A stretch of DNA of 64,000 nt, from contig NZ_CP147920.1 of assembly GCF_039645995.1 (NCBI RefSeq), positions 1,860,001 through 1,924,000 of the forward strand, in the 5' to 3' direction. Below the pieces are notes generated by a model that did not search any database, had not been told where the DNA came from, and was given only the letters and a program-made list of their open reading frames with translations. The stretch's first letter is position 1; the number at the start of each line of letters is the position of its first letter. Shown here one piece after another: positions 1 to 64,000 of this stretch. Both the position numbers and the translations under genes were made by a program. The stretch is from Sulfurimonas sp. HSL3-1 (GTDB taxonomy: Bacteria; Campylobacterota; Campylobacteria; Campylobacterales; Sulfurimonadaceae).

Positions 1-1
1 C

Positions 2-1231
2 TCCTCCATTCTCTACTTCTATATCCGACAGAACATCTACGACGAGAAACAGCATGAGATGCTGCAGTTCGCCAAGAACATCACCGAGTTCCAATCCCTC
101 TCCGATACGATGAGCAATGACACCGACGCCCTGCTGGGCGTCAGCGTGGAGCTGATCTTCTACGATGCTTCCGGCGACGAACCGCACTTTTTTGACGACA
201 GCAGCAACGGCCGCGACTACCTGGTCCTCCTCTACCCCTTCGAGCAGGCGCAGAAAACCTATCTCAAGGTCTCCAAAGACATCAGCACGATGAAGAAGCT
301 GCTCAAAAAGATCCTGCGTTCGATCTTTATCATCAACGCTATCGGCTTCTTCATCATCGTCCTGTACGCCATCGCCCTCTCCAAGATGCTCACCATCCCC
401 ATCCGGCAGCTCAGCCACCGCCTGGCCAATATGAACGAGCACCTGGTCCGTCCGATCCGCGTCGAGCATCTGCCCGAGGAGTTCGAACCCCTCGGCGTCA
501 CGATCAACCGCCTCCTGGCGCGGATCCAGAACTTCGTCAAGTACCAAAAAGAGCTCTTTATCGGCGCGGCGCATGAGCTCAAAACGCCTCTGGCCGTCAT
601 CAAGCTCAAGAACCAGGTCACCCTGATCAAAAAGCGCTCACCCGAAGAGTATATCGAGGCGATTAAAAAGACCAACGAGACCGTCGACGAGATGAACAAG
701 ATCGTGGCCGACATTCTCAATATCGGCCGCCAGGAGGGTGCGCAGCTCGAAGCACCGGTGCGCCGGGACATCATCGACATGCTCCGGCGCAAAGGGGAGG
801 ATTTTGCGCTGCTGGCCCGGGCCGAGCAGAAAACGCTCGAATACGATCTCCAGCCCGAATCGTATGAAGCGACGATCCAGGAGGGACTGCTCAACCAGAT
901 CCTGCAGAACTTCCTTCAAAACGCCGTTAAATTCACCCCCGAAGGGCGCAAGGTCACCTTCACCAGCCGCGCAGAGGGTGAGGATCTCATTATCCGGGTG
1001 ATCGACGAAGGGTGCGGGATCGACGACAGCGTCGACCTCTTCGCCCCCTTCAAACGCCTTGGGACCAAATCCGGCGTCGGACTGGGACTCTTCCTGGCCA
1101 AAAGCGCCGCCGACGCCATGGGAGCGGAGATCACGCTGCGCAACCGTACCGACGGCGTCGACGGAACGGAGGCGACGCTGGTCCTGCGCGCCAAACTCTG
1201 CTGTCCCCTTCCCCAGCAGAAGAAAAAATAG
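2..1231 (+). CDS. Sensor histidine kinase, 5' truncated by the window edge
   Basis: This is the C-terminal part of a membrane-bound two-component sensor kinase. The frame is open from base 2 through the first Met codon at 59, so the gene starts before the window. The visible part begins with the end of a first membrane helix, then a periplasmic sensor stretch, a second membrane helix (about codons at 314-390), a HAMP-like linker, the HisKA box with AHELKTP (phospho-acceptor His at 572-574), an N box (QNFLQNAVKF) and G boxes (DEGCGIDD, GVGLGLFLAK). Its response regulator, if adjacent, lies outside the window. The signal it senses cannot be read from the sequence. Confidence 0.9.
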   Translation, partial: SSILYFYIRQNIYDEKQHEMLQFAKNITEFQSLSDTMSNDTDALLGVSVELIFYDASGDEPHFFDDSSNGRDYLVLLYPFEQAQKTYLKVSKDISTMKKLLKKILRSIFIINAIGFFIIVLYAIALSKMLTIPIRQLSHRLANMNEHLVRPIRVEHLPEEFEPLGVTINRLLARIQNFVKYQKELFIGAAHELKTPLAVIKLKNQVTLIKKRSPEEYIEAIKKTNETVDEMNKIVADILNIGRQEGAQLEAPVRRDIIDMLRRKGEDFALLARAEQKTLEYDLQPESYEATIQEGLLNQILQNFLQNAVKFTPEGRKVTFTSRAEGEDLIIRVIDEGCGIDDSVDLFAPFKRLGTKSGVGLGLFLAKSAADAMGAEITLRNRTDGVDGTEATLVLRAKLCCPLPQQKKK

Positions 1232-1349
1232 GGCACTATTCCTCCCCCTTTTTATCACGAAATCTAATCTGAATGACACCTTTGCGGCGAATGCTTTGCA
1301 CTTCAAACTCGCCAAAGGTTTCTTCTGCTATAACTCGCAATTAAATTAC

Positions 1350-1365
1350 TGACGCGAGCGCGTCA
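1350..1365. promoter_or_regulatory. 16-bp inverted repeat upstream of the ferredoxin gene
   Basis: The arms TGACGCG and CGCGTCA are perfect and are separated by two bases. The repeat sits downstream of a possible -10 (TATAAC, 1329-1334) and 14 bases before the ferredoxin start, so it could be a repressor operator or a short 5'-UTR hairpin. No regulator is identified. Confidence 0.45.
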
Positions 1366-1379
1366 CAAACGAGGTATGT

Positions 1380-1637
1380 ATGTCCCTGCTGATCAACGAT
1401 GAGTGTATCGCCTGCGATGCCTGTAGAGAAGAGTGCCCGACCGAAGCAATCGAAGAGGGGGATCCGATCTACATCATCGACCCCGACCGCTGTACCGAAT
1501 GTGTCGGTACTTACGATGAACCGGCGTGTATCGCCGTCTGCCCGGTCGACTGTATCGTCCCGGACAAAGACAACGTTGAAACCGTAGCTGAACTGAAATT
1601 CAAACACGACCAGATCATGGCCGAGTACGAGGACTGA
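1380..1637 (+). CDS. 2[4Fe-4S] ferredoxin, YfhL/Alvin type
   Basis: This 85-aa soluble electron carrier has two cysteine clusters. The first is CxxCxxCxxxCP (Cys 9, 12, 15, 19) and the second is CxxC followed by an eight-residue insertion and CxxxCPVDC, the arrangement known from YfhL and the Allochromatium vinosum 2[4Fe-4S] ferredoxin. It is strongly acidic, as expected of a ferredoxin. The start ATG has GAGG five bases upstream. It stands alone between the kinase and a convergent antiporter gene, so its redox partner is unknown. Confidence 0.92.
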   Translation: MSLLINDECIACDACREECPTEAIEEGDPIYIIDPDRCTECVGTYDEPACIAVCPVDCIVPDKDNVETVAELKFKHDQIMAEYED

Positions 1638-1670
1638 TTCCGCTACGCCTTCCTATTTGCGCCGGGCGCC

Positions 1671-2999
1671 CTAGCGCTTGTGCGTCTGCAACGCCGCTGA
1701 CGCGCGTCTGCTCTTCAACACGAAATAGCCCCATAACGTCACCCCGTATCCGAAAATACTCAGCATGACGACCCCCACGGTCACAGACTCGAACAGTGCC
1801 TTATGTGCAAAACTGTCGGGGATCATATGCACGAGGATAATGGATAGCGCCCCCTTCATGCCGCTGAAGGTCAGAATGAACCACCCCTCGAAGCCTACCG
1901 GTTTGATCAGATTGAAACGGTGGCCGAAAAGGGCGAATTTTGCCATGGAGAGTGCACGGATCATCGTCGTCGCGGCGAACATCGCAAGAATCTCGTAACG
2001 GTAATACCACAGCTGTTCATAATCGACGATCTCCGCCAGGGTAAAGAAGATCATCACCGTCGCCAGGTACCCGAACTCCTTCGCCATCTCGAAGATATAC
2101 TCCAGGCGCTGTTCCGTCGTCGCATGGTATCCGCCGAAACGGAGCTGGTGATAGAGCTGCTGCAGCCGGTAGCTCTTCGTTTTTCGCGCGTCGCGTTCAC
2201 CGCTGCGCCGGATGTCGGCGTCGATCCAGGCCTTGGTGGCGATGATCGCGGCGATCAGGGTCAAAATACCGCTCACATGCATCTCCTCGCCCAGCACGTA
2301 GGCGGCATACCCTTCAACAACAAAGATAAAGAACTCCCCGCGTTGATGTTCGACGAGCTTCATCAGCAGGTAGAACCCGAACCCCATCGCGACCCCGAGA
2401 CCGAGACTGACGGCGAAGACCCGTACGGCATCGAACGACGCCGCCACCGGGTCGATCGACCCGCTAAGCATCCACGGCAGCCCGACGAAAAAGAAGGCGA
2501 TGACCGCCGTCGCGTCGTTCCCCAGCGACTCCCCCTCGATCAGCACCTTGAGATCGTGGCTGATCCCCTCAAAGCGCGACAGCACGGACTGGACACTCAC
2601 CGCGTCGGTCGCCATGTTGATCGCGAACAGCGCCACATAGCCTCCCAGGCTCAGCGGCGCGAAGAGTTCCAGCTGATAGAGGCTCGCTCCTGCCGCAATA
2701 GAGAGTGCAACGGCAAAGACCGCCAGGTAGAAGATTTCGAATCCGAATTGCCGGACATCCTTGAAATGCAGATGCAGGGCGTCGCCCATAAAAATGAGCG
2801 GGATACAGAGCAGGATCACCGTATCAAAATGGGCGCGCAGATCGAGCGGGACGGCGGCAGGGAACATCTGGTAGACCAAGTAGGAGCCGATCAGCAGCAA
2901 AAAGACCGACGGGACTTTCAGACGATCCGCCAGCGTATCGGAGACGACGACCACGGCCAGGAGGGTGATCAGCATGATTTCGGGGGCAAATGAGTGCAT
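1671..2999 (-). CDS. Cation:proton antiporter, NhaP/CPA1 type
   Basis: This 442-aa inner-membrane protein is almost entirely hydrophobic helices, about twelve. The motif TDAVSVQ followed by EGESLGNDATA (around residues 132-165) corresponds to the ion-binding/transport signature of NhaP-type Na+(K+)/H+ antiporters. It lacks the long cytoplasmic TrkA-C tail of CvrA-like proteins. AGGA lies six bases before the ATG. It would work in pH and sodium homeostasis; the transported cation cannot be decided by eye. Confidence 0.85.
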   Translation of the reverse strand: MHSFAPEIMLITLLAVVVVSDTLADRLKVPSVFLLLIGSYLVYQMFPAAVPLDLRAHFDTVILLCIPLIFMGDALHLHFKDVRQFGFEIFYLAVFAVALSIAAGASLYQLELFAPLSLGGYVALFAINMATDAVSVQSVLSRFEGISHDLKVLIEGESLGNDATAVIAFFFVGLPWMLSGSIDPVAASFDAVRVFAVSLGLGVAMGFGFYLLMKLVEHQRGEFFIFVVEGYAAYVLGEEMHVSGILTLIAAIIATKAWIDADIRRSGERDARKTKSYRLQQLYHQLRFGGYHATTEQRLEYIFEMAKEFGYLATVMIFFTLAEIVDYEQLWYYRYEILAMFAATTMIRALSMAKFALFGHRFNLIKPVGFEGWFILTFSGMKGALSIILVHMIPDSFAHKALFESVTVGVVMLSIFGYGVTLWGYFVLKSRRASAALQTHKR

Positions 3000-3092
3000 A
3001 AGGCGTCCTGTTTTTCGCCATTATAGCGTGTCGCCTGCCGTCAAATGGGCTCCTGCCTCCCTCCTCTTGGCGGACTCTGAGGCGGAATTTTG

Positions 3093-3098
3093 TATAAT
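3093..3098 (+). promoter_or_regulatory. -10 box for ppx/gppA
   Basis: TATAAT in a T-rich context lies 20 bases before the Ppx/GppA start codon. There is no clear -35, which is common for sigma70 promoters of Campylobacterota. Confidence 0.5.
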
Positions 3099-3118
3099 CC
3101 ACCAAAAAAGGCTCACCT

Positions 3119-4591
3119 ATGGCGAAGCGTACCGCGATCATCGATATCGGGTCCAACTCCGTTCGAATGGTGGTCTTCGAAAAAAGCAGCCGCTTTGCCT
3201 TCTCCCTGCTGCATGAGTCCAAAAGCCGCGTCCGGATCAGCGAAGGGGCCTATGCCGATGAGGGTAACCTCCAGAGTGCCGCCATCGACCGCGCCCTGGA
3301 GGCCCTCGGCGAGTTTCTCAGCATCGCCCGCGCCTACGGTAGCCGCAAACTGCTCTGTGTCGCCACCTCCGCTGTGCGCGACGCCCCCAACCGCGCCCTC
3401 TTCCTCTCACGCGCCCGTAACGAGCTCGGCCTGCAGATCAAAGTGATCGACGGGGAGAAGGAGGCGTATCTCGGCGGGGTCGCTGCGGCCAACCTTCTTC
3501 CAGCCATGAGCGCCCGCACTATCGATATCGGCGGCGGTTCAACGGAATACGCCTGTATCGCCTCCGGGAACGTCCTGCAAAGCGCCTCGCTCAACCTGGG
3601 CACCGTCCGGCTCAAAGAGCTCTTCTGCGACCGGGGTGACCTTGACGGTGCCCGCGCCTATATCGATGCGCAGTTCGCCGCCATGCCGCCGGTGACGAGC
3701 CCTATTGTCATCGGCATCGGCGGCACCTTCCGCGCCCTGGCCCAGATCATCCAGAAAAACCAGGGGCATCCGATGAAGAAGCTGCACGCCTTCACCTTCG
3801 GGGCCGACGCGCTGATGGCACTGGGGAAGAAGATCCTCGCCGCCCCCGACGACAGCGCCCTCAAACAGCTCGGCGTCAAAAAAGAGCGCTACGACGTCAT
3901 CCGCCCCGGCACACTGATCCTGATGCGCTTTTTGCAGCATGTCGGCTGCGAGACCCTCGTCACGAGCGGTGCAGGGGTGCGCGAGGGACTCTACCTCACC
4001 GACCTCCTGCGCCATAACCGCCACCGCTTCCCGGCGGGCTACAACCCCTCTTTACGCTACCTGCTAGACTGCCATACGATCGAAACAACCTTTTCCAACC
4101 AGCTCCCGACCGTCGCCATGCGCCTGTTTGACCTGCTGCAGGCCCCCATGCACCTTCCCGACAAGACCCGGCGGCTCCTCAAGATCGCAGCCCAGCTCGC
4201 CAAAGTCGGCGCGTCGGTCCATTTTTACTCCTACCACAAGAACAGCCAGTACCTGGTCGAAAGCGCCCTGGAGTACGGCTACAGCCACGAAGAGATCATG
4301 ACCGTGGCAGCGCTGGTGCGCTACCACAAAACGCGGAAAATCGCCAAACCCTTTTACAGCGACTATCAGCGGCTGCTCCCGAAGGCGAAGATCCTCAACC
4401 GTCTCAACCTGCTGCTCGCGCTCTCCGACGCCCTGCTGACCCACCGGCCGCGCAACATCGACTTCGAGCTGACGCTCGATGACACGGGTGTCCTGCATGT
4501 CCGAGCCAAAGAGGGCAGCTCCCTCTATCTTGCCAAAGAGCAGATCGCACGGCTGGGCATCGAAAAAGAGCTGACGGTTCAGATCGCGTAG
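3119..4591 (+). CDS. Ppx/GppA family exopolyphosphatase / pppGpp phosphohydrolase
   Basis: This 490-aa cytoplasmic enzyme belongs to the ASKHA-fold Ppx/GppA family, which hydrolyses polyphosphate or pppGpp. The N-terminal phosphate loop IDIGSNSVRM (residues about 8-17) and the second loop DIGGGSTEYA (about 138-147) are intact. A C-terminal HD-like helical domain follows from about residue 300, giving the two-domain length usual for the family. AAAAGG precedes the ATG with an eight-base gap. Sequence alone does not separate polyphosphatase from pppGpp phosphatase activity. Confidence 0.9.
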   Translation: MAKRTAIIDIGSNSVRMVVFEKSSRFAFSLLHESKSRVRISEGAYADEGNLQSAAIDRALEALGEFLSIARAYGSRKLLCVATSAVRDAPNRALFLSRARNELGLQIKVIDGEKEAYLGGVAAANLLPAMSARTIDIGGGSTEYACIASGNVLQSASLNLGTVRLKELFCDRGDLDGARAYIDAQFAAMPPVTSPIVIGIGGTFRALAQIIQKNQGHPMKKLHAFTFGADALMALGKKILAAPDDSALKQLGVKKERYDVIRPGTLILMRFLQHVGCETLVTSGAGVREGLYLTDLLRHNRHRFPAGYNPSLRYLLDCHTIETTFSNQLPTVAMRLFDLLQAPMHLPDKTRRLLKIAAQLAKVGASVHFYSYHKNSQYLVESALEYGYSHEEIMTVAALVRYHKTRKIAKPFYSDYQRLLPKAKILNRLNLLLALSDALLTHRPRNIDFELTLDDTGVLHVRAKEGSSLYLAKEQIARLGIEKELTVQIA

Positions 4592-4638
4592 CAGCGGCGG
4601 CAATGCCGCATGGCGTTTGATGACAGGGAAGGGACAGC

Positions 4639-6882
4639 TTAGAAGCGCTGCCCGATGGTAAATTCGAAGTGGGAGATCCGGTCGTCCGTTTCCGGGTTGA
4701 TCGGGTTGGCGAAGACCAGCTGCAGCGGTCCCATCGGCGAGAACCACTCCAGAGAGACACCGTATCCACCGCGGGAGAACTCCGACAGCGACGAAGTACC
4801 GATCCAGCCCCAGTCCAGGAAGGTCGTCAGGCGCATCTTCGCCTTCGGGGCCAGCGGGAAGCTCAGCTCGGCGTTATGCGAGAAGGTCTGTTTTCCCCCC
4901 AAGCGAACATTGTCGCCGGAAATGGCATTGCGGTAGTACGGCATGGAGTAGGACTCGTAGCCGCGGACCGACCCGAGCCCGCCCATGTAGAACCGCTCCG
5001 CCAGCGGCAGGTAACCCGTATCGCGGGCGAGGTAATAGCGCGCTTTGTAGCGGAAGATCAGGTCAAAGCCGAGCCACTCGTCCAGCCCGTTGTATTTGCT
5101 CAGTTCCGTCCTACTCTTGACATAATTCGCCTGGGCCCCGAGCCCGGCACGCTCGATGCTCTCCGAGATCGCCCACCCACTCCGCGCGACATAGTAGTCA
5201 TCCGTATTGTCGAAGCTCATCGCCACCGAGACGGCGCTCTTGGCATAGCTCTCGAAAAAGCGCTGCTGATCCTGTGCGTAGAGCGACAGGTTCACGTCCC
5301 GGTAGTTGACGTTGGAGTAGGTGTAATTGAGGAACCCGGAGATGTAGCGGCTGAAACGGTGTCCCGTTCCCAGGGAGACCCCGTCGGAGTGGGTCGTATA
5401 GTCGTTGTACTGGAAATCGCTATAGAAAATCGAGAAGTTCCCGCTGAAATCGCTGTCGTTGAGGCGCGGATTGGAGATGTTGAACGAATAGTTGTTCGAA
5501 CGCTGGGAGCGCTCCAGCCGCAGCCCGGTAGTGATCCCGGAGCCGAAAATGTTGCGGTCGTTGACCCCGACACTGAGCATGAACCCGCCGTAACTGCCGT
5601 ACCCGCCTCCAAGCTGGATATTGCCCGTCGGCGCCTCTTTGACCTTGACGACAAGGTCCATGGAGTGGTCATCGACCCGTTTCTCCTCGATGGTGTTGGC
5701 GTCAAAATAACCGGTACGCCCCAGGGCGTTGCGCGAATCTTTCAGATCCGTCAACGAATAGAGGTCACCCGGCCCCAGGTAGAGTTCGCGGCGGACGATG
5801 CGGTCGAGGGTACGGTTGTTCCCCGAGATCACGACGTTGCGGATCCACACCTTTTCGCCCGGAATAATGCGGTAGACGACCTCGAGCGTGCCGTGTTCTT
5901 TGTCCTTGCGCAGGTCGGGAAGCACCCGGACGTAGGCGTAGCCCAGGTCGGCGATCTTCGTCTTGATCCGCTCCGCGTCATCCCGGAAGGTCTTGATATT
6001 GAACGGCTGCTCCGTCTCGAGGGTAATGACGTCGCGCAGGACGGCATCGTCAATGACGTGCGTCTGCTGGTGCAGCTCGATCGCCTTGGTAATGTAGACC
6101 TGCCCCTCGCTGACCTGGTAGCTCATCTCGGCGGTATAGTCGTCGAAATCGATCCGGGTAAAGGGGGCATCGACCTTCGCGTCCATATAACCGTGCTGCA
6201 TATAGGTATCACGGATACGCATCGGGTCGTATTGCAGCTGGTCGAGCATCATCTTCCCGTCGTTGCGACCCCAGAACCATCCCATGAATTGATGCTCTTT
6301 ATTGGCGATGTTTTCATCGAAAACGTCAGGGTCGAGCCCTTCCACGCCGCTGAAGTTCAGCTTTTTAATCAGGATCGTCTCGCCCTCGTTGACGACGAAG
6401 GTGACGGCGACGGAACCGTTATCAAGATGCTCTGTTTCGATCTCGACGACGGAGTCGATCTTCCCCTCCTGCGAGAGGTTGTCGACAATGCGCTTCTTCG
6501 CCGCCTCGAGCTTTTTCGGATCGTAGAGAGTGCCCTTTTTCAGCTGGACGACATCTTTCAGCGTATCCTCGTCCTTCTCTTTCCACCCCTTGAGCTCGAT
6601 GCGCGAAATGACCGGCTTCTCAGTGAAATGAAGGGTCAGAACACCTGCGTCGTACGTCGCGTAGATGTCCGTGAAATATCCCTGCCCGAAAAAGCGCTCG
6701 ATCGTCTTGTCGACCTTCTCCGTCTCCAGCGGCGTCCCCGCCTTCTGCACCAACAGCTGTTCGGCCACCCCCTCGGAGATGTGGACCAGCCCTTCGAATT
6801 GTACTTTTTCAACGGTTTCGGCGGCGAACGCGAGCGTCGCTGCCGTTAAAAACACCGCTATCAGTGCCGACCACTGTTTCAT
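4639..6882 (-). CDS. bamA: BamA outer-membrane protein assembly factor
   Basis: This 747-aa Omp85 protein is the core of the BAM machinery that inserts beta-barrels into the outer membrane. It has a cleavable signal peptide (about residues 1-20, ending AFA), a series of POTRA domains to about residue 410, then a barrel. The barrel carries the diagnostic GGLGSVRGYE loop motif and ends in an aromatic residue (GQRF), the C-terminal beta-signal. AGGG precedes the ATG. It is monocistronic, convergent with ppx/gppA and divergent from tyrA. Confidence 0.95.
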   Translation of the reverse strand: MKQWSALIAVFLTAATLAFAAETVEKVQFEGLVHISEGVAEQLLVQKAGTPLETEKVDKTIERFFGQGYFTDIYATYDAGVLTLHFTEKPVISRIELKGWKEKDEDTLKDVVQLKKGTLYDPKKLEAAKKRIVDNLSQEGKIDSVVEIETEHLDNGSVAVTFVVNEGETILIKKLNFSGVEGLDPDVFDENIANKEHQFMGWFWGRNDGKMMLDQLQYDPMRIRDTYMQHGYMDAKVDAPFTRIDFDDYTAEMSYQVSEGQVYITKAIELHQQTHVIDDAVLRDVITLETEQPFNIKTFRDDAERIKTKIADLGYAYVRVLPDLRKDKEHGTLEVVYRIIPGEKVWIRNVVISGNNRTLDRIVRRELYLGPGDLYSLTDLKDSRNALGRTGYFDANTIEEKRVDDHSMDLVVKVKEAPTGNIQLGGGYGSYGGFMLSVGVNDRNIFGSGITTGLRLERSQRSNNYSFNISNPRLNDSDFSGNFSIFYSDFQYNDYTTHSDGVSLGTGHRFSRYISGFLNYTYSNVNYRDVNLSLYAQDQQRFFESYAKSAVSVAMSFDNTDDYYVARSGWAISESIERAGLGAQANYVKSRTELSKYNGLDEWLGFDLIFRYKARYYLARDTGYLPLAERFYMGGLGSVRGYESYSMPYYRNAISGDNVRLGGKQTFSHNAELSFPLAPKAKMRLTTFLDWGWIGTSSLSEFSRGGYGVSLEWFSPMGPLQLVFANPINPETDDRISHFEFTIGQRF

Positions 6883-7011
6883 CAGAACCCTATATGCATA
6901 TTTTCTTGTTTTTTGGAAACAAGGATTCTACCAGCCCGCAGGTTAATAGGACGTAAAAAGCCCCCTCTAATCCTGCGGGCGCTACAATAAGCGCGACATT
7001 AAGGAGGTGTG

Positions 7012-7845
7012 ATGACACTGGGAATTATCGGACTGGGACTGATGGGTGGCTCGCTGGGAATGGACCTGCGGCAGCTTCCCTTCGTCAATGAGGTGATCGG
7101 ACACGACCACAACGCCTCCCACTGCGACACGGCGCTGGAGCTGGGACTCGTTGACAGGGTCGTCGATTTCGACACCGTCTTGCAGTGCGATACGATCTTC
7201 CTTTCCGTCCCCGTCGACGGCATCATGAGCATCCTGCAGCAGATGCCCGGACGCATCAACGCGGACGCGACCGTCATCGACCTGGGCAGTACCAAAGCCC
7301 GCATCGTCGAGAGCATCCCGGAGAGCATCCGCCACAACGTCATCGCCGCCCACCCCATGACCGGGACCGAGAACTTCGGCCCCCAGGCGGCGGTCTCGGG
7401 ACTTTACAGAGACAAGGTCGTCGTCCTGTGCGACATGGCTGATTCGGGCAAGCCCCAGCAGGAGACGGCCGTCCGGCTCTTCTCGGGCCTGCACATGCGG
7501 CTGCACTACATGCGCGCCCACGACCACGACCGCCACGCCGCGTTTATCAGCCATATGCCCCATGCCATCTCCTACTCCCTGGCCAATACGGTACTGAACC
7601 AGGAGGACAAATACAACATCCTCGCCCTTGCAGCGGGGGGTTTCCGCTCCATGAGCCGCCTGGCGAAGAGTTCGCCCAACATGTGGGAGGATATCTTCCG
7701 GCAGAACAAGGAGCACCTCCTCGAAGCGATCAGCCTCTTCGAAAATGAACTCGACGCCATGAAAAAGGCGATCAAGGAGGAGGCGTGGCAAGAGGTGCAT
7801 GACCGCCTCGAAACGGGCAAGAAGCTGCACGAGATCCTTTTATGA
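7012..7845 (+). CDS. tyrA: Prephenate dehydrogenase
   Basis: This 277-aa enzyme oxidatively decarboxylates prephenate to 4-hydroxyphenylpyruvate in tyrosine synthesis. The N-terminal Rossmann motif GLGLMGGSLG binds NAD(P); the conserved HPMTGTE motif is present near residue 116 and an all-helical dimerisation domain follows. The start at 7012 is preferred over the in-frame GTG at 7009 because AAGGAGG (7001-7007) leaves four bases before the ATG and would overlap the GTG spacing. It overlaps the next gene by four bases (ATGA). Confidence 0.93.
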   Translation: MTLGIIGLGLMGGSLGMDLRQLPFVNEVIGHDHNASHCDTALELGLVDRVVDFDTVLQCDTIFLSVPVDGIMSILQQMPGRINADATVIDLGSTKARIVESIPESIRHNVIAAHPMTGTENFGPQAAVSGLYRDKVVVLCDMADSGKPQQETAVRLFSGLHMRLHYMRAHDHDRHAAFISHMPHAISYSLANTVLNQEDKYNILALAAGGFRSMSRLAKSSPNMWEDIFRQNKEHLLEAISLFENELDAMKKAIKEEAWQEVHDRLETGKKLHEILL

Positions 7846-8441
7846 CCGAAGCGAACACGATTCTCCCGCAGAATCTCCAGGACCTCATCGCCAACCTCTC
7901 CTTCGTGCAGGCCGTGCCGCTGGGGACCCAGCAGGGGATCCCCTTCGTCGCCGTCAAGGTCGCTGACAATAACAGTAAGCTACTGGAGGACAACGCCGTC
8001 ACCTGCGAGTTTAAACCTTCCATCTTCAACGTCGACTATAAGGGGCAGACCATTGCGCTGTGCATTGTGCAGTTCCGCATCAACGGCTCCGACCGCCACA
8101 TCTACACCGCCAGCTACGATCTGCATAACGACAAACAGTACAGCGACTGCCACGACCTGCTCGCCATGACACAGTACGGCCTGCTCGTCGCGACGAACGA
8201 TGTCCACACCTTCTTGCAGTTCGATACGAACTTCGCCGGTACCTTTAACCCGCAGCAGATGATCAAAGAAGCCCGCGCGAGCGCCTCCGATTACGACCCG
8301 CTGCTTTTCAGCGAGGTCTCCTACGGTCTGACGATGCAGGCCGATACGCCTGCACACCTCTGGGAGTACCTGGAGACGATCGCCCCCGCCCTGCACCGCT
8401 GGTACGCCCGGATGCAGCTACAGTCCGAAAAGGTCGAATGA
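7842..8441 (+). CDS. Conserved hypothetical protein in the tyrA operon
   Basis: I do not recognise this 199-aa protein. It has no signal peptide or membrane helix and looks like a soluble alpha/beta protein (alternating hydrophobic strands around residues 30-125, then acidic helices). Its start overlaps the tyrA stop by four bases and its stop overlaps the next start by four bases, so the three genes form a translationally coupled operon. A role in tyrosine metabolism is not shown by this. Confidence 0.8.
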   Translation: MTEANTILPQNLQDLIANLSFVQAVPLGTQQGIPFVAVKVADNNSKLLEDNAVTCEFKPSIFNVDYKGQTIALCIVQFRINGSDRHIYTASYDLHNDKQYSDCHDLLAMTQYGLLVATNDVHTFLQFDTNFAGTFNPQQMIKEARASASDYDPLLFSEVSYGLTMQADTPAHLWEYLETIAPALHRWYARMQLQSEKVE

Positions 8442-9688
8442 ACGCCTTCGATCTCATCGTCGCCGGCAGCGGCGCGGCCGGAATGATGGCCGCCATTGTC
8501 GCGGCCCGGCAGGGCAAGCAGGTACTGCTGCTCGAAAAACTCTCCAAACCCGGCGCCAAGCTCAAAGCCACCGGCGGCGGCCGCTGCAACCTCACCAACA
8601 CCCTCGACAACGCCAGCTTTATGGGCCGTTTCGGCCGTGACGGCCGCTTTATGACCCCGGCGCTGGAGGCCTTCGACCACAAAGCCCTGATCGCTTTTTT
8701 CGGTGAGATCGGCGTCGAGACCCACGCTCCCGACGGTTACAGGGTCTTTCCCGTCACCCACAGCGCGGAGACGATCCTTTCGGCGCTGGAAAAGGAGCTT
8801 CATCGCCTCGGCGTGGAGGTCCGCTGCAACCAGAAGGTCGTTTCCGTCGAACACAACGGCGAGCATGTCACCGGGGTGAAGACGGAGACGGACACCTTCA
8901 ACGCCCCCCATGTCGTGCTCGCCACCGGGGGGCTCGGCTACCCCCAGCTCGGCGCCGAAGGGGACGGCTACGCCCTCTCGCAGCAGGCGGGCCACACCGT
9001 TACCGAGCTCTACCCCGCCATGATGCCGCTGAAAACCAAAGAGACCTGGGTAGAGCACTGCCGCGCCGATACGATCCCCAAGGTCACCATCAAAGTCGAC
9101 CTGAAAAAAGCGAAGAAACTGCGCGCGACCGGGGACCTCATCTTCACCAAGACGGGCATCAGGGGTCCCGCCGTCCTCGATTTCGCCCGCGACGTCACCC
9201 CGTTGCTGGAGCGTTATGGCGAAGTGCCGCTGCTGATCAATATGACGAAAGGGATGAGCGAAGACGAACTGCTCAAGCATTTCAAGGCGTACCAAAACGA
9301 CCATCCCGACGCCGTCACGATCGACCTTGTCATGACCCTGCTGCCCGAGGCCCTCTCGCTGCAGCTCTGCGCCCTCGCCCACGCCGACCCGCAGGCGAAG
9401 TTCAACAAACTGGACGGCAAGGTGCGCGACGCCCTGCTCAAACGCCTCGCCTGGACCCCTCTTACCGTTACCGGCCACGACGGTTTCAAGATGGCGATGA
9501 TCACCCGCGGCGGCGTGTCACTCAAGGAGATCCGTCCCGAAACGATGGAGAGCAAACTACTGGCGGGGCTCTACTTCTGCGGCGAACTGATGAACCTCGA
9601 CGGTCCCTGCGGCGGCTACAACCTGCAGTGGTCCTTCGCCAGCGGCCACCTCGCCGGGCATCTCGGCCATCTCCCCGTTCCGCGGTAA
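8438..9688 (+). CDS. HI0933/YhiN-family FAD-dependent oxidoreductase
   Basis: This 416-aa flavoprotein belongs to the HI0933-like family (YhiN, BaiN). The N-terminal dinucleotide-binding motif GSGAAGMMAA is followed by the family signature GAKLKATGGGRCNLTN (around residues 40-55). Near the C terminus NLDGPCGGYNLQWSFASG contacts FAD in this family. The length is normal. Physiological substrates for most members are unknown. It is the last gene of the tyrA operon. Confidence 0.88.
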   Translation: MNAFDLIVAGSGAAGMMAAIVAARQGKQVLLLEKLSKPGAKLKATGGGRCNLTNTLDNASFMGRFGRDGRFMTPALEAFDHKALIAFFGEIGVETHAPDGYRVFPVTHSAETILSALEKELHRLGVEVRCNQKVVSVEHNGEHVTGVKTETDTFNAPHVVLATGGLGYPQLGAEGDGYALSQQAGHTVTELYPAMMPLKTKETWVEHCRADTIPKVTIKVDLKKAKKLRATGDLIFTKTGIRGPAVLDFARDVTPLLERYGEVPLLINMTKGMSEDELLKHFKAYQNDHPDAVTIDLVMTLLPEALSLQLCALAHADPQAKFNKLDGKVRDALLKRLAWTPLTVTGHDGFKMAMITRGGVSLKEIRPETMESKLLAGLYFCGELMNLDGPCGGYNLQWSFASGHLAGHLGHLPVPR

Positions 9689-9717
9689 CAATACGGAAAT
9701 TTTTGTTGGAGTATAAT

Positions 9718-10392
9718 GTGATAACCTCCTCAAAAGGCACCGTAATCAAACAGAATATCAACTCTTTTTCCATCGCCGAAGAGATCTGGCACGCCGTCAC
9801 CCACGGGCTCGGCCTGCTGCTGAGCATCGCGGCGATGAGCATCCTGACGCTGCTTGCAGCCCAGAGCGGCAGCGGCAAAGCGCTCGCAGGCGCCCTGGTA
9901 TTCGGCATTGCGCTTATTTTGATGTACGGCATCTCCACCCTCTACCACGCCGTCACCGCGCCCATGGCGAAACGGATTCTCCAGCAGCTGGACCACTCTG
10001 CCATATACCTCCTCATTGCCGGGACCTATACTCCCGTCTCCCTGCTCGGCATCCAGGACGCATTCGGCTGGATCATCTTCGGCGTCGAATGGGGCGTTGC
10101 CGCACTGGGCATCTATCTGAAAGTGGCCTACCACGGCCGTTTTGAAACCCTCTCCCTCATCCTTTACGCCCTGATGGGGTGGCTGGTGCTCGTCGCCGCC
10201 AAACCGATGCTGGCGCACGTCGACACGCTCACCCTCTCCCTCCTGCTCGCCGGCGGACTCACCTATACCTTGGGGATTATCTTCTACGTCTGGGATTCAC
10301 TGCATCTCAACCATGCCGTCTGGCACCTCTTTGTCCTCGGCGGCAGCATTTTTCACTTTTTCGTCGTCCTTTTTCTCATTCCAAGCCGATAG
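9718..10392 (+). CDS. TrhA/YqfA (hemolysin III) family membrane protein
   Basis: This 224-aa protein has about seven transmembrane helices and the family's conserved SxxxH and HxxxH-type positions (EEIWHAVTHGLG near the start, STLYHAV, HLFVLGGSIFHF at the end), typical of the PAQR-like hemolysin III family. The name is historical; YqfA and TrhA are linked to membrane energetics rather than haemolysis. The GTG start at 9718 is chosen because GGAG (9708-9711) is six bases upstream; an open frame further upstream overlaps the flavoprotein gene and is not used. Confidence 0.85.
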   Translation: MITSSKGTVIKQNINSFSIAEEIWHAVTHGLGLLLSIAAMSILTLLAAQSGSGKALAGALVFGIALILMYGISTLYHAVTAPMAKRILQQLDHSAIYLLIAGTYTPVSLLGIQDAFGWIIFGVEWGVAALGIYLKVAYHGRFETLSLILYALMGWLVLVAAKPMLAHVDTLTLSLLLAGGLTYTLGIIFYVWDSLHLNHAVWHLFVLGGSIFHFFVVLFLIPSR

Positions 10393-10485
10393 TTCCGCAG
10401 GCCGGGAAGAGCAGCGGTTTTAGGACGCACTTCTCTACTTTTGTGTACACTTGAGGGCATTACAGGCAAGGAAGGATCTTCAATC

Positions 10486-12216
10486 ATGGCATCCAGGTGG
10501 TGGGAGCGCGCCGTCTTTTACCAGGTCTATCCCCGCAGTTTCGCCGACGGTAACGGCGACGGGATCGGCGACCTCCCCGGCATTATCGGTAAACTCGACT
10601 ACCTGCAGTGGCTCGGCGTCGACGCCCTCTGGCTCTCGCCGCACTACCCCTCCCCGCAAATCGACGCCGGTTATGACATTACGGACTTCACGGCGGTCGA
10701 ACCCGCCTACGGGACGATGGCGGACTTCGACCGTCTACTTGAGGCGATCCATGCGCGGGGCATGAGGCTGATCCTCGACCTTGTCCTCAACCACACCTCC
10801 GACCAGCACCCCTGGTTTTTGGAGTCCCGTTCAAACCGGGAGAACCCCAAACGCGACTGGTATGTCTGGCATGACGGCGACGGGGAGGGTCCGCCCAACA
10901 ACTGGCAATCGGAGTTCGGCGGCTCCGCCTGGGAGCACAATGCCCTCACCGGACAGTGGTACTACCATGAGTTTCTCAAAGAACAGCCCGATCTCAACTG
11001 GCGGAATCCCGAGGTCAAAGCCGCGATGTTCGATGTCGCGCGCTTCTGGCTGGACAAAGGGGTAGACGGCTTTCGCCTGGATGCTATAGGCACCCTCTAC
11101 GAAGACCCCGCACTGACCCCGCAGACGAGCCGCTACAGCGCCATTGACGTACTGCGGCACAACTGGCTTCCCAAAGAGACCCGCGACGACCTGCACTACA
11201 TGGACATCGTCCGCGATCTGCTCCGCTACCAGCACGAACAGCCCGAGGTGTTTGCCCTGATGCGCGACTTCCGGGCCCTGATAGACACCTATGACGACCG
11301 TTTTCTCGTCGGCGAAACATCGGACGTCCGCTTTCTGGGAAACGGCAGGGACGCCCTGCACGGCATCTTCAACTTCGATGATGTGGCCCTCCCGGAATTG
11401 ACGCCCGGTGCACTGCGGAAGATCCGAAGTGCCTGGCAAACTTCCGTGCCCGACGGCGGCGCGTTCTGCACGACCCTGAACAACCATGATCAATCCAGGA
11501 TCGCCACCCACTTCGCTGCGGGGGAGCACTCCTTGCAGCCGTGCCGCATCGCACTCGCCGTTACCTTGTTGCTGGGAGGCATCCCTTTCCTCTATTACGG
11601 CGAAGAGATCGGCATGCGCGACTATGCCATCCAAAGCCTCGGCGAGCTGCACGACAGCGTCGGCAGGATCTACCGCGATCTCCGCCTGCAAGAAGGGATC
11701 GGCGATGCGCAGATCCTCATGGAGCTCGGCACCTTCTCCCGGGACCGCTGCCGGACGCCGATGCAGTGGGACCGCTCCCCCAACGCTGGCTTTGCTCCGG
11801 CCGGCGTCAGGCCATGGCTCCCGGTCCATGATAATTACCTTGAGGGCGTCAACGTGGCCGACCAAACTGCCGATCCCGACGCGCTTTTGCCTTTTTACCG
11901 GGAACTGCTCCATCTGCGCCGCACTCATCCTGCGCTCCAGACAGGCAGCTTGCTGGACCTCGACCCCTCAAACGAGGCGCTGCTTGTTTTCATGCGCACT
12001 TCCGGTGAGCAGCGCTGCCTCGTCATCCTCAGCTTCGCCTCCGAACCCCTGCAATGCCACCTCGGATGCCGCGGACGTATCCTGTTCCCAGACATCCAGA
12101 AGCAGACCTGGATCGCGCCGGGACCGTACGACCTCCCCCCCTTAGGCATCCTCATCGTTGCCATCGAAGAGAATCTGCACGACTCGGACCGTTTACCTCT
12201 TTTCGCTATGGTGTAA
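10486..12216 (+). CDS. GH13 family alpha-glucosidase
   Basis: This 576-aa glycoside hydrolase has the four conserved GH13 regions: DLVLNHTSD (about 98), GFRLDAI with nucleophile Asp199, VGETSD with acid/base Glu277, and NNHDQSR with Asp335. The MQWDRSPNAGF stretch near residue 420 is typical of alpha-glucosidases, oligo-1,6-glucosidases and trehalose-hydrolysing relatives. No signal peptide is seen, so it acts in the cytoplasm. AAGGAAGGA lies nine bases before the ATG. It is followed closely by a glucosylglycerol-phosphate synthase-like gene, suggesting turnover of a glucosylated solute; its true substrate is open. Confidence 0.88.
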   Translation: MASRWWERAVFYQVYPRSFADGNGDGIGDLPGIIGKLDYLQWLGVDALWLSPHYPSPQIDAGYDITDFTAVEPAYGTMADFDRLLEAIHARGMRLILDLVLNHTSDQHPWFLESRSNRENPKRDWYVWHDGDGEGPPNNWQSEFGGSAWEHNALTGQWYYHEFLKEQPDLNWRNPEVKAAMFDVARFWLDKGVDGFRLDAIGTLYEDPALTPQTSRYSAIDVLRHNWLPKETRDDLHYMDIVRDLLRYQHEQPEVFALMRDFRALIDTYDDRFLVGETSDVRFLGNGRDALHGIFNFDDVALPELTPGALRKIRSAWQTSVPDGGAFCTTLNNHDQSRIATHFAAGEHSLQPCRIALAVTLLLGGIPFLYYGEEIGMRDYAIQSLGELHDSVGRIYRDLRLQEGIGDAQILMELGTFSRDRCRTPMQWDRSPNAGFAPAGVRPWLPVHDNYLEGVNVADQTADPDALLPFYRELLHLRRTHPALQTGSLLDLDPSNEALLVFMRTSGEQRCLVILSFASEPLQCHLGCRGRILFPDIQKQTWIAPGPYDLPPLGILIVAIEENLHDSDRLPLFAMV

Positions 12217-12308
12217 GGGACACCGTTTGCACTTCTCGCATGGGATTTGCATGTAGATTAACTTTGAATTTTTCACACCACGAAACACCATCACAGGAGG
12301 GTAGTCAC

Positions 12309-14564
12309 ATCTCTATTGTTCACTCAGAAGACATCCACATTCTGGCCACGGATCTCGACGGGACGTTCTTAGAAAGCGTCAACAAAGAAGACGATCCGCT
12401 TTACCGCTATTTGCACGACAATCCGAATATCATTCTTGTTTTCAACTCCGGAAGGAATATCGAACTGATCCTGCCGCTTTTGGACGACATGTCCATTCCG
12501 ACCCCCCACTACATCATCGGCGACGTCGGCGCCTCCGTGCTTGACGGTGCGAACCTCGAACCCGTACAGCCGCTGCAGCACGACATCTCGAAACGGTGGT
12601 ACAAGACCCTCGACTCCATCGCGGACCTGCGCGAGCAGCTTGAGACGCTCGAACGCCAGGACCAGCCCCAGGAGCGCCGGCTCTCCTACTACGTCACGAG
12701 CAGTACCATCCCCAGGGAGCTCGTCGACGAACTCAGCACCCGCGAGTGCGACGTCCTGCACTCCAACGAGATCTACCTCGACATCCTGCCCAAAGGCACC
12801 AGCAAGGGTTCCACCCTTGAAGCGCTGGTCGAACATCTGGGCGTGCCCAAAGAGCGGGTCATCGTCGCCGGAGATACCCTTAACGACCTGAGCATGTACC
12901 AGCACGGCTTCAAAGGCGTCGTGCTGAACAACGCCGAAACCCCGCTCAAAGAGGCGGCCAGCCAGATCGAGCACGCCTACTTTTCCAAGGCTCCGGGGAC
13001 CCACGGCATCCTCGAAGCGATGCACCATTTCGGCATCGCCGAGGCGCAGGAGGTCGTCGAAGCACCCGCCCCCGCTTACGGCAACGCCGACCTCGTCATG
13101 GTCTACCACCGCCTCCCGTTCCAGGAGGTCGAAGAAGCGGGGAAGATCGTCCGCAAAAAACACACCAGTCCCAACGGCATCCTCCCCACCCTACTGGGCT
13201 TCTTTGCCAACGGCGAAAAGGGTTCCTGGGTCGCCTGGTCCAAGTGCGAAAGCCGTACCCCTGAAGATTTCGAGAAACACGTCGAGGTGGACAAAGAGCG
13301 GTACGAACATCTCCGGGTCTGCCGCGTCCCGCTGACGGCGTACGACGTCAAGATCTTCTACGAAGTCTTCTCAAAAGAGGCCTTCTGGCTTCTGCTGCAC
13401 TCCTTCCACGAGAAAGCCGTCTTCAACCACGACCACTGGAAACACTTCTGCGAGGTGAACCGTATCTTCGCGGAAAACACGGCGGCCGAGGCGGCCGAAG
13501 GCGCCGTCGTCTGGATCCACGACTACAACCTCTGGATGGTCCCGGGCTACCTGCGGCAGCTCCGTCCCGACGTCAAGATCGCCTTTTATCACCATACGCC
13601 TTTTCCGTCAGCGGACATCTTCAACATGCTCCCCTGGCGGCGCGACATCATCAACTCGCTCCTGCAGTGCGACTATGTCGGCTTCCATATTCCCCAGTAC
13701 GTCGACAACTTCGTCAATACGGTCCGTTCCAACACCCAGATCGAAGTCAACTCCCGCAAAAACGCCGCGCCGCTGTTCAAAACCTACGGCTGTGCGATCG
13801 GCGTCGATGACTATGCCGACTCTTTCACGACCGAGCTCAATACGGTCCGCCTCGGCGCACACCCCGTCGGCATCAACTGCGGCTACATCGAACAGCTTGC
13901 GGCCAGCGACCATGTGCAGACGCTCTACCACAAGATCCGCGACGAGATCGGCGACAACAAGCTGATCGTCTCCATCGAACGCACGGACTATACCAAGGGG
14001 CCGGTGGACAAGCTCAAAGCCTACGAACACTTCCTGGAGACCCACCCCCAGATGCGCGGCAAAATCAACCTCTTCATGGTCTGTACCCCGCCGGCGAAGG
14101 GGATGGCGATCTACGAAGAGATCACCCAGGATATTGCCTACCACGTCGGCCTCATCAACGGCCGCTTCGGCTCGTACAAATGGACCCCGATCCACTACGT
14201 CAACCGCGTCATTCCCTTTGAAGACGTCATCGCCTACAACTGCGCCGCGGACATCGGCTGGGTCACGCCGCTTCGCGACGGCCTGAACCTCGTCGCCAAA
14301 GAGTACGTCGCCGCTCAGCATGCCATCGGCGGCAATGGTGCGCTGGTGCTCTCCGAATTCGCCGGGGCCGCCGTGGAACTGCACGGCGCTTTCCTCGCCA
14401 ACCCCTACGACAAGGTCGACATGAGCAATACGCTGATGCAGGCCCTCGAAGCACCGGAAAAAGAACGGATCTCACGGTTGCAACGCATGTCGAATATCAT
14501 CCACCGCTACGACGTCAATGCCTGGGGGCAGGACTTCCTTTCCAGCGTAACGGAGAGCGACTAA
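12309..14564 (+). CDS. Bifunctional glucosylglycerol-phosphate phosphatase/synthase (GgpPS-like)
   Basis: The N-terminal third is a HAD-IIB phosphatase (DLDGT at residues 15-19, VAGDTLNDLSM about 183-193). The remainder is a GT20 retaining glycosyltransferase related to trehalose-6-phosphate synthase and GgpS (IHDYNLWMVP, FYHHTPFPS, RTDYTKGP, TPLRDGLNLVAKEYVA). HAD-GT20 fusions in this order are known as GgpPS, which makes the osmolyte glucosylglycerol from ADP-glucose and glycerol-3-phosphate. The start is odd: a strong GGAGGG (12296-12301) is followed seven bases later by ATC, with ATT at 12315 and no ATG, GTG or TTG nearby. The nearest upstream ATG (12240) lacks a ribosome site. A trehalose synthase fusion is the alternative. 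Confidence 0.82.
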   Translation: MSIVHSEDIHILATDLDGTFLESVNKEDDPLYRYLHDNPNIILVFNSGRNIELILPLLDDMSIPTPHYIIGDVGASVLDGANLEPVQPLQHDISKRWYKTLDSIADLREQLETLERQDQPQERRLSYYVTSSTIPRELVDELSTRECDVLHSNEIYLDILPKGTSKGSTLEALVEHLGVPKERVIVAGDTLNDLSMYQHGFKGVVLNNAETPLKEAASQIEHAYFSKAPGTHGILEAMHHFGIAEAQEVVEAPAPAYGNADLVMVYHRLPFQEVEEAGKIVRKKHTSPNGILPTLLGFFANGEKGSWVAWSKCESRTPEDFEKHVEVDKERYEHLRVCRVPLTAYDVKIFYEVFSKEAFWLLLHSFHEKAVFNHDHWKHFCEVNRIFAENTAAEAAEGAVVWIHDYNLWMVPGYLRQLRPDVKIAFYHHTPFPSADIFNMLPWRRDIINSLLQCDYVGFHIPQYVDNFVNTVRSNTQIEVNSRKNAAPLFKTYGCAIGVDDYADSFTTELNTVRLGAHPVGINCGYIEQLAASDHVQTLYHKIRDEIGDNKLIVSIERTDYTKGPVDKLKAYEHFLETHPQMRGKINLFMVCTPPAKGMAIYEEITQDIAYHVGLINGRFGSYKWTPIHYVNRVIPFEDVIAYNCAADIGWVTPLRDGLNLVAKEYVAAQHAIGGNGALVLSEFAGAAVELHGAFLANPYDKVDMSNTLMQALEAPEKERISRLQRMSNIIHRYDVNAWGQDFLSSVTESD

Positions 14565-14570
14565 ACCTTT

Positions 14571-14596
14571 CGGAGGGGTCCGACCCTCTCCTTTTC
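14571..14596 (+). terminator. Probable terminator after the GgpPS gene
   Basis: GAGGG and CCCTC form a short GC-rich stem around GTCCGA, followed by a pyrimidine stretch with TTTT. It begins seven bases after the stop codon. Confidence 0.5.
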
Positions 14597-14705
14597 CCCG
14601 CGCTTTGACAAACCTGTGGGTCGCCGAGAACGTGGAGAGGGAGTTGCAATACAGCATCCTATAAATATAGATGAAATTTCAGCACATGAGGGAATGGGAC
14701 GTGTT

Positions 14706-15038
14706 ATGAAAAGGTATCTCGGCTCCTTCACCATCGACATTTACGATCTCGGCGGGATTATGGAGACTCGCATCAATGACGAGGCCCGGTGGGTCGTCGA
14801 GCAGTATATCCGCACGATCAACGATGTCGCCGATGTCGACCACACGAGTCTCGAGCAAAAGGTCTCCGGTGAGTACATCGACGAAGAGCTGGACCGGTAT
14901 CGGAACCTGCAGTTTTCGTTTGTCATGTCCTCCGGCGAAGAACGCCATGCGCTGCTGCGGGAGCTGTTCAGGCATTTAAGGGACATCGACACCGGCTGCA
15001 TGGCCAATGTCGAACTCGAACCCTATTTCGGAGTATAA
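14706..15038 (+). CDS. Hypothetical protein, 110 aa
   Basis: I do not recognise this small acidic, cytoplasmic-looking protein. It has a beta-rich start (YLGSFTIDIYDLGG), a helical centre, and an Arg/His-rich helix (EERHALLRELFRHLRDID). The start ATG at 14706 has GGGA six bases upstream; an in-frame ATG at 14694 and GTG at 14616 are alternatives. It is convergent with the secreted protein gene that follows. Confidence 0.6.
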   Translation: MKRYLGSFTIDIYDLGGIMETRINDEARWVVEQYIRTINDVADVDHTSLEQKVSGEYIDEELDRYRNLQFSFVMSSGEERHALLRELFRHLRDIDTGCMANVELEPYFGV

Positions 15039-15071
15039 CCGGATGAACCTAGCCTTGCGGAGAATGCCGGC

Positions 15072-15719
15072 TTACGGCGTACCGAACTCTTTGATGACAA
15101 GATGATCCGCACTGCTGTCGGCAGGATTGTACAGCGCATTTGTCGACCCGACAGCCATCCCGGACGACTCGGCTCTGACCCACATACTGACGGTATGGCT
15201 GCCGGCCGAGAGGCCGTCGAAGATCCCCGTGATCGTCGCCGGATGCGAAGGAAGACACCCCTCTTCGCCATACTGCAGCATCGTACGCGCAGGTCCCGCC
15301 GACGAAGGCGTGTCGTCGACCCGCAGTTCGAAAACGACCTGATCGTCGGCAATGACCCCGACACAGATGCGGCCGCTGTACTGGATCTCGAGCACGGAGG
15401 CGTCCTGCTGCTTGACATAGCTCCCCATATCGCCTATTTTGACGAACTCCCCGACAAACGTCCCGGTAAGAGGGGATGTCGTCCGGGGGACGGCCAGGGT
15501 ACTCCATCCCAGCAGGCCGGTCGCGGCGATGGCGGCGGTGTTGGCCGAGATGCGGCTGTTGTTGTCGTTGATCTGCGTCGTATGCTCGCCGAAGTTGGCG
15601 TTGACCTCATCGGCAACGGCCGGCGTATTGGCGACAAAGGTGTTCATAGGGCCCACTTCCCCCGCCTGAAGCACGTTTACCAGCAGCAGTACGGCTGCTG
15701 TCCCCGTGATGCCTTTCAT
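15072..15719 (-). CDS. Secreted hypothetical protein with NTPAVADEVNANF motif
   Basis: This 215-aa protein begins with a Sec signal peptide (about residues 1-20). The mature N terminus carries VANTPAVADEVNANFGEHTTQINDN followed by a short helical repeat (NNSRISANTAAIAA) that looks like a coiled-coil stalk, then a beta-rich C-terminal domain with two Cys. Stalk-plus-beta-head layouts occur in surface or fibre-like proteins, but I cannot assign a family. AAGGAG lies five bases before the ATG at 15719, which is preferred to the GTG at 15725. Confidence 0.7.
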   Translation of the reverse strand: MKGITGTAAVLLLVNVLQAGEVGPMNTFVANTPAVADEVNANFGEHTTQINDNNSRISANTAAIAATGLLGWSTLAVPRTTSPLTGTFVGEFVKIGDMGSYVKQQDASVLEIQYSGRICVGVIADDQVVFELRVDDTPSSAGPARTMLQYGEEGCLPSHPATITGIFDGLSAGSHTVSMWVRAESSGMAVGSTNALYNPADSSADHLVIKEFGTP

Positions 15720-15749
15720 CGTCACTCCTTTTGGCCAGGTTGAGCGGCG

Positions 15750-16604
15750 TTATTTGAAGACGCTGCCGAGCATCCCTTTGACCGCCTGCTGAACGTCTGC
15801 GGGATAGACGACGAATTTGCCGTTCTGGCTCTCGCTCAGTTTCTCCAGTGCGGCAATGTAACGGTCGCCGAGCAGGAACATGGCGGGCAGCTCCTTCTCC
15901 TGGATCGATTCCGAAATACGGGCGATCGCTTCGGCAGAGGCCTGGGCCAGCGCGACCTGGGCCTGCGCTTCGAGCTTGGCGGCCTCGAGCTTCCCTTCGG
16001 CTTCCAGGATCATGGCATTCTTGTTCCCATCGGCCTTGGTGACGACGGCACGGCGTTCGCGCTCTGCGGCGGCCTGTTGTTCCATCGCTTTTTGCATGGA
16101 AGGGCTCGGGCTGATGTCCTGGATCTCGACGGACTTGACGGTGACGCCCCAGTCGGCGACGTCGTCGATGATCTGCTCTTTCAGGCGGGCCTTGATCATA
16201 TCGCGGTTGGAAAGCGCCTCGTCCAGCTTCATCTCCCCGATAATGGAACGCAGCGTCGTCATAACGAGGTTGACGATGGCCATGCGGAAATCCTCGACAC
16301 CGTAGACCGCGTCAGAGGGGCGCGTCACCCGTATAAAGGCGATGGCGTTGGTGAGGATGACGGCGTTATCCATCGTAATGACCTCCTGCTGCGGGACGTC
16401 GAGGATGATGTCCCGCGTCGTCATCCGCTCGCGCACGCCGTCGATGTAGGGGATAATGAGATTGAGCCCCGGGGTGAGGGTCCGGTAGAACTTGCCCAGC
16501 CGCTCGATGACCCACTCCTCGCCCTGAGGGACGACTTTGATCCCTTTGTAGAGCGTGACGATAATAACCAGGGCGAAGACGCCGATAAGATAGAGTGAAA
16601 CCAT
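15750..16604 (-). CDS. SPFH/Band 7 (stomatin-like, QmcA-type) membrane protein
   Basis: This 284-aa protein has one N-terminal membrane helix (residues about 3-20), the SPFH domain (KVVPQGEEWVIERLGKFYRTL onward), and an Ala/Glu-rich coiled coil (about 170-230) that mediates oligomerisation. Members form rings in membrane microdomains and often pair with NfeD. Its ATG follows the nfeD stop directly, with AAGGAG inside the nfeD 3' end, so the pair is co-translated. Confidence 0.92.
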   Translation of the reverse strand: MVSLYLIGVFALVIIVTLYKGIKVVPQGEEWVIERLGKFYRTLTPGLNLIIPYIDGVRERMTTRDIILDVPQQEVITMDNAVILTNAIAFIRVTRPSDAVYGVEDFRMAIVNLVMTTLRSIIGEMKLDEALSNRDMIKARLKEQIIDDVADWGVTVKSVEIQDISPSPSMQKAMEQQAAAERERRAVVTKADGNKNAMILEAEGKLEAAKLEAQAQVALAQASAEAIARISESIQEKELPAMFLLGDRYIAALEKLSESQNGKFVVYPADVQQAVKGMLGSVFK

Positions 16605-17066
16605 TTAGTTCTCCTTGAGGGGGGTCACTTTGATCAGCTGGCCGCTGACGTCGACAATACGAACTTTGGTGCCTACGGCGAGCGGCTCGTCGGCGAAGGC
16701 GGGCCATTCGCGGTTGCCCAGGACAGGGATATCAAAGAGCACTTTTCCCCTTTGGGGCGGTTCGATCCCCTCGGTGACGGTCCCCTTTGTGTCGACCCTG
16801 TAATTGGGCTGACCGCTCTCCGACACGGTCCGTTGCCGTATAAAACGCCACCACCCCACGACAAAGAGCGTGGAGAGGATCGACCAAATCAGCAGTTCCG
16901 TAGAAAATGAAAGATCAAAGAGATAGGCCAGCGTCCCCGTCAGGATCGCGGCGACGCCGATTCCCAGCAGCAGAAAGGTCAGCGCCATCGTCTCCAGGCC
17001 TATCAGCACCATCCCCAGGATCACCCAGTGCCACCACTCCACGTTTGCGTTCAACCAATCGAGCAT
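16605..17066 (-). CDS. NfeD-like membrane protein
   Basis: This 153-aa protein has two or three membrane helices in the first 80 residues and a C-terminal OB-fold (about 95-150: GTVTEGIEPPQRGKVLF, GTKVRIVDVSGQLIKV), the short NfeD1b layout. These proteins partner with stomatin/flotillin homologues, and here the SPFH gene begins on the next base. The start codon is ATG; the exact function of the pair in bacteria is unsettled. Confidence 0.9.
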   Translation of the reverse strand: MLDWLNANVEWWHWVILGMVLIGLETMALTFLLLGIGVAAILTGTLAYLFDLSFSTELLIWSILSTLFVVGWWRFIRQRTVSESGQPNYRVDTKGTVTEGIEPPQRGKVLFDIPVLGNREWPAFADEPLAVGTKVRIVDVSGQLIKVTPLKEN

Positions 17067-17122
17067 GCTTTACTCCTCCGTATTCACACAAGTATAGCGA
17101 ATAAACCTGCATGAGTATGTCC

Positions 17123-18214
17123 TCAACGCGCTTTCCGCTCCCCACGTTTCAAACGGCCGAGCAGCGTGGCGATCTTGCTGCTGTCCGGAGCTTCCGCCGC
17201 TTCGTAGAGGTACTTCTCTACCGCCTCTGCGCTCTTTTTCGCTTCGGGATCATCCAGGTGCTTGAACAGTGCCACCAGCGCCGTGCGCAGCGAGTCGACA
17301 CGGACCCGCTCTTCTCTGCTTCTGCGGCGTACGGCAAGCAGCGTCAGCGCGACGCCGAGGACAAAACCGGCAGCACTCCCCGCCGCCAGACTCCAGATCG
17401 TCATCGTCTCCTCCTTTGGAATTTCTCTCTGCTGTGAATGCACTGCGGCACGGACATGAACCGGCATCGGCAGCGACGCCGCCGTGACGACGCGCTGCGT
17501 CGCCGGGTCGAAACTGCGGAAACGCACCGATGGGATCGTAAAGTCCCGCGCACCGACCAGGGCAAAGGTCCGGTTCACTTCATTGTAGTAGCAGCCGTCC
17601 TTCCACGCAGCATTCGCGGTATGCCCCTCGTCAAAAACGCTGACACCGGCAACCGCCATCCGCAGCGGTTGTGCCGTTGCCAGGTTGCCGCACCCCGAGA
17701 GCGACAGAGTCAGGCGGACGGGTTCGCCGCTCTCGGTCGTGTTGCGGTCGATGACGGCCTTCAACGCGAAATCGCCAACCGCTTGCACCCCGCCCGGAAC
17801 GGGATTGGCAAAGAGCGTTACGGGTTCGAAAAGATGCTGCTGCCATGTCACCGACGGCATCCACTGCCCCCACGCATCCTGCGTATAGGTGCGTTCGGCG
17901 ACGTTCATCGCCGCCGTGCCGCTCGAGAGCTCCCCGCCTTGAAGCGGGGCGACGACGTACGTCTTCTCCCAAAGCTCCTTCCCGTTTTCGTTCCGCTCCT
18001 CGGCATGGCTCTGCAGCAGCTGGAAATGCGCCAGTTCCGGCGCCGCGAAACGGAAATCGACCCCCTTGTCCGACGCGGTGTGCGCAAAACGGTAGACAAG
18101 CTGCAGCGGTTCACCCTGGTAGACCTGGCGTGAGGAGCTCTCGACCGTCAGCTCGTAGCCCGAAAGCGCATTGACAGCCATCAGCAGAGCCAGCGCTTTA
18201 CCACGGATCGACAT
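17123..18214 (-). CDS. BatD-like protein, last gene of a Bat operon
   Basis: This 363-aa protein has a signal peptide, beta-sandwich repeats (residues about 20-260) and a C-terminal membrane helix near 275-297 followed by a basic cytoplasmic tail. That is the layout of BatD proteins encoded with MoxR and VWA proteins. Similarity outside the layout is weak to my eye. GGAGG precedes the ATG by five bases and the gene overlaps the upstream one by 17 bases. Bat proteins were linked to aerotolerance in Bacteroides and to stress in others; the role here is inferred from the operon only. Confidence 0.75.
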   Translation of the reverse strand: MSIRGKALALLMAVNALSGYELTVESSSRQVYQGEPLQLVYRFAHTASDKGVDFRFAAPELAHFQLLQSHAEERNENGKELWEKTYVVAPLQGGELSSGTAAMNVAERTYTQDAWGQWMPSVTWQQHLFEPVTLFANPVPGGVQAVGDFALKAVIDRNTTESGEPVRLTLSLSGCGNLATAQPLRMAVAGVSVFDEGHTANAAWKDGCYYNEVNRTFALVGARDFTIPSVRFRSFDPATQRVVTAASLPMPVHVRAAVHSQQREIPKEETMTIWSLAAGSAAGFVLGVALTLLAVRRRSREERVRVDSLRTALVALFKHLDDPEAKKSAEAVEKYLYEAAEAPDSSKIATLLGRLKRGERKAR

Positions 18215-19895
18215 GGTCGCCTCCCCCCGCGCGCTTCGGCGAGATCTTGTAGAGGTGCGTCCGGGTCTGCCGCTGCAGCGATTGGCGCCACATCGCCGCC
18301 TCGTAATCGCTCATCGCCGCCGTCTTCGCTTCGCCCGAGGCTTCGGAGGGCTTTGCCTCCTGCCCCTCGGATGTTTCCGTCTGCGCGGAAGGGGCCTGTG
18401 CGCCGCCTGCCGGAGAGGAAGCGTCGGAGGCACTGTGTTCCCCGCCCGTTTCCGTCATTGCGGCCGCTGCATTGCGGCGTCGCTCCGCCTGCACCAGGCG
18501 CATCAGCCGCCCCCGGACGATGGAGAGGTTCTCCCGCGTCTGCGGGTCGTTTTGGAGGTAGAGCGCCTTCTGGTACACCTTGATCGCCGCTTCAAGGTTC
18601 TCCCTGCCGCCCTGCATCGCCCGGGCGTTCCCCAGATTGTGCAGGGTTGCAAACTGCAGCAGCCGCTCCTTGGTGCGGATCCGTCCCCACAATGCCGCGG
18701 CCGCGTCGTATCTGCCCGCACGGTAGAGGGCATGGGCGCTGTCGTACATCGCTTGGGGGTCGTTATCCTTACGTACGCCGTAGCGGTAAAAGGCGCGGGC
18801 CGCGCGATCGTAATCGCCCTGCTCATAATAGTGCTGCGCCGTCTCCAGCAGTTCATAGTCAAAGGACTCCGCCCGCAGCGTTGCCGTATGTCCGAACAGC
18901 AGAACCCCCAGCAGCAGTGCCGGAGGCACGGCCACGCGCTCGCGGCGGCTCATGGAGGCGTTCGCCACGAGCAGCAAAAAGAGCGCCAGCCCCAGCGGCA
19001 GGATATAGAGCTGACCGTACCGGCGGATCTCCTTGACCCCCGTCTCGCCCCCTTCGGCATGGCGGCGAAGCTCATAGAGCAGTGCTGCCACGTCACGGGA
19101 GCCCACCGTCATATCAACATAAAAGCCGCCCGTGGATGCGGCCAGGGAGCGCAAAGCAGGGTTCAGTACCGTCCGGACCGGCCTCTTCCCCCGCAGGGCA
19201 GGGGTACCGTTTTGCTGCAGTACACCCCCCTGCGCCGTCCCAATCCCGAGGATGTAGAGGTGGAGCTTCTGCGCATTCGCGTAGGCGATCGCTTCGGAGA
19301 AGTCGCGACCGTCGCCTCCGTCGGTAAGCAAAAGAAGATTTTTCCGCCCCGTCTTGCCCATCACGCCGTTCGCCGCGGCCAGCAGCGCCATGATATCGGT
19401 CCCCTTCTCGGCGTAGGTATCGGACGCGAAATCTTCCAGCAGCGCCGTCAGCGCACTTTTGTCCGCCGTTGGCGGCACTACGGCATAGATGTCCCGGCCG
19501 AAGGCCAGTACCCCTATTTGTTCTCTTTTCGCCCGCGCGACCAGTGCAAGCAGCTTCGTTTTCGCGACGGCGGCGCGGGAGGGGTAGACGTCCTCCGTCT
19601 GCATGGATGCCGAGATGTCGACGGCGACCGTCAACGCCTCGTCCGGCGCCTTCACGACGGCCGTAGCCTCGGTAAGGACCGGCTGGGACATGGCGGCAAT
19701 CAGCAAAACGAATATGGCCAGATAAATCAGGTTTCGCTGACGGAGGGAGAAGCGTTTTTCATTCACCCGGAGCCGTTCGAAAACCGGGCCGGCAAAGAGC
19801 TCCGCCGCCGGCTCCTTCTGGGTCAGGATAAAATAGAACAGGACCAGCACCGGCGGCAGCATCAGGTAGAAGAACTCGGGGTGGAGAAAGGTCAT
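18198..19895 (-). CDS. VWA and TPR protein (BatB-BatC fusion)
   Basis: This 565-aa inner-membrane protein joins two modules. The N-terminal half has membrane helices, then a von Willebrand A domain with a MIDAS motif (DISAS, about residue 92) and LLTDGGDG, as in BatB. After another helix near 300-320, the C-terminal half has TPR-like repeats (about 345-450), as in BatC, and a low-complexity Ser/Glu/Ala tail. In many genomes these are two genes. It overlaps its neighbours by 4 and 17 bases. Confidence 0.85.
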   Translation of the reverse strand: MTFLHPEFFYLMLPPVLVLFYFILTQKEPAAELFAGPVFERLRVNEKRFSLRQRNLIYLAIFVLLIAAMSQPVLTEATAVVKAPDEALTVAVDISASMQTEDVYPSRAAVAKTKLLALVARAKREQIGVLAFGRDIYAVVPPTADKSALTALLEDFASDTYAEKGTDIMALLAAANGVMGKTGRKNLLLLTDGGDGRDFSEAIAYANAQKLHLYILGIGTAQGGVLQQNGTPALRGKRPVRTVLNPALRSLAASTGGFYVDMTVGSRDVAALLYELRRHAEGGETGVKEIRRYGQLYILPLGLALFLLLVANASMSRRERVAVPPALLLGVLLFGHTATLRAESFDYELLETAQHYYEQGDYDRAARAFYRYGVRKDNDPQAMYDSAHALYRAGRYDAAAALWGRIRTKERLLQFATLHNLGNARAMQGGRENLEAAIKVYQKALYLQNDPQTRENLSIVRGRLMRLVQAERRRNAAAAMTETGGEHSASDASSPAGGAQAPSAQTETSEGQEAKPSEASGEAKTAAMSDYEAAMWRQSLQRQTRTHLYKISPKRAGGGDHVDPW

Positions 19896-20815
19896 GCCAC
19901 ACTCCGGTTGCGCAGGTAAATATAGAGCAGCAGTGTCAGAAAGCCGGCAAAGAGCGGGTAGATGTAGTAATACTCATTGACGATCAGCACCGGCGGACGC
20001 TGGGGTGACTTCTCCAGGGTATCAATCTGCGCGTAGACATCGGCAAGGGATGCGCTGTCCCTTGCCGTGAAATACGCGCCGCCGCTCTGCGCCGTGAGCG
20101 TCTCAAGAATCGACTCCTGCGGGGCGGGTTCTTCACCGATAACGACGGCATAGAGGCGCACCCCCTCTTTGGCCGCAAGCCCCCCGACAACGTCGCTGCC
20201 CACCGGAGCGCCGGGCGTGTTCCGGCCGTCGGTCAGAACCACGACGATCTTTTCGGCGCTCTTCGCGCCGTGCAGCGAGACGATCCCCCGGGCCATCGCC
20301 TCGTAGAGCGCCGTGTATTTGCCCGCGATGCCGACATAGAGCTGCCCGATGATCTGCGAGAGCATCCCCATGTCGGTCGTGGGCGGCGCGGCCGTGAACG
20401 TGCGGGTGCCGAAGACGACGAGACCGACGCTATCGCTGCTGCGCTGCGTCACAAAGGCCTGCAGGATCTCCTGGACCGCCTCGAACCGGCTGCGGGTACG
20501 GTCGTCCGGGTCGAAGTCGCCGTTGCGCATGGAGGCGCTGGCGTCCACCACCAGGCTGATCGCATAACCCGGGGTACTGACGGGTTGGTAGACCCGCTCT
20601 TTCACCGGCGACATCAGGGCAACGAGCAGTAGGATGATTGAAGCCCATTTGAGCAGCCAGAGCCAGAAAGAGGGTTTGAGCGTGACCGCCGCGAAGGCGG
20701 CGAGGTGCGGAAAGTAGAAGCCCTGGTGGCGCATGCGGCAGAGCGCTTCGCAGGCCAGAAAAATGAAGAGGAAGGAGATGACTTTCGGGAATTCGAAAAA
20801 GACCCCTTCAAACAT
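19892..20815 (-). CDS. VWA domain protein, BatA-like
   Basis: This 307-aa inner-membrane protein has N-terminal helices, a VWA domain with the MIDAS motif DASASM (about residue 92) and VVLTDGRNT, and a C-terminal helix (about 285-303). This is the BatA architecture. It lies between the small DUF4381-like gene and the BatB/C fusion with overlaps of 8 and 4 bases. It probably forms a membrane complex driven or loaded by the MoxR ATPase. Confidence 0.88.
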   Translation of the reverse strand: MFEGVFFEFPKVISFLFIFLACEALCRMRHQGFYFPHLAAFAAVTLKPSFWLWLLKWASIILLLVALMSPVKERVYQPVSTPGYAISLVVDASASMRNGDFDPDDRTRSRFEAVQEILQAFVTQRSSDSVGLVVFGTRTFTAAPPTTDMGMLSQIIGQLYVGIAGKYTALYEAMARGIVSLHGAKSAEKIVVVLTDGRNTPGAPVGSDVVGGLAAKEGVRLYAVVIGEEPAPQESILETLTAQSGGAYFTARDSASLADVYAQIDTLEKSPQRPPVLIVNEYYYIYPLFAGFLTLLLYIYLRNRSVA

Positions 20816-21206
20816 CGATCATCCCGAGATAGATCCTGAAATACGCACGGGTCTCCTCGTCGATGGGCGGCACGCGCTTGCGAAACTTGTAGGGTTCGAG
20901 ACGCTGCTCCAGGTTCATGAAAGCCTCCTGAAGCTGCGGGGAGTCCGCCGCGAAACGGCGGCCAAGGCGGGTAATGGCGTAGGCAGCATCTTTTGCATCG
21001 TCGAGGTTGACCGCTTCCAGCGCTTTCAGAGATGCCCGGCGGGCGTTCTCCCTTCTCTCCTCGCGGTAACGGCGGATCACCAGGTAGAGAACGAGCAGCA
21101 GGAAAAAAAGTACAACGGCCGCCGCAGCCGCCAGGTAGTAAGGCGTGTAGTCATGGATCTCGACCAGGGGCTTGATGTCATGCAGCGGGATATCGTCTGA
21201 ACGCAT
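20808..21206 (-). CDS. DUF4381-like small membrane protein of the Bat operon
   Basis: This 132-aa protein has a short N-terminal stretch (DDIPLHDIKP), one membrane helix (about residues 26-46), and a basic helical cytoplasmic tail. This fits the DUF4381-type proteins found between DUF58 and VWA genes. The start ATG shares one base with the stop of the DUF58 gene (TAATG), implying coupled translation. Confidence 0.75.
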   Translation of the reverse strand: MRSDDIPLHDIKPLVEIHDYTPYYLAAAAAVVLFFLLLVLYLVIRRYREERRENARRASLKALEAVNLDDAKDAAYAITRLGRRFAADSPQLQEAFMNLEQRLEPYKFRKRVPPIDEETRAYFRIYLGMIDV

Positions 21207-22036
21207 TATCGCCCCTCGAACAGGCGCCGGAGTTTGACGCCGATATGGTCATCCGTGTAGATCTTCGTAAACCGGATGCCGTCTTTGCGAAGCTGCTCGT
21301 AGAGGGCATGATCATGCTCGCGGACCTTCGCTTCGTAATTGCGAACGGTCCGGGCGTTGAAATCGCCCTCGAGCAGCATTCCGCTCTCGGGGTCGCGCAG
21401 CGAGGCGAATCCGAACGGCGGCGGATGCTCCTCGAAACGGTCGCGGACGATGATGCAGACGACCTCATGCTTCTTTGCCAGCAGCCGCAGTTGGGGAAGT
21501 TCGAAGAAGTCCCCGACGACAAGGAGCAGCGAGCGGCGGCGGATACGCTGGTAGAGCGTCTTCGCCATCGCGGCGTAATCGCTCTTTTTGCCGACCGCCT
21601 CGAAGGCATCGACCTTCTGCGTCAGCTCGGAGACGGCGTAGCGGTTCTTCGTCGGGCGCCCCTCGTCGTAGAGGCGGTCCGCAAAGAGCATGTAGCCCAG
21701 CGCGTCGCTGTTGTACTGCACGGCGTAGCCCACCGTCGCGGCGATCTCCGCCATCACCTCCTGCTTGAAACGGTGCTGCCCGAAATGGACGCTGCCGCCG
21801 AGCATCATCGCGACGACGACGCTGAGCTCCCGCTCTTCGCGGAAGATCTTGATGTAGGGGGTGCGCATCTTCGCCGTGATGTTCCAGTCGATATGGCGGA
21901 TGTCGTCGCCGGGCATGTACTCGCGCAACTCGATAAAATCGTACCCCTCCCCGTGGAAGATGGAGGGGTTGTTGCCGATGAGCTCGCTGAAGACCTGGCG
22001 TCTGGCCTTGACGAGGATGCGCTGGACCGTTCCCAT
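21206..22036 (-). CDS. DUF58 domain protein
   Basis: This 276-aa protein contains the DUF58 signature around GEGYDFIELREYMPGDDIRHIDWNITA (residues about 30-56), followed by a VWA-like fold. It lacks the N-terminal membrane helices some members have. DUF58 proteins are regularly encoded directly after MoxR ATPases and are thought to be their partners. TAGGAG precedes the ATG and overlaps the end of the moxR reading frame region, seven bases apart. Confidence 0.9.
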   Translation of the reverse strand: MGTVQRILVKARRQVFSELIGNNPSIFHGEGYDFIELREYMPGDDIRHIDWNITAKMRTPYIKIFREERELSVVVAMMLGGSVHFGQHRFKQEVMAEIAATVGYAVQYNSDALGYMLFADRLYDEGRPTKNRYAVSELTQKVDAFEAVGKKSDYAAMAKTLYQRIRRRSLLLVVGDFFELPQLRLLAKKHEVVCIIVRDRFEEHPPPFGFASLRDPESGMLLEGDFNARTVRNYEAKVREHDHALYEQLRKDGIRFTKIYTDDHIGVKLRRLFEGR

Positions 22037-22043
22037 GAGGCTC

Positions 22044-22991
22044 CTACGGCAGCGGGACCGCTTCGATCACCCGGTCGATGATCTCGTCCGCCGTGACGCC
22101 GTCGGCCTCGGCCTCGTAGCTGAGTACGATGCGGTGGCGCATCAGTTCTTTAATAATGAAAGCGACGTCAACAGGGCTGGCGTAATCCTTGCCGCGCAGG
22201 TAGGCCATGGCCTTGACAGCCTTGAACATGTCGATGCTCACCCGGGGACTTGCGCCGAACTGCAGCTGATCTTCCAGGCCATCGAGCCCGTACGCCTTGG
22301 GCTCGCGGGTCGCAGTGACCAGCTCGATCATGTAGCGCTCCACCTCTTCATCGACGTGCACCTGTTTGACCTCCGCTTTGAGGGCTTCCAGGTCTTCATG
22401 GGAGATAACGGCGTTGATCGTCTCTGAGACGCCCGCGGCAATACGGCGGGCGATCTCGAGCTCCTCCTCTTTCGTGTTGTAGCCGACTTTGAGCTTGAGC
22501 ATGAACCGGTCGAGCTGCGCCTCGGGAAGCTGGTAGACCCCCTCCTGTTCCACCGGGTTCTGCGTCGCCATAACAAAGAAGGGAGGTGCGAGTTTGAAGC
22601 TCTCCTCGCCTATCGTCACCTGCCGCTCCTGCATCACTTCCAGCAGGGCCGACTGCACCTTTGCCGGGGCCCGGTTGATCTCGTCGGCCAGCAGCAGGTT
22701 CGTAAACACCGGCCCGTGCTTGATCTTGAACGCGTTATGCTGCGGGTCGTAGATCTCGGCGCCGAGGATATCCGAGGGGAGGAGGTCCGGGGTGAACTGG
22801 ACCCGTTTGAACTGCAGCCCAAGGCTCTGCGACAGCGCCTTGACCGTCGTCGTCTTCGCCAGCCCGGGGATTCCCTCGATAAGAATATGCCCTTCGCAGA
22901 GCAGGCCGATCAGCAGCCCGTCGATCATCTTTTCCTGACCAACGACGACTTTGGCCACCTCGGACTTGATCGCTTCGATTTTGGAGTACAT
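22044..22991 (-). CDS. MoxR-type AAA+ ATPase
   Basis: This 315-aa cytoplasmic AAA+ ATPase heads a six-gene minus-strand operon. Walker A is GIPGLAKTT (about residues 39-47), Walker B is LLADEINRAP and sensor 1 is ATQNPVEQEG, all standard for the MoxR family. MoxR proteins act as chaperones that insert cofactors or remodel VWA-domain partners. A -10 box on the minus strand (TATAAT at 23022-23027) leads to a start about 25 bases upstream of the ATG. Confidence 0.93.
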   Translation of the reverse strand: MYSKIEAIKSEVAKVVVGQEKMIDGLLIGLLCEGHILIEGIPGLAKTTTVKALSQSLGLQFKRVQFTPDLLPSDILGAEIYDPQHNAFKIKHGPVFTNLLLADEINRAPAKVQSALLEVMQERQVTIGEESFKLAPPFFVMATQNPVEQEGVYQLPEAQLDRFMLKLKVGYNTKEEELEIARRIAAGVSETINAVISHEDLEALKAEVKQVHVDEEVERYMIELVTATREPKAYGLDGLEDQLQFGASPRVSIDMFKAVKAMAYLRGKDYASPVDVAFIIKELMRHRIVLSYEAEADGVTADEIIDRVIEAVPLP

Positions 22992-23021
22992 CTAAAACCT
23001 TCATAAAGGATAATAGGGGCC

Positions 23022-23027
23022 ATTATA
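23022..23027 (-). promoter_or_regulatory. -10 box for the moxR-bat operon
   Basis: TATAAT on the minus strand lies 30 bases before the moxR start codon. GAAGG between it and the start can serve as the ribosome site. Confidence 0.5.
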
Positions 23028-23129
23028 GCGTTTTGAAGGTATAGATTGCCCTGCCCCGATGCCGTTGGATAGGCGCAGGAGAGGTGGAAAAATATCCCAT
23101 TTCAACACCGGAAAAGCTTTATCACACTT

Positions 23130-23151
23130 TTTTTGGATTTTTTTCCAAAAA
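23130..23151. repeat. AT-rich inverted repeat upstream of the tRNA promoter
   Basis: TTTTTGGA and TCCAAAAA are separated by six T residues and end four bases before the -35 box of the tRNA operon. It may be an UP-like element, an operator or a small terminator. Confidence 0.4.
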
Positions 23152-23154
23152 GTA

Positions 23155-23183
23155 TTGACTTTAAAAACTGTTTTTCGTATAAT
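23155..23183 (+). promoter_or_regulatory. Sigma70 promoter for tRNA-Lys and tRNA-Glu
   Basis: TTGACT (23155-23160) and TATAAT (23178-23183) are separated by 17 bases. The predicted start is about 35 bases upstream of tRNA-Lys. Confidence 0.8.
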
Positions 23184-23224
23184 TCCCGTCCACAAACGAA
23201 GAGAGCCTATCTTAACGTTTGAAT

Positions 23225-23300
23225 GTCTCGTTAGCTCAGCTGGTAGAGCACGTCACTTTTAATGATGTGGCCGTTGGTTCGAATCCAACACGGGACACCA
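23225..23300 (+). tRNA. tRNA-Lys (UUU)
   Basis: The 76-nt sequence folds as a cloverleaf. The acceptor strands GTCTCGT and ACGGGAC pair, with encoded CCA at 23298-23300. The anticodon loop CTTTTAA gives UUU. The T arm contains GGTTCGAATCC. It shares a promoter with the following tRNA-Glu. Confidence 0.95.
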
Positions 23301-23315
23301 TTGTTACTCCTTAGT

Positions 23316-23390
23316 GGCCCCATCGTCTAGCGGTTAGGATCCCAGATTTTCATTCTGGTTACCGGAGTTCGAGTCTCCGTGGGGTCACCA
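23316..23390 (+). tRNA. tRNA-Glu (UUC)
   Basis: The 75-nt sequence has acceptor strands GGCCCCA and TGGGGTC, a TTC anticodon in the loop of the ATTTTCATT region, a T arm GGAGTTCGAGTCTCC and encoded CCA. It lies 15 bases after tRNA-Lys. Confidence 0.95.
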
Positions 23391-23455
23391 CTTTCCCAAC
23401 TATTTTTACACTGAAAAATCCCGAAACAAAAAAAAAGATGCTCTTATTGCGTTTG

Positions 23456-23983
23456 TTACTGCAGCGCGCCCGATGCCACCAGGCGTTTGACCAGCTTCAT
23501 ATGGTTCATTACGCGCTGAAAATAGGGCCAGTTCACCATGCCGCCGTTGTAGCCGCTGACGCTTTTCATATAGTCGTGGCGGCGGTTTTTGAGGATGACG
23601 AGGTAGTGCGCGGCGATGCCGGCGGAGAGTTTGAGGTCGGTGAGCAGCAGGTTGGCGATCTGCATGTCGCTGCTCGCCTTTAGCCATGCCAATGTCTTAA
23701 CGCGCGCGGCCACATAGCGGGCGGTAGCCACCTGAACCTGCATCGGCCCCAGCGATGCCTTGGTGATGTCGACCCCTTTGCGGAAATCTCCTATGATATT
23801 CCGGCCCGCACTGCTCTCCGTCAGACAGATAGCGCTGAGGGTGTTCTCATAGGTCTCGCCGCTGCGGTCGGGAATGCTGCGCGCGACATCCCGCACGGTC
23901 TGCAGTGTCGAGAGCTGTTCCGGCGTGAGCGCAGCGCGCACGAACTCCGTCGTGGCATAGAAAAGAATCAGTAGACGTTTCAT
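23456..23983 (-). CDS. Lytic transglycosylase-like (SLT-fold) exported protein
   Basis: This 175-aa protein starts with a signal peptide (about 1-18). It has a lysozyme-like SLT pattern: catalytic-type Glu in CLTESSAGR (about residue 56), then LGPMQVQVATA and, near the C terminus, SGYNGG. These match the E-S, GLMQV and YNGG motifs of soluble transglycosylases that cleave peptidoglycan. The sequence is shorter and more divergent than typical family members. AGGAAG precedes the ATG. Confidence 0.75.
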   Translation of the reverse strand: MKRLLILFYATTEFVRAALTPEQLSTLQTVRDVARSIPDRSGETYENTLSAICLTESSAGRNIIGDFRKGVDITKASLGPMQVQVATARYVAARVKTLAWLKASSDMQIANLLLTDLKLSAGIAAHYLVILKNRRHDYMKSVSGYNGGMVNWPYFQRVMNHMKLVKRLVASGALQ

Positions 23984-24237
23984 TGGGGCTTCCTCGTCAA
24001 AAAAATGCGTGGAATTTTACAGGAAAAGTGTGTTGAAGGGCGATAGATAATTGTTTTAAATAAAACTATTAAGAATATCTAATATAGAAGTGCTGATACC
24101 TTCCGTGATACAGGCAATAGACGGCTTAAGAAAAATGGGTAAAATTGACACTTTATCGGGAAAAATGAGCTTGAAATGGCTGTTTTCTTAAAAAATATGC
24201 ACTGAAAAAAATGTGGAAGAGAGAAGGGGTGCTACTA

Positions 24238-24612
24238 TTATTCCCAATCTCTGAACTTGTCCGAGGTGTGTTTGTCCTTTTTGTAGCGGCGGCGGTTCAT
24301 CGACTTTTCGATCTGGTTGGCGGTATAGAGGATATCCTCTTTGAGCTCGTCGATTGTCGCATCGCTGTCGCGGTAGGAGAGGATCTTGGTCACGAGGGTC
24401 TCGAGATCGTTATAGTCCCCTTTGTAGAGCGGGACCTTCTCGATGCGGTCAAGGTATTTGCGGTTGTTGTCGACTTTCTTGTCGAACTGCTCCCGCGTCG
24501 GCTCTTCCGCCTTGAAAAGATACTTGGTGATACTGCTCGTAAAACGCTCGAGTACCCGGATATAGCGGAGCCTTGCGGCATCTTCCACTTTTTTCGCCGA
24601 CGCTTTTGCCAA
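24238..24612 (-). CDS. Hypothetical protein, 124 aa, helical and charged
   Basis: I do not recognise this protein. It is rich in Lys, Arg, Asp and Glu and is predicted largely helical, with no signal or membrane segment; it may be nucleic-acid binding or an oligomeric helper. It is divergent from a rhodanese gene and both read from a symmetric promoter at 24641-24652. The 254 bases downstream (23984-24237) are AT-rich and show no gene. Confidence 0.65.
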   Translation of the reverse strand: MAKASAKKVEDAARLRYIRVLERFTSSITKYLFKAEEPTREQFDKKVDNNRKYLDRIEKVPLYKGDYNDLETLVTKILSYRDSDATIDELKEDILYTANQIEKSMNRRRYKKDKHTSDKFRDWE

Positions 24613-24640
24613 TAATTCACCTTTCGGGGGAGCTCAGACG

Positions 24641-24652
24641 GTATAATTATAC
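24641..24652. promoter_or_regulatory. Symmetric bidirectional -10 element
   Basis: The perfect 12-bp palindrome GTATAATTATAC contains a TATAAT on each strand (24642-24647 plus, 24646-24651 minus). The divergent genes start at 24679 and 24612, giving 5' leaders of about 25-27 bases each. Confidence 0.6.
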
Positions 24653-24678
24653 CTATTCTAATAAGGTTGCAACGCTCT

Positions 24679-25071
24679 ATGAAAAAACTGATTCTATTTT
24701 GGCTTATTGTTGCCGGGCTCCTGCATGCCGAGGTCATCAATGCACCGGCAAGCAAGACCCTTCTGGCCAAACAGATCCCCATTGTCGATATCCGGACCCC
24801 CGGCGAGTGGAAAGAGACCGGCCTGGTCAAAGGGAGCATTCCCATCATGTTCTTCGACGAAAAAGGGGGGTATAACGTTGATCGCTTCATGCTTCAGCTC
24901 AAAGCCAAGGTCGATACGACCAAACCCTTCGCCCTGATCTGCCGTACCGGCAGCCGCACGTCGATGCTGGCCCCTTTCCTTGCGCAGACCTACGGCTATA
25001 CCGTCTACAACCTGCAAGGCGGCATCATGACCGCCTACCGCGCGGGCCTTCCCATCGTTCCCTATCAATGA
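24679..25071 (+). CDS. Exported rhodanese-like protein
   Basis: This 130-aa protein has a signal peptide (about residues 1-16) and a single rhodanese domain. The motifs VDIRTPGEW and the active-site loop CRTGSRT with its catalytic Cys are intact, followed by the typical LQGGI. It could act in periplasmic sulfur transfer, a reasonable job in a sulfur oxidiser, but the substrate is unknown. A small membrane protein gene overlaps its stop by four bases. Confidence 0.88.
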   Translation: MKKLILFWLIVAGLLHAEVINAPASKTLLAKQIPIVDIRTPGEWKETGLVKGSIPIMFFDEKGGYNVDRFMLQLKAKVDTTKPFALICRTGSRTSMLAPFLAQTYGYTVYNLQGGIMTAYRAGLPIVPYQ

Positions 25072-25181
25072 AACCGCTTAAAATCGCCCTGCTGATCCTT
25101 ATCAGGATCGCCGCCGTTTTCGGCGTCATCGGCCTGATCGTCTTTCTCTTCTGGGGCTTTTTGTACCTGCTGCTGTACTGA
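25068..25181 (+). CDS. Small membrane protein, 37 aa
   Basis: The ATG overlaps the rhodanese stop codon (ATGA). The product starts MKPLK and is then one hydrophobic helix (residues about 6-36, ending FLYLLLY). Overlap with the upstream stop and the clean positive-inside helix support a translated gene. No family is recognised. Confidence 0.55.
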   Translation: MKPLKIALLILIRIAAVFGVIGLIVFLFWGFLYLLLY

Positions 25182-25185
25182 GAGA

Positions 25186-25521
25186 TTATTTCTTAAAGCG
25201 GAAGGATTCGGCTTCGAGCAGGGCACGCAGCTTTTCGCTGCATTCGCCCTGGAACTCCATCCACGGCGTTTTGTAGCTGCCGCCGGAGCCCAGTTTTTTC
25301 TTCAGCCGTTTCAACAGAGCCTCGGCATCGCCCTTCTCCAGGGCAAAGGGGCCGACCAGTGTCACGGTTTTTCCCCGCCGCTTTTCGCGCTTGAAGACGA
25401 GAAAATGTTTTTCCGGTGCGAGCAGCTCCTGCGGCGTTTCCGCTTGGCGCTCTTGCACTTCCGACCAGCCGCTGCCGAGGTCCCCGCCGATAAAGAGGTC
25501 AAGCTTCTTACCGCGGCTCAT
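25186..25521 (-). CDS. SUI1/YciH-type translation initiation-like protein
   Basis: This 111-aa protein resembles bacterial YciH, a homologue of eukaryotic eIF1 (SUI1 fold) proposed to affect start-codon fidelity. The conserved C-terminal pattern includes VTLVGPFAL, a Lys-rich KRLKKKLGSGGSYK and a Gly-containing strand (MEFQGECSEKLRALL). GGAG lies six bases before the ATG at 25521. The longer frame upstream overlaps the DUF1653 gene and is not used. Overlap with that gene is 14 bases. Confidence 0.8.
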   Translation of the reverse strand: MSRGKKLDLFIGGDLGSGWSEVQERQAETPQELLAPEKHFLVFKREKRRGKTVTLVGPFALEKGDAEALLKRLKKKLGSGGSYKTPWMEFQGECSEKLRALLEAESFRFKK

Positions 25522-25732
25522 GGGCTTCTCCGATATATTCAAACCGTTTGATGCAGACACCTTCGTGGGGGATACATTCGGTAAACATCGCCAGGGGACG
25601 CACCCAGAGCCCATGTTCGCCGTAGAGGGCGCGGTAGACGACGAGCTCCTCCTCCGTTTCGGAGTGTTTGGCCACGCCGAGCACTTCATAATGGTTCCCC
25701 TTGTAGTGCTGATAGAGGCCCGGTTTAAGCAC
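25508..25732 (-). CDS. DUF1653 domain protein
   Basis: This 74-aa protein matches the DUF1653 pattern as I know it: GLYQHYKGNHYEVLGVAKHSET, then VVYRALYGEHGLWVRPLAMF and a C-terminal RFEYI. The GTG start at 25732 is supported by AAGG six bases upstream. It overlaps the following SUI1 gene by 14 bases and the preceding gene by 8, forming a compact operon with the ABC-F gene. Confidence 0.8.
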   Translation of the reverse strand: MLKPGLYQHYKGNHYEVLGVAKHSETEEELVVYRALYGEHGLWVRPLAMFTECIPHEGVCIKRFEYIGEAHEPR

Positions 25733-26558
25733 CGACGACCTTTTGAGAGAGGACACGCATCCCGTTCGCTTTGTAGGCACCGGCGTCGATGCTCTCCATC
25801 ACGGTGTCGGCGTCGCAGCAGTGCGTATCGTAGAGTACGACGATCACCTCATCGTCTGCTTGCAAGAACGTCGTCTCGCCGTAAGCCGTGTAGCGCGTCG
25901 CCCCGATGCTGATGATCATCTTCTCGGGGTACCCCGCCGCTGCAAGATAGGAGAGCACCGGCTCCAGCGGGCCGGTATCCGTTTGCATATTGAGCTGGTT
26001 AACGATCCAATCCGTGAGCTTGGTGTGAAAATAGCTGTATCCCGTCAGCGCGGCGTCTTCGCCGTAACGGTGCAATTCGCTGCCGCGTCGCAGGAAAGAG
26101 GCGATGTGCCAGCTGTCCATCACACCGCTTTCAGCAAAGGTGTCAATGGGCGTCATCTCCGCTCCGAGGCCCTTGCTCATCGCGCCCCAGTTCTTCTTCT
26201 CCGAGATCTTCCTGGCCCCCGGGCGGCGGATGGAGCAGTCGTTGTAGGGGGCGAAGCGCTCCGGTGTGATCGAAACGACCTGCCCGTCTTCATAGCGCAG
26301 ACTGCACTCCAGCGCCACTTCCGGTTCCGCCTGGACGTTCAGCGCGGCGTCTTCGGGCAGTTTGATGGTATCGGAGGAGAGAGGGTAAACGCCGATCTGC
26401 CCGTCACGGCCCGGCATGTAGAAGGGAAAGATCCCTTTGGGACCGTTTTCATCGGCGACCTCGAGGTTTTTGAAATCCTCGATCTCCCCGGCCTGTTCCA
26501 GGTGCAGGGCAAAGTTGCCGGCGATGCCGAACCCGGCATAGGCGTTAAAGTTTTCCAT
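25725..26558 (-). CDS. DUF5718-like conserved hypothetical protein
   Basis: This 277-aa soluble protein begins MENFNAYAGFGIAGNFALHLEQAGE and ends in a domain resembling a DUF5718 family protein, which I recall from Campylobacterota; the assignment is from memory. Motifs such as CSLRYEDGQVVSITPERFAPYNDCS and KISEKKNWGAMSKG look like a fumarylacetoacetase-type (FAH) fold, but catalytic function is not shown. The start at 26558 overlaps the ABC-F stop by 14 bases. Confidence 0.7.
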   Translation of the reverse strand: MENFNAYAGFGIAGNFALHLEQAGEIEDFKNLEVADENGPKGIFPFYMPGRDGQIGVYPLSSDTIKLPEDAALNVQAEPEVALECSLRYEDGQVVSITPERFAPYNDCSIRRPGARKISEKKNWGAMSKGLGAEMTPIDTFAESGVMDSWHIASFLRRGSELHRYGEDAALTGYSYFHTKLTDWIVNQLNMQTDTGPLEPVLSYLAAAGYPEKMIISIGATRYTAYGETTFLQADDEVIVVLYDTHCCDADTVMESIDAGAYKANGMRVLSQKVVGA

Positions 26559-28149
26559 TCTCTTTCGCCTCGACGTACTCTTCGTAGCTGCCTTTGAAGT
26601 CGTTGTAGGTGCCGTCGGGGTTGAGCTCGATGATACGCGACGCGAAGGCGTCGAGGAGTTCGCGGTCGTGGGAGACACAGATGACGTTGCCGTCGAACTC
26701 GAACAGCGCCTCGCCCAGCGCGACGATCGCCTCAAGGTCGAGGTGGTTGGTCGGTTCGTCCATGACAAGGAAGTTCGGACCTTCAAGCATCAGTTTGCTC
26801 AGCATCATCCGGTGCTTCTCGCCCCCGGAGATGTTCGTCGCCGCTTTCTCCTGCTGCTCGCCGTTGAAGAGCATACGCCCCAGGCAGTTGCGGATCTCGG
26901 AGATGTCCGCCTTCGGATCGAAGGCGCGCAGCCAGTCATAGAGGGTGTCGTCGCTCTTGATGCGGTCAGTCGTGTCCTGCGGGAAATAGCCCGGCTCGAT
27001 CGTCGCGCCCCATTTGACCTCACCCACTTTGGGCTTGAGCTCCTCCATGATGATCTGGCACAGCGTCGTTTTACCGACACCGTTCGGGCCGATCAGCGCG
27101 ATCTTCTCGCCCGGCTCGATGTGGAGGCTGATGTTATTCAGGACCGGGCCCTCGCCGTAGTCGTGGCTTACATTAAGGACGTCCAGAGCCTCGTCGCCCA
27201 TCTGGCGTTTGGCTTTGAAGACGATGCTGGGGTCGCGGCGGGAGGAAGGCTTGATATCCTCAATCTCCAGTTTCTCAAGCTGTTTCTGGCGGGACGTCGC
27301 CTGCTTCGCTTTGGAGGCGTTGGCGGAGAAGCGGCGGACGAAGGCCTCAAGCTGCTCTTTTTCTTTCAGCTTCTTATCGCGCTCCATCTCCATCTGCTTC
27401 GCCATGACGTTCGCGGCAATGTACCAGTCGTCGTAGGTACCGGTGAATTCGCGGATCTTCTGGTAGTCGACGTCAAGGATGTTCGTGACGACGGCGTTGA
27501 GGAAGTGGCGGTCGTGGGAGATGACGACCATCGTCCCCTCGTGGCGCTGCAGTTCGTTCTCCAGCCAGCTGATCGTTTCGATGTCGAGGTTGTTGGTCGG
27601 TTCGTCGAGGAAGAGGACATCCGGTTTCGGGAAGAGCACCTGGGCCAGCAGAACTTTGAATTTGTCGCCGCTCGGCAGCGAGGACATCAGGTCATGATGA
27701 TTTTCTGCCGGGATGCCGACGTTCTCGAGGATCTTCGTAATGTTGACGTCGTACTCGTACGTCGGGTCCTCTTCCACGCTGATCACTTCCAGCTCCGCCA
27801 GGCGGTTGTTAACGGCGTCGTCTTCGAAATCGCCGTTGGTGTAAAGCTCCTCTTTCTCCTTGATGGCATCGTAGAGGCGCTTGTTGCCGTACAGTACCGC
27901 GTCGGCGATGGTGAAATCTTCGAAAGCGAACTGGTTTTGACCGAGGACACCGACTTTCAGACCCGATTCGATGGAAATCTCGCCCTCAAACTCTTTGTCC
28001 TGGCCGCTGAGGATCTTGAGAAAGGTCGTTTTCCCGGCGCCATTGGCCCCGATCAGACCGTAACGCTTATGCGGATCGAGTTTGAGGTTGATGCCTTCGA
28101 ACAGCACGCGGCTGCCGAAGCGTTTTGTCAGGTTTGTTACTTGTACCAT
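26545..28149 (-). CDS. ABC-F family ATPase (YbiT-like)
   Basis: This 534-aa protein carries two ABC ATPase domains and no membrane segments. Walker A motifs are GANGAGKTT (about 35) and GPNGVGKTT (about 353); Walker B sites are LLDEPTNNLD and VMDEPTNHLD types, and signatures include LSSGDK-like and NISGGEKHR. A charged linker (about 245-300) joins the domains, as in ABC-F translation factors that act on the ribosome. The order and linker resemble YbiT. It heads the operon of DUF5718, DUF1653 and SUI1-like genes, consistent with a translation theme. Confidence 0.92.
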   Translation of the reverse strand: MVQVTNLTKRFGSRVLFEGINLKLDPHKRYGLIGANGAGKTTFLKILSGQDKEFEGEISIESGLKVGVLGQNQFAFEDFTIADAVLYGNKRLYDAIKEKEELYTNGDFEDDAVNNRLAELEVISVEEDPTYEYDVNITKILENVGIPAENHHDLMSSLPSGDKFKVLLAQVLFPKPDVLFLDEPTNNLDIETISWLENELQRHEGTMVVISHDRHFLNAVVTNILDVDYQKIREFTGTYDDWYIAANVMAKQMEMERDKKLKEKEQLEAFVRRFSANASKAKQATSRQKQLEKLEIEDIKPSSRRDPSIVFKAKRQMGDEALDVLNVSHDYGEGPVLNNISLHIEPGEKIALIGPNGVGKTTLCQIIMEELKPKVGEVKWGATIEPGYFPQDTTDRIKSDDTLYDWLRAFDPKADISEIRNCLGRMLFNGEQQEKAATNISGGEKHRMMLSKLMLEGPNFLVMDEPTNHLDLEAIVALGEALFEFDGNVICVSHDRELLDAFASRIIELNPDGTYNDFKGSYEEYVEAKENGKL

Positions 28150-28179
28150 TATGTCATCGCTTCTTTTATTTTTTCGCGA

Positions 28180-28635
28180 TTATACCATACAGCACTTTTT
28201 GTATTTTTTGCCGCTGCCGCAGGGGCAGGGATCGTTCCGCCCGACCGAGGCTTCGTAGAGGGTGCCCTCGTCGTAATACCAGCGGCCGTCAATGCGGCGG
28301 AAGGTGCTCTTTTCGTGATGCACCCGGATGGGGCCGTCGCCCTCCCGGTAGAAGGCTTTAAAGTTCACCGTGGCATCCGCGCCTTGCACTTGCGATGCGA
28401 GCACTTCCAGTCCCAGCCACGTCGTCGCTTCCGCGTGCTGCCGGATCAGTTCGGCATCCTCGGGAACCTGCTTCTGGGGAACGGTCGTCGCGACGAGGTA
28501 TTCCCCCGCCCCCACGACGTAGGCGCTGTAGCGGGAGCGCATCAGCGCTTCCGCCCCCGGTGCCGCCGCAATGCCGTCTATCAGCGGCGCACAGCACGCC
28601 TCAAACGTTTTTCCGCTGCCGCAATAACATTGCAT
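28180..28635 (-). CDS. YchJ-family SEC-C motif protein
   Basis: This 151-aa protein has two SEC-C zinc-binding motifs, one at each end: [13 protein letters not shown] (about 3-15) and [15 protein letters not shown] (about 134-148). Between them is the NTF2-like YchJ core ([20 protein letters not shown]). This is the UPF0225/YchJ layout. SEC-C motifs bind zinc and often contact nucleic acid or SecB. AGGAGG lies just before the ATG. Confidence 0.9.
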
Positions 28636-28687
28636 GCGCCCTCCTTCAAATCATGGTCGCATCATACCATGCAACGCGGTCAATGCA

Positions 28688-29131
28688 CTAGGCTTGGGAA
28701 CGGTAGCGGTTCAGCAGGGCGCAGTGGCGTGCCCGTTCGTAGTGGGAGGGAGTCAGTGCAACCCCTTCGAGGCGGTGCAGCATCCCGACGAGCTGGTCAT
28801 AATCATCAAAAGTCAGGCGTTCGCCGTGCAGGACGCGTCTGGCCATTTCGGAGAGGACGGCATCACTGGAATATTCGGGAAAGAGCATCCGGAAATGAGC
28901 ATAGACAACCGCGAAGCTTCCCCCTTCCGGGGCAAAGCGCTCAGCGACGATCTGATGGGCGCTATTCGCTTCCAGCCCTTTGGCAACGAGCGCTTCGGCA
29001 ACGGCCTTGCGCACTTCATGTTCGGACTGCTCCGCGTTGCGGACAGTTACCGCGTTCGGACGCAGCGGTACGGCAAGCAGCAGGTTACCCGCCAGAATCA
29101 AAGAGCCCATAACTGTCATGACCGGTCGCAT
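28688..29131 (-). CDS. Exported hypothetical protein, 147 aa
   Basis: A signal-like hydrophobic N terminus (residues about 5-20) precedes a helical mature part with many Ala, Arg and Glu residues. I do not recognise a family. AGGGAG lies five bases before the ATG. It is divergent from the small S4-domain gene. Confidence 0.6.
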   Translation of the reverse strand: MRPVMTVMGSLILAGNLLLAVPLRPNAVTVRNAEQSEHEVRKAVAEALVAKGLEANSAHQIVAERFAPEGGSFAVVYAHFRMLFPEYSSDAVLSEMARRVLHGERLTFDDYDQLVGMLHRLEGVALTPSHYERARHCALLNRYRSQA

Positions 29132-29223
29132 ACATTCTCCCTTGCCGTAAATTTTGTATTGGAACAGTCTACCGTTAAAGGGTAAACGGTTCTAATGCCG
29201 CAGTGAAAGCCCTGGATTCAGGC

Positions 29224-29229
29224 TATAAT
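29224..29229 (+). promoter_or_regulatory. -10 box directly before the S4 gene
   Basis: TATAAT ends five bases before the ATG at 29235 and there is no ribosome-binding site between them. Transcription would start at or next to the ATG, giving a leaderless mRNA. Confidence 0.5.
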
Positions 29230-29234
29230 TCCGT

Positions 29235-29438
29235 ATGACTTATACAATCGAAGACGAGTACATTGAACTCTATAAACTCATTAAACTGCTCGACCTCGTC
29301 GACAGCGGCGGGCAGGCCAAACAGCTGATCGAAGACGAGCTGGTCTACCGCAACGGCGAGATCGAAACCCGCAAACGGGCGAAGATCCGCCCCGGTGAAA
29401 CCATCCACATCGGCGAAGTGACCATTAAGACCGTCTGA
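29235..29438 (+). CDS. Small S4-domain RNA-binding protein (YbcJ-like)
   Basis: This 67-aa protein is little more than one S4 fold: YIELYKLIKLLDLVDSGGQAKQLIEDELVYRNGEIETRKRAKIRPGETI. The SGGQAK and VYRNGEIETRKRAKI segments match the RNA-binding helix-loop of YbcJ/RlbA proteins. It probably binds structured RNA or the ribosome. The mRNA appears leaderless. Confidence 0.88.
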   Translation: MTYTIEDEYIELYKLIKLLDLVDSGGQAKQLIEDELVYRNGEIETRKRAKIRPGETIHIGEVTIKTV

Positions 29439-29488
29439 GGCGTGTTCATTTTCCGGAGTGTTAATGCGCCTCTAAATGGCCCCTTTGC

Positions 29489-29494
29489 TATAAT
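29489..29494 (+). promoter_or_regulatory. -10 box directly before the 158-aa gene
   Basis: TATAAT is followed by CGCGCC and then the ATG at 29501. No ribosome site fits, so a leaderless transcript is likely. Confidence 0.5.
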
Positions 29495-29500
29495 CGCGCC

Positions 29501-29977
29501 ATGATTAAAACATTTGCCCAACTCCTCGCAGAGGAAAAAATCGACACCATTGAGAGCGCCCTGAACGTCGCCCTGGACAACGCGAACGAATCGCCGTTCT
29601 GGTCGCAAAAGGTCACCCCCCTGGCGCATGCCGTTCTTTCCGTCCTGGTACCGCTGCGCGATCAAGGGCTGCTTTTCAATCCGGAAGGCAAACCCCAGCC
29701 CGCTTTGACGCCCGCACTCGTACTGCGCTGGTGCGACCTTGTCAGCCTCAAGACCCTGGCCTTTACCCTGCAAAAAAGCAACGAAGCCTCTCGGCTGCTC
29801 CGCACCGCTCTTCCCGACGAAGCGTGCGCAGCCTATGCGCCCGTCGACCTGACCGTGCTCGGCACCTACCTCAGCGGCTACACAGTCAACCTCGAAAACG
29901 AAGCGCTCGACTTCCCGATCGCCCACTACAACCTGCACACGGGCATTGCCGGTGCGCTCGAACCCCTGATGAAATAA
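29501..29977 (+). CDS. Hypothetical protein, 158 aa
   Basis: I do not recognise this soluble protein. It is mostly helical with a segment VLRWCDLVSLKTLAFTLQKSNE and no signal peptide. A second hypothetical gene follows after nine bases and is likely co-transcribed. Confidence 0.7.
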   Translation: MIKTFAQLLAEEKIDTIESALNVALDNANESPFWSQKVTPLAHAVLSVLVPLRDQGLLFNPEGKPQPALTPALVLRWCDLVSLKTLAFTLQKSNEASRLLRTALPDEACAAYAPVDLTVLGTYLSGYTVNLENEALDFPIAHYNLHTGIAGALEPLMK

Positions 29978-29986
29978 AGGCAGAAG

Positions 29987-30430
29987 ATGATGACGCAGGA
30001 ACACCCGGCCCTCAAAACCGAACAGTATCTCAACCCGACGGAAATCGCCGCGCACCTCGAAGGCGTCGAATACATCGTCATGGCAGCCCCTGCCGTGCGT
30101 GACGACGCCAAAGCACCGATCCACTTTACGCTCTTTCTCAATACCGCCGACAATCTGCCCGCCGACATTCAACAGGCCGTCCTCGACAAGTTCGCCGACC
30201 AGTACGGTTTCCGCGATATTGCCGACCTCTTCAGCCAACCCGACCGCGTCGCCTTTGCCGTCACAAACCAGGAGACACCGATGCCGCTGCACGTCTTCAA
30301 ACCCGAAGACAAAATGCGCCTTCCCTCGACTGTGATGTTCATAATGGATTTTGAAGCCGATTCGGACAACTTCCCGGAGGTCAAAGAGAAACAGCTGACG
30401 GGCTGGACCTACGCTTACGAAACGGCCTAA
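29987..30430 (+). CDS. Hypothetical protein, 147 aa
   Basis: This soluble, acidic protein has alternating strand-like segments (IVMAAPAV, HFTLFLNTA, VAFAVTNQ) and no recognised motif. AAGG lies six bases before the first of two tandem ATG codons. It is probably in an operon with the gene before it. Confidence 0.7.
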   Translation: MMTQEHPALKTEQYLNPTEIAAHLEGVEYIVMAAPAVRDDAKAPIHFTLFLNTADNLPADIQQAVLDKFADQYGFRDIADLFSQPDRVAFAVTNQETPMPLHVFKPEDKMRLPSTVMFIMDFEADSDNFPEVKEKQLTGWTYAYETA

Positions 30431-30463
30431 CGCGGGCCGTGCCCTTATCGGGCCTCAACGTGA

Positions 30464-30469
30464 TATAAT
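30464..30469 (+). promoter_or_regulatory. -10 box for the DUF3862-like lipoprotein gene
   Basis: TATAAT lies 29 bases before the TTG start at 30499, with AAAGGA in between as the ribosome site. Confidence 0.5.
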
Positions 30470-30498
30470 TTTGTCACTACCACGACAAAGGAATCCTC

Positions 30499-30753
30499 TT
30501 GTACAAACGCTTCATGATCCTCGCTGCCCTTATCGTTCTCGTTGGCGGCTGCAGCAAAGTCACCAAAGAGAACTACGACAAAATCGACTCCGGCATGAGC
30601 TACGACGAGGTTGTCAAACTGATCGGGAAACCCGAAGGGTGCTCGGAGACCCTCGGCATCAGCAGCTGCCAATGGAAAAGCGACGGCGCCGTCATTGACA
30701 TCAAGTTCATCTCCGACCAGGTGACATTCACCTCGGCCAAAGGACTGAAGTAA
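30499..30753 (+). CDS. Small lipoprotein, DUF3862/SmpA-like fold
   Basis: This 84-aa protein has a lipoprotein signal peptide with lipobox VGGC (Cys 18). The mature part (YDKIDSGMSYDEVVKLIGKPEGC onward) follows the GMSxxEVxxLLGxP pattern of DUF3862 and the BLIP/SmpA fold. Two further Cys may form a disulfide. The TTG start is chosen because AAAGGA is six bases upstream and because starting at the next ATG (30514) would remove the positive charges of the signal peptide. Confidence 0.82.
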   Translation: MYKRFMILAALIVLVGGCSKVTKENYDKIDSGMSYDEVVKLIGKPEGCSETLGISSCQWKSDGAVIDIKFISDQVTFTSAKGLK

Positions 30754-30949
30754 CCCTTCCCCCTCTGCTTCCTATGGGAGCAGAACATCCCTGACGATTC
30801 TTGCTTCGTCTCCGTAAGCTCTTTTCAAACGCTACCGTATAAACAAAACGCCCGACACGGTCAATGACATTACAACCGTCACCGGTCTGTTCACGAAAAA
30901 TACAAAGAGGTGGAAAAAAAAGGGGAAAAATAGCGTGGAGAAGAAGGTG

Positions 30950-30973
30950 GGGAGCCGCCTGTAACGGGCTCCC
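30950..30973 (-). terminator. Hairpin downstream of groEL
   Basis: GGGAGCC and GGCTCCC form a 7-bp stem about 20 bases after the groEL stop, followed on the minus strand by pyrimidine-rich sequence with runs of T. The T run is not immediately adjacent, so it is a moderate candidate. The rest of 30754-30991 shows no gene. Confidence 0.45.
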
Positions 30974-30991
30974 TGCAGATACGCGGGGGCG

Positions 30992-32641
<1,650 letters not shown>

Positions 32642-32648
32642 CTAAAAT

Positions 32649-32909
32649 TTATTTGATAATTCCAAAAATGTCGTCGGCATCCATGATGAGATACTCCTGA
32701 CCGTCAAGGGAAAGCTCGTTGCCGGAATACTTGCCGAAGACAACGGTATCGCCGACAGTGATGGTCTCGACGTCGCCGCCAATTGCTACAATCTTGCCCT
32801 GGGAAGGTTTCTCTTTTGCGTTGTCCGGGATGATAATCCCCGAAGCGGTGGTCTGAGCGTCTTCCACGCGCTCGACAAGCACACGGTTACCAAGTGGTTG
32901 AAAGTTCAT
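32649..32909 (-). CDS. groES: GroES co-chaperonin
   Basis: This 86-aa protein is slightly shorter than E. coli GroES and has the conserved [12 protein letters not shown] start, the mobile loop ([20 protein letters not shown]) and the [11 protein letters not shown] strand. AAGGAG lies five bases before the ATG. It is the first gene of the groESL operon and has a consensus sigma70 promoter. Confidence 0.97.
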
Positions 32910-32960
32910 GTGTTCTCCTTTGCGTTACAAAGCACAATGTGCCATATTTTTTACGCGCTA

Positions 32961-32989
32961 ATTTTACTTTATAGGTATTGAATTGTCAA
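32961..32989 (-). promoter_or_regulatory. groES: Sigma70 promoter for groES-groEL
   Basis: On the minus strand TTGACA (32984-32989) and TAAAAT (32961-32966) are separated by exactly 17 bases. The start would be about 40-45 bases upstream of groES. Confidence 0.8.
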
Positions 32990-32992
32990 GAA

Positions 32993-33052
32993 GTTTAGTC
33001 GATTTGGCTAAAGAATAGTTAGCCTTTTAACATATAAACTGTTTAGCTAAAC
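32993..33052. promoter_or_regulatory. Cluster of TTTAG/CTAAA inverted repeats upstream of groES
   Basis: Three elements are seen: GTTTAG (32993-32998) facing GGCTAAAG (33006-33013); GGCTAA (33006-33011) facing TTAGCC (33019-33024); and the perfect palindrome GTTTAGCTAAAC (33041-33052). They lie just upstream of the groES -35 and before the tRNA-Met promoter. They do not match CIRCE. Confidence 0.5.
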
Positions 33053-33104
33053 TATTGCCGAAAACAAGAGGAGCACTTTTAGGAAAATCTAAGGACTCTG
33101 CAAC

Positions 33105-33110
33105 TATAAT
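33105..33110 (+). promoter_or_regulatory. -10 box for tRNA-Met
   Basis: TATAAT lies 20 bases before the mature tRNA 5' end. No good -35 is seen. Confidence 0.55.
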
Positions 33111-33129
33111 TTCGGTCTTTCAAACGGAT

Positions 33130-33206
33130 GTCAAGGTAGCTCAGCTGGTTAGAGCGCTGGTCTCATAAGCCGGAGGTCGAGAGTTCAAGTCTCTCTCTTG
33201 ACACCA
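33130..33206 (+). tRNA. tRNA-Met (CAU), elongator type
   Basis: The 77-nt cloverleaf has acceptor strands GTCAAGG and CTCTTGAC, a CTCATAA anticodon loop (CAU), a GAGTTCAAGTCTC T arm and encoded CCA. The anticodon stem lacks the three G:C pairs of initiators. A tRNA-Ile with modified CAU cannot be wholly excluded. Its 3' end is the integration site of a mobile element. Confidence 0.92.
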
Positions 33207-33221
33207 TCCACCTAGAAACTC
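33190..33221. repeat. attL: 32-bp direct repeat at the tRNA-Met 3' end
   Basis: This copy includes the last 17 bases of tRNA-Met and 15 bases beyond. It is identical to 40579-40610, which marks the other end of the element. Confidence 0.88.
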
Positions 33222-33257
33222 TCTATTTACCGAGCTTCCAGATTTAAGAATTGGTCA

Positions 33258-33278
33258 CTGTGCCCAAGCTGTGCCCAA
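33258..33278. repeat. Tandem CTGTGCCCAA repeats, possible integrase arm sites
   Basis: CTGTGCCCAA occurs at 33258-33267 and 33269-33278, an 11-bp period, inside the left end of the element. A third copy is near the right end at 40476-40485. Confidence 0.5.
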
Positions 33279-33288
33279 ACGTGTCACT

Positions 33289-34371
33289 TCAAGAGAACTT
33301 TTTATTTAGAAACGTGCCATGTTTCACGCCGTCTTTCTTGATATATCTGGTGTACCGTCTCAAGGTCATTTCTGGAGTTGTGTGCCCCATCATACTACTG
33401 ACCCAAAGTACATTTTCGCCGTTCGTAATCATCATACTCGCAAAGGTATGACGCATCTGATATAAGGTTCTATACTTGACACCAGCTTTTTCAAGCGCGT
33501 TTTTCCAGTGTGGAAGGCGTATTTTGCTCGAATCAAAATAGTGCGTATTCGCTTCGTTTAAAAAGACAAACGTGCCCCACTCCCCTGTCTGCTCGTACTG
33601 GTCACGCAGATAAGGCATAAGCACATCGAGGATCTCGATCTCCCTGATACTGCCCGCCGTTTTGGGTGTCGTAATCAATCCACGCCCCACTGTCGCCTTG
33701 ATACTTATCGTAGCAGTGTCAAAATTTACGTCTTCCCATCTGAGCGCCAAGATCTCGCCGATCCGCATCCCTGTAAAGAAGCCCACGGCGAACATATTGG
33801 CAAAGTGCCCTTCGGCAGTATCCAGAATCGCCCTGATCTCCTCAAAGGAAAACGGCTCAATCGCTGCGGCCTGCTGCATGGGGAGCTTCGCCATCTTCCG
33901 AGCGGGGTTTGATCCAATCAACTCGTCATTGACCGCGTCTTCCAGAATGACACTCAGCACGGAGCGGATATCCCTGATCCGTTTCGGGGAAAGCCCTTGC
34001 TTCTCAAGCATCTCCGATTGCCATAGCGAGAGCATGGAGGGTTTGATCTGGTCGAGCTTCTTCTTTCCGAAACGGGGGAGAATGTGCTTTTTGTAATTTG
34101 ACATCATGCGTACAAGCGTCGAGGGCTTTCGGGTGTTCCGGTGCAGCTTGAAACTGACCTCCGCGAACGCTTCGAGCGTAGGCATCTTGTTTGTCTCTTC
34201 GGTTTCAAAGAACATCCCATGATTGAGTTTAAAAACAATCTCGGGAATGATTTGTTGCTCGGCTATCTTGCGGTTGCGTTTCGTATCATCGAGTTCGAGG
34301 CTTCGTCTATACCTCTTTGATTGATGATAGAACGTTATCCACAATCTGCCGCTGCGACTGGTGAGCTTCAT
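33289..34371 (-). CDS. Tyrosine-type site-specific integrase
   Basis: This 360-aa recombinase sits next to attL. It has an N-terminal arm-binding region (MKLTSRSGRLWITFYHQSKRYR), a SAM-like core-binding domain (about 90-180) and the catalytic domain. Catalytic residues are visible: Arg in GFFTGMRIGEIL, Arg in YQMRHTFASMM, His in GHTTPEMT and the nucleophile Tyr in LRRYTRY. AAAGGA is six bases before the ATG at 34371. It overlaps the Xis-like gene by 65 bases. Confidence 0.93.
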   Translation of the reverse strand: MKLTSRSGRLWITFYHQSKRYRRSLELDDTKRNRKIAEQQIIPEIVFKLNHGMFFETEETNKMPTLEAFAEVSFKLHRNTRKPSTLVRMMSNYKKHILPRFGKKKLDQIKPSMLSLWQSEMLEKQGLSPKRIRDIRSVLSVILEDAVNDELIGSNPARKMAKLPMQQAAAIEPFSFEEIRAILDTAEGHFANMFAVGFFTGMRIGEILALRWEDVNFDTATISIKATVGRGLITTPKTAGSIREIEILDVLMPYLRDQYEQTGEWGTFVFLNEANTHYFDSSKIRLPHWKNALEKAGVKYRTLYQMRHTFASMMITNGENVLWVSSMMGHTTPEMTLRRYTRYIKKDGVKHGTFLNKKFS

Positions 34372-34633
34372 CGGTATCCTTTCCGACCACCCAAGAGTCA
34401 ATCGCAACTCTATCAAAGAGTATTTTACCCGTTCGGTTATGAAAGTGGACTCCCTCGATAAAGTATTCATCCTTGATCTTGTAGATACGGTCTCTGGAAT
34501 AGCCGAGATACTCGGCGAGTTCTTTGACGTTGAGCCACCGTTTGGCAGCACCCTTGTCCATCTCCTTTTTCATCAGCTCGATGATCTCAAGAATCCGCGG
34601 GAGCATCTTGAGGTGTTCAAGTTCTATCTCCAT
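34307..34633 (-). CDS. AlpA/excisionase-like HTH protein
   Basis: This 108-aa protein carries a MerR/AlpA-type winged helix (WLNVKELAEYLGYSRDRIYKIKDE, about 33-56) followed by the wing and a closing KILFDRVAIDSWV, the pattern of HTH_17 excisionases. Such proteins direct excision or control the integrase. It lies between rep and int, overlapping int by 65 bases, as expected for a paired recombination directionality factor. Confidence 0.85.
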   Translation of the reverse strand: MEIELEHLKMLPRILEIIELMKKEMDKGAAKRWLNVKELAEYLGYSRDRIYKIKDEYFIEGVHFHNRTGKILFDRVAIDSWVVGKDTDEAHQSQRQIVDNVLSSIKEV

Positions 34634-34643
34634 GACACACCCC

Positions 34644-35933
34644 TTAAAAATCCCGTCTCAGACCGCGACGGACAAACTCGTTGAAGACCGCGGTATAGTG
34701 GTAGCTCAACTCCTCATAGTAGAGATCTCCAATCTCGGTCTGCTGCATCTCAAGTTCAAGCCGTCTTTCCAAGCTCTCAAGCGCATCCCTGTTCAATGCT
34801 TTTAACTCCTCCTCAAAACTCTCCGGCGGGTATTTCGGGTGCAGCTCTTTGGCGTTGCGTCTGAGTTCGAGTTCATCCCGTGCCTTTTGCAGCACATCGA
34901 GGAAGTAAAAAAGTGTCGGGTGATTGCCGTGTACGAGTAGGCGAGTAATGATGCGCTTAATCGAGCGTTCGGCATCTTCCAGACTGTAGCGGCTGCTGAT
35001 CTGTTCGACCTTCTCCAAAGGGGTGTCAACCTGCATGAATGCGTCAATGCTATAGCCCTCTTTGATCTCTTGCCAGATCTGCAGTGTCTTTGCCCTCTTG
35101 CGGTTCGCTTTGAGTTCTGACGCGCTCAGAGTGTCGGGGTCGATAAGACGGATTAGCTCACACGCTTTAGTGAACAGTTGTTCTGCGCGGGCAAGTGCAT
35201 CCTCTATCGTGTCGATTCCGTATTGCCGGAGATATTCGCGGTGCATCTCGAACTCGACATTGAAGATGGGGCCTTTGAGATCCAGACCGTTAACGCCGAA
35301 ATGGTTTAGCATGATCTCACGTTTGATCTCGCTTGCGCTTTTCATCTCCGCTTTCTTGTTGTAGATCCGGAGCAAGAAGGGTTTTTTGCCGACATAGTAG
35401 GTTTCCAATTCATAGCCGCTTGAACGCTCCGAGATATTAGCGCTGTGGTTCTTCTTCTTTGAGAGGATGTACTCCTTTCGCAGATACTTGAAATCGTGCT
35501 GCACAAACGTATTGAGGTCGATACGCGTGATCGGGTAATAGCCGCTTGTGACCTCATCCAACAACTTCGAGTTGATGTACTCGATCAGACTCTTTATCCC
35601 TAGCGTGTAGATCCCTACGGCGTTGAGCTGGATACGGATATTGTGGATGGACGGGTTTTTCTCGCTGTCTTTGAAACCTGCACGGAAGAACTCGTGTCCG
35701 AACCACTGAAAGCCGTCACGCCCTGCCCCGCTGTAGATCATATCGATCCCGTTGATAGGGATGATAATGTCGCTGTTCTCATAGGCAAAGTTCAGAGAGT
35801 CAAAATAAGCCTTTTTCTCCTCGATCTTTTCCATGATGCTTTCAAAGAAGCGATCATAGAAAGCACCGCTTTGGGCGAAGTAATAGAGTGCATCGATCCC
35901 GCTGAGCATCGGTGTAGGATTAGGCCCTTGCAT
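34644..35933 (-). CDS. Rep_trans-type replication initiation protein
   Basis: This 429-aa protein shows the motifs of the Rep_trans family (RstA of CTX phage, pT181 RepC, Tn916 Orf20/MobT): ITRIDLNTF (about 137-145), TYYVGKKPFLLRIYNKKAE (about 178-196) and FNVEFEMHREYLRQYG (about 222-237). These proteins nick one strand to start rolling-circle replication or transfer. AGGAGG lies five bases before the ATG at 35933, preferred over the TTG at 35957. It overlaps the 82-aa gene by 14 bases. Confidence 0.82.
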   Translation of the reverse strand: MQGPNPTPMLSGIDALYYFAQSGAFYDRFFESIMEKIEEKKAYFDSLNFAYENSDIIIPINGIDMIYSGAGRDGFQWFGHEFFRAGFKDSEKNPSIHNIRIQLNAVGIYTLGIKSLIEYINSKLLDEVTSGYYPITRIDLNTFVQHDFKYLRKEYILSKKKNHSANISERSSGYELETYYVGKKPFLLRIYNKKAEMKSASEIKREIMLNHFGVNGLDLKGPIFNVEFEMHREYLRQYGIDTIEDALARAEQLFTKACELIRLIDPDTLSASELKANRKRAKTLQIWQEIKEGYSIDAFMQVDTPLEKVEQISSRYSLEDAERSIKRIITRLLVHGNHPTLFYFLDVLQKARDELELRRNAKELHPKYPPESFEEELKALNRDALESLERRLELEMQQTEIGDLYYEELSYHYTAVFNEFVRRGLRRDF

Positions 35934-36168
35934 GGGAGCCTCCTCTGCGACGTTCAATGTCAGCGTTTAAGAGAGTACTTTGACTTACGTGAGGGGGTGT
36001 TACTATAACCCCCTCCCCTTTCGGCAGCCCTCCGGCGACACCCTTTCGCGTAATGCCGCGCAAGGGCTTTCGCCGGAAGCTGTCGTTGATGGTGTGGTGG
36101 GTCGCCGGCATAGCCGGCTCCGGTTGGTCTGTACATTGAAAGCAGACGTTTTGAGTTCTTACTTCCAT
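35920..36168 (-). CDS. Small element protein, 82 aa, unknown
   Basis: The ATG directly follows the stop of the small upstream gene, with a GGGGTG ribosome-like stretch, and the end overlaps rep by 14 bases. The product has a CFQC motif near residue 9 and a basic Gly-rich centre, and no recognised family. Its DNA is GC-richer than the rest of the element and holds a hairpin, so the segment may also have a non-coding role. Confidence 0.45.
   Translation of the reverse strand: MEVRTQNVCFQCTDQPEPAMPATHHTINDSFRRKPLRGITRKGVAGGLPKGEGVIVTPPHVSQSTLLNADIERRRGGSHARA
36104..36118. repeat. GC-rich hairpin within the rep leader region
   Basis: GCCGG and CCGGC flank the loop CATAG. In a rolling-circle element such hairpins can be strand origins or attenuators; no nick site is identified here. 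Confidence 0.4.
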
Positions 36169-36169
36169 G

Positions 36170-36421
36170 TCACACCCCGTAAAAGGTGCATTGACCGAAA
36201 TAGGAAACATCGACTTCGACTTGCTTGCCTTCCATGCCTTGATACTTGGCAGCTTTTTCGGAAGGGATGGTCAAATCGAGCAGTTCGGACTTGGTTCCGT
36301 TTTTGACTGACTTCTCAATCAGTACTTGGATGCGTTTCTTCTGAACGGGGGTTCCCGTTTCTTTGTCGGTGTATGAGCTTTCATACTGTCCGATGAGGAC
36401 ACCTTTGATTCTAATGGACAT
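36170..36421 (-). CDS. Small beta-rich protein, possible ssDNA-binding protein of the element
   Basis: This 83-aa protein has the strand-rich pattern IRIKGVLIGQYESSYTDKETG...KKRIQVLIEK...VEVDVSYFGQCTFYGV. Size, fold impression and its place directly before rep resemble the helix-destabilising ssDNA-binding proteins of filamentous phages and rolling-circle plasmids. AAGGA lies seven bases before the ATG at 36421. This is an inference from context; family membership is unproven. Confidence 0.6.
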   Translation of the reverse strand: MSIRIKGVLIGQYESSYTDKETGTPVQKKRIQVLIEKSVKNGTKSELLDLTIPSEKAAKYQGMEGKQVEVDVSYFGQCTFYGV

Positions 36422-36424
36422 GGT

Positions 36425-36529
36425 CAATTCCTTGAATTGGATTAACCAAAGCGCTTTGGTGTTTATAGGTTTTGCAACAGTTACATGGAAAATTTTAGGG
36501 AAATATATGATTTGTGTTTAGTCGACTAA
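36425..36529. promoter_or_regulatory. Control region with three palindromes upstream of the rep operon
   Basis: Perfect palindromes are ACCAAAGCGCTTTGGT (36445-36460) and TTAGTCGACTAA (36518-36529); CAATTC-CTT-GAATTG (36425-36439) is a third inverted repeat. They lie between the rep operon start (36421) and the cargo gene end (36556) and are probable operators. Confidence 0.5.
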
Positions 36530-36555
36530 GTAGGGTTTATAAAAGTCTCTATAGT

Positions 36556-37641
36556 TTAACTTTTTCTGAATTTGTTTAATTCTTTTGTGACCTCTAACAT
36601 GTATCTCTCTGTAAAAGCGATCTCTTCGTCTGACCGCTCAATCTTTAACCGTTTATCTGTAAATTCATATAAACGTAACCCTTTGAAAAATGCTCTTTCT
36701 CGTATAGGCACTTTCGCTTTTGCGGTATTAACCAATGGTTCTTTTCCTATTAACTCAGGAAAAACAATCATAGAAGATAAATGTGCCACTTCAATCACCT
36801 TCCCCAAAGGAGCCGTGTAATTTGAAACCTTATTAAATATACCGACTACATACGCGTACCAGCTAATGTAGAAATCACGCTTAGAAATAGTCATATCACT
36901 ATCAATATAAGGCTCCAACTCGCCAAATGCTCGAATATAGGGGATATCACCGTGTTCTTGAACGATCTGTGAAAAATTATATATTGCACGACTTATTAGT
37001 CGAAAATCATCAACATATAGATTAATGATTTTGTCTTTCCATTCAACTACTTCATTCTTTGCAAAAGGGTTAATCACAGCAACATCATCTTTTAGAAATT
37101 TGATCTTGTCTGCATACGCAGTATTAGTATTTAAGGCTATGTCGATATTCCTCTCTTGAGGCTTTGCCTCCGCGAGAAGATCCCGTTTTGCCATTGCATC
37201 AGCATGCATCTTTCCCCAGTGAATCAAGTTTACCAACGACCAAAGTTCTGTTTTCTTCTCGACAATAATAACTCTGTCATATTCTAAAAGATCATAAAGT
37301 AGATATATGAGATTAGATAGATATTGATCCTCCTCATCACCAGATGATTGGCACTCGTCTAGTATTTCTCCATAAGTCGCGTCAAACAATACTCGTGCCT
37401 CATTCATATCAACAAATTTTCTATCATAAATTCCAAGTTGCTTACGGTCCAGGTACGGTTTCAACAACTTTCCCAACAATGTTTTGACTACATGAAAAGG
37501 GATATTGGGTTCAAGCCTGTGGAAGGCTTGTTTTATTGCGAATGTGATTATTGCTGGAGAATTCACCTTACTATCGATTGCATTCAATGATTCATATAAA
37601 TCTGTGACCACCTCATACTTCAGACCAGACAATTCGTACAT
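36556..37641 (-). CDS. Unknown 361-aa cargo protein, partner of the OLD-like gene
   Basis: I recognise no domain. The protein is soluble, helical and AT-rich in coding bias, with an acidic N-terminal half and a basic C terminus (RYMLEVTKELNKFRKS). It lies 50 bases downstream of the OLD-like ATPase gene on the same strand and is very probably co-expressed with it. In two-gene defence systems the partner often supplies a second enzymatic or sensing role, but none is visible here. Confidence 0.8.
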   Translation of the reverse strand: MYELSGLKYEVVTDLYESLNAIDSKVNSPAIITFAIKQAFHRLEPNIPFHVVKTLLGKLLKPYLDRKQLGIYDRKFVDMNEARVLFDATYGEILDECQSSGDEEDQYLSNLIYLLYDLLEYDRVIIVEKKTELWSLVNLIHWGKMHADAMAKRDLLAEAKPQERNIDIALNTNTAYADKIKFLKDDVAVINPFAKNEVVEWKDKIINLYVDDFRLISRAIYNFSQIVQEHGDIPYIRAFGELEPYIDSDMTISKRDFYISWYAYVVGIFNKVSNYTAPLGKVIEVAHLSSMIVFPELIGKEPLVNTAKAKVPIRERAFFKGLRLYEFTDKRLKIERSDEEIAFTERYMLEVTKELNKFRKS

Positions 37642-37691
37642 ATCTTCATGCTTCCCAAGATTTTATTCAACAGATCTGTTCTTCTCAATAG

Positions 37692-39530
37692 TTAGAGTTC
37701 AAAATACTTCTTAATATCTTCAACAAGCTTCTTCATCGACATAAAGTTTGTCACATCAGCAACGGAACAGATATAATGTGCCGCTTCTAGTTTTTTTTCT
37801 TTTTGCACAGTCTGGAAAAAGATAAAATCCTCAGTCTGCAAACCTTTATCGATACAATAATCATTGAAGCTAATATCCAAATCTCGAAATCTATTGTATT
37901 CAACAACATCATCTTTCCGCTTCAACCAACCTTGTGAAGAGAAATATTCCCAAAACTCAGAATCAAACATTTCTTCTATGGCGAAGGGAATCTCAATCCC
38001 CTTTGAAAAAATCTTTATTAGATGTGCAGGCTTATAATCTGCGAGCTTCATGACTTTAAAATTATTGCGGTTTCCAACATATCCGTTGATTGACCCAATT
38101 GCGCTCTGTGTGGCCCGATCAAAATCAAAGAGACCAATAGCTTTTTTATTCTGACGTCCAAAATGCCAACTCAACAACATATCTTTTACCCAGTTATAGC
38201 CCCCTCCATTCTGTTCTGCACATTGAACATCAACCAATGACAAAATTTCAGGTGCATATAATTCAATAGCCTTATGAAGTATCATCTTATCCGTAGGACC
38301 TTCGACGAATACAGTATGTTTCTCTGATTGTTGTATAAACTGTAGTGCTTTTTCTTCGAAAAGCCTTGTTTGTTCATACACTTGAAAAGCACTTTCAAAC
38401 TCTCTAAACCGTTCAGAACTTATTTCCATTCCGTAAGGCATATCTACAATCATCACATTTTCTGCACCTAACCTCGACTCCATTCCAAGTACAAAAAGTG
38501 GTGAATGAGTAGTAATGATGAACTGTATTTTTGGGAAAAGAGCAATTAGATTAGGGAGCGTTTGAGACTGGAGATCAGAATGTAAATGTAAATCAACTTC
38601 ATCGATTAAAACAATACCCTCTATTTCATTCAACTGTGTATTCTCTCCGTGATCACCATACCTCATGACTGTAAGAAATACATTTAATAGAACTGATTGT
38701 CCCATTGAAAGATTCGTTATTGAAGGCACAATAGTTTCAATCCAACTACCTGTCTCGTCGACTTTGCCTATTGAAATTCTGTTATAAGATCCTTTCGTTC
38801 TATGTCCAATACCAAACCTACAATGTTCTACTCCAAGAATTGCCCGAATAATGCTATTCACACTTGCCCAAATATTTGAATCCCCATATAGATGACTATC
38901 TAGAACAAGATCCATCAACCAACTGCGGTTTTTTTCCATGGAAGAAGCAATCAAAATTGGCTTCTTCAACTTATCAACAAATTGACTTTCGAACTTGAAA
39001 TTTTCATCCGAATATATCTCTGAATTCATCCAATGTGGTACTTCAAACCTATTAGAGGGGAAAAAACAATATGTATTTTTTTTGAAATCATCCTTTGAAC
39101 CTGCCACGTCATCACTGATAATTTTAAAAATCTCATCCGTCTTGAATGGCAGGCTAAACACATTGTTCGTTTTAGTCTTAATATCAACAAGTGAAAGTTG
39201 TCCATTTTTATCAATATATTGATACTTTGTACCATTGTTCTCAAATTCGAAAAAGCATAACCCGTATGGGCGTCCTGTCTTGGTATTGACACTCCCAGAG
39301 ATTTTGAAAAACTTATGGCCAGTAGCTGTTCTCGTTAATACATCATCAAATGACTTTGCTGCAAACTCCATTAATGCATCAGCAATAGAAGAAAGCAATG
39401 TAGTCTTACCACTTCCATTTTCACCAACCAATATTATAGGGGTCGGGTGACCAACACTACTAAATCTAGCCTCTAAGTCAATTCTGTCAATGGGTCCGTA
39501 ATTTTCAACTACAATTTTTTTTAAATACAT
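37692..39530 (-). CDS. OLD-family AAA ATPase with TOPRIM nuclease domain
   Basis: This 612-aa protein has an SMC/ABC-like ATPase: Walker A GENGSGKT (36-43), signature LSMGQ (274-278), Walker B IVLIDE (306-311) and switch TTHSP (340-344). A C-terminal TOPRIM domain has Glu410 in VEGPTD and Asp469/Asp471 in LFDFDR. This is the overcoming-lysogenisation-defect (OLD) architecture, nucleases used in phage defence (P2 Old, Gabija GajA, PARIS and retron relatives). No GajB helicase or reverse transcriptase is nearby; the neighbour is a 361-aa unknown. The start lacks an obvious ribosome site. Confidence 0.88.
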   Translation of the reverse strand: MYLKKIVVENYGPIDRIDLEARFSSVGHPTPIILVGENGSGKTTLLSSIADALMEFAAKSFDDVLTRTATGHKFFKISGSVNTKTGRPYGLCFFEFENNGTKYQYIDKNGQLSLVDIKTKTNNVFSLPFKTDEIFKIISDDVAGSKDDFKKNTYCFFPSNRFEVPHWMNSEIYSDENFKFESQFVDKLKKPILIASSMEKNRSWLMDLVLDSHLYGDSNIWASVNSIIRAILGVEHCRFGIGHRTKGSYNRISIGKVDETGSWIETIVPSITNLSMGQSVLLNVFLTVMRYGDHGENTQLNEIEGIVLIDEVDLHLHSDLQSQTLPNLIALFPKIQFIITTHSPLFVLGMESRLGAENVMIVDMPYGMEISSERFREFESAFQVYEQTRLFEEKALQFIQQSEKHTVFVEGPTDKMILHKAIELYAPEILSLVDVQCAEQNGGGYNWVKDMLLSWHFGRQNKKAIGLFDFDRATQSAIGSINGYVGNRNNFKVMKLADYKPAHLIKIFSKGIEIPFAIEEMFDSEFWEYFSSQGWLKRKDDVVEYNRFRDLDISFNDYCIDKGLQTEDFIFFQTVQKEKKLEAAHYICSVADVTNFMSMKKLVEDIKKYFEL

Positions 39531-39720
39531 TTTGGCACTTTCACACTATTTTTGTTTAAAGAACATTATACTACGAAGCCCTATTCTTCTTGCACCTCTA
39601 TACTGTTGGTGTGGTCAAAATGTCAATACGGACCTTCCAAGTTTTAAAGTATTAATCATCCTTATGACAAAATACATTGAGTTCAAAGCCACCAAATTTT
39701 TGCGCTAGAAAAGTACCAAA

Positions 39721-40425
39721 ATGGAAAATAGATTAAAATCACTATTGACTACTTCTGAAAAATTAGTAAAGTTAAAAACAGAAGTAGAAGAAGCTTTTGG
39801 AGTTCCAGCATTATTCTATATAAATCCAACATTATCACATTTAGGAGGCTATGATCATATAAGGGCACAACCAACATTTGTCTTTCACCCCGATCACATT
39901 AATGAATCAAATATAGCCCACGAAATGATTCATGCATTACAAAAGAAATCTGGTTTTCCAATAATCATCAAAGACTTAGTAAATGACAAACGTTTTACTG
40001 TTATTCAAGAACTAAATTCGAATCTCTTACATATTAACCTTGTTGAGCAGATGTCGAATAGGGGTATTGATGTAAAGCCATATATTTCATCCACCATCAC
40101 AAAGCTACAGAACTTCATACATAATAAAAGTGATGTAAAAAAAATGAGGAGCATCGGCATCCCCAGAACACACTACGATGCAATAGTATTGTTACGCCTT
40201 AAATATGAAGCAGTCTATATTCCTGAGAGTAGGAAACGAAAGACCTACCGGCTTTACAAATCCAGATATCCAGAGGCTTATGACCTTTTTACAGAACTCG
40301 TCAACATAATTGACACATACAATATGCATGCCCCTGAAACAACGAAAGAAGCCTTTAAAAAATGTCTGCAACTCTTACAAAAAGAAGCTGACTATAGCAT
40401 GTATATAAAATTACTAAATGACTAA
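39721..40425 (+). CDS. Putative zincin metallopeptidase, 234 aa, element cargo
   Basis: The sequence NESNIAHEMIHALQKK contains an HExxH zinc site (His67, Glu68, His71), and Glu97 in VIQELNSN is a possible third ligand, as in gluzincins. The rest is helical, basic and of no recognised family. The gene is divergent from the OLD-like gene; their start contexts are mirror-like (AAAGTRCCAAAATG). It could be a protease that cleaves a regulator, comparable in principle to ImmA, or an independent cargo. No clear ribosome site is seen. Confidence 0.7.
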   Translation: MENRLKSLLTTSEKLVKLKTEVEEAFGVPALFYINPTLSHLGGYDHIRAQPTFVFHPDHINESNIAHEMIHALQKKSGFPIIIKDLVNDKRFTVIQELNSNLLHINLVEQMSNRGIDVKPYISSTITKLQNFIHNKSDVKKMRSIGIPRTHYDAIVLLRLKYEAVYIPESRKRKTYRLYKSRYPEAYDLFTELVNIIDTYNMHAPETTKEAFKKCLQLLQKEADYSMYIKLLND

Positions 40426-40475
40426 TTGATTTACATAATATAGTCATTTATTACAATACAAAAAATGTACCTATA

Positions 40476-40485
40476 CTGTGCCCAA
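40476..40485. repeat. Third CTGTGCCCAA copy near attR
   Basis: This is identical to the two tandem copies near attL (33258-33278), so the 10-mer is present on both arms of the element. Confidence 0.5.
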
Positions 40486-40556
40486 AAACGACTATTTTTG
40501 CAGAAATGAAGAAATTTGATAGAGGTGCGATGCCCTATTTTGCGGTCTTTTGTATT

Positions 40557-40576
40557 TTATTTAAGTCTTATTTAAG
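40557..40576. repeat. Tandem TTATTTAAG repeats beside attR
   Basis: TTATTTAAG occurs at 40557-40565 and 40568-40576 with an 11-bp period, two bases before the attR repeat. It may bind integrase, Xis or IHF. Confidence 0.45.
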
Positions 40577-40578
40577 CT

Positions 40579-40610
40579 TCTCTCTCTTGACACCATCCAC
40601 CTAGAAACTC
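40579..40610. repeat. attR: second 32-bp direct repeat
   Basis: This copy is identical to 33190-33221 and carries only the 3' end of the tRNA. The sequence to its right (40611-40712) continues to resemble the left end of the element, with many mismatches. Confidence 0.88.
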
Positions 40611-40712
40611 CCTATTTACAGAGCTCCCAGATTCAAGCACTGCTCACTATGCTCATACGTGTCATTTCGAGAGAACTTTTTATTTAGAACCGTGTGATGT
40701 ATCACGCCTTTC
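40611..40712 (-). pseudogene. Decayed integrase 3' end from an earlier insertion
   Basis: The block aligns with 33222-33330, including the integrase C terminus: VLNKKFS is kept but the stop codon is changed to CGA, and one of two 11-bp repeat units is missing. Similarity stops near 40712. It is the remnant of an older, related element at the same tRNA. Confidence 0.7.
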
Positions 40713-40732
40713 GATCGGGACGATCTTTTGCT

Positions 40733-40960
40733 CTACTTCTCTCTATTTTCAAGTTTCATGATGGTCTCAGTCAGATAATTTCGTATCTCCTTTAATGAAT
40801 CACGCACCTGTACATATTTTTCTCTTATTTCCGGTTCATCAAAATAGAAATCGTCGCGATCGTACGTACCGATTTTGTTCAGGTTTTCGGCAGCCATGTC
40901 GATATGCTGAATACGCTGTTCAATACTTCTTATGAGTATTTTTTGATGATGGTTTGACAT
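40733..40960 (-). CDS. Small helical protein, 75 aa, possibly from an old element
   Basis: This charged, coiled-coil-like protein (SIEQRIQHIDMAAENLNKI ... EIRNYLTETIMKLENREK) has AAAGGAA five bases before its ATG. It is AT-richer than the chromosome and lies just behind the integrase remnant, so it may be left over from the earlier insertion. No family is recognised. Confidence 0.55.
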   Translation of the reverse strand: MSNHHQKILIRSIEQRIQHIDMAAENLNKIGTYDRDDFYFDEPEIREKYVQVRDSLKEIRNYLTETIMKLENREK

Positions 40961-41055
40961 TGAGTTTCCTTTGATTTTAATATGCGAATCATTTAACTGC
41001 AGATTATGTTCGAAGCGTGCCCATCTACGGCACTGGCGTTCTGCCGGTATCTATA

Positions 41056-41709
41056 TTAGTGCGTTTTCCTGATATAGAAAGCCGCGTAGTTTTGTTCCGT
41101 ATTTCTTGGCGTTGTATGGACAAAATCTTCGGCTTCGATAAGCTCCAACCCTTCGGGGAGTTCTGCCGCCATCCTTTCCCGATCATAGCGTATCGTACTC
41201 AAACCGGCACATTCGGTTTCCCCGTCAGCGGCAAAGGTATTGATGATGGCGGTTCCGCCGGGAAGCAGAGAGGCATGCAGGACCGCAAAATACTTTTGGC
41301 GCTCAGTCGCCTCCTGCAGAAAGTGGAACATCGCCCTGTCATGCCAGACCCGGAACTGCTTCTGAGGGTTGAAATTGACGATATCCGAACAGACATAATC
41401 GGGGATGTCCGCATCCAGCGCCAGTCTATCCCGCACGATCTGCAGCGAGGCTTCGGACGCATCCAGCAGACAGAGGTTACGGTACCCCTTCGCAATAAGA
41501 TTGTCGACCAGCAAAGAGGCGCCGCACCCCACGTCGATGACGGCATCCTCCGCGCCCGAAAATCGCTCTATCTGTGCAAGGGATTTGGCGGGAGTGGTTT
41601 GATGCCATAAGACATCGGTATAGGTTTTTGACCTGAAAAGGTTGTCCCAGTGCTCCCGGCGTACAGCATCGGGCAGAATCTTGTTGACGTCTTTTATTGT
41701 GTCCCCCAT
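41056..41709 (-). CDS. Class I SAM-dependent methyltransferase
   Basis: This 217-aa protein has motif I VIDVGCGAS (about 44-52), the acidic end of strand 2 (CLLDAS) and motif II/III-type segments (YVCSDIVNF). The small-molecule methyltransferase pattern HWDNLFRSK...TDVLWHQTTPAKSL is like proteins annotated as methyltransferase-domain proteins in Campylobacter. Substrate unknown. AAAGGA precedes the ATG at 41709, which is preferred to 41730. GC content is back to chromosomal values. Confidence 0.82.
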   Translation of the reverse strand: MGDTIKDVNKILPDAVRREHWDNLFRSKTYTDVLWHQTTPAKSLAQIERFSGAEDAVIDVGCGASLLVDNLIAKGYRNLCLLDASEASLQIVRDRLALDADIPDYVCSDIVNFNPQKQFRVWHDRAMFHFLQEATERQKYFAVLHASLLPGGTAIINTFAADGETECAGLSTIRYDRERMAAELPEGLELIEAEDFVHTTPRNTEQNYAAFYIRKTH

Positions 41710-41763
41710 AGGTTTCCTTTGGCACTCCACTTTTGAAGCGAAAAAAGTCTATCGTACGGAGCG

Positions 41764-42093
41764 TTAAGAAAGCCCCAGCTCTTTGTCGATGCTCTTCTGG
41801 TCGAAGCCACAGATCCAGCGGTTGCCAATGAGCACGACCGGGACGCCGCGGCAGCCGTGGCGCATGCAGTCCTTGGCCGCCTTGGCGTCTTTGGAGATGT
41901 CGATGGTGCGGAACCTTATGCCCTTGCCCTTGAGGTACTTTTTGGCCGTTGCACACCAGGAGCATCCCGGCGCCGTAAAGAGGGCCACGGGCTTCTGGCT
42001 TTTCGGTTTCGGCTTGCCGCCGGCTTTTGACGCGGCTGGCCTGGCGTTTCCGGGCTTTTTCCCCTGCGGTCTGCTTTTGGGTTTCTCCGCCAT
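41764..42093 (-). CDS. Glutaredoxin-fold protein with Lys/Pro-rich N terminus
   Basis: This 109-aa protein has a basic low-complexity extension (about 1-35) and a glutaredoxin/NrdH-type domain with the redox motif CSWC (about 44-47) and the cis-Pro region GCRGVPVVLIGNRWICGFD. It would reduce disulfides in the cytoplasm. It lies 12 bases after exbD and is likely the last gene of the operon. Confidence 0.85.
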   Translation of the reverse strand: MAEKPKSRPQGKKPGNARPAASKAGGKPKPKSQKPVALFTAPGCSWCATAKKYLKGKGIRFRTIDISKDAKAAKDCMRHGCRGVPVVLIGNRWICGFDQKSIDKELGLS

Positions 42094-42105
42094 CGCTTTG
42101 TCGCC

Positions 42106-42483
42106 CTACTCTTTCGTCACGATGTAGAGCTGCTCATGGTTATACTTTTTGAGCAGGTCCATGACCGTCACAAAGTTCTGAAAGGTCGCATCTTTGTCGC
42201 TGCGCAGCACCACCGTCTGGTCTTTGGGGATCTCCGCAATACGCTTTTCAAGCTCCGCGACGCTGATCGGCGCTTTGTCCAGGTGGTACTTCCCGTCCTT
42301 GGTAACGTAAACGTCGATCTCTTTTTGGTCCTCTTTCTTGTCCGCGGACTTGGCGTCGGGCAGTTCCACGGGCAGGATCCCCTGCTTGATGAACGTCGCC
42401 GTCGTCACAACCATGACCAGCAGCACGAGGAGGATGTCGATCAGCGGGATGACATTGATCTGATCAAAGCGTTTACGCTGCAT
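42106..42483 (-). CDS. exbD: ExbD/TolR biopolymer transport protein
   Basis: This 125-aa protein has one membrane helix (about 12-35) with the conserved acidic residue used for proton translocation (VIPLIDILLVLLV), then a periplasmic domain with VVLRSDKDATFQNFVTVMD. With ExbB it forms the proton-driven motor that energises TonB or a Tol-like system. It overlaps exbB by 11 bases. Confidence 0.92.
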   Translation of the reverse strand: MQRKRFDQINVIPLIDILLVLLVMVVTTATFIKQGILPVELPDAKSADKKEDQKEIDVYVTKDGKYHLDKAPISVAELEKRIAEIPKDQTVVLRSDKDATFQNFVTVMDLLKKYNHEQLYIVTKE

Positions 42484-42934
42484 CCCGCTGATTCCCTTTT
42501 TGCGTGTTAACGTCCCAGTAGGTAAGCAGACGCTCCATCTTGCGCAGCAGCGCGGTATAGAAGACGATGGAAGGGATCGCGACGAGGATACCGAAACCGG
42601 TTGCCTTCAGCGCCAGCGCCAGCCCCGTCATAACCTTTTTCGTATCGACCGCACCGATCTCGCCAAGGCCGTAGAAGGTGATCATAATCCCGAGGATCGT
42701 TCCCAGCAGACCGACGTAGGGCGCATTGGCACCGATCGCCGAAATCGTGGAGAGGTTGTCGCTCAAATCAAGCTCCAGCAGCTCCTTGCTGTCATAGGAT
42801 TTGACATCGACGCCCCTGTAATACATCAGCCGCTCGATGAAAAGCCATAAAGCGATCACACTCATCACCAGCAAGGTGCCCATGACTCCATAGTCCAACA
42901 ACTGTTCTGCCAACTCCAACCAATTACCCTGCAT
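42473..42934 (-). CDS. exbB: ExbB/TolQ family motor protein
   Basis: This 153-aa protein has three membrane helices and the MotA/TolQ/ExbB motif (APYVGLLGTILGIMITFYGLGEIG, then ALKATGFGILVAIPSIVFYTAL). It pairs with ExbD. It overlaps the kinase gene by 11 bases and exbD by 11 bases. Confidence 0.92.
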   Translation of the reverse strand: MQGNWLELAEQLLDYGVMGTLLVMSVIALWLFIERLMYYRGVDVKSYDSKELLELDLSDNLSTISAIGANAPYVGLLGTILGIMITFYGLGEIGAVDTKKVMTGLALALKATGFGILVAIPSIVFYTALLRKMERLLTYWDVNTQKGNQRDAA

Positions 42935-43769
42935 CTTCTGCTACCTCCGCTAAATTTAATGTTACCGTCGTCCCCTGCCCCGGCGTCGAATCGATACTGA
43001 GCCCGATCTTGTGCCGGTCGCAGTAGCGTTTGACGAGATCGAGACCGATCCCGTAACCCGGCAGGGAGTCGTCGCTTTGATAGTAACGGTCAAACACTTT
43101 GAAGAGTTCGACCTCGTCCATACCGCGCCCTTCGTCGCTGATCTCCAGGCGTTTGGCCTTCAGGCGCAGGCTTATCGTCGTCCCTTTTGGGGAGTTCTTG
43201 ACCGCATTGTCGATCAGATTGTCCACGACTTTAATGAGGCCCATTCTATCGAGTTTCAGACTAATGGGCTCTAAATCACACGCCAGCGTCACACCGGGGT
43301 AGATCTCCTGCAGCGCCTCGCAGCGCTCTTGCAAAAGCGGGGCGACCGCAACGGTGTCGATCCGCTCTTTTTGCATCTGGCTTTTGATCAGGTAGTCCAG
43401 TTCGTCGTAGCGGGCCTCAAGGAGTTCGCAGGCCGAGGCGATCCGTCCGATCCGTTTGCGCGCCTTCTCATCCGTGCACCCCTTCTCGAGCATCTGGGCG
43501 TTCGTTTTGATCGTGCTGACAGGGATGTTCAGCTCATGCAGCGTCTCCTTGGAAAAGCGTTCCAGGGTTTCAAAATGGCTGATAAGCGGTTCGATCGCGA
43601 TCTTGGAGAACATCCACCCCAGCAGCAGCGCAAAGGGCAAGGCGATGAAGAGCAGCGAGACGATGGAAAAGATCTCGAACTGCAGTTGGAGGACAAAGAC
43701 CCCGGCGACGATTGTCAGTACCGAGACGACGTAAAAAAAGGCGATTGCCAGGAAGAAGTTACGAAACAA
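42924..43769 (-). CDS. Sensor histidine kinase of the pyrC-exb operon
   Basis: This 281-aa kinase has two N-terminal membrane helices with almost no periplasmic part, so the signal is probably sensed in or at the membrane. The H box is TLHELNIPVSTIKTN (His about 89), the N box is VDNLIDNAVKNSPKG and the G boxes are SDEGRGMD and GYGIGLDLVK. Its regulator is encoded directly upstream with an 11-base overlap. Confidence 0.9.
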   Translation of the reverse strand: MFRNFFLAIAFFYVVSVLTIVAGVFVLQLQFEIFSIVSLLFIALPFALLLGWMFSKIAIEPLISHFETLERFSKETLHELNIPVSTIKTNAQMLEKGCTDEKARKRIGRIASACELLEARYDELDYLIKSQMQKERIDTVAVAPLLQERCEALQEIYPGVTLACDLEPISLKLDRMGLIKVVDNLIDNAVKNSPKGTTISLRLKAKRLEISDEGRGMDEVELFKVFDRYYQSDDSLPGYGIGLDLVKRYCDRHKIGLSIDSTPGQGTTVTLNLAEVAEDAG

Positions 43770-44418
43770 GGCGATACCCTACTCCACGGATATTTTCGAT
43801 CATCTCCGCGCCGATCAGCTGTTTGATCCGGTTGATGTAGACGCGTACGGCCCCTTCGCTCCCCGCTTCGCCGGCGCTCCAGAGCACCTCCTCGATCATC
43901 GCCTTCGTGACGGTCTTGTTGCAGTGACGCATCAGCAGGGTCAGCAGGTCGTACTCTTTACGCGTCAACTCGAGGGGATCGCCGTCAAAGAGGACGGTAT
44001 GATGCTCCGCGTCATGGCAGAGACGCCCGTTGCAAAGCCCCTCGAGCCGGCCGCTTCGGCGCAGCAGCGCGGTGATACGCCACAGCAACTCGTCGTTGTC
44101 AAAGGGTTTGGTCACGTAGTCGTCCGCTCCGGCCGTGAAGCCGTCTTTGCGTTTCTCTTTTTCTTTGTGCGACGTCAGGAAGATCGTCGGCGTCGTATCG
44201 GCCGCGGAACGCAGTTCGGAGAGCAGCGTCAGGCCGTCGACCTGCGGGACGTTAATGTCGAGCAGATAGAGGTCGAAACTCTCTTCAAACGTCACATCAA
44301 GCGCTTCCTGACCGTTACGGCACCACCGTACGCGGTAGCCCTCATCCTCAAGCAAGTCGCCGAGCGTCTCGCCCAGCAGCAGATCGTCTTCAAGCAGGAG
44401 GATGCTGGCCGTCGTCAT
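43759..44418 (-). CDS. OmpR-type response regulator
   Basis: This 219-aa regulator has a receiver domain with acidic pocket [10 protein letters not shown], phospho-acceptor Asp in [13 protein letters not shown] (about 53) and Lys in [11 protein letters not shown], followed by an OmpR/PhoB winged-helix domain ([18 protein letters not shown]...[13 protein letters not shown]...IRGVGYRL). It probably controls this operon or envelope genes together with the downstream kinase. Confidence 0.92.
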
Positions 44419-45464
44419 AGCACGTCTTCGATACTCCAGCCGAGCGTTTCGCCGGCGAACATCGGAACGACGTCGCCGTATTTGGCCGGAACGGTGAAGG
44501 GGGTGTCGGAGAGGGTCACCTCTTTAAACTCGGGGCAAATGCCGTAGATACTCTGCGCATTGTCGCTGACAAACGCCTGCAGGTTCTCCAGTTTACCGTA
44601 TTGGTCGAAGAGCTCGCACAGTGCCTGCAGCGCGATAGGCGCCGTAAAGACGCCGGCGGCACAGCCGCAGGCCTCCTTTTTATGCTGCGGGTGCGGCGCG
44701 GAGTCGGAACCGAACATGACCTTCGGATGCGCCTCAAGCGCCACTTCAAGCAACGCCTCGCGGTCTTCGGGGCGCTTGGCGATCGGTTTGCAGAAGAGGT
44801 GCGGCCGCATCAGGCCGCCGGCAACGTCATCGAGGGTGATGAGCAGATGATGCAGGGTGATCGTTGCGTAGAGATTGGGGTACTGCTCCAGCATGTCCAC
44901 CGCCGCCTTTGTCGTAATGTGCTCCATCACGATTTTGAGGTCGGGGAAGTTGGAAGCGAGCATCTCGTAAACGTTCATAAACTCCGCTTCGCGGTCCATG
45001 ACGAAACCGTCGGTCTCGCCGTGGATCAGCAGCGGGATCTCCAGGGCGCTCATCGCCTCGAGGGTCGGACGCATGGCATCAAGGTCAAAGCTGCTGACAC
45101 CGCCTTCGGAGTTCGTCGTGATCCCGGCGGGGTAGAGCTTGACGGCGAAGATGTCGTCGCGCACCTCTTCGAGGAAATCGCGCTCATAGTGCTGGTAGAA
45201 AAGGGTCATCATCGGCTCGAAGTAGTCCGCGTTCGTCGTTTCAAACAGATCGTCCTCGTCGCTCAGCGGCGTTCCGAGGGCCGTGAAGATACGCTCTTTA
45301 TAGGCTTGAACATCCTCTTTTGTCGTGACCGGCGGGACGAGGTTCGGCATGACGACCGCCCCGCTGAAGCTGTAGGCGCTGAGCGGAGCGACCGTCTCGA
45401 GCATTACTCCGTCACGGAGGTGGAGGTGCATGTCCAATGGCATTAAAAGCGTATGTGTTTTCAT
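44415..45464 (-). CDS. pyrC: Dihydroorotase
   Basis: This 349-aa enzyme catalyses reversible cyclisation of N-carbamoyl-aspartate to dihydroorotate in pyrimidine synthesis. The zinc motif DMHLHLRDG lies at about 11-19, HGETDG and [10 protein letters not shown] provide further ligands and [14 protein letters not shown] is the family signature of class II (E. coli PyrC-like). AAGGA lies five bases before the ATG at 45464. It is the first gene of a six-gene overlapping operon. Confidence 0.94.
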
Positions 45465-45513
45465 CAAAATCCTTGAAGTCTTAATCAATACTTTATTCTA
45501 ACATTTCACGGAT

Positions 45514-46281
45514 TTATTTGAGCACAAAGCGGATCGGGACATGCAGTGTCAGCGCGTGTTTCGGGTGCGGCAGACGGCCTGAGAGCGACGTAATCGTACG
45601 AACAGCGGCCCGGTCCAGAATGGCGCGGGCATGCCGCTCGACCGAGACGTCATGAACCGTGCCGTCCGTTTCCACCCTGAAGCTGGCGATGACCTCTCCT
45701 TCGATATGGCGTTTGCGTGCCATCCGCGGGTAGTAGAGGTGACGCTGCAGCAGCTGCGCAATGACAGCCAGATGCTCATTCATGTAACTTTCGCTGCTCT
45801 GCTGCGCAGCAGTATCTGCCGCTCCGGTCTGCGCCGCAGCGGGCGCTTCGGCCGTGCTTTCCCCTTCGGCCGCCGCGACGGGCTCGGCTTCCTCTATCAC
45901 TTCCACCGGCGTATCGGGCTGTGTCTCTTCAATGACCGGTGCCGGTTCCACCTCCGGCTCCGCTTCGACAAGCGGTACCGGTTTGACCGCAGGGGCCTTC
46001 ATCACAACCGCCGGCTTGACGACCTCCCTACGCTTTACGACCTTCTTCGGCTCTCTCTTCCGGACGGGGGCAGGCTTTGCAACAGCTGGCGCCGGCGTTA
46101 CTGCCTGCTCGCTCTTCTTCGGCGGCAGCGTCGGCGCCACCCGCGACAGTGAAAGACAGTAGTGCGGGGCCTCAGACGAAACCGACAGCGGAATTTTCGG
46201 CAGCACGACGATCAGCAACACGATGCCGATCACCAGGTGCAGTGACAGTGAAACCAGAAATGCCTGCGGGGAACGTGCCAT
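45514..46281 (-). CDS. tonB: TonB energy-transducing protein
   Basis: This 255-aa protein has one N-terminal membrane helix (about 8-28), a long Pro/Val/Glu/Lys-rich spacer (about 45-150) and a C-terminal TonB domain (YYPRMARKRHIEGEVIASFRVETDGTVHDVSV...). It spans the periplasm and transmits the force of ExbBD to outer-membrane receptors such as the one at 59942-63034. AGGA lies six bases before the ATG. Confidence 0.93.
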   Translation of the reverse strand: MARSPQAFLVSLSLHLVIGIVLLIVVLPKIPLSVSSEAPHYCLSLSRVAPTLPPKKSEQAVTPAPAVAKPAPVRKREPKKVVKRREVVKPAVVMKAPAVKPVPLVEAEPEVEPAPVIEETQPDTPVEVIEEAEPVAAAEGESTAEAPAAAQTGAADTAAQQSSESYMNEHLAVIAQLLQRHLYYPRMARKRHIEGEVIASFRVETDGTVHDVSVERHARAILDRAAVRTITSLSGRLPHPKHALTLHVPIRFVLK

Positions 46282-46296
46282 GCCGTATCCTAACCG

Positions 46297-46317
46297 AAAA
46301 GTATTACAAAAGTATTA
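46297..46317. repeat. Tandem AAAAGTATTA repeats between tonB and the phosphatase gene
   Basis: AAAAGTATTA occurs at 46297-46306 and 46308-46317, an 11-bp period. The repeats lie in the 60-bp divergent promoter region and may be a regulator site for tonB. Confidence 0.45.
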
Positions 46318-46329
46318 ATCTGCTTCTGC

Positions 46330-46335
46330 TATGAT
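46330..46335 (+). promoter_or_regulatory. -10 box directly before the CpsB-like gene
   Basis: TATGAT is followed by TGCGCG and then the ATG at 46342, with no ribosome site, suggesting a leaderless mRNA. Confidence 0.45.
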
Positions 46336-46341
46336 TGCGCG

Positions 46342-47079
46342 ATGTACGAGAGACTTAAACGCCTGATACGGCCTGAAAAAAACAGCTCCGAACCGCTGAC
46401 GACCGACCTGCATTCGCATCTTGTTCCCGGCATCGACGACGGGGCCAAAGACCTTGAAACATCACTGAGCCTCGTGCGTTCCCTCTACGACCTGGGGTAC
46501 CGCCGCCTGATCACGACGCCGCATATCATGATGCACCGTTTCCCCAACTCCCGCGACACGATCCTGCACGGACTCGACACGCTGCGCACTGCGGTCGACG
46601 CCGAAGGGATCCCCGTGAGCATCGACGCGGCCTCCGAGTATTATGTCGACGAGCACTTCCGTGAACTGATTGAAAAAGAGGAACTGCTCACCTTCGGCGA
46701 AAATGAAGTACTTTTCGAGCTCTCCTATGTGATCCCTCCCATCGACCTTGAGACCATCGTTTTCGAACTCCAGGGCCGCGGCTACCAGCCGGTGCTCGCC
46801 CACCCCGAGCGCTATCTCTATATGCACAAGGATGAAGAGGCTTATCCCCGCCTCAAGGAGAAGGGCGTCCGCTTCCAGGTCAATATCAACTCCCTGGGAG
46901 GGTACTACTCCAAACCGGTGCAGAAAGCCGCCCGCCGTCTGATGGATCAAGGATGGATCAGCTACCTCGGATCCGACACCCACCACCGGCGCCATATCGA
47001 CGCCCTGACCAAAACGCTGCATACCGACGTTGTCGCCAAGGTGCAGCGTAACAATACTCTCCGCAACAACACTCTTTAA
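46342..47079 (+). CDS. CpsB/YwqE-type PHP tyrosine-protein phosphatase
   Basis: This 245-aa metal-dependent phosphatase belongs to the PHP family. The N-terminal DLHSHLVPGIDDGA motif, the TTPHIM motif, HPERY and the closing GSDTHHR supply the metal ligands. CpsB proteins dephosphorylate the tyrosine cluster of a cognate capsule kinase; such a kinase is encoded convergently nine bases away. Confidence 0.92.
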   Translation: MYERLKRLIRPEKNSSEPLTTDLHSHLVPGIDDGAKDLETSLSLVRSLYDLGYRRLITTPHIMMHRFPNSRDTILHGLDTLRTAVDAEGIPVSIDAASEYYVDEHFRELIEKEELLTFGENEVLFELSYVIPPIDLETIVFELQGRGYQPVLAHPERYLYMHKDEEAYPRLKEKGVRFQVNINSLGGYYSKPVQKAARRLMDQGWISYLGSDTHHRRHIDALTKTLHTDVVAKVQRNNTLRNNTL

Positions 47080-47088
47080 ACGGCGCGT

Positions 47089-49449
47089 TTACGTATAGTA
47101 CTTGTCGCCGCCGTACTTGTAGCCGTAACCGTAACCGTAACCGTAGTTTTTCTCAATATCTACGCCGTTAAAGATGATACCGACATGATCGATCTTGTGC
47201 TCCTGCACCAAACGGTCCAGCCCGCGGACAAACTCTTTTTTCGAATAGCCGTAGCGTGTCACCAGCAAAGACACATCCGCCTGGTGCATCAAAATCGCCG
47301 CATCCGTCACGAGACCGACCGGCGGGGTATCCAGGATAATGTAATCATAGCGTTCGCGCAGCGTCTGCATCATCTCTTTGGCATAGTCGGACATAATCAG
47401 CTCCGACGGGTTGGGCGGGACAGGGCCGGCGGCAATCACGTCCACACCATCCTGCTCGGAGTGCTGAATGATTTCATCCAGATTATGACGGTGACTCAGC
47501 AGGGTGCTTAGTCCCTTGTCATTCCTGAGATCGAAATATTCGCTCAGTTTCGCCCGCCGCATATCGAGATCGAGCACGACAACTTTTTTCCCGCTCTTCG
47601 CATAGATCGTCGCCAGGTTTGCGGAGACCGTCGTCTTCCCCTCCCCCGAAACTGTCGAGGTGACGACGACCGTCTTGTGCGCCTTGTCACTGCGCATGAA
47701 CTCCAGATTGGTACGCAGGGCCCGGAACGCTTCATAAAAAATCGAATTGAACTTCTTGCCCTTGACCGTCGGAATCATTCCGTACACAGGGATATGCGTC
47801 AGGCGTTGAATGTCCTCCTGGCTTTTAACCGTGTTGTCAAGGAACTCACGCACGAAGGCGTAGAAAATCCCGAGGATAAAGCCGAGGATCAGACCGACGA
47901 CCGCAATAAGCGCACGCTTCGGTTTGACCTGTTCATCCGATTTCGGCAGCAGAGCCGAGTCGATGATCCGTGTTTTGGAAACCGTCGAAGAGCGCAGGAT
48001 CGCCGTTTCGGCCCGTTTTTCCAGCAGGAAACTGTAGATCTTCTCATTGACCATCGTTGTCCGGGTCAGGTTGACGAGCTTCTGCTCCTGTCCGGGCAGT
48101 GCTTCGAGCGACCGCTTGTAATCATTGACAATCTTGGTCAAGGCATCTTTTTGCTGCTGGATCACTTTCAAGGAGCTGTCGATGGTGAAGAGAATCGATT
48201 TGCGCATTGAACTGATGGACTCGGAGAGCTTAACGACATCGGGGTGCAGCTCCGTATATTCGACCAAGAGGGTTTTGCGCTCTACCATTTTCTCTTTCAG
48301 GTCGGAGATCATCGCTACAAGGTCCTGATTGGCGAAGCCTGCCGATCCCAGTGCAATTCCGGAAATATCCGCATTGTTCAGCATATACTGCTGCAAGTTG
48401 GCGAGAACGCTCTCTTGAATATCGAGTTCCTGGAGTTTGCTTTCGTATTCGCTCAATTTATCCGTCGTGATCGACGCTTTTTGCGAAATATCGACGACGA
48501 TGTTACTCTGTTTGAAGCGCTCCAGATTCTTTTGCGACGATTGCAGCGCTTTGTTGATGGCGTTGAGCTGATCGTCGATAAAAGCGAGGGTATGGTCCGC
48601 CTCGGCCGTTTTGCTTTCAATCTCCTGATCCAGATAGGCCCGTGTGACCGCATTGGCGATCTCCTGGGCACGCAGCGGGACGTTATCCTCATACGAAATG
48701 ATCATAATCGAACCCATTTTGGATGCCAGGGATGTCGTCAGATTCTCCTGGAGCATTTCCCACATCTCTTGATTCGGCGTAACACTGAAGCTGTACTCAT
48801 CTTCTGTCAGCTCCGTAATACGGTTCACCTTGAGTTTAAACCACGGTGACGAGATCAGCTCGCCGTATCGATGCGTTCCCTCATAAATGACGGGCGCATG
48901 CTCCGGCGACGGCAAGAGGCCGATTTTGCGCAGAATTACCCGGGGATTCAGCATCGAAGGGGGATCGATTTTCAGTTCGAAACGCTCCTGATCTATTGGA
49001 ATCAGCTTTATACGGGCCCCGTAGGCATCCTCATCAATAAAGGTTGTCGTAACGATAAAAGGCGAATTTTTGTAAAGCTCTGTTTCCCGGAAATGCTTGT
49101 TCGTAAAGTATCGGGTGCCGATATCGAGGTACCCCAGCGCTTTTTGCAGCAAGAAACGCGATTTGATCACAAGCTGTTCATTGTCAAGGTTGACGCCGCT
49201 GATCCCGAAGGCCTGCGACATAATATCCATATTGCCCAATCCGCTGCCGAACTTGTTGCTCTCCTCCTGGACTTCGATCATTGTGCTGACCCGATAGACG
49301 TTGGGGGTGATATAGGCGAAAATAGCCGCCACAAACGCGATAACGACCGTAAACGTCATAACCGCAATTTTGCGGCGCCAGATTGTTGCAAAAAGCGCTT
49401 TCAGATCGATTTCATCATCTTCAATAGTTGTCATGTTATCCTGTGCCAT
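47089..49449 (-). CDS. Wzc-like polysaccharide tyrosine autokinase
   Basis: This 786-aa inner-membrane protein has a Wzz chain-length domain between two membrane helices (about 30-50 and 500-525), a long periplasmic coiled coil, and a cytoplasmic BY-kinase domain. The kinase has Walker A SGEGKTTVSAN, Walker A' VVLDLDMRR and Walker B ILDTPPVG. A C-terminal Tyr cluster (YGYGYGYGYKYGG) is the autophosphorylation site. It controls export of capsule or exopolysaccharide with the Wza-like protein. GGAAG precedes the ATG at 49449. Confidence 0.93.
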   Translation of the reverse strand: MAQDNMTTIEDDEIDLKALFATIWRRKIAVMTFTVVIAFVAAIFAYITPNVYRVSTMIEVQEESNKFGSGLGNMDIMSQAFGISGVNLDNEQLVIKSRFLLQKALGYLDIGTRYFTNKHFRETELYKNSPFIVTTTFIDEDAYGARIKLIPIDQERFELKIDPPSMLNPRVILRKIGLLPSPEHAPVIYEGTHRYGELISSPWFKLKVNRITELTEDEYSFSVTPNQEMWEMLQENLTTSLASKMGSIMIISYEDNVPLRAQEIANAVTRAYLDQEIESKTAEADHTLAFIDDQLNAINKALQSSQKNLERFKQSNIVVDISQKASITTDKLSEYESKLQELDIQESVLANLQQYMLNNADISGIALGSAGFANQDLVAMISDLKEKMVERKTLLVEYTELHPDVVKLSESISSMRKSILFTIDSSLKVIQQQKDALTKIVNDYKRSLEALPGQEQKLVNLTRTTMVNEKIYSFLLEKRAETAILRSSTVSKTRIIDSALLPKSDEQVKPKRALIAVVGLILGFILGIFYAFVREFLDNTVKSQEDIQRLTHIPVYGMIPTVKGKKFNSIFYEAFRALRTNLEFMRSDKAHKTVVVTSTVSGEGKTTVSANLATIYAKSGKKVVVLDLDMRRAKLSEYFDLRNDKGLSTLLSHRHNLDEIIQHSEQDGVDVIAAGPVPPNPSELIMSDYAKEMMQTLRERYDYIILDTPPVGLVTDAAILMHQADVSLLVTRYGYSKKEFVRGLDRLVQEHKIDHVGIIFNGVDIEKNYGYGYGYGYKYGGDKYYT
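47123..47146. repeat. Hexanucleotide tandem repeat in the Wzc tyrosine tail
   Basis: Three CCGTAA units and one CCGTAG encode alternating Tyr-Gly residues on the minus strand. Gain or loss of units would change the number of tyrosines without shifting the frame. Confidence 0.7.
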
Positions 49450-49450
49450 A

Positions 49451-50266
49451 TTACTTCCCAAGATTGTTATCCAGATAGACGATATTTACGAACGGCTGCA
49501 GCATGGCCGAGAGGAGCTGGAAGGGCGGTGCGATCTCTTTAAAGGCCATGTTGTAGCCTTTCATTGCTCTTGGCTGCACGTAGACGATATCGTTGGGCTT
49601 GAGAAAAAGGCTTGTCAGACGGATCGCCGACATCTCCGTCAGATCGACAACGCGCACTTCAGGTGAACGCAGATCCCCGCGAATGATCTTAATGTTGGTC
49701 CGGTCTGCATAATCAGTCAGGTCATGGGAGCGGGCCAGGGCCTCGACAAGATTCATCATCCCGTTCGTCACCGACACGACACCAGGATCTTTGACCTCAC
49801 CCAGTACGAAGATGCGCTGGTTCATGATCTCGACAGTCACATAGGGGTTGCGCAGGTACTTCTGATACTGCGTAATCAGAAAACTGGCCGCCTGATCCTC
49901 CGTCATCCCCGTGATCTTCTGCCGGCCGATCAGTGGGAGACGGATCGTCCCCTCCTGGGTTACCAGCAGCCCCAGCGTCTCGTCCCTGCCGGCATACATG
50001 GCGGAGCTGGCTCCTCCCCGGCTGCTGACCATCGAGGTCATCTGCCGCGAATCTGCCGAAGACTGGTTGTAGACCATCACCGACACCCGGTCATTGGGCG
50101 CGATGATATTCTCGAATACCATTTCGGCGTGGTACTCCTTCTCTGAAATCGCCGTCGTTTCATCGGAAACGTTTTCGTCCTGAAAAAGGCGGTACTCCTT
50201 CATCGAGCATCCGCTGAACATCAACAGCGAAAAAAATATCAAAATCGTTAACAGTCGCAGGGACAT
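49451..50266 (-). CDS. Wza/BexD-type polysaccharide export lipoprotein
   Basis: This 271-aa protein has a lipoprotein signal (LMFSGC, Cys about 20), a Poly_export domain (VFENIIAPNDRVSVMVYNQ...GTIRLPLIGRQKITGMTEDQA) and a SLBB-like domain (FVLGEVKDPGVVSVTNGMMNLVEAL). It forms the outer-membrane channel for capsule or exopolysaccharide. GGAG lies five bases before the ATG at 50266; a longer frame upstream is not used. Its stop overlaps the Wzc ribosome site. Confidence 0.9.
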   Translation of the reverse strand: MSLRLLTILIFFSLLMFSGCSMKEYRLFQDENVSDETTAISEKEYHAEMVFENIIAPNDRVSVMVYNQSSADSRQMTSMVSSRGGASSAMYAGRDETLGLLVTQEGTIRLPLIGRQKITGMTEDQAASFLITQYQKYLRNPYVTVEIMNQRIFVLGEVKDPGVVSVTNGMMNLVEALARSHDLTDYADRTNIKIIRGDLRSPEVRVVDLTEMSAIRLTSLFLKPNDIVYVQPRAMKGYNMAFKEIAPPFQLLSAMLQPFVNIVYLDNNLGK

Positions 50267-50299
50267 AGGATCTCCAGATCGTTCTTTAAAATGCGAAGG

Positions 50300-50305
50300 A
50301 TTATA
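50300..50305 (-). promoter_or_regulatory. -10 box for the wza-wzc operon
   Basis: TATAAT on the minus strand lies 34 bases before the export lipoprotein start. A 10-bp palindrome TTGTTAACAA lies upstream at 50346-50355. Confidence 0.45.
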
Positions 50306-50387
50306 GTCTATAGATGGTAACAAGAAGCTAAACAGAGGAAAACTGTTGTTAACAATTGATGAAGAAAACGCCGCGAGGGCGTCTGTT

Positions 50388-51560
50388 TTAGTGGCAGCCG
50401 CAGCCTGTGCCGCAGCTTTCGCCGCTGCTCTGCTCGCTCTGCTGCGGGGCCGCTGCCGTAGAGCAGGCGGAGACACCCGGAGGGGTATTGGGCTGGATCG
50501 CGTTGTTGTCGACGCCGCCCTCTTCATTGATCTTTTCGATCTGTGCCCAGATATCCTCGGCCGCTTTCATATAGCGCTTCGCCGTTTCGGATTCCGGTTT
50601 CGCATAGGTGACCGGTTTGCCTTCGTCGCCGCCGATGCGGACCGCAGGCTCGATCGGGATCTCTGCGAGGATGTGCGTGCCGAACTCCTGCGCGAGGGGC
50701 GCCGTCGTTCCCTTGCCGAAGATGTCGTACTCAACGCCGGTGTCCGGCGCGATGAAACCGCTCATGTTCTCGACGATACCGCCGATGGGGATATGCAGTT
50801 TCTTGAACATGTCGAGTGAACGGCGGGAGTCGTCCAGGGAGACCGTCTGCGGTGTCGTGACCGTCACGCCGAGGGTGACGGGAACGCTCTGCGCCAGGGT
50901 CAGCTGCGCATCACCCGTTCCCGGAGGCATGTCGATGACGAGACAGTCCAGTTCGGACCAGAGGATATCGCGCAGGAACTGCTCGATCGCCTTCATGATC
51001 ATCGCGCCGCGCCAGATCAGCGACTGTCCCTCTTCCATCAAAGAACCCATAGACATCATTTCGATCCCGTACGCTTTGATCGGCAGGACTTTGTTGCCTT
51101 CGATCTCCGGTTTCATATCCTCGACGCCGAGCATACGCGGAACGTTCGGACCATAGATGTCCGCATCGAGCAGACCGACCTTCTTGCCCTGCATCGCCAG
51201 CGCGATCGCCAGGTTGACGGAGCTGGTCGATTTGCCGACGCCGCCCTTGCCGGAGCTGACCATAATAAAGTTCTTCACCTGCGGCGCGATGTTTTTGCCC
51301 TTGGAGGAGCTTTCGCGCGGCATCTTCGGTGCCGCGATGTTGACGGTGACGTTGGCCGCGCCGGCGCGTTTAAGTTCCGCCGTCGTCTCTTCGGTGATCT
51401 GCTGCGCCACTTCCGGCGCGCTGGAGGTGATGTCGACCGTGACGCTCACGTCGCTGCCGCTGACACTGATCTCTTTGACAAATCCGAAGGTTACGATATC
51501 TTTCGTAAAGCCCGGGTACGTCACGTTAGACAATGCCGATTTTACAATTTCTTCTGTCAT
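50388..51560 (-). CDS. Mrp/ApbC family Fe-S cluster carrier ATPase
   Basis: This 390-aa P-loop ATPase has an N-terminal DUF59/MIP18 domain (about 1-85), the deviant Walker A SGKGGVGKST (about 107-116), the DADIYGPNVPR motif and VIDMPPGTGDAQLT. A Cys-rich C-terminal tail (CGTGCGCH) may bind metal or Fe-S. The usual CxxC of Mrp is not obvious in the ATPase core. It delivers Fe-S clusters to apoproteins. It lies 19 bases downstream of thiC, whose product is an Fe-S enzyme. Confidence 0.92.
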   Translation of the reverse strand: MTEEIVKSALSNVTYPGFTKDIVTFGFVKEISVSGSDVSVTVDITSSAPEVAQQITEETTAELKRAGAANVTVNIAAPKMPRESSSKGKNIAPQVKNFIMVSSGKGGVGKSTSSVNLAIALAMQGKKVGLLDADIYGPNVPRMLGVEDMKPEIEGNKVLPIKAYGIEMMSMGSLMEEGQSLIWRGAMIMKAIEQFLRDILWSELDCLVIDMPPGTGDAQLTLAQSVPVTLGVTVTTPQTVSLDDSRRSLDMFKKLHIPIGGIVENMSGFIAPDTGVEYDIFGKGTTAPLAQEFGTHILAEIPIEPAVRIGGDEGKPVTYAKPESETAKRYMKAAEDIWAQIEKINEEGGVDNNAIQPNTPPGVSACSTAAAPQQSEQSSGESCGTGCGCH

Positions 51561-51579
51561 AACTGTTTCCTTTTAAAGT

Positions 51580-52989
<1,410 letters not shown>

Positions 52990-53187
52990 TCACCGCCGAT
53001 AAAAAGCCAAACGGCATATCGAACGAGCGACAATCTTTCAAAATAAATTAAGAGAAATTTACTCCGAATTGCAGCAATCTTATTTGTGGAATCATACATT
53101 ATCCGCTGCAATTTTCCGCTTGCACCGGCAGCCTGAAAAGAAAAAGTATTACGATTCTACACAAGGCGCACAAAAGCTTTGGCCCTG

Positions 53188-53193
53188 TATAAT
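53188..53193 (+). promoter_or_regulatory. -10 box for the ispDF operon
   Basis: TATAAT lies 33 bases before the ispDF start codon, with AAGAGGA in between. Confidence 0.5.
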
Positions 53194-53225
53194 TTCGTAA
53201 CATTTTTCCGTAAAGAGGATAGTTT

Positions 53226-54347
53226 TTGTCTGATTTAACGCTTATCCTGCTTGCTGCCGGAGATTCGCGCCGTTTCCAGTGCGGCGTGAAAAAACAGTGG
53301 CTCCGTATCGGTGATGAACCATTGTGGCAATTTGTTACGAATCGTTTCATCCGCAGCAAACAGTTTGCAGAAGTGATCGTCACCGCGCATCCCGAGGAAG
53401 CCGCTTATATGCGCCTGCACGGAAACTACCATGTCGTTAACGGCGGCAGCGACCGGCAAAGCTCCCTCGGCAATGCCCTGGCCGCGGTCAAGACGCCCTA
53501 CGTCATGGTCACGGACGTCGCCCGCGGCTGCATCGATGCGGCGCTCATTTCCCGGCTGATTGCGGAGCGTGACAAAGCGGACTGCATCGTGCCGGCCCTC
53601 GGCGTGCATGATACCGTTACCTTCCACGGCGAGACGATCGACCGCGGCGCGCTGCTGCGTATCCAGACCCCCCAGCTCTCCAAAACAGACGTGCTCAAAA
53701 CGGCCCTGGCGACCGATGAAACCTATACCGATGAAAGCAGTGCCATCGTTGCCGACGGCGGCAGCCGCCACTTCGTCGAGGGGGACGAAGCCGCCAGAAA
53801 GCTGACGACGCTGGCCGACCTGCGGGCAATGGCGTGCTTCGAAGGACCGGCGGCGACCGTCCTCACCGGCAACGGCCTCGATGTCCACGCCTTCGATACC
53901 GAAGGGAGCATGGTCCTCGGTGGCATTGCCATCGACCACCCCGTCGGTTTCAAGGCCCACAGCGACGGCGACGTCGCCATCCATGCGCTGATCGACGCCC
54001 TGCTCGGCGCCGCGGGCATGGGAGACATCGGGATGCTTTTCCCCGATACGGACGATACCTACGCAGGGATCGATTCTGCCGAGCTGCTCGAAACGGTCGT
54101 CATGCGCCTGAAGCGCTACGGCTTTGATATCGTCAATGCCGATATCACGATCGCGGCGCAGACACCGCGCCTCTCGCCTTATAAAGAGGCGATGCGACAG
54201 CGGCTCGGCACCCTGCTCGGTCTGCCGCCCGTACGGGTCGGCGTCAAAGCGACGACGACGGAAAAACTCGGCTTCGTCGGCCGGAAAGAGGGGGTCGCCG
54301 TGATCGCCACCGCAACGATAAACTATATGGATTGGACACAGTTATGA
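53226..54347 (+). CDS. ispDF: Bifunctional IspD/IspF enzyme of the MEP pathway
   Basis: This 373-aa fusion catalyses two steps of isoprenoid synthesis. The N-terminal IspD part (LAAGDSRRF, then DVARGCIDAALIS) transfers CMP to methylerythritol phosphate. The C-terminal IspF part from about residue 215 (GNGLDVHAF, HSDGDVAIHALIDALLGAAGMGDIG) makes the cyclodiphosphate. The fusion is characteristic of Campylobacterota and Alphaproteobacteria. A TTG start at 53226 is supported by AAGAGGA six bases upstream. It overlaps the next gene by four bases. Confidence 0.95.
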   Translation: MSDLTLILLAAGDSRRFQCGVKKQWLRIGDEPLWQFVTNRFIRSKQFAEVIVTAHPEEAAYMRLHGNYHVVNGGSDRQSSLGNALAAVKTPYVMVTDVARGCIDAALISRLIAERDKADCIVPALGVHDTVTFHGETIDRGALLRIQTPQLSKTDVLKTALATDETYTDESSAIVADGGSRHFVEGDEAARKLTTLADLRAMACFEGPAATVLTGNGLDVHAFDTEGSMVLGGIAIDHPVGFKAHSDGDVAIHALIDALLGAAGMGDIGMLFPDTDDTYAGIDSAELLETVVMRLKRYGFDIVNADITIAAQTPRLSPYKEAMRQRLGTLLGLPPVRVGVKATTTEKLGFVGRKEGVAVIATATINYMDWTQL

Positions 54348-55231
54348 GAGTATTGATTATTGAGAATGAGATCTATTTGGCACAGAGTATCGCCAGCAAA
54401 CTGGGTGAACTGGGCTATCAATGCGATATCAGCAGTTCCATACAGGACGCTTTCAAAGGGGTCGCCTATGACGTCGTGCTGCTCTCGACGAATATCAGCG
54501 GCCAGGACATCTACCCCGTCATCGAGGCGTTCCGCGACGCCGTCGTCATCCTGATGGTCTCGTATATCAGCAACGACACCGTCACCAAGCCGCTGGCCGC
54601 CGGGGCAAAAGACTATATTCTCAAGCCCTTTATGATCGAAGAGCTTATCCGCAAGATCGAGCATTTCCAGGAGTTCAACCGCCTCAAACTGGCCAACGAG
54701 ACCTATAAGCGCTACCTCGACCAGCACTTCAAAGGCGTCAAGATCACCCAGGATCTCGATAACGTTACCCCGCCGGTCTTCATCGCCTCGAACTTTCAGA
54801 AATACGCCGACCGTTTCGCCTTCGATTATGCGAAGACCAACGGTCGGGAGCTGGTCTACATCAGTCTGGAGAACAGCAACGCCTTCAACGATATCTCCAA
54901 AGCCCCCGCCGCGTCGCTGCTCTACATCACCGACTTCCAGTCGCTGAAAAAAGCCGACCGCAAGCCCTTCCTTGAACTCATCAACGCGCGCAACGTCATC
55001 GTCTCCAGTACCGACTCCGTCGATGTCGAAGGCGTTCAGGTGATTGAGATAAAAAGTGACAGCACCGTCTTCGAACAGGGCGATATCCTCCCGATCGAGG
55101 ACTATGTTAAATATATCGTGTTAAATTATCAGCATAAATTCCCCGATACGGAACTCTCCAAAAAACTGGGAATCTCGCGTAAAAGCCTCTGGGAGAAGCG
55201 TAAAAAGTATGGCATCATCAAGAAAAAATAG
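54344..55231 (+). CDS. HP1021-type orphan response regulator
   Basis: This 295-aa protein matches the atypical regulator known as HP1021 in Helicobacter and Cj1608 in Campylobacter, by length, position after ispDF and domain order. The receiver-like domain has Ser48 (DVVLLSTNIS) where a phospho-acceptor Asp belongs, so control is not by normal phosphorylation. A central domain follows, and the C terminus has a helix-turn-helix (LSKKLGISRKSLWEKRKKYGI). HP1021 controls redox genes and oriC. It overlaps ispDF by 4 bases and sat by 23. Confidence 0.88.
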   Translation: MRVLIIENEIYLAQSIASKLGELGYQCDISSSIQDAFKGVAYDVVLLSTNISGQDIYPVIEAFRDAVVILMVSYISNDTVTKPLAAGAKDYILKPFMIEELIRKIEHFQEFNRLKLANETYKRYLDQHFKGVKITQDLDNVTPPVFIASNFQKYADRFAFDYAKTNGRELVYISLENSNAFNDISKAPAASLLYITDFQSLKKADRKPFLELINARNVIVSSTDSVDVEGVQVIEIKSDSTVFEQGDILPIEDYVKYIVLNYQHKFPDTELSKKLGISRKSLWEKRKKYGIIKKK

Positions 55232-56399
55232 CGCCCTCTTTCTCGACCAGGAAGCCCTGTCGGCCCTCAGTATTCTCCAAGCGGGTATGCTGTCGCCGGT
55301 GACGGAGCTGATGAACGAAGCGCAGATGAAAGCGGTCCTCTCGACGGGCCGTTTCAATGACACGACCTTTCCCTTCCCTTTCATTCTCGCTCCCGCCGGC
55401 AGTACGAATGAAAAAATTCTCGCAAACGCCAAGCCTGATGAGACACTCGACCTGATCGTCGACGGCGAACGCTCCGGGACGCTCGTCGTCGGGGAGGTCT
55501 TCGAAATCGACCCCAACGAGCGCGTACGCCATATCTACGGGACGGACAACCCCTCGCATCCGGGCGTCAGCTCTACCCTGAAGCGCCTCGGCAGACGCGC
55601 CGTCAGCGGAGCGCTGAGCTTGGAAAAAGATCCTGTCGCGCCGATCCTGCAGAACATCGAAGAGGCCAAACAGCGTATCGGTGCCAAGCATACAACGGCC
55701 ATCATGATGGCGGCCAACCCCCTGCACCGCGCCCATGAACGCCTTATCCGCCAAACACTGGACACGACCGACCTCGTCGTCATCTTCCTGCTCAAACCCT
55801 ACAACCAGGCAGACCTCAGCTACGAGATCCGGGAGCAGGCGCTCACCTACTTCGTCGAGAACTACCTCCCCCGGAACCGTGTCGTCATCATCCCGCTGGA
55901 GTACAGCTACATCTTCGCCGGCTACAACGAGGTCATCATCGACGCCATCGTCGCGAAGAACTTCGGCTGCGACCGCTTGATGATCGGCCAGAACCACGCC
56001 GGGGTCGGCATGTACTACGACCACAACAGCAACCAGTCCGTCAAAGACCGCATGCACGGCATCGACATCGAGGTCGCCATCGCCCGCGAATACGTCTACT
56101 GCAACGAGTGCAAGACGCTGGTGAGCACCCAGACCTGCCCCCACGGCAACCATCACCACATCTCCTACCACGCCGACTCCATCCTGGAGCTCGTCAAGAC
56201 GGGCCTCATGCCGCCGGCGGTACTGATGCGCAAAGAGATCTCCGCCATCCTGCTCTGCCGCCTCTTTCCGGGTCGCATCAAGAACATCGAGAAGCTCTAC
56301 TACGACATCATGCCGGTCAACGGTCTGCTCGAAGAACACACCGACCGCGACTTCTACATCAAACTGATGGAACTCTACCAGACGACATCACTGACCTAA
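55209..56399 (+). CDS. sat: Sulfate adenylyltransferase
   Basis: This 396-aa ATP sulfurylase has the active-site motifs ANPLHRAHE (usually NPxHRAHE) and, further on, the dissimilatory-type core GQNHAGVG. A zinc-ribbon-like Cys set (CNECKTLVSTQTC, then HGNHHH) resembles homo-oligomeric enzymes of sulfur oxidisers and sulfate reducers. It interconverts sulfate/ATP and APS/pyrophosphate; in a sulfur oxidiser it can work in the ATP-forming direction. It overlaps the preceding gene by 23 bases. Confidence 0.93.
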   Translation: MASSRKNSALFLDQEALSALSILQAGMLSPVTELMNEAQMKAVLSTGRFNDTTFPFPFILAPAGSTNEKILANAKPDETLDLIVDGERSGTLVVGEVFEIDPNERVRHIYGTDNPSHPGVSSTLKRLGRRAVSGALSLEKDPVAPILQNIEEAKQRIGAKHTTAIMMAANPLHRAHERLIRQTLDTTDLVVIFLLKPYNQADLSYEIREQALTYFVENYLPRNRVVIIPLEYSYIFAGYNEVIIDAIVAKNFGCDRLMIGQNHAGVGMYYDHNSNQSVKDRMHGIDIEVAIAREYVYCNECKTLVSTQTCPHGNHHHISYHADSILELVKTGLMPPAVLMRKEISAILLCRLFPGRIKNIEKLYYDIMPVNGLLEEHTDRDFYIKLMELYQTTSLT

Positions 56400-56422
56400 G
56401 TAGGGTATTGAAAGGACACTAT

Positions 56423-56941
56423 TTGAAACTCAACTGGATGTTTCTGACCGTAGGCTACAGCGGTCTCTCCCCCAAGGCCCCCGGTACCGTCGGAACCCTG
56501 GTCTCTTTGCCTATCGGGATGGCCATCCTGCTCTTCCTGGGTCCGCAGACCCTCTTTTTGGCCACGATCCTCATCACGCTGATCGCCGTCAAAACGATTG
56601 ATGCCCACGAGCAGGCCGGCAACCCCCATGACGACCAGCGCATCGTTATCGACGAACTGGCGGGGATGTGGCTCGCACTTGCCATCGCACCGGGGATGAT
56701 GATCGCGCCGGAAGCCCTGACGCAGTGGGAGAACGGCTTTCTTGTCCAGAGCCTGCTCGGCTTTGCATTCTTCCGTCTTTACGATATCAAGAAACCGTCG
56801 ATGATCGGCCGTATCGACCGTGAAGCAAAAGGGGGAATCGGGGTGATGGGTGACGACCTGCTCGCCGGCGTGCTCGCGGGGATCTCCGCGGCACTCGTCT
56901 GGCAGGTCATTCTCAAAGCAACGGCGGCATTCGCCGCCTAG
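56423..56941 (+). CDS. pgpA: Phosphatidylglycerophosphatase A
   Basis: This 172-aa membrane enzyme dephosphorylates phosphatidylglycerophosphate. The motifs GYSGLSPKAPGTVGTL (about 11-26), RIVIDELAGMW and RLYDIKKPSMIGRIDR...GVMGDDLLAG match PgpA, with three or four membrane helices. The TTG start at 56423 has AAAGGA six bases upstream; ATG 56438 is the alternative. It follows sat closely, in the order known from C. jejuni. Confidence 0.9.
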   Translation: MKLNWMFLTVGYSGLSPKAPGTVGTLVSLPIGMAILLFLGPQTLFLATILITLIAVKTIDAHEQAGNPHDDQRIVIDELAGMWLALAIAPGMMIAPEALTQWENGFLVQSLLGFAFFRLYDIKKPSMIGRIDREAKGGIGVMGDDLLAGVLAGISAALVWQVILKATAAFAA

Positions 56942-57075
56942 AAGAACTCCATCAGCAGGTGGGGTGACCACTCCGGGATATAGATCCCCGCATCTTCATA
57001 ATATGCCATATGGTGTGCAAAGGCGCTTGAGGCCAGCGCACCGACAATACCGAACGCAATCATCAGCTTTTTCAT
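56938..57075 (-). CDS. Small secreted peptide, 45 aa
   Basis: The product has a clear signal peptide (MKKLMIAFGIVGALASSAFA) and a mature part of only 25 residues starting HHMAYYEDAG and ending in two Phe. AAAGGA lies about six bases before the ATG at 57075, so translation is credible. The two leading His and acidic residues could bind a metal. It overlaps the pgpA stop by four bases in the convergent sense. Confidence 0.65.
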   Translation of the reverse strand: MKKLMIAFGIVGALASSAFAHHMAYYEDAGIYIPEWSPHLLMEFF

Positions 57076-57149
57076 ACTGTTTCCTTTGAATGAAATCAGC
57101 GCAATGATACGGGGAATGTGTGAGCAGAGTGCGAGCGGCCGAGGGCCGT

Positions 57150-58445
57150 TCAGGAAGGGTTCGGCGCCAGGGCTTCCGCAATGAGTTCGATAGGGTTTTT
57201 GAAGACCGTTTCCGCCTCCGCCTGGTGCAGGGAGTTGTTGATCTGCATCCGGCAGGCCGAACACTCCGCGGAGACGACCTGGGCGCCGCTGGCTTTGATC
57301 ATCGCCGCTTTGGGCTTGCCCGCCGCTTCGGCGAAGTGGTACTTCTCCGTCTGCATCGTCACCCCGCCGAAACCGCAGCAGGCGTTCGGATCGCTCATCT
57401 CTTTGATGGCGTAGCTCTGGCCGATCAGTTTGCGCGGCTCCTGGTAGACCCCCTGCATTTTGCGGGCATGGCAGGGGTCATGGTAGGTGACGGTGAGATC
57501 GCGCCGTCCCCTGGAAGCGAGCAACTCGGAGAGGTGCGTCTTCTGCTCCAGCCACTCCGTCGCCATAAAGACTTTATTTTTCAGCTTCTGCGCCCGCGCT
57601 TTCCACTCCGGCTGGTCGTGGAAGAAGTGCTCATAGTCGATCTTGATCATCGCCGAACAGGTCGCTTCGGGGATGATGATCGCCTCGACCTCGTCGATGA
57701 AGCTTTCGAAGTACTCGATGTTCTTCTTCGCATTATGATCCACCGTCGCGAAATCCCCCGTAAAATAGGCCGGTGCCCCGCAGCAGAGCTGCTTTTTGGG
57801 GATGAACGCGTCGATCTCCAGCACTTCCAGGATCTCCATCAGCGATTTTCCGATGCCCGTATAGTTGTAGTTGGCCAGACAGCCGATAAAGATGGCGACT
57901 TTGCGCTTGCCGCCGTTGTCCGTCATCTCCGGGTAGGAGTTCAGGAAGGACTTTTTGCCCATGGAGGGCAGCAGGCGCTCTTTCTTGATCAGCGGCAGGG
58001 AGAAGCGCGGCTGCATGGAGGAGGTCTGCTCTTTGATCTTGAAGCCGCAGGTCTGGAAAGCGTACCCGGACTTCATGAAGAAGTCCATCAGGCGGCGGTG
58101 GCGCAGCAGGAAGAAGAACGCCTTCTTGAACCAGGCGATGCCGAACTTGTCCGCAATGTCGGCGCGTACCTGCTCGATGACCATGTCAGTGGGCAGGGAT
58201 TTGGGGCAGACGTCGGTACAGTTGGTACAGAGGAAGCAGCTCTCGAAGATATCCTTGGCCGTCTTGTCCAGCTCCAGCTGGCCGCGCTCGTAGGCACCGA
58301 GCAGGTCGATGAAACCACGGGGGCTCGTCACCTCGTCCGCGTTGACGTTGTGGATCGTACAGACGGGGATACACTTCCCGCACTTAATGCACTGGTCAGA
58401 GGTGGCCGTAAAATTGAAAATCTCTTCCGTATACCGTTTAGTCAT
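57150..58445 (-). CDS. CCG-domain (Fe-S)-binding oxidoreductase (GlcF/HdrD-like)
   Basis: This 431-aa protein has two ferredoxin-type clusters at the N terminus (CIKCGKCIPVC about 18-28; CFLCTNCTDVCP about 71-82) and two CCG domains (GCLANYNYTG...CCGAP; DPCHARKM...CCGFGG; CSACRMQI). This is the architecture of glycolate oxidase GlcF, anaerobic GlpC and HdrD-type proteins that pass electrons from a flavoprotein. No glcD-like partner is adjacent. No ribosome site is visible, and the -10 box ends six bases before the ATG. Confidence 0.9.
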   Translation of the reverse strand: MTKRYTEEIFNFTATSDQCIKCGKCIPVCTIHNVNADEVTSPRGFIDLLGAYERGQLELDKTAKDIFESCFLCTNCTDVCPKSLPTDMVIEQVRADIADKFGIAWFKKAFFFLLRHRRLMDFFMKSGYAFQTCGFKIKEQTSSMQPRFSLPLIKKERLLPSMGKKSFLNSYPEMTDNGGKRKVAIFIGCLANYNYTGIGKSLMEILEVLEIDAFIPKKQLCCGAPAYFTGDFATVDHNAKKNIEYFESFIDEVEAIIIPEATCSAMIKIDYEHFFHDQPEWKARAQKLKNKVFMATEWLEQKTHLSELLASRGRRDLTVTYHDPCHARKMQGVYQEPRKLIGQSYAIKEMSDPNACCGFGGVTMQTEKYHFAEAAGKPKAAMIKASGAQVVSAECSACRMQINNSLHQAEAETVFKNPIELIAEALAPNPS

Positions 58446-58451
58446 GGCGCA

Positions 58452-58457
58452 ATTTTA
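58452..58457 (-). promoter_or_regulatory. -10 box directly before the CCG-domain gene
   Basis: TAAAAT on the minus strand is followed by TGCGCC and then the ATG at 58445, the same spacing as at 29501 and 46342. Confidence 0.45.
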
Positions 58458-58502
58458 GCGAATGTTTTTCAATTCGTTTATATTTTTGATCATTAATACG
58501 AA

Positions 58503-59870
58503 TCAGACAGTTTTCGAAAAAGTCTTCTTGTTGCCGGCATGTTTTTTCATGTAGGCGTCGAAGGCCATCGCGATGTTGCGGATGAGCAGCGTGCCCGTCG
58601 GGGAGCACTCAATCTTCTCCGGCGCGATCTCGAGCAGCTCTTCGTGGACCATCGGCTGCAGCTCGTCGAGGGCATCGGCGAAGTACTCGTCGAACTTCAC
58701 GCCGAACTTCGTCTCGAAACGGTTGATGTCGAGCTTGAAGTTGCTCATCAGTTCCATGATGACGTGCTGGCGGATCAGGTCATCGGCGCTGTGGGTGACG
58801 CCGCGCTCGAACGGCAGGCGCCCCGCGTCGATCGCCGCTTCGTAAGAGGGCATATCTTTGAAGTTCTGCGCATAGTAGTCCACGCCCTCGCCGATGGAGG
58901 TGAGCCCGACGCCGACGAGGTCCGCCCCGCCCTTGGTCGTATAACCCTGGAAGTTGCGGTGCAGCTCCCCCTTCTCGATCGCCTTGAAGAGCTCGTCCTC
59001 GGGCTTGGCGAAGTGGTCCATTCCGATCATACGGTAGCCGTTATTCTCCATAAAATCGATCGTCTGCTGCATGATGGAGAGCTTTTCGTCCGGCTGGGGA
59101 AGGGTCGTCTCGTCGATCTTGCGCATCGTCTTTTTCAGCCACGGCACGTGGGCGTAGTTGAAAACGGCGAAACGGTCGGGGTTCAACGTCACGGCGAGCT
59201 TCAGCGTCTCCATGAACGTTTCAAGCGTCTGGTGCGGCAGGCCGTAAATAAGGTCGACGTTGACGCTGACCATATTGTATTTGCGCGCCAGGTCCATCGC
59301 GTTTTTCGTGATGTCGTAGGGCTGGACACGGTGCACCGCGACCTGCACCTTCTCGTTGAAATCCTGGATCCCGAAACTGACGCGGTTGAATCCGGCCTCG
59401 CTCATCACCTTCATCTGCGCCTCGTCGATGTGGCGCGGGTCGATCTCGCAGCTCACCTCTGCATCGGCGGCGAAATTGGGGAAGTGGCTCTTGATGGCAG
59501 TGATGATCTCATCGAGCTGTTCGGCGCTGAAGAAGGTCGGCGTCCCCCCGCCGAAGTGCAGCTGGATCACCTCCCGCGACGTGTCGAGGTGCTGGGAGAG
59601 AATATCCATCTCCCGCTTCAGGTAGTCGATGTAACGGATCTTTTTATCCTCTTTGGAGGTAAAGACGACGTTGCAGCCGCAGAAGTAGCAGGCGTTGCGG
59701 CAGAAGGGCAGATGGAAATAGAGGGAGAGCGGACGCTTCTTGTCCTGCCCCTTCAGCTTTTCGAGGTAGGTGTCATATGCGAAATCGGTGCTGAACTCCA
59801 GGGCTGTCGGGTAACTCGTGTAGCGCGGTCCCGGTCTGGAATATTTGGTGAATTTTGCGAAATCAAGCAT
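58503..59870 (-). CDS. hemN: Oxygen-independent coproporphyrinogen III oxidase
   Basis: This 455-aa radical-SAM enzyme decarboxylates coproporphyrinogen III to protoporphyrinogen IX in haem synthesis. The Fe-S motif CRNACYFCGC (CxxxCxxC, about 56-65) is followed by GGGTPTF, and the N terminus DFAKFTKYSRPGPRYTSYPTA is typical of true HemN. The start at 59870 matches that family N terminus; ATG 59882 is an alternative. Confidence 0.94.
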   Translation of the reverse strand: MLDFAKFTKYSRPGPRYTSYPTALEFSTDFAYDTYLEKLKGQDKKRPLSLYFHLPFCRNACYFCGCNVVFTSKEDKKIRYIDYLKREMDILSQHLDTSREVIQLHFGGGTPTFFSAEQLDEIITAIKSHFPNFAADAEVSCEIDPRHIDEAQMKVMSEAGFNRVSFGIQDFNEKVQVAVHRVQPYDITKNAMDLARKYNMVSVNVDLIYGLPHQTLETFMETLKLAVTLNPDRFAVFNYAHVPWLKKTMRKIDETTLPQPDEKLSIMQQTIDFMENNGYRMIGMDHFAKPEDELFKAIEKGELHRNFQGYTTKGGADLVGVGLTSIGEGVDYYAQNFKDMPSYEAAIDAGRLPFERGVTHSADDLIRQHVIMELMSNFKLDINRFETKFGVKFDEYFADALDELQPMVHEELLEIAPEKIECSPTGTLLIRNIAMAFDAYMKKHAGNKKTFSKTV

Positions 59871-59941
59871 GCTCTGTCCCATCAAGGAAAATTAAGATGC
59901 TATTATGCCCGCAAGGGGCTTGCGGGGGGATAAAACAGGCC

Positions 59942-62900
59942 TTAGTAGGCGATCTTGAACTGGAGGCTGAACTCCTGCCCCGGCGTCGTAGAGGCGGTTG
60001 TAAGATCACCCTGTTTGTACTCCAGCTTGCTGTCGAGCAGGTTTTTCGCCTTGAACTTGACCGAATAGATCAAGTCGCTGTCTTTGAAGAAGTAGTTGTT
60101 CAGTTTCCACTGGGTGACGAAATCGAGCTTCGCAAAAGGCTGCTCGTAGACATCTTTGTTCTTTTCCGTCCCCAGCGAGACGATGCGCTCACCGATCTGG
60201 TTGAACAGGAAGAGCGCGCTGTCGCCCGTATCCGCGTTATCGTATCCGAAGGTCAGGTTCACGACATAGGGCGACTGTCCCTGCATTGCACGTTTTTTGG
60301 ACGTCAGCGTATTGATGTAACTATAGAACGGATCGGTCGCATCGGTTTTGGGAAGCTTGATCTCCGACTGGATTAGCGCCACGTTCGTTGCGAAAAGCAG
60401 GTTGCTCAGCGAATCGCTGACAAAACCGAAACGTTTGCGCAGATCGACCTCGACGCCGTAACTCGTCGCCGAGTCGGCGTTGATGTACGTCTCCAGGAAG
60501 GTGTTGTCCTGGGAGTCATCGCGCTTGATAACCTTTTCGATCGGGTTGTCGAACATCTTCGCAAAGAGCGCCATCGAGAACATCTCGTCCGCTTCCATAT
60601 ACCACTCGTACTTGAGGTCGTAGTGGTCGATATAGGTTGCGTTGAGACCCGGGTTACCGAAGACGATGTTCTCCGTCACCGGGTCCTTGTAGCGGCTGTT
60701 ACTGAACTCCCGGAAGTCCGGGCGGCTGATGCTCTTGGCATAGGCAAAGCGCAGCTGCATCGCGTCGTTATCGAACCGGTAGGTCGCGCCGAGGCTCGGG
60801 AAGAGGTCGGACGTCTCCAGCGGTGCGTAGCTCGCCGCCGCGTCAAAGAGCTGCTGCGACGAGTCCTCCTGGCGGACCGAGGCGACGATGTCAAAGTCAT
60901 GCGTGACCGAAAGCAGCTGCTTCAGGTAGAACGCCGTCACGTCCTGGGTCGCCCGGTAGGAGTCCGTCAGGCGGTAGGAGGCGGAGAAATCCAGATCGTT
61001 GGCGTACTTCTGGTAGATCGTGTCCATATCTTCGGGCATATCGCTGAAGTTGGAGCTGAGCATCTTGAAGCGGCGGCTGTCGAAGTCGCGCTCTTTCGAG
61101 TAGACAAACACCCCCGCCTTCGTATAGTTCTCGTTTCCGTTGAATTCGAACGGCAGCGTGAAGTCGCCGCGGACATTGTCCACCGTATCGTTGAGGATAA
61201 AGTAGTAGTACCAGTTTTTGCGGTCCCAGTTGAGCCCCGAGGTCTGGTGCAGATAGTTGTACTCCACCGTCCCCGGCTCATCACGGTACGCTTCCGCCGT
61301 CTCGTAGGCCCAGTCGATTTTGAGGTTATCGAAGTACCCGTCCGTGCCGCTGCCGAACCGCAGTTCGTTGCTGCCGCTGATCTGGTGCATCGTCAGCCCC
61401 GTCTCGACGTATTCGTAGTAGGTCTTCTCGCGGTCTTCGCTGCTTCCGGTGTAGTCGACGGAGGAGAGCGTCGTCTTGTCGCTGGTCTGCATCGTCGCAA
61501 AGAAGGTGTACTTGAACTTCTGGTTCTCCAGGTAGTTTACGCCGAGATTGACCATTCCCGACAGCTCCTCTTTGAAGGTCGTCACATCGGCCGTCGTATG
61601 GTTGTCGTGGTAAATCGAACCCGTATTGATATCGTAAAAGAACTTGTTGTACTCGGTCTTGTCGTTATCCGACGTATTCTTGTAATAGACCGTCCCGGAG
61701 GCACCGACGGAGAGGTCGTCGCTGAAGGCGTAACTCTTTCCGGCCGCAACTTCCAGCTTGCCGCCAGGCGGCAGTGTCGTCGATTCACGGTTCAGCGAAC
61801 GGCTGTGCAGCACATCCTGTGTCACGGCCCAGCCGCCGACGTTGTTTCCGCCGCTCAGCGCGCTGGAGGGGAGCGGAACGCTGTTGTCGCCGTTGGTCGT
61901 CGCTTTGCTGCCCGTATTGCTGTTCATGATCGCTTCGACGGCGATAGAGGCATACCCCTCGTTGCCTGCCGGGATCTCTTTGCTCTTGATCAGGACCGTT
62001 CCCCCGCCGAAGGAGGCCGGCAGATCCCCGGTATAGGACTTCTGGATCGTAATGCTCTCGACGACGGAGGTCGGGAAGATATCAAGCGGGACGACCCGCT
62101 TCGTCGGTTCCGGCGACGGCACGTGCAGATCATTGAGCATCACCGTCGAGTAGCGGTCCCCGAGTCCGCGGACATAGACATATTTCCCGCCGACGATCGT
62201 GATACCGCTGACGCGTTTCAGGGCCGCGGCGACACTGCTGTCACCGCTTTTGGAAAACTGTTCGGAGCCCAGGACGTTCCCGACGGCGTCGCTGTTGCGC
62301 TCCTCGGTGATCGCGGCGGCGACCGAACCTTCGATATGCGGCGCCAGGACGACAAACTCTTCCAGCTCCATCGCCGCGGGACTCAGCTCGACCGTGCGGC
62401 TGACCATCTCTTTGGGCAGCACCGTCACCTTGACGTTCTGGGAGGAGTAGCTCGTATGGATGATGGAGAGTGTCCGGTTCCCCTCCGGCAGGTCGATGAC
62501 GACATGGCCCTGCGCATCGGAGACGGCATTGATTTTGATCCCCGGCACGAAAACGCGGGCGCCCGCTACCGGTTTCTCATCTTCGGAGGAGAGCAGCGTC
62601 AGTGCCACGGTCCCGTTGACCTTGACCACGTCCTGCTTCGCATCGCGCTGCGTCACATTCCCTTCCGGCGCTTCGACATCCGCAAAGAGCAGCGTTTTGT
62701 CCGATTTCAGCGACAGGATGATCTGGGTCTGTTTGTCCGCGGCGATGAGAAAATTCTTCTTGACGAACGCCTGCGGCGCGCCGTCCTCCGTTGCCAGAAG
62801 CTGCAGCTGGTAGTTCCCCTCCGGGAGGATCGTTCCCAGATACCCCTGGGCATCCGTCGTGAACGTCATCGTTTCAGGCTTGGCCGCTTCCGCTTCTGCC

Positions 62901-63034
62901 GCGGAAAGGTTCATGATCACGACCTCCTGCGTCGGCAGCGGTTTGCCGTCTTTCAGAACATAGAGCGCCAGTTCGCCGCCTGCGGCGAAGAGGCTCATTG
63001 TCAGCAGTGAAACCAGAAAAAGTATACGCGTCAT
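59942..63034 (-). CDS. TonB-dependent outer-membrane receptor with CarboxypepD_reg repeats
   Basis: This 1030-aa protein has a signal peptide (about 1-18), two carboxypeptidase-regulatory-like beta domains (about 20-210; EGNYQLQLLATEDG and EGNRTLSIIHTSY), a plug (NSDAVGNVLGSEQFSKSGDSS...VYVRGLGDRYSTVML...LPASFGGGTV) and a large barrel ending in an aromatic residue (QFKIAY). The substrate is unknown. GGAG lies nine bases before the ATG at 63034. It is translationally coupled to the upstream TPR gene by a four-base overlap. Confidence 0.9.
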   Translation of the reverse strand: MTRILFLVSLLTMSLFAAGGELALYVLKDGKPLPTQEVVIMNLSAAEAEAAKPETMTFTTDAQGYLGTILPEGNYQLQLLATEDGAPQAFVKKNFLIAADKQTQIILSLKSDKTLLFADVEAPEGNVTQRDAKQDVVKVNGTVALTLLSSEDEKPVAGARVFVPGIKINAVSDAQGHVVIDLPEGNRTLSIIHTSYSSQNVKVTVLPKEMVSRTVELSPAAMELEEFVVLAPHIEGSVAAAITEERNSDAVGNVLGSEQFSKSGDSSVAAALKRVSGITIVGGKYVYVRGLGDRYSTVMLNDLHVPSPEPTKRVVPLDIFPTSVVESITIQKSYTGDLPASFGGGTVLIKSKEIPAGNEGYASIAVEAIMNSNTGSKATTNGDNSVPLPSSALSGGNNVGGWAVTQDVLHSRSLNRESTTLPPGGKLEVAAGKSYAFSDDLSVGASGTVYYKNTSDNDKTEYNKFFYDINTGSIYHDNHTTADVTTFKEELSGMVNLGVNYLENQKFKYTFFATMQTSDKTTLSSVDYTGSSEDREKTYYEYVETGLTMHQISGSNELRFGSGTDGYFDNLKIDWAYETAEAYRDEPGTVEYNYLHQTSGLNWDRKNWYYYFILNDTVDNVRGDFTLPFEFNGNENYTKAGVFVYSKERDFDSRRFKMLSSNFSDMPEDMDTIYQKYANDLDFSASYRLTDSYRATQDVTAFYLKQLLSVTHDFDIVASVRQEDSSQQLFDAAASYAPLETSDLFPSLGATYRFDNDAMQLRFAYAKSISRPDFREFSNSRYKDPVTENIVFGNPGLNATYIDHYDLKYEWYMEADEMFSMALFAKMFDNPIEKVIKRDDSQDNTFLETYINADSATSYGVEVDLRKRFGFVSDSLSNLLFATNVALIQSEIKLPKTDATDPFYSYINTLTSKKRAMQGQSPYVVNLTFGYDNADTGDSALFLFNQIGERIVSLGTEKNKDVYEQPFAKLDFVTQWKLNNYFFKDSDLIYSVKFKAKNLLDSKLEYKQGDLTTASTTPGQEFSLQFKIAY

Positions 63035-64000
63035 TGCTGGCACTCCCATATATTGTTTTTGCATTTTTCCATCTTCTTGCGCAGTTCGACGGCCTTGGCG
63101 AAGAGCTCAGGCTGAGAGAGGGTCTCGAGCAGCGCTTCCGTCTGCTCGAACTCTCCCTCCATGTAGTAGGCGTACGCCAATGCGTAGCGCATGCCCTCCT
63201 CTTCCATCAGGCCGCTGCGCGCCATCGCCTTGCGGGTGACGATGATACGCTCATAGTCCCCGTACTCCAGGAAGATCGCGATGCGCTGCTTGTACTTCTC
63301 TTTCGTGTCGAGCATCTGCGTGTTCTTGAGCAGCGCCATCACGTAGTCGCGGGCGCGGCGGTACATCTCGGCCGACTCGTTGGTGTACTTCCCGTCCTCG
63401 ATGGAGGCCTCGTTAAAGAGCTCCGCCGCGGCACCGATCATCTCTTTGTCGATGTAGAGGTGCGCCAGCATCACCGTCACTTTGGCGCTGCTCGGGTAGC
63501 GCAGGTTCGCCTCTTCACCCAGTTCGATCGCCTTCTCCGTCTGGCCGCTCTGGCGCAGGGCGTTGATGAAGTTGATCAGGATCGTCTCGTTCGCCTTCGC
63601 GTTTTTCAGGTAGACCTGCGCATCATCAAGCGCCGCCTGGAAAAGCCCCAGGGAGACGAGGTAGTAGAAACGCTGCTTGTAGGCGTCCCAATAGGATGGG
63701 AAACGACTGTTCACATCCCGCAGGACCGCCAGTGCCGCATCCTTGTCGCCTTCGCGCCAGAAACACTCCGCCTTGAGGCCGAAGAGTTTCGGGTTCTGCG
63801 CCATAAGGTCGGGGACCTTGTCCAGCGCCGCGATACACCCTTTGTACTCCTTGAGCTTGAAGCTGTTCTGGGCAATGTAGAGGTAGAGCGGCTTGGACGC
63901 GTTCGTATCCTCGTTCAGTTCGATCGACTTGTAAAAGTGGACGTTGGCCTCTTTGTAGAAGCTCTTTTTCGTCTCGACCAGCCCCTTGAGCATGTAATAG
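63031..64000 (-). CDS. TPR-repeat protein, 5' end beyond the window
   Basis: The frame stays open through the ATG at 63993 to the window edge, so the start lies outside. At least 320 residues of helical repeats are visible (for example YKEANVHFYKSIELNEDTNA, ALDDAQVYLKNAKANETI, TEKAIELGEEANLRYPSSAK), typical of tetratricopeptide scaffolds. Its stop overlaps the TonB-dependent receptor start (ATGA), suggesting the two work together at the envelope. Confidence 0.85.
   Translation of the reverse strand, partial: YYMLKGLVETKKSFYKEANVHFYKSIELNEDTNASKPLYLYIAQNSFKLKEYKGCIAALDKVPDLMAQNPKLFGLKAECFWREGDKDAALAVLRDVNSRFPSYWDAYKQRFYYLVSLGLFQAALDDAQVYLKNAKANETILINFINALRQSGQTEKAIELGEEANLRYPSSAKVTVMLAHLYIDKEMIGAAAELFNEASIEDGKYTNESAEMYRRARDYVMALLKNTQMLDTKEKYKQRIAIFLEYGDYERIIVTRKAMARSGLMEEEGMRYALAYAYYMEGEFEQTEALLETLSQPELFAKAVELRKKMEKCKNNIWECQQ

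Follow-up and report, generated by a model that had tools for sequence, protein, structure and literature searches.

To our knowledge, few bacterial genes depend on an AUU, AUC or AUA start codon, and most of these were found singly, by experiment. Non-standard starts that are discriminated against by IF3 are already known from infC, pcnB, sigR and ccpN. The infC gene starts with ATT in E. coli and with ATC in Streptomyces (PMC5472188), and with AUA in S. aureus (PMC13009471). The Streptomyces sigR gene has a GTC start behind a AGGAGGTG Shine-Dalgarno (SD) sequence, and is repressed by IF3; replacing its GTC by a canonical start leads to over-production (Feeney et al. 2017, PMC5472188). In S. 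aureus grown in poor medium, the starts of cvfC1 (AUU) and of ccpN and citZ (both AUA) yield about 10% of what AUG gives; these genes have an extended SD (PMC13009471). A cell-free study found that weak third-base pairs are poorly accepted as IF3 rises (PMC10158994). Across 61,358 ancestral AUG starts, Belinky et al. counted one change to AUU and reported none to AUC (PMC5622118).

The ggpPS gene described here appears to be a biosynthetic-enzyme gene with an AUC start that is conserved across distant bacterial groups and detectable by comparison alone. Neither a published AUC start in ggpPS nor the persistence of an AUC start across two distant groups was found in the open-licence papers searched. 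Like ggpPS, sigR is a stress-response gene with a conserved non-standard start ending in C; its SD is strong. It differs in its codon (GUC) and in encoding a sigma factor, and IF3 control was demonstrated by experiment for sigR, whereas for ggpPS we infer it. The sigR start is also found only within Streptomyces, whereas the ggpPS AUC spans two distant groups. The infC gene shares with ggpPS an AUH start of the kind discriminated by IF3, and in Streptomyces the codon itself, but there it serves self-regulation of IF3, while GgpPS is not a translation factor. In E. coli pcnB (AUU) and in S. aureus cvfC1, ccpN and citZ the start codon holds output down, with a strong SD in the S. aureus cases, but these are other genes with other codons (AUU, AUA). 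The citZ product is a metabolic enzyme like GgpPS, but conservation of the citZ AUA is limited to one strain lineage. Among the enzymes themselves, GgpPS of Marinobacter and other heterotrophs (PMC10873239) has the same domain order and about 51% identity. The Marinobacter-type genes start with ATG (a few with GTG or TTG), and their products lack the lead of about 10 residues found in the AUC clade. The heterotroph gene is reported beside a GG phosphorylase gene (PMC10873239).

The window, meaning the whole 64,000-nucleotide stretch that was analysed (bases 1860001-1924000), comes from a complete 2.5-Mb genome in a single contig. Positions 12309-14564 on its plus strand encode GgpPS, a predicted glucosylglycerol-making enzyme of 751 codons counted from AUC, in which a HAD glucosylglycerol-phosphate phosphatase is fused to a GT20 glucosylglycerol-phosphate synthase. 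The enzyme would convert ADP-glucose and glycerol-3-phosphate to glucosylglycerol, a sugar that protects against salt. Residues 11-243 match PF05116 (HAD phosphatase, E 4.6e-50) and residues 262-747 match PF00982 (GT20, E 3.8e-130). The synthase part scores 650.5 bits against TIGR02398 (glucosylglycerol-phosphate synthase; curated cut-off 569) and falls below the cut-off of TIGR02400, the model for the trehalose enzyme OtsA. Both sequence features of a fused GgpPS are present, an N-terminal HAD phosphatase with motif I (DxDGT) and a C-terminal GT20 domain of the glucosylglycerol-phosphate synthase type. The motif, DLDGT, lies at 12351-12365 (plus strand) and fixes the reading frame, so the start must be upstream of 12351. 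Directly 5' of ggpPS is a GH13 alpha-amylase-family gene (window 10483-12216, plus strand), the end of which is conserved in the genus; of the NCBIfam families shown, there was none whose curated cut-off it reached.

Positions 12293-12320 read ACAGGAGGGTAGTCACATCTCTATTGTT. They include an SD of AGGAGG at 12295-12300 (plus strand), complementary to the 16S 3' end (CACCTCCTTT) over six contiguous matches, followed at a spacing of 8 by the putative start codon ATC at 12309-12311. An SD as good as this precedes about 14% of the standard starts in the genome. The initial annotation had described a GGAGGG followed by ATC and ATT in the correct frame, with no ATG, GTG or TTG between the ribosome site and the HAD motif. 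The sequence bears this out: GGAGGG occupies 12296-12301, both codons are in the 751-codon GgpPS frame, and an in-frame scan found no standard start codon between the ATC and a point beyond DLDGT, the first being TTG at 12411. It had left the choice between AUC and AUU undecided, and here only the AUC can be kept. The ATT at 12315-12317 (plus strand) lies 14 nt from the SD, which is too far, and the Micavibrio-type relatives described below have other codons in its place. The in-frame ATG at 12240-12242 (plus strand) is rejected as a start since it has no SD and is not conserved; the annotation was right that this ATG lacks a ribosome site but overlooked the TTG at 12264, which is also in frame and also without an SD. 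That translation of ggpPS begins at the AUC at 12309 is strongly supported by these features and by the comparisons that follow, and the predicted N terminus would be SIVHSEDIHILATDLDGTF, with the initial Met present or absent.

Within the genus, ggpPS is present in three of eight genomes, all three complete. The 28-nt block at 12293-12320 (plus strand), which runs from ACAGGAGGG through the SD, the spacer and the ATC to codon 4, is identical in the three (0/28 differences). Just 5' of it, 13-30 of 77 intergenic positions differ and there is an indel; 3' of the ATC the changes fall mostly at third codon positions. This pattern bears on a start further upstream, at ATG 12240 or TTG 12264, which would add 15-23 residues and make the SD and ATC incidental. 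The upstream frame is open in the window, but the coding score there is negative, and the upstream sequence drifts while the SD-ATC block stays invariant. In another genome of the genus, G006, whose GgpPS is 96% identical to that of the window, an in-frame TAA stands 45 nt before the ATC and no ATG, GTG or TTG separates the two, so the ATG at 12240 cannot be the general start. Three Micavibrio-type genes (G251, G646 and G672) likewise offer no upstream start, and initiation upstream is very improbable. A start within the HAD domain, where TTG 12411 would be the first standard codon available, is hardly credible. It would give an N-truncated protein with a dead phosphatase, having lost the DLDGT that is conserved in every member along with the residues before it; the third-position changes 3' of the ATC and an SD that points to the ATC also speak against it.

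Relatives outside the genus were collected by a scan of genome contigs, followed by a search of the order to which one hit, L019, belongs. This hit, on a Micavibrio-labelled MAG contig, encodes a GgpPS of 73% identity; a Marinobacter (L020) encodes one of 51%. Three more Micavibrio-type ggpPS genes came from the search of the order. The four Micavibrio-type genes, which are mostly from draft genomes, share 65-73% amino-acid identity with the genus, and in each an ATC follows the aligned SD core at a distance of 5-9 nt (AAGGAGGGGGAGCG-ATC, AAGAGGTACAGACCA-ATC, AAGGAGAGAGCT-ATC and CAGGAGAAGGTAGCT-ATC). The SD is AGGAGG in the genus, AAGGAGG in G251 and AAGGAG in G688, and moderate in G672 (AGGAG) and G646 (GAGGT). 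In G646 an in-frame TAA lies 18 nt before the ATC, with only AAG AGG TAC AGA CCA between them. In four of the seven genes (G006, G251, G646, G672) there is no ATG, GTG or TTG from the in-frame upstream stop to the HAD motif; G688 has an in-frame GTG and TTG upstream, both without SD sites. The seven genes also bear on ribosome entry in another frame followed by a programmed frameshift near the start. Out-of-frame starts do occur, for example TTG 12316 in the window and an upstream ATG in G646, but across the seven genes they are neither conserved nor alike in placing, and the other frames are closed by stops at differing distances, making this route most unlikely.

The ATC is thus found at the SD-directed position in 7/7 genes, which form one clade with support of 100/100 (L001-L003, L019, L038, L039 and L040). 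An ATG at the same position in relatives would have pointed to a sequence error, and all clade relatives have ATC instead. With three independent complete genomes and four others in agreement, sequencing error is excluded. The distance from the ATC to the HAD aspartate is 14 or 15 codons and the residues after the ATC differ between genes, which indicates that the feature being kept is the codon after the SD and not a peptide.

How much weight this conservation carries depends on how far the genes have diverged. At shared residues, 28-46% of codons are identical between lineages (28-39% between the genus and the Micavibrio-type genes), and synonymous codons are near-saturated between the genus and the Micavibrio-type genes. 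The G251 gene is AT-rich, and ATC makes up 16% of its Ile codons. Ile is shared by all five lineages at 30 columns, and one of these has ATC throughout. If the lineages are taken as independent, although by shared ancestry they are one clade, the chance of ATC in all five is about 0.012 at one Ile column (the product of the per-gene ATC shares among Ile codons) and about 1e-8 at one unspecified codon position (from ATC shares among all codons). Since the seven genes are one clade, the ATC arose once and was kept, and represents one inherited state, not several gains. A single origin would also suffice for a tolerated relic, an AUC that is the start but has no regulatory role, having drifted in once and persisted by inertia. 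A change from ATC to ATG takes one base, yet the ATC has stayed while synonymous sites approached saturation, and the counts in PMC5622118 imply that AUU and AUC starts are strongly disfavoured in general. A relic is unlikely, and the conserved AUC looks like a selected brake on GgpPS production, by analogy with the known cases, rather than a sequencing error.

The ggpPS genes of the genus nest among the Micavibrio-type genes with support of 97/99. This suggests that ggpPS was transferred between distant bacterial groups; the direction, taken from rooting with a long-branched outgroup, is tentative. The neighbours of ggpPS differ among the Micavibrio-type genomes and from those in the window, indicating that the gene has moved between contexts together with its start. 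In one Micavibrio-type locus (L107, 4650-7456), ggpPS is preceded by two genes that we take, from reading their sequences, to be a glycerol-3-phosphate dehydrogenase and a glycerol kinase, fitting a supply of glycerol-3-phosphate. Outside the AUC clade, 34 more distant relatives start with ATG, a few with GTG or TTG. In 30 Marinobacter-family genes the HAD domain follows these codons directly; within the window's order, another family has ATG in its four readable members. Viral contigs held no ggpPS relative, plasmids held only relatives below 60% identity (those of Rhodobacterales with HAD and ggpS as separate genes), and wide sampling of two classes yielded distant relatives only.

The translation apparatus of the genome appears ordinary. 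It includes a single initiator tRNA, whose C1-A72 and GGG/CCC anticodon stem are the usual ones, and three identical copies of tRNA-Ile(GAU). No initiator tRNA with a GAU anticodon is present in the genome, and a special initiator reading AUC is ruled out by the single normal one. The anti-SD is also ordinary. Against shuffled sequence the leader shows no excess of structure (z between -0.2 and 1.2), so masking of the SD by RNA structure does not exceed chance. No Rfam element was found at the leader and no promoter or terminator match in 12000-12400. For infC, the apparent start in this genome is a TTG behind GAGG, which gives no sign of an AUU feedback on IF3 of the E. coli type.

The reading that we prefer, with a probability of roughly 0.85, is that translation starts at the AUC at 12309 by mismatch decoding, that IF3 limits it to a low output, and that selection has kept the AUC, including through the apparent transfer. 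The ordinary initiator fMet-tRNA (anticodon CAU) would decode AUC despite a C-C mismatch at the third position of the codon, and GgpPS would then carry fMet at its N terminus. The good SD and unstructured leader would keep the 30S subunit in position for a time sufficient for the mismatch to be accepted. Proofreading by IF3 would discard most AUC complexes, with the SD partly compensating, and GgpPS output would be a fraction of the AUG rate, rising when IF3 is limiting or initiation fidelity is lower. Low output and sensitivity to IF3 are what infC, pcnB and Streptomyces sigR would lead one to expect by analogy. Selection would have kept AUC over AUG in the clade, including during the apparent transfer between the Micavibrio-type lineage and the genus.

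A more specific role as a salt sensor, in which hyperosmotic ions or an altered IF3 or ribosome state relax start choice and turn ggpPS on, is unlikely. The gene is part of a pathway that responds to salt (PMC10873239), and the efficiency of the S. aureus ccpN AUA varies with growth medium (PMC13009471), but a derepression of the Streptomyces sigR GTC start by stress could not be demonstrated (PMC5472188). It is similarly unlikely, though conceivable, that the AUC serves as a translational salt switch that can be transferred along with ggpPS from one phylum to another, with the ionic state or the IF3-to-ribosome ratio directly setting osmolyte synthesis through the start codon.

With ggpPS, the idea that the identity of a start codon can be retained for regulation becomes accessible to testing. 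The AUC start bears on the expression of GgpPS for glucosylglycerol production, and gene callers limited to ATG, GTG and TTG would misplace the start of this gene.

A home-made survey of the 2,084 predicted genes of the genome looked for sites where a non-standard start beats every standard start, and ggpPS ranked third. The lineage may be more tolerant of AUH starts than usual; such tolerance alone cannot explain ggpPS because its AUC is common to distant hosts. The first-ranked site belongs to a metX-like gene of the alpha/beta hydrolase type at 1676094 (G000:C1, minus strand; L213), which from its sequence we take to be a homoserine O-acetyltransferase. The first codons of its frame are ATC-ATA, which overlap the TAG that ends the preceding gene (ATCATAG), and no ATG, GTG or TTG lies near the start. 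This arrangement is common to six genomes of the genus, two of them without a nearby standard start, and the more distant G002 has a metX-like gene with ATG. The metX-like gene is likely a second conserved AUA (or AUC) start, predicted to work by stop-start coupling. The second-ranked site, which like the first lies outside the window, is an ATT after AAGGAG at 923662 (G000:C1, minus strand), apparently opening a 329-codon frame that matched no Pfam family; the best of its standard starts, a TTG, comes 34 codons further on, and a homologue is found in three other genomes of the genus.
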